A stretch of DNA of 42,891 nt from Desulfobacterales bacterium (GTDB taxonomy: Bacteria; Desulfobacterota; Desulfobacteria; Desulfobacterales; JAHEIW01), in NCBI GenBank assembly GCA_030145015.1, contig JAQYWI010000025.1:1-42891 (forward strand), written 5' to 3'. The translations under genes were made by a program, and so were the position numbers. This document shows positions 1 through 42,891 of the stretch, in pieces. The notes under the pieces were generated by a model. It was not told the DNA's origin, searched no databases, and was given only the letters and a program-made list of their open reading frames with translations. Every line of letters starts with the position of its first letter. The stretch's first letter is position 1.

Positions 1-289
1 GTGCCCCGGGTATACTAGTCGTCCGAACCGGGCAATTGACGACAGGGGACTCTCACCCCTTAAAACTTGCGGCCTTGTCGGCCGCTCCGTTCGCTTGCGC
101 TCGTCTCTCTGATCCACAACTGATCCCTTCTGCGGGACCTTTTCCTCAACGCTCACTACCATGGCTTTTGACCACAGCAGCTTGAGGTGCTTTGAAGCCT
201 GCTTTTGCAAGCCGACTCCGAGGGACCAACATACCCTCATCTTCTGTGCAGTTACGCACACTTTATATTAAAGTGCGCTCGTGGCGCAC
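1..289 (-). mobile_element. Putative 5' end of a group II intron (partial, off left edge)
   Basis: Read on the minus strand, this block would start at 289 with GTGCGC, matching the GUGYG 5' end of group II introns. It folds into several compact stems: GTGCGC/GCGCAC at 273-289, GCGGCC/GGCCGC at 69-85, and AGGGG/CCCCT at 44-60. The last contains the sequence GGGGTGAGAGTCCCC, which resembles the GGGTGAAAGTCCC hairpin I associate with domain I of bacterial group II introns. The block is visibly more GC-rich than the AT-rich DNA to its right. A maturase/reverse transcriptase gene would lie beyond the left edge, so the identification rests on RNA-like structure alone. A fragment of another structured mobile element is the main alternative. 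Confidence 0.45.
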
Positions 290-659
290 TATCTCCAACA
301 AAACGGTAGATATCAAATCTTAAAATTGTTTGGATATTCGATTATAATCACAACTCAGAGGGGTGAATCCGAGCCTATGGATTTGCCCTTTTTATTTCCT
401 CAAAGCCATGGGAAAGATGTTGAAACGCTCCGTGCAACGCTCATCCAGTCCGGTTTTTGACCCAGGATGATGAACGCAGAGTAAAACAGACTTGACAATA
501 CCCAAAACTTAAGGCAGGTTAAACACACATAAATTATTAATATTAATAGAAAAACTGATTTTGTTACGTTTTATCTCAACATATCGCTAAGCATCTGGAT
601 GATTGTTAAAACAAAATAGTATCTTTTGGGTACAATATTTCAGCATAAAGGAATAAAAT
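290..659. other. Intergenic, no gene recognised
   Basis: This AT-rich stretch lies between the putative intron end and the serine hydrolase gene. I see no convincing coding region, tRNA or terminator. If the intron call is right, the bases just right of 289 are its 5' exon on the minus strand. Confidence 0.4.
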
Positions 660-2117
660 ATGAAAATATTAAATGTGAGCTCAATGAAAACAACATTTTT
701 TATTCTCACTTTTATCCTTTTTGCATCTTTAACAGAAAATTCTGTTTACGCACAAACAAAAGAGAGGGAGTACTGGCCCACAAGCGGATGGAAGATTTCT
801 ACCCCGGAGATGCAGGGTATGGATTCCGCTAAACTGTTGATAGCTGAAGAATTTATCCAAAATCGACTTCCCGATGCGTTTAGTTTGCTGGTTGTTAAGA
901 ACGGCTATTTAGTTTTTGAGAAATACTATTCGTGGGGAAGTCCTGAAAAATATGCTGTCGTTCATTCCGTTACCAAAAGTGTTACGTCAGCCCTAATCGG
1001 TATCGCACTGGACAAAGGTTATCTTAACAGTGTGGATCAAAAACTAATCGAATTTTTTCCTGAATATATCACAGACGAATCAGATCCGAGGAAAAAGGAG
1101 ATCAGTCTTAAACACCTTTTGACAATGAGTGCAGGATTCAGGTGGAACGATCGGGGTCCTAGTATGCGGAACTGGTATTATTCTTCGGATTGGGTAAAAT
1201 TTGCGGTTCAACTCCCGCAAGAAAATAATCCGGGTGACATATTTAATTACAATTCATCAACATCACATCTTCTGTCCGTAATCCTCTCAAAATCGACTAA
1301 AACCAGCACGTTGGATTTTGCAAAGCAAAACCTATTCGAACCGTTAGGGATTCAATCAGCCTACTGGCATCAAGACCCGCAAGGATACTATATTGGCGGT
1401 TTCGGTTTGGGCCTCTCAGCACGAGATCTGGCAAAATTCGGTTTCCTGTACTTGAATAATGGATATTGGAACGGTCAATCTATTGTCTCTGAATCTTGGG
1501 TGAAAGAATCGACCGGTCAACAAATACAGACTTTCAGCCATCCCATATATGGTACGTTCGGGTACGGGTATCACTGGTGGGTGAAGAAAGTCGATGGCTG
1601 CAGCAGTTTCAGGGCCTGGGGAAGGCGCGGACAATTTTTAGTGGTCGTTCCGGAACTTGACCTTGTTATTGCGGTAACATCAGGAACAGCTCTGTCTCAT
1701 CCGCCAACTTCGATTCATTATAGCCCTTTATTTGACTTAGTTGCAGCCTCTGTTAAAAGGAAAAGGCCACCGAAAAAACCACTAAAAGCCGTGGAATTGC
1801 CCACTGATATAAAAGCATTCATAACTGACTTTAATCAGGCATTATTTGATTTAGATAGAATTAAAATCGCTGATTTTTTTTCTGATCGATTTCTTACCAA
1901 TGGCAGCACGAAACAAATGTTTTTAAATTTTTTATGGGGAATTATATCTTATGTGAGAGAAGCTAAAATCGTACTTACAAAGCTTGAGTCTGAAGGCGAT
2001 ATCGCCAAAATTGAAGGTATAATCAAGGATAAATATTTTGAAGTGCCCATGATCGCTAACATGCTTATCAAAGAGAATGGCCAATGGAAATGGTATGGAA
2101 ACCAAATTCCAAAATAG
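660..2117 (+). CDS. Exported serine hydrolase, beta-lactamase/PBP (class C-like) family
   Basis: The 485-residue product belongs to the beta-lactamase-related serine hydrolases (esterases, D-aminopeptidases, penicillin-binding relatives). Residues 9-31 form a hydrophobic signal sequence with a likely cut after the AQ region, so the enzyme should act outside the cytoplasm. The catalytic SxxK motif is SVTK at 103-106 and the second motif is probably YNS at 197-199. The third motif region is the GRRGQ segment around residue 325, which replaces a canonical KTG. After about residue 385 there is an extra domain of roughly 100 residues that resembles a small NTF2/SnoaL-like fold; this is an inference from pattern only. 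The start follows an AAGG ribosome site; an in-frame ATG at 684 would also keep the signal peptide. The substrate cannot be predicted. The gene stands alone. Confidence 0.85.
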   Translation: MKILNVSSMKTTFFILTFILFASLTENSVYAQTKEREYWPTSGWKISTPEMQGMDSAKLLIAEEFIQNRLPDAFSLLVVKNGYLVFEKYYSWGSPEKYAVVHSVTKSVTSALIGIALDKGYLNSVDQKLIEFFPEYITDESDPRKKEISLKHLLTMSAGFRWNDRGPSMRNWYYSSDWVKFAVQLPQENNPGDIFNYNSSTSHLLSVILSKSTKTSTLDFAKQNLFEPLGIQSAYWHQDPQGYYIGGFGLGLSARDLAKFGFLYLNNGYWNGQSIVSESWVKESTGQQIQTFSHPIYGTFGYGYHWWVKKVDGCSSFRAWGRRGQFLVVVPELDLVIAVTSGTALSHPPTSIHYSPLFDLVAASVKRKRPPKKPLKAVELPTDIKAFITDFNQALFDLDRIKIADFFSDRFLTNGSTKQMFLNFLWGIISYVREAKIVLTKLESEGDIAKIEGIIKDKYFEVPMIANMLIKENGQWKWYGNQIPK

Positions 2118-2418
2118 CCAGTCATCGTATAAGTGGAATGCAGATACCAACATATCAGGGCTTTTGAGCCCTCCCAAAAAGTTGCGATATCGTCAAAAAA
2201 TGTGATATCCTTGAGTAGGCCCCAAATTTGTATGCTCTCAATATTATGAAATTGACATTACATGGAGGCCCTGCCTAAGTCTGTTTATTTTCAAATCAAA
2301 TTTAGGGTATCGCTTTACTCCAAAATAGAAATAGGATAAAATTGTATTTAAACAAACTTATCTATATTTAGAAGTTTATTACTCGATACGCTAATTAGAA
2401 AATTCAAAGGTGTTTAAT
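2118..2418. other. Intergenic with a small hairpin
   Basis: Between the hydrolase and the first OmpA lipoprotein there is one clear inverted repeat, AGGGCT/AGCCCT at 2157-2172 with a 4-base loop, 40 bases after the hydrolase stop. It has no T tract on the plus strand, so it is at best a weak terminator. The rest is AT-rich leader DNA. Confidence 0.35.
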
Positions 2419-3324
2419 ATGTTTAGGGGATACCAGAATATTAAGTCTGCCATTCTAATAATTTACCTGTGCTTTTTTACAATAACCGGTTGTGCCGTCA
2501 TTCAGGGCAGGTTTATAAAAACTTATGAATCAGAATATCATGATACCGTCCAGGCAAGCAGCGACACATTAAAAAATTTAAAAATACCCGTAACTGAAGA
2601 AATGTCGGATGAATTAAAAACAGTCATTAATGCACAACGCTTTGATGGAACACCGGTCACAATTGAAGTTGTCAGGATAGATCGGAATCTTACAGAGGTT
2701 TCTGTGAGAACGGGTGCGGGTGTCGTTCCGGATAAAAGAGTTTCAACGCAAATTCATGAATTTATTCGTGACCATCTTACACAGCAATCAAAGGATGATA
2801 CAAAGCACACAGGAAATATAGAAGCGGAAGGTATCCAGACCGCATTTGATGAGGAAGCTAAACAAGGAATTACAGAAGAAAACCTTGATGACGCTACTGC
2901 TCAGGAAATAATTCCGGACGAATCCACCACTGACGTTATCGATCAAAAACAAAGCAAGGGTTCACCGAAATTAGCTGAGATTTATACGGACTCGGTCTTT
3001 GTAATCTTTTTTAATCAAGATTCAAATGCACTTACGGCAAAAGCGATGGGAAAACTTGATCGGGTTGCTGAAATAATTTTTAAAAGTCAACAAGTTGAAA
3101 TTATACTAAACGGCTATACGGATTCATACGGATCACCGTCCTACAACAAAATAGTCTCTGAAACCCGGGCCAATGTAGTTAAGATCTATCTCATCGGAAA
3201 AGGTGTGGAGCCTTCTAAAATTAAAACCATGGGCTATGGGGCCCAAAATTTTTTGGCGACGAATAGAACTAAAGAAGGAAGACAATTTAATCGACGCGTT
3301 GAAATAGAACTTAATAATATGTGA
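2419..3324 (+). CDS. Lipoprotein with DUF3568-like N-domain and OmpA C-terminal domain
   Basis: The 301-residue product begins with a lipoprotein signal ending in ITGC, so Cys25 is the likely lipidated residue. Residues about 26-125 resemble the small DUF3568 lipoprotein family (a YESEY segment, then the Asp-Gly-Thr-Pro region and the VSVRTG strand). A low-complexity acidic linker follows. Residues about 185-300 form an OmpA-like peptidoglycan-binding domain, with the GYTDSYG turn and a closing NRRVEIEL strand. The protein should be an outer-membrane lipoprotein that grips the cell wall. I start at ATG 2419 because AAAGG at 2406-2410 is 8 bases upstream; a GTG at 2410 overlaps that site. It sits 48 bases before a second OmpA lipoprotein and is probably co-transcribed with it. 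Confidence 0.8.
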   Translation: MFRGYQNIKSAILIIYLCFFTITGCAVIQGRFIKTYESEYHDTVQASSDTLKNLKIPVTEEMSDELKTVINAQRFDGTPVTIEVVRIDRNLTEVSVRTGAGVVPDKRVSTQIHEFIRDHLTQQSKDDTKHTGNIEAEGIQTAFDEEAKQGITEENLDDATAQEIIPDESTTDVIDQKQSKGSPKLAEIYTDSVFVIFFNQDSNALTAKAMGKLDRVAEIIFKSQQVEIILNGYTDSYGSPSYNKIVSETRANVVKIYLIGKGVEPSKIKTMGYGAQNFLATNRTKEGRQFNRRVEIELNNM

Positions 3325-3372
3325 GCAAAGTAAGCTTTTATTATAAAATAGATTTTTGAAAGGAGGAGAATT

Positions 3373-4125
3373 ATGTTGAATAAAATATCATTTGTTGCGT
3401 TGTGTTTGCCCTTGATTATGCTTGCCGCGTGCGTGCAGAAAAGCAAGTATGTGGAACTCGAAAATGATCTTAACCAGACCCAGGCGCAATTGGAGATGGA
3501 AAATAAAGCAGTGGCGGATCTTCGTGAGCAAGTCTCAAAATTGGTGGACGAAAACAATCGCCATCAAAATACAATTAAGGATCAAAAGGGAACGATTGAG
3601 GGTTTAGAGAATGAATTAGAGAAAGAAAGATCGGTTGTTCAGCAAAAAGAGAAAAAAATCTCAGATTTGGAAAGAACCCGTGCAGAAATAGAAACCAGCC
3701 TTAAGGAACAGATTGCCCAAAAGAATATAAAGATAGAGGAGATCGAGGGCAAATTAAAGGTAACTTTTGTGGATAAGATTCTTTTTGATTCAGGAAGTGT
3801 CAAAATCAAACCAAAAGGCAGAGAAGTGATATTAACATTAGCAGATTCATTCAAGGATAAAAAAGGGCAAAGCATAGTGGTAGAGGGCCACACGGATGAT
3901 GTCCAGATTGGATCCGCATTACAGGACAGGTTTCCAACAAACTGGGAATTGTCCGCAGCGAGGGCAACCTCTGTCGTCCGATTTTTACAGGAAAAAGGAG
4001 CTATTGAGCCTGAACGGCTGACCGCCAGCGGTTTCAGTTTTTACAAACCCGTTGATACAAATGAGACGGATGAGGGGCGCAAACAGAATCGACGAATAGA
4101 AATTATTTTAATTCCGGAACGGTAA
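3373..4125 (+). CDS. OmpA-family lipoprotein with coiled-coil spacer
   Basis: The 250-residue product has a lipoprotein signal with LAAC, so Cys20 should be lipidated. Residues about 25-120 are rich in Glu, Lys, Gln and Leu with heptad spacing, a coiled coil long enough to cross part of the periplasm. Residues about 130-250 form an OmpA/MotB-type peptidoglycan-binding domain containing FDSGSVKIKPKG, the EGHTDD turn, LSAARA and NRRIEI. A very strong AAAGGAGG ribosome site precedes the ATG. The layout matches small outer-membrane lipoproteins that tether membrane to wall. No flagellar genes are nearby, so a stator role is unlikely. Confidence 0.85.
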   Translation: MLNKISFVALCLPLIMLAACVQKSKYVELENDLNQTQAQLEMENKAVADLREQVSKLVDENNRHQNTIKDQKGTIEGLENELEKERSVVQQKEKKISDLERTRAEIETSLKEQIAQKNIKIEEIEGKLKVTFVDKILFDSGSVKIKPKGREVILTLADSFKDKKGQSIVVEGHTDDVQIGSALQDRFPTNWELSAARATSVVRFLQEKGAIEPERLTASGFSFYKPVDTNETDEGRKQNRRIEIILIPER

Positions 4126-4167
4126 CGAAAGATCCCCAAAGTTTGGATGGATTTTTTTGAAGTAGTT

Positions 4168-4195
4168 TCAAAACCTTAGATCAGGTTCAAGGGCT
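4168..4195 (+). repeat. 28-base dispersed repeat, copy A
   Basis: This 28-base segment, from TCAAAACCT to TTCAAGGGCT, recurs at 14604-14631 with a single difference. Both copies lie just 3' of a gene, in DNA without coding potential. The second copy opens the larger repeat element at 14604-14765, so this one may be the end of a decayed copy. Confidence 0.7.
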
Positions 4196-4221
4196 CCGCT
4201 GATTCGGAATTACATGAACGG

Positions 4222-5169
4222 CTATTTATCATCTGCTGCCGAATATTCCATCTCAAAATGGAAATCCTGACTGGCAGCATTCAGGTGGGTTTCCGTAGAC
4301 GAAGCCGTCGTTTCCGCAACAGTGTAAGCGTCTACTTTAACCTCGTTTTCGGCACCAGCAGGTTCTTTATTAATTCCAGCTTCATTTTCAGCAGACAATT
4401 TTCTGAGTTTTCTGGCAAAGTCTTCCATAATCGCCTGCATCATCCGCCTCTTATGCCAGCCCGCCGGCCCTGCATGCATGAATTTTATGGAAAACCTTGA
4501 GAGCCGTCTATTCAACCGATTCAAAATCTTTGACGGTTCTACGCCTGAATCTTTCACCAACCCGATCATGCGATCGGTCAGTTTATCCACACGTTTTGAA
4601 ACTGCAGGTAGATTTGCCGTTTCCACTTCCTGAATTGCCGGTTTTTCTTCGACCGGCGTTTGTGCAACATACTTTGTATAAGATTGCGCAGCTATTGTAA
4701 CCGCGGCCTTGATATCAACCTCAGCTTTAACTTTTGAGATGGTTGTCAGATCGGCAAAGTTTTGAGCCTCTACTGTATCTGCGGCTGCATTGCCGGTTAA
4801 AAAATCTTTCACCATTTTAAAAATGTTTATCAAAACCGCTTTGATTTCCTTTTTTTCCTGCTCGTCCAGGGTCCCTTCCACGGTCAGTTCAAGTTTGCTG
4901 TTGGCAGTGGCTGAAATTATCTGACCTTGTGATTTGCTGTAGCTCGCACTTGTTTGGTCCAGCTTCTCATAGACAATGGCCGATGACTCAAATTTGATGT
5001 CCGATGACAGGGTGACTTTATCACCATCGGCAGTCTGAATTTCGATGTCTGTACTTTGTTCACCTGCAATTTCCGCTTTTGCAATTTGCGCTGACTGATA
5101 GGCCCAATTTGCCTGCGCCATATTGAATTGGTCCGCCGGCTTATGGCAACTGGATAAAACGCTATTCAT
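4222..5169 (-). CDS. Protein of unknown function
   Basis: I do not recognise this 315-residue product. There is no convincing signal peptide; the N-terminus is polar and includes a Cys-His pair. Residues about 48-105 are strand-like (a GDKVTLSSD segment and a LELTVEGTL segment). Residues about 105-170 look helical and Ala-rich. A basic helical segment, RRLSRFS to HKRRMM, lies near residues 218-243, followed by an acidic Ala/Thr-rich tail. AAGGAG stands about 9 bases before the ATG, so the start is firm. It is transcribed toward the OmpA genes, converging with them, and has the selenoprotein candidate 166 bases upstream on the same strand. Confidence 0.7.
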   Translation of the reverse strand: MNSVLSSCHKPADQFNMAQANWAYQSAQIAKAEIAGEQSTDIEIQTADGDKVTLSSDIKFESSAIVYEKLDQTSASYSKSQGQIISATANSKLELTVEGTLDEQEKKEIKAVLINIFKMVKDFLTGNAAADTVEAQNFADLTTISKVKAEVDIKAAVTIAAQSYTKYVAQTPVEEKPAIQEVETANLPAVSKRVDKLTDRMIGLVKDSGVEPSKILNRLNRRLSRFSIKFMHAGPAGWHKRRMMQAIMEDFARKLRKLSAENEAGINKEPAGAENEVKVDAYTVAETTASSTETHLNAASQDFHFEMEYSAADDK

Positions 5170-5335
5170 GATATTCTATCTCCTTCGCAGCTTATTTCTT
5201 AAGCATTTACTAAGTAGGTATATCGGATGCTTAACCCAAAACTTGAATATTTTTACTAATTGAAAGAAGGTGTTCGGAGTCGAAGACTGAATAAACGGCG
5301 AGCTTACCTGGAACTAAAGCATGTCCCCTCTTGCT

Positions 5336-6046
5336 TCAGTTTTCCTTTATATATCCATTAACAATAATCACGAGCTCGGGCTTTTGGGGCTGGTCGGTTC
5401 GGACAATCAGGTGCCCGCTAAATTCCCCTGCTTTTTTCGATATATCTTCAACCGCCAGCGTATAGGCATAACCGGGTTTGATTTCCTCGAGGCGCCATTT
5501 GATGTGATCCGGCAAATCATTGTCAACACCGGTAATTTTAAAGGGCTGCTTGTGATTATTGATGATTTCGAGCTTTTCCCCGGGCACCCGGCCCTTGACA
5601 CCCTGCAAGGCGAGATAACCACCCGGAACCAGTGAGATATGGGGTTTAACCTCCCCCATCAGGTAGAGCGCAACACTCTTTCTCACCGGGTCATTGGACC
5701 AAACAATTGCCTTTTTGTGAAATTCCTCTCTGACTCTGCTCGTATCGATTCCTAATGTAATTTGTCCCGTCCCGCCGGGAGGGATGACCCGATCATAACG
5801 GGTCACGATGCAGCCTCATGAATGCGTCACATCCAATATTTCAAGATCGGCGGTTCCCTGATTGATCAGCTTAAAACTGTGAGACAGTTGTTCACCTTCA
5901 AAAACGGCGGAGAAGGTATGTGTGATTTGATCGAAATGAATCACCGGCGTACTTTCAGATTGCTCTGCAAATAAGAGCGATCCAAAAAGAACGATGATTA
6001 TCAAAAAAATGAGCTCTATAAATAGTTTGATAATATTTTTGATCAT
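5336..6046 (-). CDS. Candidate selenoprotein: exported DUF1573-like protein with in-frame TGA
   Basis: Two adjacent minus-strand reading frames are really one frame of 236 codons, interrupted only by TGA at 5816-5818 (codon 77). Residues 1-27 are a signal peptide ending near LFA. The part before the TGA, ending in EILDVTHS, and the part after it, GCIVTRYDRVIPPGG, join into the DUF1573/MSP-like pattern in which the family has SCGC. The TGA falls exactly on the first Cys, giving S-U-G-C. The downstream part continues with the family-like PGG and WSNDP segments to residue 236. A ribosome site AGGGGA precedes the ATG. An 8-bp hairpin starts 9 bases after the TGA. The family's role is poorly known; a periplasmic thiol/selenol site is an inference. 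The alternative is a pseudogene made by one Cys-to-stop change. Confidence 0.75.
5784..5806 (-). promoter_or_regulatory. Candidate bacterial SECIS hairpin
   Basis: On the minus strand GTGACCCG (5799-5806) pairs with CGGGTCAT (5784-5791) over 8 base pairs, one of them G-U, around the 7-base loop TTATGAT. The loop starts 17 bases after the TGA, within the range reported for bacterial SECIS elements, and it contains a G. The hairpin lies inside the coding region, as bacterial SECIS elements do. SelB binding has not been tested. Confidence 0.6.
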
Positions 6047-6275
6047 CGCAGTTCCCCTGGTTCAATTCCGAATTCTAATGACGCCCTTGCGTTGCGACAG
6101 CCTCAATATATGAATCCGGGAATGAGTCGTCAATCAGAAATTAACAGACGGCATTTAACGGTATACTTTCAGAATTTATGCGCTCACATCCTCGCAGGCT
6201 GCCCAATCGATGGAAGGTTAAGACAAAAAACGGACCATTGGTTTCTGAAATATTTGCAAAAAGGCGAAAAATAGC

Positions 6276-6308
6276 TTGACAACTAAATCGTATTTCGTAT
6301 ATCGAAAT
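6276..6308 (+). promoter_or_regulatory. Promoter with palindromic operator ahead of tetR
   Basis: TTGACA at 6276-6281 and TATATC at 6298-6303 are 16 bases apart and read as a sigma-70 type promoter. A perfect 17-base palindrome, ATTTCG-TATAT-CGAAAT (6292-6308), covers the -10 element. Its size and place suit the operator of the TetR protein encoded 66 bases downstream, so autorepression of the whole operon is likely but inferred. The remainder of 6047-6373 holds no gene I can support. Confidence 0.6.
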
Positions 6309-6373
6309 GGAATTAATATTCTAAATATAATTTAGCTTGCTAAACCCTGTTCATAAAAGAAACCTGTGGTTAT

Positions 6374-7006
6374 ATGGGCATTGAAGAACGAAAAGAGCGC
6401 GATAAAGAGTTCCGCCGCCACCAGATTATGGACGCTGCCAAAAATACGTTCGCCAAAAAGGGTTTTAGCGGGGCAACCATTGAGAACATCGCCGAGGCAG
6501 CAGACTTCAGCCCCGCAACCATTTACCTGTACTTTAAAAACAAGGATGAACTCTATGCATCTCTGAGCCTCAAAATGCTGAAGGTCCTTGTTGAAAAAAT
6601 AGAGTTTATCTGTAATCAGAAAAACCTGAGCTCCAAAGAGAAAATCAAAGCCTTACCGGAAGCCCTCTATCAAGTATATGAGACCGATCCTTTAAATGTT
6701 ACCCACCTGCTCCGGTATCAAAGCACTGAAGCCCTTCTGAACCTCTCTCCTGAACTCACCTCCCAGATCAAAGATGCGGCCCGGAAGTATATCAATGCCA
6801 TGGTAAAAATTTTTGAAAAAGGTGTCCGGGAGGGCGATTTCCAAGATTGTCATCCGGTTGCCTTTGCCGATATCGTGTGGGGTATTTTTGCCGGTTTGGT
6901 GTTATGGGAAGGTACCAAAAAAGGTTTCGATCCCCGAAAGGATTTTTTAAAGCCAACGATACAGCTGGCTTTCGACATCGTCAGCCAGGGTATTAAAAAA
7001 TGTTGA
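6374..7006 (+). CDS. TetR-family transcriptional regulator
   Basis: The 210-residue product has a clear TetR DNA-binding domain at residues 15-62, with an IMDAAKNTFAKKGF helix, then TIENIAEAADFSPATIYLYF, followed by the helical ligand-binding domain. Length is typical. It opens a same-strand run containing an acyl-CoA synthetase and an ABC transporter, so its ligand may well be an acyl-CoA, as for FadR-type TetR proteins of fatty-acid breakdown. That link is inferred from position. The palindrome at 6292-6308 is its probable operator. The ribosome site is weak. Confidence 0.88.
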   Translation: MGIEERKERDKEFRRHQIMDAAKNTFAKKGFSGATIENIAEAADFSPATIYLYFKNKDELYASLSLKMLKVLVEKIEFICNQKNLSSKEKIKALPEALYQVYETDPLNVTHLLRYQSTEALLNLSPELTSQIKDAARKYINAMVKIFEKGVREGDFQDCHPVAFADIVWGIFAGLVLWEGTKKGFDPRKDFLKPTIQLAFDIVSQGIKKC

Positions 7007-7045
7007 AAACGTTCACCCTATTAACGATATTATAAGGTTGAAGAC

Positions 7046-8968
7046 ATGAGCGATATTTCACTTACATTTCCCCACATTCTCTTGGATAACGTCCGGAAAT
7101 TTCCTGCCAGCAAGATCGCCATACGTGAAAAAGAGTATGGCATCTGGCAGTCTTATTCCTGGCAGGATTCTCTTGACCAGGTCAGGGATTTTGCCCTCGG
7201 GTTGGCTGCTTTAGGTTTCAAGAAAGAAGACAAAATGGCCATCATCGGGGACAACCGGCCCCGGCTCTATTGGGGTATGGCCGCCTGCCAGTGCCTGGGA
7301 GGGGTGCCCGTTCCCCTTTACCAGGATGCCATCCACAAGGAGCTTCAATTCATTGTCGATCATTCAGAGTGCAGATTCGCCCTGGCCGAAGATCAGGAAC
7401 AGACCGACAAACTCATGCATCTGAAAGAGGAGATCCCCAGGATTGAATATATCATCTATACGGATCCCAGGGGGCTCAGAAACTACAAGCATGACTGGCT
7501 CCTTGACATAAGCGATGTGCAGGAGATGGGCCGCAAGTTCGCCCGGGAAAACCCCGACTATTTCATGAATGCGGTCAATGAGGTAAAACCCGACGATATG
7601 TCCCTTATCGCCTATACCTCGGGTACCACCGGCAATCCAAAGGGCGTCATGATAACCCACCGCATGATCGCCGATTGTTCCCGCGGATTTCTTGAATGGG
7701 ACAATCTGGATGAGACGGAAAATATCATGGCCTATCTCCCGATGGCCTGGATCGGGGACCATATGTTTTCCTACGGCCAGGCCCTGACGGCCGGATTTAC
7801 CGTTAACTGTCCGGAAAGCACCACGACAACATTCCATGACCAGAGGGAGATCGGCCCCACCCATGTCTTTGCCCCCCCCCGCATCTGGGAAAATATCCTG
7901 ACCCAGATCATGATCAAGATAGAAGATGCCGCCTGGATCAAACAGAAGGCCTTTCACTACTTCATGAAGGTCGCCAACCGGGTGGAAAAAAAACGAATTG
8001 TCAATGAGCCGGTTCCGTTTGCCGATCGCATTTTATACGCAATAGGCAGAATACTCATATACGGGCCCCTGCTTGATAATCTGGGCATGAGTAAGGTCAA
8101 AGTGGCCTATACCGCCGGGGAGGCTATTGGCCCGGAAATCTTCGAATTTTACAGATCTTTAGGCATCAATCTGAAGCAGCTCTACGGTATGACGGAGAGC
8201 TGCGCCTATGTCTCCATGCAAAAAGATGGGGATATCGATTCCGAATCCGTAGGTCCGCCGGCACCGGGCGTGGAAATAAAGATCTCTGACAGCGGCGAGG
8301 TTATGTACAAGAGTCCCGGCAATTTTATCGGCTATTTTAAAAACCCGGAAGGCACGGCCGAGACCATGGAGGACGGGTGGCTCCTATCCGGCGATGCCGG
8401 TTACATTACCGAGCGGGGACATCTCAAAATCATCGACCGGGCCAAGGATGTGAGCAAATTAAATCACGGCACCCTGTTCGCCCCCAAATATATCGAGAAC
8501 AAACTCAAATTCAGCCCCTATATCAAGGAGGCAGTAGCGCACGGAATGAGTCGGGATTTTGTGGCTGTCTTCATTGATATCGATTTTGGAGCTGTGGCCA
8601 ACTGGGCCGAAAGGCGCCAAATCGGTTTTACCAGCTACACCGACCTGGCCCAGAGGCCCGAGATCTATGACCTCATTTACAACGAGATTCTGCGGGTCAA
8701 TAAAAGCCTCAGCCAGGATGAGCATCTCAAAAATTCCCAGATCAAACGCTACCTCCTGTTGCACAAGGAACTCAACCCGGATGACAGTGAAATCACCCGC
8801 ACCCGCAAGGTGCGCAGGCGCTTCATTGCCGAAAAATATGAAAACCTCATCAATGCCCTCTATGAGGGCAAAGACAATGTCGATGTGGAAGCCAAGGTTA
8901 CCTATGAGGATGGCCGCAGCACAACTATGAAGGCCAATCTCAAGATTCGGGACGTGGAAACCTATTAA
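7046..8968 (+). CDS. AMP-forming long-chain acyl-CoA synthetase
   Basis: The 640-residue product is a member of the FadD15/long-chain acyl-CoA synthetase branch of the AMP-binding family. It should activate a carboxylic acid with ATP and CoA, via an acyl-adenylate, in the cytoplasm. The P-loop YTSGTTGNPKGV is at 190-201, YGMTE follows near residue 380, and the GWLLSGDAG segment holds the conserved Asp that binds ribose. Length fits the long branch. It lies 39 bases after tetR and 15 before the LivG-like ATPase. This coupling of a CoA ligase with a HAAT transporter suggests that an imported acid is activated at once. The exact chain length or ring substrate cannot be read from sequence. Confidence 0.92.
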   Translation: MSDISLTFPHILLDNVRKFPASKIAIREKEYGIWQSYSWQDSLDQVRDFALGLAALGFKKEDKMAIIGDNRPRLYWGMAACQCLGGVPVPLYQDAIHKELQFIVDHSECRFALAEDQEQTDKLMHLKEEIPRIEYIIYTDPRGLRNYKHDWLLDISDVQEMGRKFARENPDYFMNAVNEVKPDDMSLIAYTSGTTGNPKGVMITHRMIADCSRGFLEWDNLDETENIMAYLPMAWIGDHMFSYGQALTAGFTVNCPESTTTTFHDQREIGPTHVFAPPRIWENILTQIMIKIEDAAWIKQKAFHYFMKVANRVEKKRIVNEPVPFADRILYAIGRILIYGPLLDNLGMSKVKVAYTAGEAIGPEIFEFYRSLGINLKQLYGMTESCAYVSMQKDGDIDSESVGPPAPGVEIKISDSGEVMYKSPGNFIGYFKNPEGTAETMEDGWLLSGDAGYITERGHLKIIDRAKDVSKLNHGTLFAPKYIENKLKFSPYIKEAVAHGMSRDFVAVFIDIDFGAVANWAERRQIGFTSYTDLAQRPEIYDLIYNEILRVNKSLSQDEHLKNSQIKRYLLLHKELNPDDSEITRTRKVRRRFIAEKYENLINALYEGKDNVDVEAKVTYEDGRSTTMKANLKIRDVETY

Positions 8969-8983
8969 CGGAGAAAATGCGCT

Positions 8984-9778
8984 ATGAACGAAAAAAAGGA
9001 GCCCCTGCTGCGCGCAGAAAATATCCATATCTCCTTTGGGGGTCTCAAGGCCCTGAATGATGTCAGCCTGGAGATCTACCCCGGTGAGATTATGGCAATA
9101 ATCGGGCCCAATGGTGCCGGCAAGACCACCATGCTGAATATTATCAACGGATTTTATAAGCAGGATGAGGGCCAGATCTTCTTTGAGGGCAAAAAACGGT
9201 CCAAAAGGATGAAACCGAACCGTATTGCGGCCCAGGGAATAGCCAGGACTTTTCAGAATTTGGCGCTGTTCAGGGGCATGTCTGCTCTTGGCAACATCAT
9301 GATGGGGCGGACCATGAAGATGCATGCCAACATCTTTTCCCAGGGGCTTTATTGGAAATTCAGCCAGAAAGAGGAACTAGAGCACAGGGCGGCTGTAGAG
9401 AAAATCATCGATTTCCTTCAGATCCAAAACATCCGCAGGACTCCGGCCAGTACGCTCCCGTATGGATTGCAAAAAAGGGTGGAACTCGGCAGGGCCCTGG
9501 CAGCAGAACCCAAGCTTTTGCTGCTGGACGAACCCATGGCCGGCATGAACCTGGAAGAGAAAGAAGATATCGCCAGATATGTTTTGGATGCCAATGAAGA
9601 ATTAGGTTACACCATTGCCCTCATCGAACATGATATGGGGGTGGTAATGGATATCTGTGACCGCATTGTGGTGCTTGATTTCGGCAACAAAATTGCCGAA
9701 GGGACTCCCGAAGAAATCAAGTCAAATCAGAAAGTCATCAAGGCCTATTTGGGCGAAGCAGAAAACGATGGACAGTGA
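8984..9778 (+). CDS. livG: HAAT ABC transporter ATPase, LivG-like
   Basis: The 264-residue product is the LivG-type ATP-binding subunit. Walker A GPNGAGKTT is at 41-49, the signature region LPYGLQKR at 158-165 replaces a strict LSGGQ as is common in LivG, and Walker B LLLLDEP spans 178-184. The ARTFQN segment at 87-92 is typical of LivG. It would pair with the LivF-like ATPase at 13763-14578 and energise the two permeases. A CGGAG ribosome site precedes the ATG. The symbol states family resemblance; the substrate need not be a branched-chain amino acid, given the CoA ligase just upstream. Confidence 0.9.
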   Translation: MNEKKEPLLRAENIHISFGGLKALNDVSLEIYPGEIMAIIGPNGAGKTTMLNIINGFYKQDEGQIFFEGKKRSKRMKPNRIAAQGIARTFQNLALFRGMSALGNIMMGRTMKMHANIFSQGLYWKFSQKEELEHRAAVEKIIDFLQIQNIRRTPASTLPYGLQKRVELGRALAAEPKLLLLDEPMAGMNLEEKEDIARYVLDANEELGYTIALIEHDMGVVMDICDRIVVLDFGNKIAEGTPEEIKSNQKVIKAYLGEAENDGQ

Positions 9779-9975
9779 GCTAAAGTGACTAAAGTGAACT
9801 AAAGTTAAGGAATGCTACCTTTCGAGAGCCTCCCTTCGAGAGCCTCCCTTCGAGAGCCTCAGGGTCTAACGACAGGGTCGGACGACCATTTTAAAAAAGA
9901 TGGAGCGAAGCGACACCCTAACTTTAGGCACTTTAGGCATTTTAGATCACTTTAGGCATTTAAAAAACAGAGGAG
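9779..9975 (-). repeat. Dispersed inverted-arm repeat element, copy 1
   Basis: The gap between the ATPase and first permease holds a composite element. The left arm repeats a degenerate nonamer like CTAAAGTGA. The right arm (about 9916-9960) carries its complement, such as ACTTTAGGC. In between, TTCGAGAGCCTCCC occurs at 9821-9834 and 9835-9848, with a variant at 9849-9862. Bases 9850-9892 recur inverted at 42440-42482 with 4 differences in 43, and the TGGAGCG region near 9901 recurs inverted in 14604-14765. It interrupts an operon without an obvious terminator. Confidence 0.75.
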
Positions 9976-9981
9976 TAACAT

Positions 9982-10869
9982 ATGGCTTTTTTCGTTGAAG
10001 TACTGGTTACGGGGCTTATGGTGGGCATCATGTATTCCCTGGTGGCCCTCGGGTTTGTCCTCATCTTCAAGGCATCGGAGGTCTTTAACATGGCCCAGGG
10101 GGCCATGAGCCTTTTTGCAGGCCTCGCGCTTGTCGGATTCCTGGATCAGTATCTGCAGCTCCCGCTGTGGCTTGCCCTTTTAGGCACCGTCGCTGTCATG
10201 ACCATCTGGGCCTATGTCGTCGTGTTTGTTGTCCTCAAACCCCTGGTGGCCCGGCCGCCTCTGATGCTCTTTATGGCCACTTTCGGCGTGGCGTATCTCA
10301 TGGAGGGGATCGGCCAGTCTATTTACGGGACCCAGGCCAAGGGGTTGAATCTGGGTATTCCGGACACTCCCCTTGAGATAGCCGGTATATTCCTGAGCAC
10401 CTTTGATCTATTTTTTACAGGCGTAGCTGCCATTCTGGTGGTAGGGTTGGTCTGGTTTTTTCAGAAGACCCGGAGCGGCAGGGCCCTGAGGGCCGTATCC
10501 GATGACCACGAGGCGGCCCTGTCTGTGGGTATCCCGCTGTTGAAGGCCTGGACGATCACCTGGATCGTTGCCGGCGTGGTCGCCACCGTGGCGGGCGTCG
10601 CCTGGGGCACCCGCCTGGGCGTCCAGTTCAGCCTTACATATATTGCCCTTAAATCGCTGCCGGTGCTGATTATCGGCGGGATCGATAGTATTCCCGGTGC
10701 CATTGTCGCCGGCCTCATTGTCGGGGCCGGGGAGAATCTGGGCGAGGTCTTCCTCGGCCCGTATGTAGGCGGAGGCATTCAGACCTTTTTCCCCTATCTG
10801 CTGGCCCTGATTGTCCTCTATTTTAAACCTTACGGTCTGTTTGGAAAAGAGATCATCGAGAGGGTGTGA
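9982..10869 (+). CDS. livH: HAAT ABC transporter permease, LivH-like
   Basis: The 295-residue product is a very hydrophobic inner-membrane protein with about eight predicted helices. It opens with the LivH-like pattern GLMVGIMYSLVALGFVLIFK and has FNMAQG near residues 35-40. The cytoplasmic loop with SDDHEAALSVGIP is the usual coupling region that meets the ATPase. A GAGGAG ribosome site precedes the ATG at 9982. It forms the membrane channel with the LivM-like permease downstream. Regular family length, no defects. Confidence 0.92.
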   Translation: MAFFVEVLVTGLMVGIMYSLVALGFVLIFKASEVFNMAQGAMSLFAGLALVGFLDQYLQLPLWLALLGTVAVMTIWAYVVVFVVLKPLVARPPLMLFMATFGVAYLMEGIGQSIYGTQAKGLNLGIPDTPLEIAGIFLSTFDLFFTGVAAILVVGLVWFFQKTRSGRALRAVSDDHEAALSVGIPLLKAWTITWIVAGVVATVAGVAWGTRLGVQFSLTYIALKSLPVLIIGGIDSIPGAIVAGLIVGAGENLGEVFLGPYVGGGIQTFFPYLLALIVLYFKPYGLFGKEIIERV

Positions 10870-10918
10870 TCTGAAGGCGGAAGTCGGAATGCGGAGTTTG
10901 GAATATTTGATTTTCTTT

Positions 10919-11012
10919 GACAGGATCAACAGCATTAACAGGATCGTTTTTATTTGTGGGCCTTTAGCCGGAAAGCTGACGCAATAATCCTGTAAATCTT
11001 GTAAATCCTGTC
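10919..11012. repeat. Inverted arms of ACAGGATTA-like nonamers
   Basis: Between the two permease genes, three degenerate copies of AACAGGATC-like units (10919-10946) face three complementary AATCCTGTA-like units (10986-11012). The arms could form one imperfect hairpin. Just before it, GGCGGAAGTCGGAATGCGGA shows a separate short periodicity. The building principle matches the other intergenic elements in this window although the unit differs. Confidence 0.65.
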
Positions 11013-11035
11013 TAAAAAAGAAGTGGAGCAGATTT

Positions 11036-12097
11036 ATGTTTTATCGAGAATGCAGTAATTTCAAAGATAATTATGCCAGTGACATGGCCATTTTTCCCAT
11101 CCCGCTGGACCGCTGGGGATTCATCGTCATGCTGTTTGTGGCCTTTGTCGTGATCCCATTGTTTGCCAGTGAGTATTTTATGACCAACATCATCATCCCC
11201 TTTTACTGCTTTGCCCTGGCTGCTTTTGGGCTCAATGTCTTAGCCGGCTATGCCGGCCAGGTCTCCATCGGACATGCCGCCTTTATGGCTGTGGGGGCTT
11301 ACGCCTCATTTAACCTCTACGGCCGACTCGGCCTTCCGCTCATACCGAGCATTTTGGGTGGCGGTGTCATTACCGCGGTCGTGGGGACCATCTTTGGTCT
11401 GCCCTCCCTTAGAATCAAGGGATTTTATCTGGCTATTTCTACTTTAGCGTCACAGTTTATCATAGAGTGGGTCATCCAACACTGGCATTGGGTGAGCGGC
11501 GGGGTTTTCGGCACCATCGAGGCACCCAAAATGTTTTTATTCGGATTTATCCCCATAGACACGCCCGTCAAGAAATACTATCTGACCCTGTGTTTAATGG
11601 CCGGGCTGATGACCATTGGCAAGAACCTGGTGCGCGGCCAGTTGGGGAGGAACTGGATGGCCATCCGCGACGTGGATTATGCCGCCGAGATTATCGGGGT
11701 GAACCTCTACCGTGACAAACTCATCGCTTTCGCTGTCAGCACTTTCTATGCCGGGGTAGCCGGCGCGCTGATCTGTTTTTTTTATATAGGCGCCGCGAAT
11801 ATCGAGGAGTTCAACGTCATGGTCTCCTTTGCCATGATGGGCATGATCATTATCGGCGGTCTGGGGACCGTCCTGGGTTCATTTCTGGGGGCCGGGTTCT
11901 TTGTGATGCTGCCCATCGGTATCAATCAGTTTTTAGGAACATTCATGGAGGTGGTTCCTGCGGATATCCTCGCCAATATTGAAGCCATCATATTCGGAGG
12001 GCTGATCGTCTTCTTTTTGATTGTGGAACCCTATGGCATGGCCAGACTCTGGCACACCATCAAGGATAAGATGCGGCTATGGCCTTTTCCGTATTAA
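11036..12097 (+). CDS. livM: HAAT ABC transporter permease, LivM-like
   Basis: The 353-residue product is a polytopic membrane protein of the LivM type. The family-typical AGYAGQVSIGHAAFMAVGAY segment lies near residues 70-90, and a coupling loop with AIRDVDYAAEIIGVN near residue 210. The N-terminus carries about 30 extra polar residues before the first helix. The ATG at 11036 follows a GGAG site at a long spacing, so a slightly later start is possible. It should form a heterodimer with the LivH-like permease. Confidence 0.9.
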   Translation: MFYRECSNFKDNYASDMAIFPIPLDRWGFIVMLFVAFVVIPLFASEYFMTNIIIPFYCFALAAFGLNVLAGYAGQVSIGHAAFMAVGAYASFNLYGRLGLPLIPSILGGGVITAVVGTIFGLPSLRIKGFYLAISTLASQFIIEWVIQHWHWVSGGVFGTIEAPKMFLFGFIPIDTPVKKYYLTLCLMAGLMTIGKNLVRGQLGRNWMAIRDVDYAAEIIGVNLYRDKLIAFAVSTFYAGVAGALICFFYIGAANIEEFNVMVSFAMMGMIIIGGLGTVLGSFLGAGFFVMLPIGINQFLGTFMEVVPADILANIEAIIFGGLIVFFLIVEPYGMARLWHTIKDKMRLWPFPY

Positions 12098-12195
12098 CTG
12101 AATCGTTGATCTGTTAATGCGTCGAGTTGTTGATAAAAAAATGAGAACTTGAAGTTAAGTGAATCATTAACCACCAAAAAGAGGAGGAAATGAAG

Positions 12196-13542
12196 ATGGC
12201 ACGTAAATTGGTTTTTAGTATTTTTGCTTTGCTCCTGGTAGCTGGTTTTATCATGATATCAGGTCAGGCAATGGCAGCCGAAGAGAAGAAGCCGGAACAA
12301 TTTGTCGGTATCCTGGCCTATCGAACCGGCCCGTTTGCAGCAGGCGGCAGCGGGTTCAGCAGCGGCCTGGAAGATTTCATGGCACTCATCAATGCCAGGG
12401 GCGGGATCAACGGCAAAATCATGTACAAGTGGGAGGAATGTGAAACCGCTTACAATACAGCGCGTGGCGTTGAGTGCTACAACCGCTTCAAGGACAAAAT
12501 GGCCTATGTTCATCCTTTGAGCACGGGCATCACCTATGCGCTGATTCCCAAGGGTACTGAAGACAAGATCGTTATCATCTCCAGTGGGTACGGTCGCGCC
12601 GACGCTTCGGACGGCCGGGTCTTTCCCTGGGTCTTCACCACCCCCACCAACTACTGGTCCCAGAATACAGCCAAGATCAAGTGGATCGCTATGCGGCAGG
12701 GCTGGGACGGTAAAGACATGGCAAGCATTGGAAAATATTTGAAAGGATTGAAGATCGCCAACCTGCATATCGACGTCCCCTACGGCCAGGAGACCAAACC
12801 CATCCTGGACGACATGTCCAAGAAGTTCGGTTTCCAGGTGCGGCACTTCCCGGTACCCTGGCCCGGCATCGACCAGAAGGCCCAGTGGATGGATATCGCC
12901 CGGCGTTATAAGGCGGACTGGGTCATCAACCGCAACTGGGGGGTGTCCTGCACCATACCGCTGAAAGAAGCGGCCAGACTCGGTTTCCCCAGAGAGAAGA
13001 TCCTGGGCGTCTGGTGGTGTGGCGCGGAAGAGGACGCTTTGCCGGCCGGTCCGGCGGCCAAGGGATACTACACCACAAACTTCCATGGCGTCGGGAGAGA
13101 CTTCCCCATTATCCAGGAGGTGGTTGACAAGGTCTATGGCGCCATGAAAGGAAATATCGCCTTCACCCGTGTGGGTACCGTCTATTATAACAGGGGATTC
13201 ATTGCCGGCATTTTGAATCATGAGGCGATCCTGACGGCCATGGGGAAATTCGGGGTTAAGGTGCTTACCGGAGAGGAATTCCGCTGGGGACTGGAAAACC
13301 TGAATGTTACCGAGGAACGCATCAAACAGATGGGGGCCGAGGGCCTGATGCAGCCCATGCGGAATACCTGGAAAGATCATGAGGGCGGCGGACTGGTCTT
13401 CTACCAGCAATGGGATGGAGAACAGTGGGTCAGTACCGGAGAGGTCGTTACCCCCATGAGGGAATACGTCAGGGGGATGATCGAGAAGTCTGCGGCCACA
13501 TATGCCAAGGAAAAAGGGATCACGCCCAGAACCGGTCCCTGA
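12196..13542 (+). CDS. HAAT periplasmic substrate-binding protein, LivK-like
   Basis: The 448-residue product has a signal peptide (residues 1-27, cut after AMA) and a Peripla_BP_6 fold opening with VGILAYRTGPFAAGGSG. It is larger than E. coli LivK (about 370 residues), like binding proteins tied to acid or aromatic transport. I choose ATG 12196: AGGAGG at 12182-12187 is 8 bases away, while the ATG at 12190 would leave only 2. It is followed by a strong hairpin at 13569-13600, which may raise its level relative to the next gene. The ligand is unknown; the CoA ligase in the operon suggests a carboxylate. Confidence 0.9.
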   Translation: MARKLVFSIFALLLVAGFIMISGQAMAAEEKKPEQFVGILAYRTGPFAAGGSGFSSGLEDFMALINARGGINGKIMYKWEECETAYNTARGVECYNRFKDKMAYVHPLSTGITYALIPKGTEDKIVIISSGYGRADASDGRVFPWVFTTPTNYWSQNTAKIKWIAMRQGWDGKDMASIGKYLKGLKIANLHIDVPYGQETKPILDDMSKKFGFQVRHFPVPWPGIDQKAQWMDIARRYKADWVINRNWGVSCTIPLKEAARLGFPREKILGVWWCGAEEDALPAGPAAKGYYTTNFHGVGRDFPIIQEVVDKVYGAMKGNIAFTRVGTVYYNRGFIAGILNHEAILTAMGKFGVKVLTGEEFRWGLENLNVTEERIKQMGAEGLMQPMRNTWKDHEGGGLVFYQQWDGEQWVSTGEVVTPMREYVRGMIEKSAATYAKEKGITPRTGP

Positions 13543-13568
13543 TCATACGAACAAAACTGTCTAAAGGT

Positions 13569-13600
13569 TGAAGGGTGGGGATCGTAAAACCCACCCTTCA
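13569..13600 (+). terminator. Hairpin after the binding-protein gene
   Basis: TGAAGGGTGGG (13569-13579) pairs perfectly with CCCACCCTTCA (13590-13600) around a 10-base loop. There is no T tract after it, so it probably acts as an mRNA-protecting or partial-termination hairpin between the abundant binding protein and the downstream ATPase. Confidence 0.55.
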
Positions 13601-13762
13601 GCCCAACTTATGCGCCGGTTGCGCACCTGTATTTCAGTGGCAAACGCGTCCAAAGCTGCTAACGTCATACAGGGAACGTGAAACTCGAATCGTGCGAAAT
13701 TCGGCAGGCGGGCACCTTTAATTCCATCCTTGCAATAAAAAATACGGGGGTGAAAGATCGTT

Positions 13763-14578
13763 ATGGCAACGGAAAAAGAACCTTTACTCAAGGTCAATAA
13801 TATTGAAGTCATCTACGAACACGTCATCCTGGTCCTAAAGGGAGTTTCCCTCGATGTGTATGAGGGGCAGATTGCCTCTCTGCTTGGGGCCAACGGGGCC
13901 GGTAAGAGCACCACCTTGAAGGCGATTTCAAACCTGGTGAAGGCCGAGCGCGGCGAGGTGACCAAAGGGACCGTGGAATTTGACGGAAAGCGCGTTGACA
14001 GACTCTTTGCGCCCCAACTGGTAAAAATGGGTGTCATCCAGATCATGGAAGGCAGGCACACCTTTGAGCACCTTAGCGTGGAGGATGATCTTCTCACCGG
14101 CGCATATACCCGGGGTCGTGACAAAAAAGGGATCCAGGACGCCCTGGATAAAGTCTACCAGTATTTTCCGCGCCTCAAAGAACGTCGTAACGTCAAGACC
14201 GGCTACATTTCCGGAGGTGAGATGCAGATGTGCGCCATCGGACGAGGTCTCATGGCTAAGCCCCGGATCATGCTGTTGGACGAGCCCTCCATGGGTCTGG
14301 CCCCATTGCTGGTAACAGAGATCTTCAGCATCATCAAACGTCTGAATGAAGAAGAGCAGGTGGGGATGCTCCTGGCAGAACAAAATGCCGTCATGGCCCT
14401 TAATTATGCCGAGTATGGCTATATTATGGAAAACGGCCGGGTGGTCCTGGATGGGGATGCCGAAACGCTTAAGGACAACGCCGATGTCCGCGAATTCTAC
14501 CTGGGTCTGACAGCAGTTGGTAAGAAAAGCTACCGGGATGTGAAGCACTATCATAGGCGAAAACGCTGGTTGGCTTAA
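13763..14578 (+). CDS. livF: HAAT ABC transporter ATPase, LivF-like
   Basis: The 271-residue product is the second ATPase of the transporter. Walker A GANGAGKST is at 42-50, the signature region ISGGEMQM at 149-156 and Walker B IMLLDEP at 169-175. QIMEGRHTFEHLSVEDDL near 93-110 is the LivF pattern (usually EGR.vFp.lTV.eNL). The C-terminus has about 20 extra basic residues (KKSYRDVKHYHRRKRWLA) not seen in standard LivF. A GGGGGTGA site precedes the ATG. It closes the transporter operon. Confidence 0.9.
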   Translation: MATEKEPLLKVNNIEVIYEHVILVLKGVSLDVYEGQIASLLGANGAGKSTTLKAISNLVKAERGEVTKGTVEFDGKRVDRLFAPQLVKMGVIQIMEGRHTFEHLSVEDDLLTGAYTRGRDKKGIQDALDKVYQYFPRLKERRNVKTGYISGGEMQMCAIGRGLMAKPRIMLLDEPSMGLAPLLVTEIFSIIKRLNEEEQVGMLLAEQNAVMALNYAEYGYIMENGRVVLDGDAETLKDNADVREFYLGLTAVGKKSYRDVKHYHRRKRWLA

Positions 14579-14603
14579 AACCAAATTTACAATAGAAGTG
14601 GCA

Positions 14604-14765
14604 TCAAAACCTCAGATCAGGTTCAAGGGCTAAAAGTGCCTAAAGTGAACTAAAATGACTAAAGTGACTAAAATTAAGGCGTCGTTGCGCTCCATCTTTT
14701 ATATTAAATAGACAGAATTCCACAACTTTAGTCACTTTAGCTCACTTTAAACTTTAGCTCACTTC
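14604..14765 (+). repeat. Dispersed inverted-arm repeat element, copy 2
   Basis: The element begins with the 28-base repeat shared with 4168-4195. It continues with four or five CTAAAGTGA-like units, then a GCGTCGTTGCGCTCCATC core, and ends with complementary ACTTTAGTC-like units (14725-14765). The core and arms match copy 1 (9779-9975) in inverted orientation. It runs up to the stop codon of the minus-strand kinase gene and fills the convergent gap between two transcription units. Confidence 0.75.
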
Positions 14766-14766
14766 T

Positions 14767-17097
14767 TTATTGTGGGGCCGGTGGGAAATAGAGTGAAAAA
14801 GTGGTTCCGCCGGAATGATAGCAATCTTCTACCTTAGAGCAAAATGCGCATGCATCGATCCGCCCCGGGCAGATATCTTCTTCTTGCGGTATAAATTGAC
14901 ATCTAGCAGACGTCATCTCAATGTTGAAATGATAGCGCTCAGAGAATATTTTCATCCGTAACAAGTCTGCCCCTTTCCCGCCGGCATTGAAATCAAAGGG
15001 CATTTTGGTTGAATAATCCATTGTGTTCAGGGTCGAGAAAAATCCTTCAAATATCTGTTTTTGATTCTCTTCCGTAATGCCAACACCGTAATCGTGCACC
15101 ACCAACTGCGCCCCTTGATCCTTGCCCCGGACGAGCACCTCTAGCTTTCCGCCATCGGGCGTGTTTTCGATAGCGTTTTTGATTAACCCGTCCACCACCT
15201 TTTGCAAAGCATCAGGGGGCATATAGATAGGCGGCGTGGACCCAAAACGGCTTATGATGTCCACCTGACGGTGCGCAAATCGGGCCTTAAGGTCCTCCAG
15301 TCTTTTTTTAATAAACCCATCCAATACAATCTTCTCGGAAACCATCTCTTTGAGACCAAATATTTCCTCAATACGATTTCTGATATGTCCAACGACAGGA
15401 CCCTCGCCTACCTGCTCGGCAATGAGGACCTCCAGTTCATCGGCACACTGCGCTAGCATCGAAGAGAGGAGGTCATAGGCCTTGTACTGCTTATCCTGGA
15501 TGATGTCATCCACCTGGTATTGAATACCCATAATCCGTTCGAGGTTCCTTTTGGCCCTCTCCATGGTGCGTTCCCAGTTCGTATCCGGAAGGGTCGCCAA
15601 ATTCCTGGCCACTATTTTTAAAGAGCTGTTCAGGACAGAGATCGGTGTTTTCAATTCATGGGACAGGTGGTGAAAAACCTTATCCTTGGCCCTATTCAAA
15701 CTGGTTAACTCTCTGTAAGCCTTCTTTAGCTCTTCGGAAAACCTGGCATTTTCAATAGAAAGGGCAACGGTTCCCGCTATCATGCTCAAGAGTTCAACAT
15801 CTGTCTGTTCAAAGCTTCCCTGCTTTTTATTAATGGCGGTTAAAGCCCCGATAATCCGATCGCTGCTCCTCAATGGGACTAACAGCAGATTCTTTGTCTT
15901 GTACCCGAGCTTCTTATCTCTTTTTGAATGCAGAATCGAGTCTTTAGAGGTATCAGAAACGATCATCGGCTCCCCGGACTGGATTACCTGACCGGCCATA
16001 AGTTCATCCATCTGAAAGCGAATCTCTCTTACCCTTTTCTGGGTAGCGCTGTCATCATAGGCTGCGCCTAAAAAAAAGAGTTCCTGTCGCTCCGCATCAT
16101 GCAATATGACCACACCGCCCTCGGTATCTAAAAGCCTTTTGACCTCATTGCTGATATAATCCAGCAGTTCTTCCAAGTCTGGGTATTCCGGCAACGCCAT
16201 GCTGATCCGCAGCATGGCCTCGTTGTTGAGGGTGATTCTCTTTTCGCGGGTAACATCCCTCAGGATTACGAGTTCCCCGGCCGGTTGGCCCTGGACATCC
16301 CTATAGACCGTGCCTCGCATGACCACATCCCGCAGCCTGCCATCTTTTGTCAAGCGTTTGGTTTCGTACCGAAGTATGACTTTTTCATCGGAAAGCTTTT
16401 TGACCATCTCACCGGTCTCTTGCTCCAGATCAGGCGGGGTATAAGGGATGCGTTTCCCTTCCAATTCGGCAAGGGTCCAACCGAAAGTTTCGGTGAATGC
16501 GGGGTTCAGATAATCGACGCGGCCATCTAAGGTGAACACAACAATGGGATAAGGCGCAAAATCGAGGAGGGTTCTTAAGCGCCGCTGTGATTCGCTGAGC
16601 GCTTCCTCGGCCCACTTGCGCTCACTGATATCCTGTAAAGTTTCAATGGCACCGGTGATCCGGCCTTCTTCATCTTTTAGAGGAGCTGCGGTAAAGAAGA
16701 TCCATCTGCCTTTTTCTCCCAGGTCTGGAAAAAAACCTTCGGCCTCATAGCCCCCTTCCGTAACAGATGATTTCCAATAATTGCGGCCGTAATACCGGGT
16801 AAGTTCTTCCTCTGATGCATTATCCACGATTAAATCAGCCATCACCGGTCTTTTAGCCGGATAAAAGGCCAACCACTGTTTTCGTGTTCCAATGAGTTCG
16901 CGGGCGGCAATACCGGTTAGATTTTCAAAAGCTCTGTTGCAATGCGTAATGGTGTGCCTGTTATCAATAACAAAGGTGGGTATGGAACTTCCCCGCACGA
17001 TTTGGGGATCATCCGGCAGGCGTTTCAAGTCAGCAATTTGTTTTTCTAGATCCGCAACCTGTTGCGATAGTTCCGCGTACGTTGGTTTTTTAGCCAT
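14767..17097 (-). CDS. PAS-PAS-GAF sensor histidine kinase with C-terminal Cys cluster
   Basis: The 776-residue product appears soluble: no membrane segment is visible. A short coiled coil (1-28) leads into PAS (30-160), a second PAS (170-285), GAF (300-455), HisKA with phosphoacceptor His480 in HHLSHELKTP, and a HATPase domain with LIKNAIENTPDGG and the DYGVGI box. Within the last part of the ATPase domain there is an insertion with four cysteines, C743-x6-C750-x2-C753-x5-C759. That spacing could hold a metal or iron-sulfur centre. The receiver gene lies 8 bases upstream on the same strand, so the two form a likely pair. The signal is unknown. Confidence 0.92.
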   Translation of the reverse strand: MAKKPTYAELSQQVADLEKQIADLKRLPDDPQIVRGSSIPTFVIDNRHTITHCNRAFENLTGIAARELIGTRKQWLAFYPAKRPVMADLIVDNASEEELTRYYGRNYWKSSVTEGGYEAEGFFPDLGEKGRWIFFTAAPLKDEEGRITGAIETLQDISERKWAEEALSESQRRLRTLLDFAPYPIVVFTLDGRVDYLNPAFTETFGWTLAELEGKRIPYTPPDLEQETGEMVKKLSDEKVILRYETKRLTKDGRLRDVVMRGTVYRDVQGQPAGELVILRDVTREKRITLNNEAMLRISMALPEYPDLEELLDYISNEVKRLLDTEGGVVILHDAERQELFFLGAAYDDSATQKRVREIRFQMDELMAGQVIQSGEPMIVSDTSKDSILHSKRDKKLGYKTKNLLLVPLRSSDRIIGALTAINKKQGSFEQTDVELLSMIAGTVALSIENARFSEELKKAYRELTSLNRAKDKVFHHLSHELKTPISVLNSSLKIVARNLATLPDTNWERTMERAKRNLERIMGIQYQVDDIIQDKQYKAYDLLSSMLAQCADELEVLIAEQVGEGPVVGHIRNRIEEIFGLKEMVSEKIVLDGFIKKRLEDLKARFAHRQVDIISRFGSTPPIYMPPDALQKVVDGLIKNAIENTPDGGKLEVLVRGKDQGAQLVVHDYGVGITEENQKQIFEGFFSTLNTMDYSTKMPFDFNAGGKGADLLRMKIFSERYHFNIEMTSARCQFIPQEEDICPGRIDACAFCSKVEDCYHSGGTTFSLYFPPAPQ

Positions 17098-17105
17098 CAG
17101 GATAT

Positions 17106-17630
17106 TTACATGATTTTTTCGAGCTCATCCTTTGAAACCTTGAACGTTTTGTCGAACTCTTGCCAGAATTTTTTGTCTTTATTCTTCCACCCGGTCCCGA
17201 ATCGATTGTCAAAGAAGGATTGCAAGTGCGCAAACCAGTTGCCGGACTTCTCTATTCCCTTTTCGCGGGCAATGAATATCTCTTTGAGATAGAGGTCGAT
17301 CTCACTCATCTTTTCCTTGGGAATATAGGACTTGGCGCCCAGCTTGATTGAGCCCACCAGGTTATCGGGATTTAGGCCGTGGGCGGTGAGCATCAATGCC
17401 GGAATCTTTCTGTCGATGGCAATCTCCAATAGATCAAATCCCTTAACGCCCATGATATCCAAGATGGTCGCATCGTAGGCCTTGCTCTCCAAGAGTGCTT
17501 TAGCCGATTCAAAGGTGGCAGCTGTTTCAATATCACACTCATCAAGCAATTCCTCCAGGGTTTCCAGAATATCAGGTTCATCATCTACTACCAGAATCTT
17601 TTTCCCTTTTAAAATATCATCGCTGGCCAT
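17106..17630 (-). CDS. Receiver-domain response regulator with conserved C-terminal tail
   Basis: The 174-residue product has a receiver domain (10-125) with VVDDEPD, the phosphoacceptor Asp58 in TILDIMG, the MLTAH switch strand and Lys in YIPKEK. No DNA-binding domain follows; instead there is a tail of about 45 residues with WFAHLQSFFDNRFG and FWQEFD. I start at ATG 17630, 9 bases after GGAGGG at 17640-17645; the ATG at 17639 directly abuts that site. It is the first gene of the unit with the histidine kinase. It resembles the receiver at 24460-24948 along its full length, tail included. Confidence 0.9.
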   Translation of the reverse strand: MASDDILKGKKILVVDDEPDILETLEELLDECDIETAATFESAKALLESKAYDATILDIMGVKGFDLLEIAIDRKIPALMLTAHGLNPDNLVGSIKLGAKSYIPKEKMSEIDLYLKEIFIAREKGIEKSGNWFAHLQSFFDNRFGTGWKNKDKKFWQEFDKTFKVSKDELEKIM

Positions 17631-17847
17631 AATTGCCATCCCTCCTTTTTTCTAAAGCTGATTGAATTTACCCGATCATCACATTCAAAAAAAGAGAACG
17701 AATATCACACTTTACCGAGCACACCGAACTGCGTCAAGGATAGAGTTTCGTCTTTTTATACAGGCTCATTAATTTCTATTAGACTAAACATTAAGTTATG
17801 ACAGCTTGAGGTTCTTGACAAATAGATTCTGCATTCATTATGATCAT

Positions 17848-18208
17848 TTTATAAACTTAATCTGCGTTAATCTGCTCTCCGAGCCGTAGGCTTCTACGAG
17901 CCAGAGGCGTAATCTGCGGATAAATCAAATATTAGCCACGGACCCACACGGACATTCACAGACAAAATATAATAGTAAAGAATCTGCGTGATCTGTGGAT
18001 CGCTTTCAGCTTTGAACCTTCAGCCTTGAGCTTTGAGCACGAATTTTTATAAACTTAATCTGCGTCAATCTGCTCTCCGAGCCGTAGGCTTCTACGAGCC
18101 AGAGGCGTAATCTGCGGATGTTATTAAATGTTAAGCTCGCTTTTTTGCCTTGAGCCTTCAGCTTTGAGCCTTGAGCATAAATTTTTATTTACAAACTTAA
18201 TCTGCGGA
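17848..18208 (+). repeat. 75-base direct repeats in a heptad-rich intergenic region
   Basis: Bases 17848-17922 and 18045-18119 are the same 75-base sequence with one difference. Each contains AATCTGCGTTAATCTGC-type units and an internal hairpin CGTAG-GCTT-CTACG. A third partial copy (AAACTTAATCTGCGGA) ends near 18208. Between and after them are degenerate heptads of the CTTGAGC/CTTCAGC kind (about 18006-18040 and 18150-18178). The whole gap 17640-18216 holds no gene I can support. Confidence 0.8.
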
Positions 18209-18216
18209 CCCGACAC

Positions 18217-18591
18217 ATGCCTATTTACGAATACCAAACCTCAAACCCTGAAAGCGCCTGTCATTACTGTCTGAAAGGCTTTGAGGTCTTTCAGGGGATC
18301 AGCGAAAAACCTCTGTCGACCTGCCTCCAATGCGGCAAAAAGGTTAAAAAAATCGTCTCCTGGTGCCATTCAGCGGTCATGGAGGAATCCGGAGAGCATA
18401 TCAGCACCCAAAATAAGATAAAAGAATACGAAAAGTCAGGGATGTGGAGCCACGCCGCTGAGCTGTCTGACAAACACGCTGAAAAAACCAAAGACAAGGA
18501 TCTTAAAACGAGGGCTCTCGAAAATTATAAGAAAGCCGGATACGATGCCGACCGCCTTGCCGGGCAATCAAAATTAAAGAATAATGACTAA
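18217..18591 (+). CDS. FmdB-type zinc-ribbon protein
   Basis: The 124-residue product starts MPIYEYQ, the usual FmdB-like opening, and carries two CxxC pairs, CHYC (16-19) and CLQC (36-39), which would bind zinc. The remaining 70 residues are charged and helical. Relatives are called putative regulatory proteins without a firm role. The ATG lies right after the repeat region and has no clear ribosome site. It converges with the acyl-CoA ligase gene, 3 bases apart. I cannot name a target. Confidence 0.8.
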   Translation: MPIYEYQTSNPESACHYCLKGFEVFQGISEKPLSTCLQCGKKVKKIVSWCHSAVMEESGEHISTQNKIKEYEKSGMWSHAAELSDKHAEKTKDKDLKTRALENYKKAGYDADRLAGQSKLKNND

Positions 18592-18594
18592 GGC

Positions 18595-20118
18595 CTACTG
18601 CTCTCCTCCGTACAACTCCTTGATCTTGGCCCTATCTGCTGAACCATCCTCAAGAAGTGGAAAATCGGTAATAAATTCGACATACTGGGGTTTTTTATAC
18701 CGGGCGATCCGGCTGCCGACAAATTCGATTAAGGCCTTGGCCTCCAGCGACTGTCCTTCTTTGAGCTGGCAGACCGCCTTGATCCCTTCCTTCCATTTGG
18801 GGTCCGGCACGCCGAAAACAACGGTTTTTTCGATGGCGGGATGTTCCAGGATCACTTTTTCCACTTCTGCGGGGTAGACATTTTCGCCCCCCGGCTTGAT
18901 CAGTTCTTTTTCGGCCTTACGCCCCGCATACCAGAGAAAACCGTCCTCATCAAAACGGCCCAGGTCTCCGCTGTGATGCCACCCGTCCCGAAAGGTGTAT
19001 TCATTATCTTCCGAAAGATTCCAGTAACCCTTGAAGACCATCGGCCCTTTCACGGTGATTTCACCCACCTGCCCTGCCGGAACCTCACGATCGTAATCAT
19101 CCACCAGCCGTACCAGGGTAAGGGGCAGCATTTTGCCTGCCGATCCGGGCCTGTCGTTGTAAGCGCCATAGGTAGCCACGCAGGTCGTCTCCGTCTGGCC
19201 ATAGATGCTGTAAAAGGTCCCACCGGTTAACTGTTGATACTTATCGATGGTTTCGGGTGTATCCAGCCCGGCCGAGAGCCGCAGGCTCTTGATCCCTTTT
19301 CCGGTTTTTTCATTTTGTTCGAGAATAGAGGAGAGAATCGGTGCAAACGTAAACAGCATGGATACTTTCTTTTCCTCAATAAGCTCAACCGCCCGGGGCG
19401 CATCAAATTTACTCATATTCACGTTCAAAGCCCCGGCATGAAAGCTGGTGGTGGCCATAATCAGACCGGCGATATGAAAAAGGGGCAATAGATTCAGATG
19501 CACATCTTCAGGGGTCACATTGAAAAGGTAATCAAAATGCATATCCGCACAGACAACATTCTCGTGACAAAGCAACGCCCCTCTGGGCCTGCCGGCCACT
19601 GCCGCCGTGTGGATAATGACAAACCCATCATCGCTGGACACATCGTCCGGCTCAAACTCAGCGGGGTTATCCATCAGGGAATCAAAAGCAAGGAAACTGC
19701 CGCCTTCCGGGCTTAAGTTATAAAAATTCTCCACGGATCCAAGTTTTTCTTTCAAGCCCTGCACCAGTTCCTGAAATTCCTTGTCTGCAAAAACCAGTTT
19801 CGGTTCACAATCATTCAGATTAAAACCCACTTCTTCGGCCGAAAGTCTCCAGTTAATGGGCAGTATAATGGCGCCCAAAGCCGCAGCAGCACCGTAAAGC
19901 AGAAAATATTCGAGGCCGTTTTTCCCCACGACCCCGATGCGATCGCCTTTTTTGACGCCTGATTTCTGCAGACCGCAGGCCAGATGATCTACTTTTTCCT
20001 TGTACTGTAAAAAAGTCAGTGTTCGCTTATCATCCACCTCGAACCACGCGTCATTTTCTTTAAAGCAAACGGCATTGCGGTTAATCAGATCATAAAAGGT
20101 AAAATCATAAAGTCCCAT
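18595..20118 (-). CDS. AMP-forming acyl-CoA synthetase / ligase (medium length)
   Basis: The 507-residue product is an AMP-binding CoA ligase. The P-loop region is atypical: IIHTAAVAGRPRGALL stands where most members have TSGTTG.PKG, so the Ser/Thr/Gly-rich loop is altered. The remaining motifs are normal: SIYGQTETT, DGWHHSGDLG, and the GGENVYPAEVE hinge. The catalytic lysine is probably in RYKKPQYVEF. I start at ATG 20118 after GAGGTGG; a GTG at 20130 overlaps that site. It is a second-type ligase distinct from that at 7046-8968. The substrate is unknown. Confidence 0.88.
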   Translation of the reverse strand: MGLYDFTFYDLINRNAVCFKENDAWFEVDDKRTLTFLQYKEKVDHLACGLQKSGVKKGDRIGVVGKNGLEYFLLYGAAAALGAIILPINWRLSAEEVGFNLNDCEPKLVFADKEFQELVQGLKEKLGSVENFYNLSPEGGSFLAFDSLMDNPAEFEPDDVSSDDGFVIIHTAAVAGRPRGALLCHENVVCADMHFDYLFNVTPEDVHLNLLPLFHIAGLIMATTSFHAGALNVNMSKFDAPRAVELIEEKKVSMLFTFAPILSSILEQNEKTGKGIKSLRLSAGLDTPETIDKYQQLTGGTFYSIYGQTETTCVATYGAYNDRPGSAGKMLPLTLVRLVDDYDREVPAGQVGEITVKGPMVFKGYWNLSEDNEYTFRDGWHHSGDLGRFDEDGFLWYAGRKAEKELIKPGGENVYPAEVEKVILEHPAIEKTVVFGVPDPKWKEGIKAVCQLKEGQSLEAKALIEFVGSRIARYKKPQYVEFITDFPLLEDGSADRAKIKELYGGEQ

Positions 20119-20509
20119 AATCCACCTCACGCAAAATGTTTTTTACCACGGCAGACAGCGGCAAATGATTGAGTTGTCAGACAGCCTGTTCCCGGAATGA
20201 CGATCTTTGTACTGGTCGCAGTATAGCGCACTTTTCAGATTGATCATGGCCGCTACCATATTGCTTTACGCCCAATTAGTCAACCGCGCCGCCCTTATTT
20301 TATCGCAGGTAAGAACAGGGGGACGTGCCAAAGATTTGCATATTTTGATAAATAAAAAAAGGGGGATTGACTTGCTGCGTTTCTTGGGAAAAGCAGTATT
20401 TAATTTTTTAGTTTAATTGGCGGCGCACGCCTGAAGTCAACAGGACGCCCAGAGATGGGGACGTTGGTGAAATATTGACATTTGAATAAAAGAATCTCTG
20501 CCAGCTTAA

Positions 20510-20605
20510 GCCGGAAAACGACAATTCATGGTTTCAGGAGGACGATTCAGGCCGGAAAACGACAATTCATGGTTTCAGGAGGACGATTCAGGCCGGAAAA
20601 CGACA
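20510..20605 (+). repeat. 41-base tandem repeat, 2.3 copies
   Basis: A 41-base unit starting GCCGGAAAACGACA lies at 20510-20550 and 20551-20591 without a change, followed by its first 14 bases at 20592-20605. It sits in the 550-base gap between two ligase genes. The gap also has GGGGACGT-containing segments (near 20320 and 20455) of a kind I associate with REP-linked transposase remnants. No gene is supported in 20119-20668. Confidence 0.85.
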
Positions 20606-20668
20606 GATCGTGCTAACGCTTCCTACTTCGGGATGTAATTCAGGGCTAAAAAACCGCACGATTACCGC

Positions 20669-22156
20669 CTAAGCGTATTGTTTTTTAATTTCGCGTTTCA
20701 GCAGTTTGCCGGCCGGATTTTTGGGCAACGCGTCAACGATGATAAACTTTTTGGGTACTTTGAACCCGGCCAGATGCTTCTTCAAATAGGCTTTAAGATC
20801 CTTAAAATCCGGCTGCCGGTTTTTATGAGGGACGATAAAGGCGGTTACCCGCTCACCGAATTCGGTATCCGGCAGCCCCACCACGGCGCATTCCTGAATT
20901 TCGGAACGGGTATATAAAATTTCTTCCACTTCCCTGGGGTAGACGTTTTCACCCCCGGTAATAATCATATCTTTTAGACGGTCTACGATGTACAAATAAC
21001 CTTCTTTATCAAAATAGCCGATATCCCCGGAACGGTACCATTTCCCGTGGAAAGCCGCCTTTGTCTCTTCAGGATTATTCAAGTAGCCTTTGGTGATATT
21101 GGGCCCGTAAATGCAGATTTCGCCTTCCTCACCCGGCTGCAGATACTTGCCATCCGAATCCCTGATCTGCACTTCAACCACAGCGACCGGTGTGCCGACA
21201 GATCCAACAATATGACGATGGTAATGGTTATACGTTACCATTGCGGCGCTCTCCGTCATACCATAAGACTCATGAATATCGAGTCCGGTGCGTGTTTTCC
21301 ATTCCCGGACCACTTCGCTGGCCATACTGGCGGCCGCCGAAAAACAATAGCGAACGGATTTAAATCTTTTCGACAAGTCTTGCAGCGCTAGTAACCGAAT
21401 GTAGATGGTCGGTACGGCATAGAAATTGGTGATTTGATGGCGTTCGATGGCATCAACAGCTTTTTCCAGATCAAACGCCGGCTGGATAATCAACCCGCCC
21501 GCGCTGTAAACGGTGGAGTGGGTGATATGAACCTGGCCAAAAACATGATTGAGGGGTAAAAAACAAAGCGCACGGTCCGTTTCAGTTGAGCGTTCATAAT
21601 GGGCCACATTAAACGTCGAGGTTTGTAAATTTTCATGACTCAGCATGGCGCCCTTCGGAATGCCGGTGGTACCCCCGGTATATAAAATGGCGGCCGTATC
21701 CTGTCGATCACGGTCGACGATCTTAAATTCCGATTTTCCCTCAGCCATGAGATCGAAAAACGAAATATCTCCGTGCTCACAAACAACTAGTTCGGGATAA
21801 GTCCCTATTTGTATCCCGTTTAAGTCGTCGCGTTTTTCGTCAGTCGTAAAGAGCACCCTTGGTACACAATCCTTGAGAATTTTGATCAGTTCATTTTTAA
21901 CCAACAAATGGGAAAAAGTGACGGCCACCGCGCCGCTTTTAAGCACGCCAAAATAAAAGGCCAGCCAGTGATAGGAATTCGGCGCGCACAATGCGACATG
22001 GTCGCCGGGCTGCACACCTCTGCCAACCAGCGCAGAAGCGACCCTGTCTGCATCCTGATTGAATTGGGCAAAGGTGATGGTTTTATCGTCTTCGATGACC
22101 GCACAGCGATCCGGAAAATAAAAAGCGCTATTTTTTAAATTAGAGGCGATATTCAT
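20669..22156 (-). CDS. AMP-forming long-chain fatty acid CoA ligase
   Basis: The 495-residue product is a FadD-like ligase with all motifs intact: P-loop LYTGGTTGIPKGAM near residue 155, ESYGMTESA, GKWYRSGDIG, GGENVYPREVEE, and the C-terminal catalytic Lys in NPAGKLLKRE. Unlike the ligase at 18595-20118, the P-loop is standard. I start at ATG 22156; a GTG two codons earlier is possible and neither has a strong ribosome site. The two ligases share strand and orientation but a 550-base repeat-filled gap separates them. Substrate unknown. Confidence 0.9.
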   Translation of the reverse strand: MNIASNLKNSAFYFPDRCAVIEDDKTITFAQFNQDADRVASALVGRGVQPGDHVALCAPNSYHWLAFYFGVLKSGAVAVTFSHLLVKNELIKILKDCVPRVLFTTDEKRDDLNGIQIGTYPELVVCEHGDISFFDLMAEGKSEFKIVDRDRQDTAAILYTGGTTGIPKGAMLSHENLQTSTFNVAHYERSTETDRALCFLPLNHVFGQVHITHSTVYSAGGLIIQPAFDLEKAVDAIERHQITNFYAVPTIYIRLLALQDLSKRFKSVRYCFSAAASMASEVVREWKTRTGLDIHESYGMTESAAMVTYNHYHRHIVGSVGTPVAVVEVQIRDSDGKYLQPGEEGEICIYGPNITKGYLNNPEETKAAFHGKWYRSGDIGYFDKEGYLYIVDRLKDMIITGGENVYPREVEEILYTRSEIQECAVVGLPDTEFGERVTAFIVPHKNRQPDFKDLKAYLKKHLAGFKVPKKFIIVDALPKNPAGKLLKREIKKQYA

Positions 22157-22212
22157 GTGCACACCATTTCAAGAAGGTTCAACGTTCGCATATTAAGTTT
22201 AGGCAAATCATT

Positions 22213-22350
22213 TTGGTTTAATTGGTTTGATTGGTTTAATTCGTTCAATTGGTTCGGTTTTAAGCCAACCAATTCAACCAATGAGACCAATTAAACTAAT
22301 CTGACAAGATTTTGAACCTCTGAACCTCTGAACCCAGAACCCTGAACCTG
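22213..22350. repeat. TTGGTTTAA-type inverted arms plus GAACCTCT units
   Basis: About five degenerate TTGGTTTAA nonamers (22213-22258) are followed by complementary CCAATT-containing units (22264-22298). After a short break come GAACCTCT/GAACCC octamers (22314-22350). The arrangement mirrors the elements at 9779-9975, 10919-11012 and 14604-14765. It fills most of the divergent gap 22157-22525, which otherwise should hold the promoters of the ligase and the deaminase; I cannot place these with confidence. Confidence 0.65.
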
Positions 22351-22525
22351 AAACCAATGACCACCTATCTGGTACCATTAACACTCATTGTTGAAAAGCA
22401 TAAAATAATGGAACCTACAATGAAAGTATCAAGAACAGAAAATTTTCCTTTTCAAACCTTTTCTATAGATGTTAAGGAATAACGTTGCGCGAACTCATCA
22501 GATAACAGGAGGGACAGGCATTTCA

Positions 22526-24304
22526 ATGACAAAAGCGGCAGCCACTTTTTTAAATGACACCCGAGATTCGAAAACGCTGATGAAGGTTGCTTTGGGGCAG
22601 GAAAAGGCGGATCTGGCAATCGTGAATGCAAAACTCGCCAATGTTTACACGGGTGAACTCATCGAAAACTGCGCCATAAGCATAAAGGAAAAATGGATCG
22701 CCTATGTCGGCGAGGATCCAAAAGACACCATCGGACCCAAAACAGAGGTTATTGATGCGCAAGGTAAAACCGTCATTCCGGGTCTGATCGACGGACACAC
22801 CCACCTGGCCTGGTTGTTTCCGATCGAGGAATTTTTAAAATATGCCCTTAAAGGCGGCACCACTACAGTCGTTACGGAGACTTTGGAGATCTTTCCGATT
22901 GCCGGATATGAAGGTTTACTTGACCTTCTGGAATCGTTTCGAAATCAGCCCATAAAAATTCTGGCAACGGCACCGCCGGGGATATCAATCAGCCGCGCCG
23001 CCCGTGGAGTTCCAGAAGAAACGCTTCAAAAACTGCTGGATCGGGATGACATTATCGGCCTGGGGGAATCTTACTGGCAGGCGGTTCTTCAGGAGCCGGA
23101 TCAGCTGCAGCCGCTGTTTAAACGCACACTTCGTGCCGGCAAAACGCTTGAAGGACATTCGGCCGGTGCCAGTGAGAAAAAGCTATCGGCCTATATTGCC
23201 AACGGCATTTCATCATGTCATGAACCCATCAATGCCGATCAGGTACGACAAGGACTCCGGCTGGGGTTGCATATAATGGTTCGCGAAGGTGCTGTCCGCA
23301 AAGATCTGGAAGAAATCGCCAAAATCACAGAGCAACCAATTGATTTCCGGCGCTTGATTCTGGCAACCGACACCGTTTCCCCTGCGGACCTGATGGAAAA
23401 TGGTTATATGGAGCGTATCGTCCAAAAAGCGATTGATTGCGGGTTCGAACCGATAACCGCCGTTCAAATGGCCACATTAAATGTTGCCGAGCATTTTTCT
23501 TTAGACACACTCATTGGCGGCATTGCTCCGGGGCGCTATGCAGATCTTGCGATTATTCCCGACATCACCACAATTGATGCAGACATGGTCATCAGCAACG
23601 GTCGTATCATCGCCGCAGATGGAAAGCTGCTGGTTTCCCCCAGGAAACACACCTTTGCTGCAGAAAGCCTGCAGACGATCAAGCTGCCGCGAGAGCTTGA
23701 GTCCTCTGACTTTATCATCAACGCCCCCGGCGATGTCAAAGAAATACAGGTCCGCGTAATCAATATGGTTACCGATCTGGTTACCTCGGAAATCACGGTG
23801 AATTGCCCGGTCACCGATGGTAAGCTTAGCGTCGACACAAAGAAAGATATCATAAAAATAGCTGCTATCGATCGAACCTTTCATCCCGGTAAATTATTTG
23901 CGGGGCTCATTAAAGGATTTGGCTTACATTCCGGAGCCTTTGCCTGCAGCGCGGCCTGGGACACCACGGATATCGTAGTTGCCGGGGCCGATGATAATGA
24001 TATGGCCGAAGCCGTAAACCGCATTCGTCAAATGCAGGGTGGTGCGGTGGTTGTCAAAAACGCAAAAATCCTGGCCGAACTTGCGCTGCCGGTTTTCGGG
24101 AGCATATCTGACCTTCCTTTGGGTGCCCTTATCCGGCGTTTAAAGGATGTTTTTAAAGCAGCCTCCGACTTAGGCGTACCCTTCCCTAACCCGCTTTTAT
24201 CCTTATTAACATTAACCGGCGCGGCGATTCCCTATCTGAGAATCTGTGAGGAAGGGTTGGTAAATCTGAAGGATGGCAAAAATGTGAATCTTTTCGTAAA
24301 TTGA
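22526..24304 (+). CDS. ade: Adenine deaminase
   Basis: The 592-residue product has the length and order of bacterial adenine deaminase (AdeC), which turns adenine into hypoxanthine and ammonia using Mn or Fe. The N-terminal amidohydrolase domain has the metal motif GLIDGHTHL, GLGESYW, LEGHSAG, SSCHEP and LATDTVSP. The C-terminal AdeC domain includes FHPGKLFAGLIKGFG and ACSAAWDTTDIVVAG. I start at ATG 22526 because AGGAGGG lies about 12 bases upstream; an earlier in-frame start at 22469 lacks one. Its role may be purine salvage. The next gene is a receiver protein. Confidence 0.9.
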   Translation: MTKAAATFLNDTRDSKTLMKVALGQEKADLAIVNAKLANVYTGELIENCAISIKEKWIAYVGEDPKDTIGPKTEVIDAQGKTVIPGLIDGHTHLAWLFPIEEFLKYALKGGTTTVVTETLEIFPIAGYEGLLDLLESFRNQPIKILATAPPGISISRAARGVPEETLQKLLDRDDIIGLGESYWQAVLQEPDQLQPLFKRTLRAGKTLEGHSAGASEKKLSAYIANGISSCHEPINADQVRQGLRLGLHIMVREGAVRKDLEEIAKITEQPIDFRRLILATDTVSPADLMENGYMERIVQKAIDCGFEPITAVQMATLNVAEHFSLDTLIGGIAPGRYADLAIIPDITTIDADMVISNGRIIAADGKLLVSPRKHTFAAESLQTIKLPRELESSDFIINAPGDVKEIQVRVINMVTDLVTSEITVNCPVTDGKLSVDTKKDIIKIAAIDRTFHPGKLFAGLIKGFGLHSGAFACSAAWDTTDIVVAGADDNDMAEAVNRIRQMQGGAVVVKNAKILAELALPVFGSISDLPLGALIRRLKDVFKAASDLGVPFPNPLLSLLTLTGAAIPYLRICEEGLVNLKDGKNVNLFVN

Positions 24305-24459
24305 CTACAACTGCGGATGCGGGATACATGCTACCCCCTTTTAAATATAAAGGGCTCGAGATAGCGCGTAACCCCTGACTTGAAATACAACTAAAAGGCA
24401 TTAGATTAATAAAATCAGTGGCGTAACTTTAAACATCGCAAATGCAGGGAGATCAAACC

Positions 24460-24948
24460 ATGGCTGACAACGATTTGCTGGAGGGGAAACGGATTCTTTT
24501 GGTGGATGACGAACCGGATGTATTGGATACACTGGAAGATCTGCTGCCCATGTGTGAAACGGTAAAGGCGTCAAGCTTTAATGAAGCCAAAGATTTTCTG
24601 GAAACGCAGTATTTTGATATGACGATTCTAGATATCATGGGCGTTGAGGGTTTTCAGCTCCTGGAAATCGCCACTCAAAGAGAGGTTACCGCCGTCATGC
24701 TGACCGCCCATGCCCTCAGCCCGGGTAACATTGTTAAATCCTACAAAGAGGGTGCGGCATCTTACCTGCCCAAAGAAGAAATGGTCAACATCGCTTCCTT
24801 TTTAAATGATGTTCTAACGGCCATAGAACAGGGCAAAAATCCCTGGGTGCGCTGGTATGACCGCATGGGATCCTTTTTTGAAAAAAAGTTTGGCGCCAGG
24901 TGGCAGGACGACGAAAAAGAGTTCTGGGAAAAATTTCCCTTTTATTGA
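24460..24948 (+). CDS. Orphan receiver-domain response regulator with conserved tail
   Basis: The 162-residue product aligns without gaps in its receiver domain to the one at 17106-17630: LLVDDEPD, phosphoacceptor Asp58 in TILDIMGVEGF, MLTAHALSPGN and YLPKEE. The tail repeats the aromatic pattern with WVRWYDRMGSFFEKKFG and EFWEKF, so tail and receiver have evolved together. There is no DNA-binding domain and no kinase next to it. I start at ATG 24460, following GGGAG. It may share the kinase encoded at 14767-17097 or another elsewhere. Confidence 0.88.
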   Translation: MADNDLLEGKRILLVDDEPDVLDTLEDLLPMCETVKASSFNEAKDFLETQYFDMTILDIMGVEGFQLLEIATQREVTAVMLTAHALSPGNIVKSYKEGAASYLPKEEMVNIASFLNDVLTAIEQGKNPWVRWYDRMGSFFEKKFGARWQDDEKEFWEKFPFY

Positions 24949-25055
24949 TTGGTTTAAGTGCCTGCAATTATTATGAGTGGCCTTTGGGGGGGTACTAAAA
25001 TTTTTTCCATTTTACGCCCTATATGAACTCATTTGCAAGGATTTGCATAGTAACC

Positions 25056-25086
25056 AATAACCCCGACCATTTCGGTCGGGGTTATT
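25056..25086 (+). terminator. Rho-independent-type terminator hairpin
   Basis: AATAACCCCGACC (25056-25068) pairs perfectly with GGTCGGGGTTATT (25074-25086) over 13 bp around a 5-base loop. The T tract is weak, but the A/T-rich stem ends make it usable in both directions. It lies about 110 bases after the receiver gene. The rest of 24949-25406 is AT-rich without a supported gene. Confidence 0.75.
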
Positions 25087-25406
25087 ATTACCATTTGATG
25101 ATATATACAATTTTCCAAAATTAGATATGACATCAGCACATCCAACAGATTTTAAGCCTCCCTAAATTTTAGATGATTATCACGAAGTCCAAAATTTACT
25201 GAGGCTCAAAAAATATTGTATTCGCCATGGCTAATCTGCAATATCCACATCAGTTTTCCGCTACAAGATAACGTATATTCTTCAATTTGACACAGTTTCA
25301 TATTTACAGTATTTAAATTTTACCATTCTACATTGTCTTATCATCATTCAAGCTGCATAAGTTCCAAAGGCGAGCACAAAAATATTATGCCCGAGGAGGT
25401 CGCGGT

Positions 25407-25566
25407 ATGAACTCACCTGATCAATCTTCGGACGATAAATCGTTTGTGGCAAGAGCGCTTGAGACAACCATCCATGTCGGCCTCGTCATTCTGCTCCTAT
25501 TTTGGTGTTTCCAGATCGGTCGGCCGTTCATTCAGATTATCGTCTGGGGCATCATCATCGCCGTTG
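25407..25566 (+). pseudogene. AI-2E-family permease, N-terminal fragment
   Basis: The first 53 codons match the start of AI-2E/PerM family membrane proteins: a polar lead, then a membrane helix VGLVILLLFWCFQIGRPFI and IIVWGIIIAVA. Such proteins are normally about 350 residues. After codon 53 the reading (KGCKPAG onward) loses all resemblance and stops at 25631. The break coincides with the left end of the GC-rich segment carrying the radical SAM gene. A GAGGAGG ribosome site precedes the ATG, so the gene start is genuine. Confidence 0.65.
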
Positions 25567-25735
25567 CAAAGGGGTGCAAGCCCGCTGGACCCCATTCGAT
25601 CTCACGAAACCAGAAATGTTTGGTTCTATGAACGATTGTCCCCTGATTTTGAGGGAGTGAGAAAAAGGCTGACTTTCGAAGGCAGCCGCAAGCAGGTGAC
25701 TTGCTACTGACAACACTCTTGGGCGGAAAGTCTTT

Positions 25736-27610
25736 TCACTGTGCCTTTTTTTTGAGTGGCAGAAACTGCTCCGGAGGCTGGACTTCGCCCTCCAAGGCCG
25801 GAAGAAGAGCGGGGTCGACATAAACGGACTTCGCCGGGTCGTTCTCGACCTTGCTGCGCAGTCGCTTGTAGGAACGATACAAGCTCCAGAGGCGGGCCGT
25901 CTTGGAGAGGCACTCCCAGACGTATCGGGAATAGAACAGGAGGGGATTCTCGGTCGGCCTGCCGGGTCGTCGGTCGCGCCGGTGCTTCCGGCGAAGCAGC
26001 CCCCCCTGCAACGGGTGCACACCCTCGATCGCCTGCGTGGCGTGGGAGATAAAGGCCAACTTCATGATCTTCTGCGTCTTGATACCGCATGCGGCCGCCC
26101 GGCGCATGAGCGTCTCAACGTGCTCCATGGTGTAGAAGGTATCCCAGGCGCGCAGGTAGGCCTCCCGCCACTCTTCCCCGGACATCAATGGGTGAGCCGT
26201 CGTCACGTGTTCGCTGTCATACCGGTTCAAGTCCGGATCCATCCACACGTCCCTGGTCAGCAGGTCCCGGTGATCCTCGGAGCCGGGGAGCGGCATCAGA
26301 CAGAAGAACTCGACGAGGTCAATCGGAAGCTCACGTTTCATCGTCTCGATTTCCCTGAGCACGCTCTCCTTCGTGTCATTGGGAAACCCGATGATGTATC
26401 CGCAAGAGGTGATGGCGCCGACCGTCTTCCAAGCTTGGAGCATGGCACGGTACTCGGAGATCGCGTTCTGCCCCTTCTTGGCGGACGCCAGGTTCGCAGA
26501 ATTGAGGGTCTCCAGACCGATGAACACTCGGTTGACCCCCGCCTCGCCCGCCTTAGTGACGAAGTTCGGGATCTTGTGGCAGAGAGTGTCAACTTGGATG
26601 ATGAATCTCAGTTTCAATCCCTCGCGTTGCCGCAGGCGTATGATCCGGTCGAAGATCGCCTCCCAGTTCTGGTTACGGGCGAAGTTGTCGTCCGTGATGA
26701 AGAACTTCTTCATCCCTTTGGCGTAATGGAGACGAATGATGCTCTCGACATCATCTGCGGTCCGGAACCTGGATTTTCGACCGTGGACGTTGATGATCGT
26801 GCAGAAGCTGCACTGGAACGGACAACCGCGCCCAGCGTCGAAACTCGCCCGCGCGGTCATGCTGCCGCGAGTAGCGGTTTCGGTAACGACGGGACTGACG
26901 GCACCCGCCAGGTCAGGGAGGGAGGACAGAACATTGTATACGGGCGCCAGGGTCCCTCGATGGGCATCCCGGATCACGCGTTCGAAATGTTCCTCCGCCT
27001 CGCCGGCAAAGATCGAGATCCCCAACTCCAAGGCCTCCATGATCTCAGGGGGCATGCTGGGCAACATGGCGAGGCTGCCGCTCACGTGGAAGCCGCCAAT
27101 GCACACGGTCACCCCCGCCGCTCGAAGGGGTCGAGCAAGGTCGACAGCCCGCGGAAACTGGTTGGATTGCACGCCGACCAGCGCAACCAGTCCTTTGCCA
27201 CCTGTAGAGCAGATCTCCCGGATGATCCTCTGTGGCTTGATTCGGCAGTTGGCTTCGTCGAGAGCCGAGATGACGATATCCACTTGGTTGCCGAGCACCC
27301 GACGTTCTCGGCAGTCGAGGGCGAGGCCGTTTAGGACTGCCAAGGTGTTCGACGGAATGTCCGAGCGAAACCACTGGATCACGTATCCGTCATCATCGTA
27401 GTGGGAAGGCTTGATCAGATAGAGGCGAAAGACCTCTGGTCCAGGGTCATCGTTGGTCAAAAGAAATGGCCTTTTCTCAGATAGGAAGTTGTTTTTCAGC
27501 AAGATGTGTATCTCACAACGTTGCTTGTGAGTCAAGGACGATGGAACCACAACATAAAAAAGGCTGTGGTCGAAAGAACAATAACTGTGATGAAAGGAAT
27601 ATTTATGCAT
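25736..27610 (-). CDS. B12-binding radical SAM protein
   Basis: Numbering is from ATG 27610 (625 residues). Residues about 60-200 look like a cobalamin-binding domain with LVGVQSNQFPRAVDLARPL and CIGGFHVSG. The radical SAM cluster motif is C263-x3-C267-x2-C270 in GCPFQCSFC, followed by the barrel segments FFITDDNFARN and VFIGLETLN. The last 100 residues are basic. Such proteins use AdoMet radicals and often methylate or rearrange lipids or other metabolites; the target is unknown. Family-like sequence begins only near residue 60 (about 27433), so the true start may be a later TTG. The gene is clearly GC-richer than its AT-rich surroundings and is flanked by two broken genes, both signs of acquisition. 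Confidence 0.8.
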   Translation of the reverse strand: MHKYSFHHSYCSFDHSLFYVVVPSSLTHKQRCEIHILLKNNFLSEKRPFLLTNDDPGPEVFRLYLIKPSHYDDDGYVIQWFRSDIPSNTLAVLNGLALDCRERRVLGNQVDIVISALDEANCRIKPQRIIREICSTGGKGLVALVGVQSNQFPRAVDLARPLRAAGVTVCIGGFHVSGSLAMLPSMPPEIMEALELGISIFAGEAEEHFERVIRDAHRGTLAPVYNVLSSLPDLAGAVSPVVTETATRGSMTARASFDAGRGCPFQCSFCTIINVHGRKSRFRTADDVESIIRLHYAKGMKKFFITDDNFARNQNWEAIFDRIIRLRQREGLKLRFIIQVDTLCHKIPNFVTKAGEAGVNRVFIGLETLNSANLASAKKGQNAISEYRAMLQAWKTVGAITSCGYIIGFPNDTKESVLREIETMKRELPIDLVEFFCLMPLPGSEDHRDLLTRDVWMDPDLNRYDSEHVTTAHPLMSGEEWREAYLRAWDTFYTMEHVETLMRRAAACGIKTQKIMKLAFISHATQAIEGVHPLQGGLLRRKHRRDRRPGRPTENPLLFYSRYVWECLSKTARLWSLYRSYKRLRSKVENDPAKSVYVDPALLPALEGEVQPPEQFLPLKKKAQ

Positions 27611-27962
27611 CCTGAGTTCCCTGACACTCGGTATGAAGAATTGGTTCGGTGCGATTAGCGGAAGGCGCGGCTCGCTCCACAGAGAAATACATCCAAATAT
27701 TGTTGATCTGGCCCAGTTTTTCAAACCTACCATTACACTGATAGATGCTACTCGAATCATGACAAGAAATGGTCCTTCTGGTGGAAGCATATCTGATTTC
27801 GTCACAAAAAATACTCTTATTTTAAGCGATGATCCGGTTGCTGCGGATGGCAAAGCGGCTTTGCTTTTTGGCAAAAAACCGCAGAATATTGGGTATATCA
27901 AATTGGCCAGGAAGCGGGGGCTCGGAACCTACGATTTTTCGAAGCTACTTCAAAAAAAGTGA
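27594..27962 (+). pseudogene. DUF362 protein, C-terminal fragment
   Basis: This open stretch encodes the C-terminal part of a DUF362-family protein: TLGMKNWFGAISGRR, VDLAQFFKPTITLIDATRIM, NGPSGGS, LSDDPVAADG and ARKRGLGTYDF. Two in-frame TGA codons directly upstream (27588-27593) cut it off, and no N-terminal part is present. The homology starts where the GC-rich radical SAM segment ends, so that segment appears to have replaced the front of this gene together with most of the AI-2E gene. An ATG at 27633 could still start a 109-residue product, probably without function. Confidence 0.65.
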
Positions 27963-28212
27963 GTGTATAAAATCAGATTATAAACAGTTTAACGAATCAG
28001 TTATGACCGTCTTATCCGAGAATTGAGGAAATCAAATGGAAATATTAAATCTCCTGTCTTCTTGAGGCGAGACGTGGGTGGCTTAATTAAAATATCATGA
28101 AAATTTAGACCACGAAACGCAATGTGAAAATTAGCAAAATTGTGGATTCCGGCTATCTAACCTCTTGAAATATTTTACCTTTCGTTCGTTAATCTCAAAC
28201 TTTTCGAGTGTC

Positions 28213-28251
28213 ATTAGAGATTCGCTTCAGGCACGACATCTCTAATTTTTT
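28213..28251 (+). terminator. Putative rho-independent terminator
   Basis: ATTAGAGAT (28213-28221) pairs with ATCTCTAAT (28238-28246) around a 16-base loop, followed directly by five more T. It would end transcripts coming from the DUF362 fragment. The rest of 27963-28526 is AT-rich; I see no gene there, and it must hold the promoter of the sucrose cluster, which I cannot place. Confidence 0.5.
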
Positions 28252-28526
28252 CAAGGCTGAAATTTTGTATATTTATCATTATGTAATCCGCAAACAGCGT
28301 TAGTCAAAATTGAGGCACAAACTTTCGAATCAAAAACCTTCATATAAAACGATTCTGTATTCATTTTCAAAACGCAGCACCTCAATTTGACGTATGGTTT
28401 CTTTTTGTTATACTTGTCGGTAAGTTTGCTATCATTATTGCCGTTTCAACAATGGCCGTTTCAATTCGAATGGTGCTGAAATAACTAAATTTACAATTAA
28501 GCGTACAGCAGAGTTAAGTTTGCCAG

Positions 28527-29402
28527 ATGAATTCCAAGGCAGGATTACATAACATATTAATATGTTGCGATTTAGATCGAACCCTTATTCCGAACGGATT
28601 TCAGAAAGAATCTTCACATGCCCGCCCCGTGTTCCGCCAGCTGGCCGAAAACGCCAATATTTATCTGGCATATGTGAGCGGGCGTGACAGGAAACTGATC
28701 CTCGATGCAATTGAAGAATTTTATCTGCCAGAGCCGGATTATGCCATCGGTGATGTCGGGACGACTTTCTACCGCGTAATGAATGGCAATTGGCAATTAT
28801 CGGATGACTGGAGTGATGAGATCGGCAAGGATTGGAAAGGATTAAACTGGGAACAGCTGGCAGAATTTTTTGAAGATATGGACGACATGCGGCTTCAAGA
28901 AACTGAAAAACAGAGCCCGTACAAATTGAGTTTTTACACCGATCAAAATGTTGATCAACAGCGATTGATAAAACATATTCGCATTGTCTTGGATGAAAAA
29001 GGTGTCCATGCGAATATCATTTGGAGTGTCGATGAAATCAGCACCAACAGTTTGTTGGACATTGTACCGGCCCGCGCAAACAAGCTGCTTGCCATCCAGT
29101 TCCTCATGCAGCAAGAACAATTTTCCGGGGAGCGGACCGTGTTTGCTGGCGATAGCGGTAATGATCTGGATGTATTAACGAGCGGTTTGCAAGCGATTCT
29201 GGTAAAAAATGCAAACGAAAATGTTCGCAAAGAAGCAATAGATTCGCTGTCTGTTAAACATATTACAAACCGCCTGTATTTACCCAAAGGAAATTTTTGC
29301 GGCATGAATGGCAATTACGCTGCCGGCGTTTTAGAGGGTCTGGTTCATTTTATTCCTGAAACCGAAAAAATAATTGCCAAAGCAGTGGAGCAAGTCAAAT
29401 GA
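28527..29402 (+). CDS. spp: Sucrose-phosphate phosphatase (HAD superfamily)
   Basis: The 291-residue product is a HAD phosphatase of the sucrose-phosphatase type, which would turn sucrose-6-phosphate into sucrose. Motif I is CDLDRTL with nucleophile Asp15 and acid Asp17, motif II is YVSGRD near 49-54, the conserved lysine is Lys186 in ARANKL, and motif III/IV is GDSGND with Asp209 and Asp213. The catalytic set is complete, unlike the phosphatase-like domain of the synthase at 30389-32590. The assignment over mannosyl-phosphoglycerate phosphatase rests on its neighbours. No strong ribosome site is visible before the ATG. Confidence 0.85.
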   Translation: MNSKAGLHNILICCDLDRTLIPNGFQKESSHARPVFRQLAENANIYLAYVSGRDRKLILDAIEEFYLPEPDYAIGDVGTTFYRVMNGNWQLSDDWSDEIGKDWKGLNWEQLAEFFEDMDDMRLQETEKQSPYKLSFYTDQNVDQQRLIKHIRIVLDEKGVHANIIWSVDEISTNSLLDIVPARANKLLAIQFLMQQEQFSGERTVFAGDSGNDLDVLTSGLQAILVKNANENVRKEAIDSLSVKHITNRLYLPKGNFCGMNGNYAAGVLEGLVHFIPETEKIIAKAVEQVK

Positions 29403-29499
29403 CCTCCTAAATTCGGGGGCAATAAAACAAACACCACATGAAAGAGTGAAATTTTCATCGCTGTAATTGATCAGTGAACAATAGCAGAAAGGAGTTTTT

Positions 29500-30396
29500 G
29501 TGATTTTAGTAATAGGTGAGATACTGTTTGATGTATTTCCAAATTACAGGCGCCTTGGCGGAGCGCCTTTTAATTTTGCCTATCATCTTAAAAATTTCGG
29601 CTTTAATGTTCGCTTTATATCGAGGATAGGGATGGATGAAGCGGGTAAGGAAATTTTGTACAAGCTGGAATTGGCTCGATTTAATCTGGACGACATACAG
29701 GTAGATGATGACAAGCCGACCGGAAGTGTAAATGTCCGGCTGGACAACAGCGGTGCGCCCCAATTTGACATCATCTCTGACGTGGCCTACGATTATATAG
29801 ATTTTGTTCCGGAATACCATTCAAAGCTTATCGATGCTGCTAAGATTATATATTTTGGTTCTCTCGTACAAAGAAGCAAAGCAGGTTGTGAAAACTTACA
29901 GGCATTTATTTCTCGTAACGCATCAGAAACGCTCAATTTTTACGATATCAACATGCGGCCCGGCTGTTATAACAATGCCATTATTGAAAAATCGCTTACA
30001 AAGACAGATATCTTAAAATTAAACACGGGTGAGCTGGGGAAATTAAAACAAATGCTGTCTTTAAAAGTAAGCAATGACGATCTTGTATATCATTTAATGG
30101 AGACACAATCGATCAGTACGGTATCTTTGACAAAGGGTGAGGCGGGAAGTGAGTTGTTCACGAACCAAGGCTGCTTCAACTCCGAACCGGCAGAAGCAAT
30201 AAAGGTTGTTGACTCAGTTGGCGCGGGTGACGCCTATGCGGCGATGCTTGCAGCGGGTCTTCTCGAAAAATGGCGATCGGAGGAGATATTAGAGCGGGCT
30301 TCGCTGTTTGCCTCCCGAGTCTGCGAAATTAAAGGCGCAATTCCAGATTCAGCATCCTTTTACGAACCTTTCAAAGCTCTTTTTGCAGATGATTGA
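29500..30396 (+). CDS. PfkB-family sugar kinase, probable fructokinase
   Basis: The 298-residue product is a ribokinase-fold sugar kinase. It has GGAPFNFAYHLKNFG at 20-34, the substrate region RIGMDEAGKEIL at 42-53, and the catalytic motif DSVGAGDAYAAML with Asp244 as base. GTG is the start, placed by AAAGGAG 7 bases upstream. Lying between the phosphatase and the synthase, it would phosphorylate the fructose released by sucrose synthase to fructose-6-phosphate, which sucrose-phosphate synthase can reuse. Fructose as substrate is inferred from this setting. Its end overlaps the start of the next gene by 8 bases, implying coupled translation. Confidence 0.88.
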   Translation: MILVIGEILFDVFPNYRRLGGAPFNFAYHLKNFGFNVRFISRIGMDEAGKEILYKLELARFNLDDIQVDDDKPTGSVNVRLDNSGAPQFDIISDVAYDYIDFVPEYHSKLIDAAKIIYFGSLVQRSKAGCENLQAFISRNASETLNFYDINMRPGCYNNAIIEKSLTKTDILKLNTGELGKLKQMLSLKVSNDDLVYHLMETQSISTVSLTKGEAGSELFTNQGCFNSEPAEAIKVVDSVGAGDAYAAMLAAGLLEKWRSEEILERASLFASRVCEIKGAIPDSASFYEPFKALFADD

Positions 30397-32590
30397 AATC
30401 ATGAGACCTCAAAAATACCATATTCAAATGTTTAGTGTGCATGGCTTGCTTCGAGCAGAAAACATGCAGCTGGGGCATGATGCCGACACGGGAGGCCAGA
30501 TCAAATATGTTGTTGAGCTGTGCAATGCGCTCAGTCAATCTGAAAATATTGGGCGTGTGGAGCTTTTTACCCGCCTCATTCACGACAAAGCCGTATCCGA
30601 AGACTACGCCCGGCCCGTCGAGCAGGTCAACGACAAATTCAGCATTGTTCGCATTCAGTGCGGCGGGAAAAAGTATATGCGCAAGGAGCTCCTATGGTCG
30701 CATCTCGATGAATATGTGGATAAAACCATTAAATACATCAAGCGTCAAAATGCCATCCCCGACATCGTCCATGGCCATTATTCCGATGCGGGTTATGTTG
30801 CCATGCAATTGGCCGAAATCTTTGGCACGCCTTTTTTTTATACCGGCCATTCCCTCGGTCGCTTAAAAATGAAACGACTGACCGATGAGGGTATGAAAGA
30901 GGAAGTTATTAATAGAAAATATAAAATCGATTATCGGATCCAAATGGAAGAAGAGGTATTGAAAAAAGCCGATTTGATCATTACCAGTACCCACCAGGAA
31001 GTTGCCGAACAATATGGACAATATCATAATAAGGACATTCCCAAATATCACGTCATACCACCGGGGCTGGATGTTGAAAAGTTTTATCCGTTTTATCACG
31101 ATATGCTGCCGGAGACAGATAAAGAAGAAATTGAACTTTATGCTCAGGCTTCAATGCTCGAGGAGTTGAATCGTTTCTTTATGCATCCTGACCGTCCTTT
31201 CATCCTATCACTTTGTCGCCCGGACAAGCGCAAAAATATTGCAGGATTAATCAAAGCTTACGGCGAGGATTTGGAACTGCAGTCGATGGTCAACTTAGCC
31301 ATTTTTGCAGGTATTCGCAAGGACATCACCGAAATGGAAGACAATGAACGCGATGTCCTCACCGAGATTCTTTTGCTCATGGACAAATATGATTTATACG
31401 GCAAAATTGCCATCCCCAAAAAACACGATTTTGAGCACGAAGTGCCGGAGCTTTACCGGATTGCTGCGGAAAAGAAAGGCATATTCGTCAATTCTGCTCT
31501 AACAGAGCCTTTCGGTCTCACCCTGATCGAGGCAGCCGCCTGCGGACTGCCGATTGTAGCGCCTGACGATGGGGGCCCCCAAGACATTGTTAAAAATTGT
31601 CATTGTGGCATCCTGGTAAATACCACAGACTCCAAAGCCATTGCCGATGCCGTCAAGAAAATTATCACTGACAGTGAAAAATGGAAACAGTATTCCAAAG
31701 ACGGCATCATGAATATTCGCAAACACTACACATGGGATAGTCATGCAACGTCATACATGAAGCAACTCAGTCGTATTTTCGCAGGTCAGGATGAAGAGAA
31801 GATGGAGGTCGCTGTGCCATCCGATGCCATTGGCCGACGCCTGGCAAGGCTAAACTATTTCATCATTGCCAATATCGACAACACGCTGGTCGGCGATAGT
31901 AACGAGCACCTATCGGCGCTTTTAGCGCTGCTTCAGGAAAACAGAAATCATATTGGGTTTGGTTTGGCAACCGGCCGTACTTTTGAATCGGCGACCAAGT
32001 TTTTAAAAGAACATCATGTACATTTGCCGGATGTCCTTATCACATCTGTGGGCGCAGAAATTTATTACGGGAAAAGCCTGCACTATGGTCGCGGCTGGAA
32101 AACGCACATATCGGCCAAGTGGAACCGTGAAAAAATTGTTAACCTGTTAAAGGGTTTTACGTTTTTAAAATACCAGAAAGCCGATGTGCAGCGGCGCTTT
32201 AACATCTGCTATGAAATAGAGCCGGCCAAAGACCGTCTGGCGATGATTCATGAGCGTCTGCTTAAAAATCAATGCCGTTACAATTTGATTTATTCCCAGG
32301 ATAGATACCTGGATATTCTCCCCTATCGGGCATCCAAGGGCAAGGCCATCCGCTACCTTAGTTATAAGTGGGAAATACCTCTGGGAAACTTTTTGGTCTG
32401 CGGGGATTCCGGAAATGATGAGGAGATGCTGCGCGGAGAACCCCTTGGAGTGGTTGTGGGCAATTACAACCCCGAACTAAAAAAACTTAAGGGAACCCGA
32501 GGTATTTACTTTGCCAAGCAAAAATATTCCGGCGGGATACTTGAAGGGATAAAGCGACATCAATTTATTGAGAAGGCTGCTCAACGTTAA
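30389..32590 (+). CDS. sps: Sucrose-phosphate synthase with inactive phosphatase-like domain
   Basis: The 733-residue product has two domains. Residues 10-465 form a GT4 glycosyltransferase with GHDADTGGQIKYVVEL near 29-44, GHYSDAGYVA, LSLCRPDKRKN and the EPFGLTLIE motif at 373-381. It should join UDP-glucose and fructose-6-phosphate. Residues 488-730 resemble sucrose phosphatase and keep GDSGNDEEML, but the nucleophile is lost: motif I reads NIDNTL, with Asn495 for the Asp. The domain is therefore probably non-catalytic, as in plant synthases, and the separate phosphatase gene supplies the activity. I start at ATG 30389, which overlaps the kinase stop; ATG 30401 is also possible. Confidence 0.9.
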   Translation: MIEIMRPQKYHIQMFSVHGLLRAENMQLGHDADTGGQIKYVVELCNALSQSENIGRVELFTRLIHDKAVSEDYARPVEQVNDKFSIVRIQCGGKKYMRKELLWSHLDEYVDKTIKYIKRQNAIPDIVHGHYSDAGYVAMQLAEIFGTPFFYTGHSLGRLKMKRLTDEGMKEEVINRKYKIDYRIQMEEEVLKKADLIITSTHQEVAEQYGQYHNKDIPKYHVIPPGLDVEKFYPFYHDMLPETDKEEIELYAQASMLEELNRFFMHPDRPFILSLCRPDKRKNIAGLIKAYGEDLELQSMVNLAIFAGIRKDITEMEDNERDVLTEILLLMDKYDLYGKIAIPKKHDFEHEVPELYRIAAEKKGIFVNSALTEPFGLTLIEAAACGLPIVAPDDGGPQDIVKNCHCGILVNTTDSKAIADAVKKIITDSEKWKQYSKDGIMNIRKHYTWDSHATSYMKQLSRIFAGQDEEKMEVAVPSDAIGRRLARLNYFIIANIDNTLVGDSNEHLSALLALLQENRNHIGFGLATGRTFESATKFLKEHHVHLPDVLITSVGAEIYYGKSLHYGRGWKTHISAKWNREKIVNLLKGFTFLKYQKADVQRRFNICYEIEPAKDRLAMIHERLLKNQCRYNLIYSQDRYLDILPYRASKGKAIRYLSYKWEIPLGNFLVCGDSGNDEEMLRGEPLGVVVGNYNPELKKLKGTRGIYFAKQKYSGGILEGIKRHQFIEKAAQR

Positions 32591-32607
32591 AGGATTAGGG
32601 ATTCAAC

Positions 32608-35025
32608 ATGAAAAATGTCTTAAATGAGATCCTGAATAAAAAGGATCGCAAGGATTTCAAAGAATTTGTAGTGTTTGTTACAAATCAGCAGTTCGGCATC
32701 TGCCTTAGAAACGGCATCATGCAGCTTTTCCGTCAGTACTGCGATCAGCATAATAAGACTCAAAAGTTTCGCCAGAATTCATCGATGTTTAATTTTTTAA
32801 AAAAGGCACAGGAACTTTTTTTAACCGATGGAACTCTGGTGATGCTGCATCGCTATGCAATCGCAAAGTATCGTTTTTACCGCATTCGCCTGGATGGAGA
32901 ATATATGGAAGAGATCTCGCTCAAAGACTATCTGGACCTTAGAGATCTCCATTTTTTGAAGAAAAAAAGAGACAATTACCAACTGAAAATTGATTTTATG
33001 CCGTTTTATGATTTTTCCCCGTCGATTCGAGATACCCGTAGTGTGGGCAACGGTATTCGTTTCCTGAACCGATACATGTGCAGCAACATTTTCAGCCGGC
33101 CCGATGAGTGGAATGCCAAGCTGTTTCAATTCATTCAGCTCCATCAGCATAACGGCCGACAATTGCTTGTCAACGGCGCGTTCATCAGGGATTTAGAAAC
33201 ATTTTACACTAAGATTGAAAAAATACTGGAATGGCTGAAACCCAAAAACCCGGAGGCCCCATATAGCAGCGTAGAAATCCGAATGAAAAAAGAAGGTTTT
33301 GAGGTTGGCTGGGGCAATACCGTGGGCCGGATATTAGAAACATTTCAGACGTTGCTTGACCTTATCAACGAACCCACCGATCAATTGTTAGAACATTTTA
33401 TCTCTCGCGTGCCGATGCCCCTCATCTCGAAGATCGCTATAATTTCTCCCCATGGCTGGTTCGGACAAACCAATGCTTTGGGCAAACCGGATACCGGCGG
33501 TCAGGTTATTTATATTCTTGATCAGGTGCGCGCTCTTGAAAAGCATTTAGCAAAAGAAATTCGACTGACCGGATTGGATGTCAAACCCAAAATAGTCGTG
33601 TTGACCCGTTTAATTCCTGAGGCACAAGACACAACCTGTGATCAGCGAAAAGAGGAAATTTTCCAGGCCGATAACAGCTATATTCTGAGAGTGCCTTTCA
33701 GAGACAGTCAATATAACATCGTCAAACACTGGGTTTCGCGGTTTAAAATCTGGCCTTATCTTGAAACTTTTGCAGAAGATGCCTCCAGAGAATTGCTGAG
33801 TGAATTTGAGGGACGCCCGGATCTAATCATCGGCAACTATTCAGATGGCAACCTTGTGGCCTCCCTGCTTTCCGACAAGTTTGATGTCATTCAGTGCACC
33901 ATTGCGCATGCGCTTGAAAAGACAAAGTATGCGTTTTCCGATTTGCACTGGCAAGAAAATGAAAAGGACTACCATTTTTCACTTCAGTATACAGCGGATA
34001 TTTTTTCAATGAATAAGTCTGATTTCATTATCACCAGTACATTACAAGAAATCATCGGTACCGAAGATACTATGGGTCAATACGAATCATACCAGTTTTT
34101 TTCACTGCCACAACTCTACCAGGTTGTCAATGGCATCAATTTATTTGCACCCAAATTTAATGTCATCCCACCTGGAGTCGACGAGCAGTTATATTTTCCC
34201 TATTACCAAAAAGAAAAAAGAGTAAAGACAAAACGGCAACAATGGGAGAACCGGCTGTTTCACGATAACTCTGATGACATTTACGGCAAATTGGACCATC
34301 TGGACAAAATACCCATCTTCACAATGGCCAGATTCGACAAGATAAAGAATATTACCGGCCTGATTCAGGCTTTTGGTATGAGCAAAAAACTTCAGAATGC
34401 TTGCAACCTCATTTTTGCAGCTGGCACAATTCATGTCGAAGATTCCAGTGATTCTGAAGAGCGAAATGAGATTATTAAGGCTTATGATCTCATCGAAAGT
34501 TATAATCTGCATGGTAAATTACGCTGGCTGCCCAGCATCAACAAACTCGATACCGGCGAAGTATACCGTGTCATTGCTGATCAAAGGGGGATATTCGTGC
34601 AGCCAGCGTTATTCGAAGCCTTTGGACTTACGATCATCGAAGCCATGGCCTCTGGACTCCCCACATTTGCACCTAAATTCGGTGGCCCACTTGAAATCAT
34701 AGAATATGGGACCAGTGGCTTTTTAATGAATACCAGTAAGCCCGATCTGATTGCAAAAAGTCTGGAAAATTTTTTAGAACATTCTAAAAAGGATAAGAAT
34801 TACTGGGAAACGATATCAGAAAATGGAATTAAAAGAGTTCGAGAGAATTTTAATTGGAAATCTTACAGCCAGCGCCTGATCAACCTGGCAAAACTTTACG
34901 GTTTCTGGCGTTATGCCGTATCAGGGAAAGGAATGATTGAACTGGATCGTTATTGTGACTTAATTTATCATTTCCTTCTAAAGGAAAAAGCACAAAACCT
35001 TGAGAGCCAAATGCCTCCCGAATAA
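32608..35025 (+). CDS. sus: Sucrose synthase
   Basis: The 805-residue product has the full length of sucrose synthase, which reversibly makes UDP-glucose (or ADP-glucose) and fructose from sucrose. An N-terminal regulatory region of about 265 residues is followed by the GT-B domain with SPHGWFGQTNALGKPDTGGQ, then YSDGNLVA, TIAHALEKTKY, FTMARFDKIKNITGL and the nucleotide-sugar motif EAFGLTIIEAMASGLP. It lies 17 bases after the synthase gene, so the four genes likely form one operon. Together they can make sucrose and also open it to nucleotide sugar and fructose, which the adjacent kinase recovers. Confidence 0.93.
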   Translation: MKNVLNEILNKKDRKDFKEFVVFVTNQQFGICLRNGIMQLFRQYCDQHNKTQKFRQNSSMFNFLKKAQELFLTDGTLVMLHRYAIAKYRFYRIRLDGEYMEEISLKDYLDLRDLHFLKKKRDNYQLKIDFMPFYDFSPSIRDTRSVGNGIRFLNRYMCSNIFSRPDEWNAKLFQFIQLHQHNGRQLLVNGAFIRDLETFYTKIEKILEWLKPKNPEAPYSSVEIRMKKEGFEVGWGNTVGRILETFQTLLDLINEPTDQLLEHFISRVPMPLISKIAIISPHGWFGQTNALGKPDTGGQVIYILDQVRALEKHLAKEIRLTGLDVKPKIVVLTRLIPEAQDTTCDQRKEEIFQADNSYILRVPFRDSQYNIVKHWVSRFKIWPYLETFAEDASRELLSEFEGRPDLIIGNYSDGNLVASLLSDKFDVIQCTIAHALEKTKYAFSDLHWQENEKDYHFSLQYTADIFSMNKSDFIITSTLQEIIGTEDTMGQYESYQFFSLPQLYQVVNGINLFAPKFNVIPPGVDEQLYFPYYQKEKRVKTKRQQWENRLFHDNSDDIYGKLDHLDKIPIFTMARFDKIKNITGLIQAFGMSKKLQNACNLIFAAGTIHVEDSSDSEERNEIIKAYDLIESYNLHGKLRWLPSINKLDTGEVYRVIADQRGIFVQPALFEAFGLTIIEAMASGLPTFAPKFGGPLEIIEYGTSGFLMNTSKPDLIAKSLENFLEHSKKDKNYWETISENGIKRVRENFNWKSYSQRLINLAKLYGFWRYAVSGKGMIELDRYCDLIYHFLLKEKAQNLESQMPPE

Positions 35026-35252
35026 ATCAGTCAAATTAGGTGCATAGTTCATTTTTAACAATTTTTACTTTCGTAACGCAATCCCTAAAATATGTGAATT
35101 AGCGGCTATGAACCTACAATTCTAAAATTTTGTGGAAATCTTCTGTTAATCTAAAAAATTATAAGGCCCAAAAATTTACCGTTTATAATAATAGGTCAAA
35201 GCACACCTTAAAACGAAAAATCGGATCCTCATCAACCCATTTACTTTAAAAT

Positions 35253-37094
35253 TCAAGAGATCTTATCGATCCCTAATTCTTTTAATTTATCCTCTGTGGG
35301 CACCCCCTTATTGTCCCAGCCCATGCATTGGTAATATTCGTCGAGCATCTTTTCAAAAGCCGCTTTATCGACGACCTGACCCTTGCTGGGGCCCCGGGTG
35401 GCGGACTGGCTGAAAAGCCTTTGCGGCAGCGTATCATCCTTGCGGGTAAAACCTTCTCTGATATTGAAAAGGCGGGTAAGATTCAGGGCCCTTTCACCAA
35501 TCAGACGGATTTCTTCTGCCGTTAGCGACCAATCCATGATGGCTGACAGGGCTTCGGCGTAATCTTCGCCCCCAAGCGCAAACGTGCCGAAAACACAGGC
35601 GATCACGCAATTATAGGTCGCGTAATTTAGTTGGAGTTCTCTGATCATTTCCGCTTTTTCGTCATAGACATAGCGGTCGTATGCGCGGGGTTTACCGATT
35701 ATTTCGGTACGAAGCGTATTGGAGCGCAGATGGCACCCGCCTCTATCCGACACCGCATAAGTCAGGGCCTGGCCTTTCATTCCCCTGGGATCGTAACCGG
35801 GGAGTTCAAGCCCTTTTACGTGCATGGCGAATTCAGAAGACCCGCTGATCTTCTCAGATGCTCTTTTGACACCTTCGGCCAGAATTTGACCGAGGCCTTC
35901 GCGTTTGCCGATAAGATGAATTAGGTCAATCAGGGCATCGCCATTTCCAAATGACAGATCGCTCCCGGCGGTATCTTCGCTGGAAAGCAAGCCTGCTTCG
36001 AAACATTCCATGGCAAACCCAATAACAACGCCACAGGAAATCGTATCCAGGCCGTAATCCGTACATAGCTTGTCCGCTGCAATGACCACCTCCGGTTCCT
36101 TAATATCGCAATTGGGACCGAAGGCATACATGGTTTCATATTCGGGGCCCTCGGTGGTATACTCAACGCCGCTCTTGGTTGCGGTTGTCTCCCGGCTGCA
36201 ACCGATGGGGCAGGCATAGCAGCTTTTGGGTCGAATGATATGGCTAATAAAGGCATCCGCATTAACAACCTCGGCGTGCTCGGATGTGTTCTCCTGCCAG
36301 TTTCGCGTAGGCAGAGTCCCGGTTTCATTGGTTAAATCCAGGGTCATCATGGTGCCGACCCTCGGAAAGTGACCTTCCTTGCCGGTCAGCGGATGCGCTG
36401 CGGTTTTACGACGGCTGCGGCCCACGACTTCCTTAAAGGCCGCTGCATCCGTCTTCCCCGGGCGCTGATTGCCCCTCAGGACGACGGCTTTGAGGTTCTT
36501 GGAACCCATCACGGCACCGGCGCCGCCTCTGCCGTAACATCGCCTGTTGTTGACGATATTGGCAAATCGAACCATTTTTTCTCCGCCCGGCCCGATGGCG
36601 GCCACGCTGATGCGTTCCCCTTTTTCTTTGCGATGTTCATTCTGCAAACGCGCTTCCGTGTCAAAAGTGGAAAGCCCCCAGAGTTGATCGGCTTCCTCCA
36701 GGGTTATCTTGCCTTCATCTACCAGTATATAAACAGGTTTCTCCGCTTTTCCCGTAATTATCAAGGCATCGATACCCGCACGCTTCAAATGGGGGCCGAA
36801 AAATCCGCCGCAATAAGAATCCAGAAAGGTTCCAGTCATGGGAGACCGGGTGATCACCGCCGACCTGGATGCTGCCGGAAAATTGGTCCCTGAAAGGGGA
36901 CCGGTAATAAAGATCAAAATATTATCGGGATCATAGGGGGGTGTATTTGGCTGCAAATGGCGTAAGAGCAGATAGGCGCCCATGGCCTTGCCCCCCAGAT
37001 ATTTCCTGGCCATTTCTTCATCCAAATCGTCAATGCGGGTGGTCCCCTCAGTAAGGTCAATCCATCCAATCTTGCCTGCATATCCGGTTAACAT
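35253..37094 (-). CDS. aor: Aldehyde ferredoxin oxidoreductase (tungsten/molybdopterin)
   Basis: The 613-residue product is a full-length AOR-family enzyme. It would oxidise an aldehyde to an acid with ferredoxin, or reduce an acid, at a bis-pterin W centre beside a 4Fe-4S cluster. It opens with GYAGKIGWIDLTEG, and has YGRGGAGAVMGSKNLKAVV in the pterin region. The cluster ligands are Cys292, Cys295 and Cys299 in CYACPIGC, with the fourth at Cys500 or Cys496 in NCVIACVFG. GYDPRGMKGQ is present at 433-442. All key residues are intact. It is the last gene of a probable minus-strand unit with a dehydrogenase, amidohydrolase and GntR regulator. It is oxygen-sensitive as a family, in keeping with an anaerobe. 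Confidence 0.93.
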   Translation of the reverse strand: MLTGYAGKIGWIDLTEGTTRIDDLDEEMARKYLGGKAMGAYLLLRHLQPNTPPYDPDNILIFITGPLSGTNFPAASRSAVITRSPMTGTFLDSYCGGFFGPHLKRAGIDALIITGKAEKPVYILVDEGKITLEEADQLWGLSTFDTEARLQNEHRKEKGERISVAAIGPGGEKMVRFANIVNNRRCYGRGGAGAVMGSKNLKAVVLRGNQRPGKTDAAAFKEVVGRSRRKTAAHPLTGKEGHFPRVGTMMTLDLTNETGTLPTRNWQENTSEHAEVVNADAFISHIIRPKSCYACPIGCSRETTATKSGVEYTTEGPEYETMYAFGPNCDIKEPEVVIAADKLCTDYGLDTISCGVVIGFAMECFEAGLLSSEDTAGSDLSFGNGDALIDLIHLIGKREGLGQILAEGVKRASEKISGSSEFAMHVKGLELPGYDPRGMKGQALTYAVSDRGGCHLRSNTLRTEIIGKPRAYDRYVYDEKAEMIRELQLNYATYNCVIACVFGTFALGGEDYAEALSAIMDWSLTAEEIRLIGERALNLTRLFNIREGFTRKDDTLPQRLFSQSATRGPSKGQVVDKAAFEKMLDEYYQCMGWDNKGVPTEDKLKELGIDKIS

Positions 37095-37215
37095 ATTGAA
37101 TACCCTTTCCTGTAAATACCTTATGGACTTATGGTTCTTTTAAAGCAATTCTATTCCTAGACGTATATCTATAGACCGCATCGCTTTCATCTTCTTGTAA
37201 AACCCGCGCTGCGGC

Positions 37216-37980
37216 TTAATGAAAAAAAGAACCGCCATCGCACAGAATGAGCTGTCCGGTTATAAAGTCGCTCATGTTGCTTGCTAGAAAAATAGCCGTT
37301 CCGACCAGATCCGTCGGCGCTTCCGATCGCTTCAGACAGCGCTTCTGCAACATAATTTGCTCGGGGTCCGGGCCTTCGTCCTGGCGGTTTTTCTGTATTT
37401 TTTTACTGGCATCGGATTGGGTATAGCCGGGGGCTAAAGAGTTGACGTTTATATTGTACGCTCCCAGCTCTCTGGCCATCGCACGCGTGAACGCCATAAC
37501 CGCGCCTTTGGATGCCACATAATGCGGCATTCCGGCAGCGCCCTCAAAGGCGACCGAAGAGGCCACATTAATGATCTTGCCGCCCTTTTCGCGCATAACC
37601 GCAAAAACAGCCTTTGTACAGTGAAAAGGCCCGGTGGCATTTACTTCCATAACCCGGTTCCACTCTTCGGTGGTTATGTCTTCAAAAGGTTTTTTGATAA
37701 TATTGGCATACATTGCGGCATTGTTGACGAGGATATCGACCGTGCCGAAGCGATCTACGGCGGCTTTCACCATGGCATCGCATTGATCCTGTTTGGTTAC
37801 ATCGGTCTTCACAAAAATGGCCTCACTACCCGCCTTGACGATATCCTCGACCGTGTTTTTTCCATCGAGAATGTCGGCAATCACCAGTTTCGCGCCTTCT
37901 TTTGCGTAGCCGGTCGCAAAGGCCGCACCAATCCCCTGGGCCGCTCCGGTAATAATTGCAACATTATCTTTTAGTTTCAT
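37216..37980 (-). CDS. Short-chain dehydrogenase/reductase (SDR)
   Basis: The 254-residue product is a classical SDR. The cofactor motif TGAAQGIG is at 11-18, followed by Asp36 near IADILD which favours NAD(H), NNAA at 86-89, catalytic Ser141/Ser142, Tyr154 and Lys158 (YVASK), and LAPGYTQS. I start at ATG 37980, with GGAG 7 bases upstream; a TTG at 37992 overlaps that site. It would oxidise or reduce a hydroxy/keto compound between the amidohydrolase and the aldehyde oxidoreductase. Substrate unknown. Confidence 0.9.
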   Translation of the reverse strand: MKLKDNVAIITGAAQGIGAAFATGYAKEGAKLVIADILDGKNTVEDIVKAGSEAIFVKTDVTKQDQCDAMVKAAVDRFGTVDILVNNAAMYANIIKKPFEDITTEEWNRVMEVNATGPFHCTKAVFAVMREKGGKIINVASSVAFEGAAGMPHYVASKGAVMAFTRAMARELGAYNINVNSLAPGYTQSDASKKIQKNRQDEGPDPEQIMLQKRCLKRSEAPTDLVGTAIFLASNMSDFITGQLILCDGGSFFH

Positions 37981-38042
37981 GGCCAACTCCAATCGGTTTC
38001 AACAATCCAAACACTTCCGAGACGTTTTAATTACCCAAAGCG

Positions 38043-39047
38043 CTACAGCTTCAAAAGCTTGCGGGCATTGCCCTCGAAGATCTTGTTTCGATCTTCGTCC
38101 GAAATGGGGAGTTCCTCGATGATTTTGATCGTCTCACGAATATATCCCGGACCTTTTTCCGGATCAAAGGGACTATCCGAGGCAAACAAGACATTATCGG
38201 CCCCGAAAAATTCAAGACCGCACTTCGTTCCGGCAACGGATCCAAAAAGAGCCGTATCGGCATAAAACATCTTAAAATAGTCCAGCGGTCTCTTTTTAAG
38301 CTGCTTCAAAAGTATGGTATAATCTTCATCCGATGTTCGGCTCCCCAGTTGATCCCAGCCCGGACCGACGCGACCCTCACAATAAGGGATCATGGCCCCC
38401 ATGTGATGGGTGATGATCTTCAGATTCGGAAATTCATCAAAATAGCGGGCAAAAACAATCCGCGCCATCGCGACGCTGGTTTCATAAGGCCAGCCCAGGG
38501 TCCACCAGATTTCATATTTGGACTTGTCCTCGGACAAATAATCCGGGAAGTTGGCCCCCCTCGCGGGGTGGATCCATATCGGCAGATCATAATCTGCCAT
38601 TTTTTCAAAAAGCGGCTTCAATTCGGGAATATCCAGGGGTTTGCCATTGACATTCGTAAAAACCTGAACACCGACGGCCTTAAGGTCTTTAATGGCCCGC
38701 TCGGTCTCGGCGACAACCGCCTCGGGATTGTTCATGGGCAAAGAGGCAATAAACCCGGGAAAACGATCCGGATACTTGGCCACATATTCGGCCATCCCAT
38801 CGTTGGCGACTTCAGCAAGTTCGGCGCAAATTTCAGGGCCTCCCAGAACCTCCAAAGGGGGGTTGGGCAAACAGATGATCTGAGCATAATCGTCGAACAG
38901 ATCCATTACTTTAAAGCGCAGATCCAGGTCGACAATTACGGGGACATTGCGTACACGCTTGCCCATATCTTTCTGATTCGGTGCAACCGCCAGCATTTTG
39001 TCATAAAAACCTTTCGGAAAAATGTGGTTAAAGATGTCAAGTTTCAT
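38043..39047 (-). CDS. Amidohydrolase-2 family protein (ACMSD-like)
   Basis: The 334-residue product belongs to the COG2159 amidohydrolases, which include metal-dependent decarboxylases and hydrolases of ring-derived acids. Metal-site candidates are His8, His160 in IWIHPARG, His214/His215 in THHMG and Asp291 in FASDSP. The first motif reads DIFNHIFP where the family usually has D-x-H-x-H, so one of the two early histidines is Phe. A GGGAGGAAAAG site before the ATG fixes the start. The downstream dehydrogenase and aldehyde oxidoreductase and the upstream GntR regulator suggest a small catabolic route for an aromatic or cyclic acid. This is inference. Confidence 0.85.
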   Translation of the reverse strand: MKLDIFNHIFPKGFYDKMLAVAPNQKDMGKRVRNVPVIVDLDLRFKVMDLFDDYAQIICLPNPPLEVLGGPEICAELAEVANDGMAEYVAKYPDRFPGFIASLPMNNPEAVVAETERAIKDLKAVGVQVFTNVNGKPLDIPELKPLFEKMADYDLPIWIHPARGANFPDYLSEDKSKYEIWWTLGWPYETSVAMARIVFARYFDEFPNLKIITHHMGAMIPYCEGRVGPGWDQLGSRTSDEDYTILLKQLKKRPLDYFKMFYADTALFGSVAGTKCGLEFFGADNVLFASDSPFDPEKGPGYIRETIKIIEELPISDEDRNKIFEGNARKLLKL

Positions 39048-39127
39048 TTTCTTTTCCTCCCTTGTAATATTTAAATTCTAAATTTGAAAAAACAACTAAT
39101 TGGTTTTTAACTCAATTGGGATCCAGG

Positions 39128-39826
39128 TTAATACGATTTCATCACCTCCATAATATGGCGTTCGAGAAGTTTAAAGGCTTTCACGCGATCTTTTTCCATA
39201 ATGGCGTCCAATATTTTTTGATGGGCTTTAACGGCGTTATGCGTCGTTTTAAAATCCACAACACTGCGGCTTCGCAGATTCTTGTGGATCGCATTGATGG
39301 ACTTCTCTAAAATCATAAACACTTTGTTCTTAGAGGCTCTTGCTAATAATGCATGGAAATCGAAATTTTCATCAGTTGCTATTTTTTTATCGGCGATTAA
39401 TTCACTTGCTTCGGCCAAATTTGCCTGAATACGTTTAATATCGCTGTCGTCCGCTTTGTCAATGACCTCATCGAGTATGGCTTTCTCGATGGCCAGACGC
39501 GCCGATGTGAATTCGGCAACCGTGATTTTTTCCATGCGAAACGCATCCAGATACAGGTTGCGAATCCGGGTAGATATCGTATCTTTAACGATGGGACCGC
39601 CACCATAGCCTTTTTGGATGCTGACAAAACCGGATAGTTCGAGCAGCCGAAGCGCTTCACGCACAGACTGACGGCCGACCCCAAATTGTTTTGCGAGCTC
39701 CAGTTCGGAAGGTAATCTGTCGCCGGGCTTCAGGATGCCGTCAAAAATTAAGGTCTTGACCTTTGAGGAGATTTCTTCGAATGTGCGCTTGCTTTCGATG
39801 GGTGTGAACAGATTCTCCTGCTCCAT
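39128..39826 (-). CDS. GntR-family (FadR/FCD) transcriptional regulator
   Basis: The 232-residue product has an N-terminal winged helix with GDRLPSELELAKQFGVGRQS and VREALRLLELSGFV, and an all-helical FCD domain with FTSARLAIEKAIL and the metal/ligand-type residues in NFDFHALLARAS and the AHQKILDAI segment. I start at ATG 39826, with GGAG 9 bases upstream; earlier in-frame codons lack a site. It is the first gene of the minus-strand unit that encodes the amidohydrolase, SDR and AOR, and is probably their repressor. The ligand would be a small carboxylate. Confidence 0.9.
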   Translation of the reverse strand: MEQENLFTPIESKRTFEEISSKVKTLIFDGILKPGDRLPSELELAKQFGVGRQSVREALRLLELSGFVSIQKGYGGGPIVKDTISTRIRNLYLDAFRMEKITVAEFTSARLAIEKAILDEVIDKADDSDIKRIQANLAEASELIADKKIATDENFDFHALLARASKNKVFMILEKSINAIHKNLRSRSVVDFKTTHNAVKAHQKILDAIMEKDRVKAFKLLERHIMEVMKSY

Positions 39827-39871
39827 TATTTTGTCTCCAAAGAATCCTATTAATGTCAGACAGTATGAACT

Positions 39872-39900
39872 TACATATAAATGTATATTCAACCTGTCAA
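39872..39900 (-). promoter_or_regulatory. Promoter and palindrome ahead of the GntR gene
   Basis: On the minus strand TTGACA (complement of 39895-39900) is followed after 17 bases by TATGTA. The perfect palindrome TACAT-ATAA-ATGTA (39872-39885) overlaps that -10 position. It lies 46 bases before the regulator's start codon, in the right place for autoregulation. The -10 match is modest. Confidence 0.5.
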
Positions 39901-39952
39901 GAAAAAATAGTACTCAATGGATTGCCCGAAAAGTTGGAAAACACGGATGGCA

Positions 39953-41569
39953 TCAGGGAATTCGCCGGATAGCCAGCAGGGTGATATCATCGAACTGGTC
40001 GGCTTCACCAATATAATCCTGCAGGCTTTTTGCGATTCGATTAACCAAATCAGTGGCGGTAGATGGCGGTTTTTCTAATATTGATACTAAACGCTCCATC
40101 GTGAAAAACATACCGTTTGTGGCACTGGCCTCCGGCACACCGTCGGTGTATCCCAAAAGGATGTCACCCGGCTCCAGGCGGGTTTGCTGAATCTTAAAGT
40201 CGATTTTCGGCTCGATACCCACCGCGGGTCCGGTGGTGGCAAGATTCTCTTTTACACCTCCATCCGGACTCACAATAAACAATGACTCGTGCCCCCCGTT
40301 TATATAACTCAGCGATCCGGAAGCCGTATCCAGGATGCCGAAAAACAATGTGGCGAACATGGCAAGATCGCCGTGGTTAAGCGCAATGTAATTGTTGGTA
40401 AGTTTGACGGCTTTCAAGGCCTTGAGGTGGGTCGGGTCTAAAGATGGATTGTCTGCACCCTCATCGTACTCATCGAGAATGGCGCAACTGTGGGTAAGCG
40501 GCGACCCATCCAGGGAGGTCCCACCCGAAAATATGCGGATCAGACTGCGAAAAAGCGCCATAAAAAGCGCCGCTCCTACACCTTTGTCGCATACGTCGGC
40601 CACCACAAAGCCGACGCAACTGCCGGGAAGCTGGAAGATGTCATAAAAATCGCCGGACACCTGCCGGGCCGGCTTGAAAAAAGCACCGGTTTCCCAGCCC
40701 GGCATTTGTAACAGTTGATTGGGCAAAAAATTGATTTGCATCTGACGGCCTTTTTCCAGTTCGTTGTTGAGCACCTGGGAGTATGCTTCAACCTGCACAA
40801 AACTTTCCTGCAAGGCGGCCTCGGCACTTTTTCGCTTGTTAATGGCATCCGATATTTGTCGGTACATCCGGCGAAACGCACCGATCACTTCACCCAGTTC
40901 ATCGTCGCGCTGAACCGCAGATGAATAAAATTCTGGTGTTTGTTGATCTTTGCTCAGCGCTTCACCGGCTCGCGTTAAATCTTGTCTCAGATTCAAAATG
41001 GGATTGACCACGATCCAGCGCAGCGTGAGCCAGGTGCCCACTGTAACGACAAGCGAGATGATAACCACCAACCCGGCGATTCGCAAAAAAAATGCAACTA
41101 ACTCTGCCTTTACAGAAGAAGAATCATGGCGAAGGATCAAGCGATAATCTCTTTGCAGCTCCACCGGCGAGCAGGCAATGTCGTAACGGAGTTTGTCCCG
41201 GCTCAACAAAAAGGTCATTTCGGCAGGTTTGACATTGGAAATCAACAATTCAGGCATTTCGCCGAATGAACCGATTTTTTTTCCATCAGCCCGGTACAGG
41301 GTACCGCCCACTACAATTTTGCCATCATGAAGGCGACTGACATGATTATAGAGTTCTTCATCCGGAACCTCCGGACTAACCAGCTGCATAATATACGCGA
41401 CGCGTGCAACTGAAATTTCTTTCATCTGTGACAGGAGTTCTTTCTCGCGTTGTTTATATGAAGGGATGAAAATCAAGGTTTCTATCAGAATGACGCTGAT
41501 AAAAACCCAGAATACGATGCGTCGAGATAGCCTGGATAACCCCAAACGGGACTGCTTTTTTCGCGACAT
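39953..41569 (-). CDS. Membrane-bound HAMP-SpoIIE (PP2C-type) serine phosphatase
   Basis: The 538-residue product has membrane helices at about 17-37 and 158-184, with a periplasmic sensor of some 120 residues between them. A HAMP domain (about 185-245) and a coiled coil lead into a SpoIIE/RsbU-type phosphatase from about 290, with SGDFYD at 305-310, VADVCDKGVGAALFM at 323-337, and GYTDGVPEA near 487-495. It should dephosphorylate an anti-sigma-factor antagonist in response to an outside signal. No STAS or anti-sigma gene is next to it. A GGGAGAAAGG site precedes the ATG. Confidence 0.92.
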   Translation of the reverse strand: MSRKKQSRLGLSRLSRRIVFWVFISVILIETLIFIPSYKQREKELLSQMKEISVARVAYIMQLVSPEVPDEELYNHVSRLHDGKIVVGGTLYRADGKKIGSFGEMPELLISNVKPAEMTFLLSRDKLRYDIACSPVELQRDYRLILRHDSSSVKAELVAFFLRIAGLVVIISLVVTVGTWLTLRWIVVNPILNLRQDLTRAGEALSKDQQTPEFYSSAVQRDDELGEVIGAFRRMYRQISDAINKRKSAEAALQESFVQVEAYSQVLNNELEKGRQMQINFLPNQLLQMPGWETGAFFKPARQVSGDFYDIFQLPGSCVGFVVADVCDKGVGAALFMALFRSLIRIFSGGTSLDGSPLTHSCAILDEYDEGADNPSLDPTHLKALKAVKLTNNYIALNHGDLAMFATLFFGILDTASGSLSYINGGHESLFIVSPDGGVKENLATTGPAVGIEPKIDFKIQQTRLEPGDILLGYTDGVPEASATNGMFFTMERLVSILEKPPSTATDLVNRIAKSLQDYIGEADQFDDITLLAIRRIP

Positions 41570-41715
41570 TATCCTTTCTCCCGGGTCTATTTATTTAAAT
41601 AAGAGATTACGCTGAAAATATAAAAAAATGCAGGCAATAGTCTTCAATTAAGTGAGGATCTCTTTCAGAAAGCTGCAACACAAATTCCAAAACCGGAAGC
41701 GGAGCAAAATTATTA

Positions 41716-42282
41716 TCAATTTGTCTCAGAAAGCAGCTGTTCGATCACCTTCCGGCCTTCTGCGCTTTTCCACTCCCGATAGCCGCGCGCAAAGGCAACG
41801 ACTTTGCCCTGGGTGTTTATGAAAAAATTTGCCGGGATTCCCTGCACACCGTACTGGACGGCAAACTCAGATGTGGGATCTAGTAAATTCAGGAAAGTCA
41901 GGTTATGGTTTTTGACATAATCTTCCAATTGCTTTCTAACTTCTTCAGCGCTTCCCCGGTCAATAGAGACGGCCAAAATGACCAGCCCTTTGCTTCTGTA
42001 ATCTTGATGGAGCTTTTCCAGAGAGGACCTCTCCTTGAGGCAGTAAGGTCACCAGGTGGCCCAGAAATTCAACATGATAAACTTTCCTCGGAAATCACCC
42101 AGGCTTCTTTTTGTGCCCGTTAAATCCGAAAGGGTAAAATCCGGGGCATCAATCTTTTCGTCTAACCTATATACGCCAAATTTTGTCAGGTGGTCCTCTG
42201 CCCCCCACAGGGGGAAGTCACCTGTCAGCAAAATAAGAGAGAGGCTCAAAAAATATAGTGAAACCCGTCTTGTTACCTTCAT
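41716..42282 (-). CDS. Candidate selenoprotein: TlpA-like thioredoxin with UPYC motif
   Basis: One minus-strand frame of 188 codons is interrupted only by TGA at 42049-42051 (codon 78). Residues 1-28 are a signal peptide. Residues 45-77 read APDFTLSDLTG and MLNFWATW, the standard TlpA/ResA lead-in to the CxxC site. The TGA takes the place of the first Cys: W-U-P-Y-C, Cys81 being the partner. After it the fold continues intact with LVILAVSID, the cis-proline region GIPANFFI and the final helix. The protein would be an exported thiol-disulfide oxidoreductase with a more reactive selenol. A 6-bp hairpin follows the TGA. The alternative, a recent nonsense mutation, is less likely with the frame intact and a second such gene at 5336-6046. 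Confidence 0.8.
42020..42034 (-). promoter_or_regulatory. Candidate bacterial SECIS hairpin
   Basis: On the minus strand GGAGAG (42029-42034) pairs with CTCTCT (42020-42025), one pair being G-U, around the 3-base loop GTC. The loop begins 20 bases after the TGA and has G in its first position, both matching the usual description of bacterial SECIS elements. It lies within the coding sequence. Confidence 0.6.
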
Positions 42283-42439
42283 GTCTCACCTCTTAACATA
42301 TTCAAATTTTTCCCCTTTGTCGTTTGAACTGTGAAACGCTTACACGCAAATCTCAATTACGGATGACCGGTTCAAGCCTGCAGAATAGCTGTATTCATTC
42401 TAGAAAATTTGTGATCCAACGGTTTATGGAATTTTTTGA

Positions 42440-42530
42440 AAAATGATCGTTCGACCCAGTCGTTAGATCCTGAGGCTCTCGACGGGTAGAATTCATCAAC
42501 TTTAGGCACTTCTAACTTTAGAGCACCTTT
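42440..42530 (+). repeat. Dispersed repeat element, copy 3 (partial)
   Basis: Bases 42440-42482 match the complement of 9850-9892 with 4 differences in 43. They are followed by ACTTTAGGC-like units (42500-42530) as in copies 1 and 2. The remainder of 42283-42891 is AT-rich, and I see no gene or RNA in it. Confidence 0.75.
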
Positions 42531-42891
42531 GGAACTTTTTTTCTCTGTCTTCCAAGATGAACTGTTAATTTTACGAATGTTACTATTTCTATACTAGTTA
42601 TGGAAATTAAACTGTCAAATGCTGTCAAATTAAGTAAGAAATGTAAAGTAGAGTTCTTTATATCTTGAACATTTCTTTTTTCTTTGATAATTTAACCGAT
42701 TGAAATGATTCATATAAATAGGAATGAATGTTTCTTTATAACTATAAGTAAATTGTTTCCTACAGTGAAATATACTCCCCATATTTTTGGATAATCTTCT
42801 CTCTAAAATATTTTATAATAGACCGTATAGATCTTTAATACTGGCAAATCGACTTGCAACACAGCCTGGCATGGTTTCTGCAAAATCTGAT

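Follow-up and report, generated by a model that had tools for sequence, protein, structure and literature searches.

The DNA analysed here, referred to as the window, is the whole stretch of 42,891 nucleotides of contig JAQYWI010000025.1 from a Desulfobacterales bacterium. It carries on its minus strand two genes which contain an in-frame TGA, one coding for a DUF1573 protein and the other for a TlpA/ResA-like protein. The features are given below by their positions in the window.

5336..6046, minus strand: DUF1573 gene (Pfam PF07610) of 236 codons, very probably coding for a selenoprotein, as translated with TGA read as selenocysteine (Sec); full-length homologous frames are present at 9/9 nearest loci
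6046-6044, minus strand: ATG start codon of the DUF1573 gene
5816..5818, minus strand: in-frame TGA, codon 77, read as Sec from the comparison of site codons in 103 loci
5810..5812, minus strand: TGC codon of Cys79, the conserved partner of Sec77 in a U-G-C dyad
5784..5806, minus strand: SECIS-like hairpin of 8 pairs with a loop of 7 (with the last pair open, 7 pairs and a loop of 9), suggested by folding, covariation and comparison with Cys loci
41716..42282, minus strand: TlpA/ResA-like gene, likely another selenoprotein gene, with TGA at 42051-42049 in WATW-U-PYC; it is not in an operon with the DUF1573 gene

The DUF1573 gene has a single in-frame TGA and also terminates in TGA (5338-5336, minus strand), and 159 of its 236 residues lie past codon 77. 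The initial annotation had given the same frame, the same TGA, 236 residues with U at 77 and 159 codons after it, all of which proved right; the minus strand is added here. It had also placed the TGA at the first Cys of the SCGC motif of the family, and this agrees with the domain match. In the DUF1573 domain of the window the motif is S-U-G-C with the TGA at the position of the first Cys, and Pfam DUF1573 (PF07610) matches residues 36-133 in one piece spanning the TGA (E 1e-20; 74 bits against a gathering score of 26.1, over the full profile 1-98). The N-terminus is a hydrophobic segment, predicted as a helix at residues 2-24 in the structure model, and resembles that of an exported protein. 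Two other observations on the window may be recorded here. A group II intron match (Rfam RF01999, 105.7 bits) lies at the window end, at 119-238 on the minus strand, and two long adjacent frames at 30308-35025 on the plus strand resemble, as read by eye, sucrose-phosphate synthase and sucrose synthase.

The codon at the site was compared across 103 loci, which comprise the window, 12 loci from named genome records (L001-L012) and 90 places from the bacterial class that contains the genome of L002; two of the class loci (L029, L030) repeat L002 and L003. Homologs with Cys or TGA at the site had been named as the expected support for the Sec reading, and nothing else was found, as the codon was TGA in 89 loci, TGC in 13 and TGT in one, so that Cys stands at the Sec position in 14/103 loci. 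All nine loci L001-L009, which are labelled as Desulfobacteraceae, Desulfobacterales or Deltaproteobacteria, have TGA, and the distant L010-L012 have a Cys codon in the matched copy. The class search covered 389 genomes with matches in 273, and the 90 places read (30 loci from the best matches and 60 picked down the matches listed) gave 79 TGA and 11 Cys. In the family of L001's genome 42/46 genomes match, and of 60 places among the matches listed 58 have exactly one TGA, two have no stop and none has TAA or TAG. Exceptions were seen at L043, with TAA or TAG three codons upstream of the site, and in G174, with TAA within the match at one listed place. The Acidobacteria record of L012 has two neighbouring DUF1573 genes (7986-9053 and 9175-10248, plus strand), the site being Cys in one of them and TGA in the other; this TGA copy was left out of the 103-locus count. 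The motif itself varies, being U-S-C and not U-G-C in L001, L004 and L006.

The history of the site was followed on a 96-row tree that was built with this position masked. After removal of the two repeats and the window 101 sites remained, 6 of which were unplaced, so that the tree holds the window plus 95 further rows for which both start and stop were placed. It is a quick, midpoint-rooted tree in which 35/93 inner branches have support below 80. The highest-identity row to the window protein is L001 (67% over 203 columns). The Sec (82) and Cys (14) states require 6 changes, a number as low as which was reached in 0/500 shuffles, and at least five changes are required by the starred branches. 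Nine Cys rows form one group within the Sec rows and the remaining ones are scattered; two of the scattered rows adjoin a Sec copy of the same genome, namely that of L012 and that of the L099 and L103 pair in G226. The simplest reading of these sequences would be that Sec is the older state in this class and Cys the younger. The presence of Cys at the site could have been tied to loss of the Sec machinery, and no such link was found. SelB was above the cut-off in 4/6 genomes in which the only place sampled was a Cys one (G059, G169, G172, G216, G174, G030), against 17/20 in which only TGA places were sampled (not in G312, G324 and G339), and in all four further genomes G293, G099, G115 and G226; not all copies per genome were read in this comparison.

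It could be argued that the TGA is a true stop, the working gene being the 156-codon frame from GTG at 5806, or that the locus has decayed. Such a frame does exist, and it matches DUF1573 weakly by itself, the part past the TGA giving 28.3 bits alone. It also corresponds to the database form of most relatives, since a protein search gave 192 relatives, and 119 of the 120 listed have 134-165 residues and start just past the site. These short starts, judged from protein records only, appear to be cuts made by gene finders. However, in the nearest relatives the frame before the TGA is open and conserved and has a signal-like start, hardly any stop apart from TGA is seen there, the Cys homologs run through, and the Sec/Cys state switches back and forth on the tree; with a start past the site the protein would be deprived of its N-terminal segment and of half its domain. 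A true stop or a pseudogene is thus rejected on account of the codons read at the site, the pattern of a single TGA and the Cys homologs, and is regarded as very improbable.

The TlpA/ResA-like gene is relevant to the same question. It has 1172 relatives, and among the best 120 of these, 109 fit a Cys pattern at the site, four close relatives have Trp there (P0125, P0126, P0127, P0201) and another close one, P0226, ends exactly at the site; it is the distant relatives that have Cys. The hairpin past its TGA has a G-U loop and only -5.2 kcal/mol, which is below the published bacterial SECIS (bSECIS) rule given in the next paragraph, and the 48 bases past the TGA are no more stable than shuffled sequences (z -0.33). 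Two likely Sec genes within one 43-kb window support each other. Trp at the site also occurs in one of the 120 listed DUF1573 relatives, P0041, which has 227 residues and runs through. These Trp letters would be the ground for supposing that the TGA is read as Trp, or another ordinary amino acid, through a changed code or leaky suppression. But both genes terminate in TGA, and none of the 103 loci has a Trp codon at this position. Going by the protein records, the simplest explanation of the Trp letters is gene calling with a translation table in which TGA stands for Trp. Such a reading is ruled out by the same site codons, single-TGA pattern and Cys homologs, and can be given hardly any probability at all.

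The sequence 3' of the TGA in the window can form the hairpin GUGACCCG-UUAUGAU-CGGGUCAU. It has 8 pairs, one of them G-U, begins 9 bases past the TGA and has its loop at 17 bases, just as the initial annotation had described it. A search with a bacterial SECIS predictor had been proposed as well. According to section 5 of PMC13188914 the bSECIS rule asks for a stem of 4-16, a loop of 3-9 with G in the first two bases, 16-37 bases from the UGA, and at most -7.5 kcal/mol. In our own implementation the window satisfies the rule at its edges, with 7 pairs, a loop of 9 starting with G-U, a spacing of 16 and -9.3 kcal/mol. With both strands counted, the window has 1647 TGAs, of which 59 pass the rule at -7.5 and 29 at -9.3, and 4.5% of 400 synonymous recodings fold equally well; dinucleotide shuffling of the 48 bases revealed no excess stability (z -0.25, 81/200 as good). 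The window hairpin by itself is only moderately unusual. The Sec signal exceeds chance because of the comparison across loci, that is, site codons, folding, covariation and tree, and not because of this hairpin alone.

In that comparison the 42 bases past the site had a mean of -12.95 kcal/mol at 88 TGA sites, the corresponding mean for 14 Cys sites being -7.2 (p 3e-7). The z relative to synonymous recodings was -1.36 against -0.18 (p 5e-4), and both statistics ignore kinship. For alignment of the stem each sequence was put in the best of four registers, 52 falling in one, 32 in another and 4 elsewhere. Covariation was observed in the larger register group at pair 17-30 (T-A 21, C-G 19, T-G 12) and at pair 18-29 (C-G 41, T-A 8, T-G 3). 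Only 19/88 TGA sites and 0/14 Cys sites conform, in our own code, to the bSECIS rule with a G heading the loop, which speaks against a textbook SECIS. In the second register, L047 and L058 among others have strong stems with loops, for example TTATAC, that do not have a head G. According to PMC13188914 some bacterial SECIS elements lie outside its model, and the G-less loops of the second register possibly represent a different SECIS class.

The Sec machinery was looked for in the 12 genomes of L001-L012. Above the cut-offs, tRNA-Sec was found in 11 (not G003), SelA in 11 (not G004) and SelB in 10 (not G005 and G008), and at least two of the three are present in each genome; the gaps may be due to incomplete genomes. 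The tRNA-Sec search was not clean, as it gave places above the cut-off in 5/14 control genomes, and therefore the best place per genome was counted, which scored 68.6 to 78.3 bits in ten of the relatives' genomes and 55.8 in G004. SelB and SelA were above the cut-off in 2/14 and 1/14 controls, respectively. In the class, SelB was found in 25/30 genomes searched. Taken with the site codons, these sequence comparisons make it very likely that the TGA at 5818-5816 encodes selenocysteine and that the gene codes for an exported DUF1573 selenoprotein. By analogy with established bacterial Sec decoding, SelB and tRNA-Sec would decode the UGA at codon 77 with the aid of the downstream stem-loop, and translation would continue past codon 77 to the TGA at 5338-5336.

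The Sec form of DUF1573 is an already known selenoprotein family, of which the clade of the window is a divergent part. A "DUF1573 domain-containing protein, UGC" is tabulated as a selenoprotein family in the tables found in PMC9312934 and PMC13188914; the latter, a 2026 review, links the entry in its table to its reference 60, which is cited there also for the Olavius algarvensis symbiont. The protein of the window has the features of this family, with an in-frame TGA followed by Gly and Cys within the domain. Its best NCBIfam match is NF041425, OS_HP2 family (seleno)protein, over residues 40-134, and with Cys put for Sec it misses the cut-off by 4 bits (96.0 against the curated 100). Six relatives in the clade of the window score 93.7 to 103.1 bits with two of the six above the cut-off, and all 23 members of A3 match NF041425 at E <= 0.001. 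The Sec decoding proposed by the initial annotation is strongly supported, and none of the refuting findings that it had listed turned up where a comparison could be made; the family is not new (PMC9312934, PMC13188914, NF041425). DUF1573 is named in only three of 5.39 million papers searched, the third having it in a row of a table, and the passages found give no function for it; the literature search returned no report of a CGC disulfide-isomerase motif, an ASH-domain selenoprotein or a class-wide Sec DUF1573. A single-sequence search of the PDB with the protein gave no match; 0/13 pattern matches in viral contigs encode a DUF1573-protein relative, and plasmids gave one record with a weak match only.

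It had been suggested that Sec would mark the redox-active Cys of the family and point to its function. Sec at the site does mark the reactive residue, but alone it does not give the function. The structure model of the protein is predicted to be beta-rich, the matches listed for it being Ig-like, among them the ASH/PapD-like domains of HYDIN (2e6j), the VesB Ig domain (4lk4) and a P. gingivalis DUF (2qsv), and the Pfam matches, taken up to E 1, include no thioredoxin family. Cys79 is Cys in 96/96 rows and, counting from 50 residues ahead of the site, 77/96 rows have no further Cys; this conservation, together with the Ig-like fold, favours a redox pair. On balance the protein is somewhat more likely than not an exported selenol/thiol redox protein built on an Ig-like fold. 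It would act as a two-electron redox protein in which Sec77 and Cys79, placed in a loop of the Ig-like (ASH/PapD-like) domain, alternate between the selenol/thiol and the selenenylsulfide; it could act on exported partners whose sulfur is oxidised, as disulfides or otherwise, with electrons coming from a separate reductant.

A selenoprotein in which Sec77-x-Cys79 binds a metal or metalloid such as copper, mercury or zinc, instead of cycling between redox states, is also conceivable. It would suit the lone U-x-C pair of these 77/96 rows, as well as a His conserved at position 56 in 90/96 rows, and other selenoproteins in the tables found in PMC9312934 and PMC13188914 are named as mercury- or metal-related. 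However, no metal-protein family was matched in Pfam or NCBIfam, no metal-handling gene is prominent as a neighbour in the loci clustered, and PMC9312934 describes the majority of predicted prokaryotic selenoproteins as similar to thiol oxidoreductases. Metal binding is therefore held to be unlikely, and the redox reading is preferred.

The gene neighbourhood was also considered as a guide to function. In 19 class loci (L143-L161) a HAD-like hydrolase gene is next downstream on the same strand in 14 and a priA-like gene lies upstream in 8, both counts being lower bounds since genes of GC-rich loci may escape the ORF picker; the identities come from Pfam runs on two of the HAD-like genes and one of the priA-like genes. 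The HAD gene was seen at 0/7 loci of the window's clade. There, the window, L001, L004 and L006 have a TetR gene upstream in divergent orientation, an acyl-CoA ligase-like gene is present in the window, L001, L002, L004 and L006 (Pfam was run on the TetR and ligase genes of the window), and branched-chain-type transporter genes occur in the window, L001, L002 and L006. Neither arrangement tells the function.

Our data add to the tables of the two reviews the extent of the Sec form (79/90 class places), the history of the Sec and Cys states and a covarying hairpin. The fact that Sec is kept at exactly one DUF1573 residue across most class places read identifies the reactive atom and opens the function to experimental test. 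An error of automatic annotation is demonstrated as well, as 119 of the 120 listed relatives are truncated just past the Sec codon. A wider picture is offered only tentatively and, taken as a whole, is doubtful. The Sec form might be ancestral and usual for DUF1573 in the whole bacterial class, with Cys derived several times, and the protein might be a widespread exported redox enzyme on an Ig/ASH domain rather than a thioredoxin fold, having the U-x-C dyad as its sole active-site pair and a SECIS type mostly lacking the usual loop G.

Comparison with known systems places the protein as follows. With the ASH/PapD-like Ig domains (2e6j, 4lk4, 2qsv) it shares a likeness of fold, which implies no function. 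With the TlpA/ResA-type selenoproteins it has in common an exported thiol/selenol pair in the same organism, but these have a thioredoxin-family domain with UxxC, whereas the DUF1573 protein has a UxC on what appears to be an Ig-like domain. NF041425 OS_HP2 is the nearest NCBIfam family, yet the match is below its curated cut-off. With the DUF1573 selenoprotein UGC (PF07610) it shares the same domain and the same U-G-C with Sec at the first Cys, and there is no difference in kind between the two.
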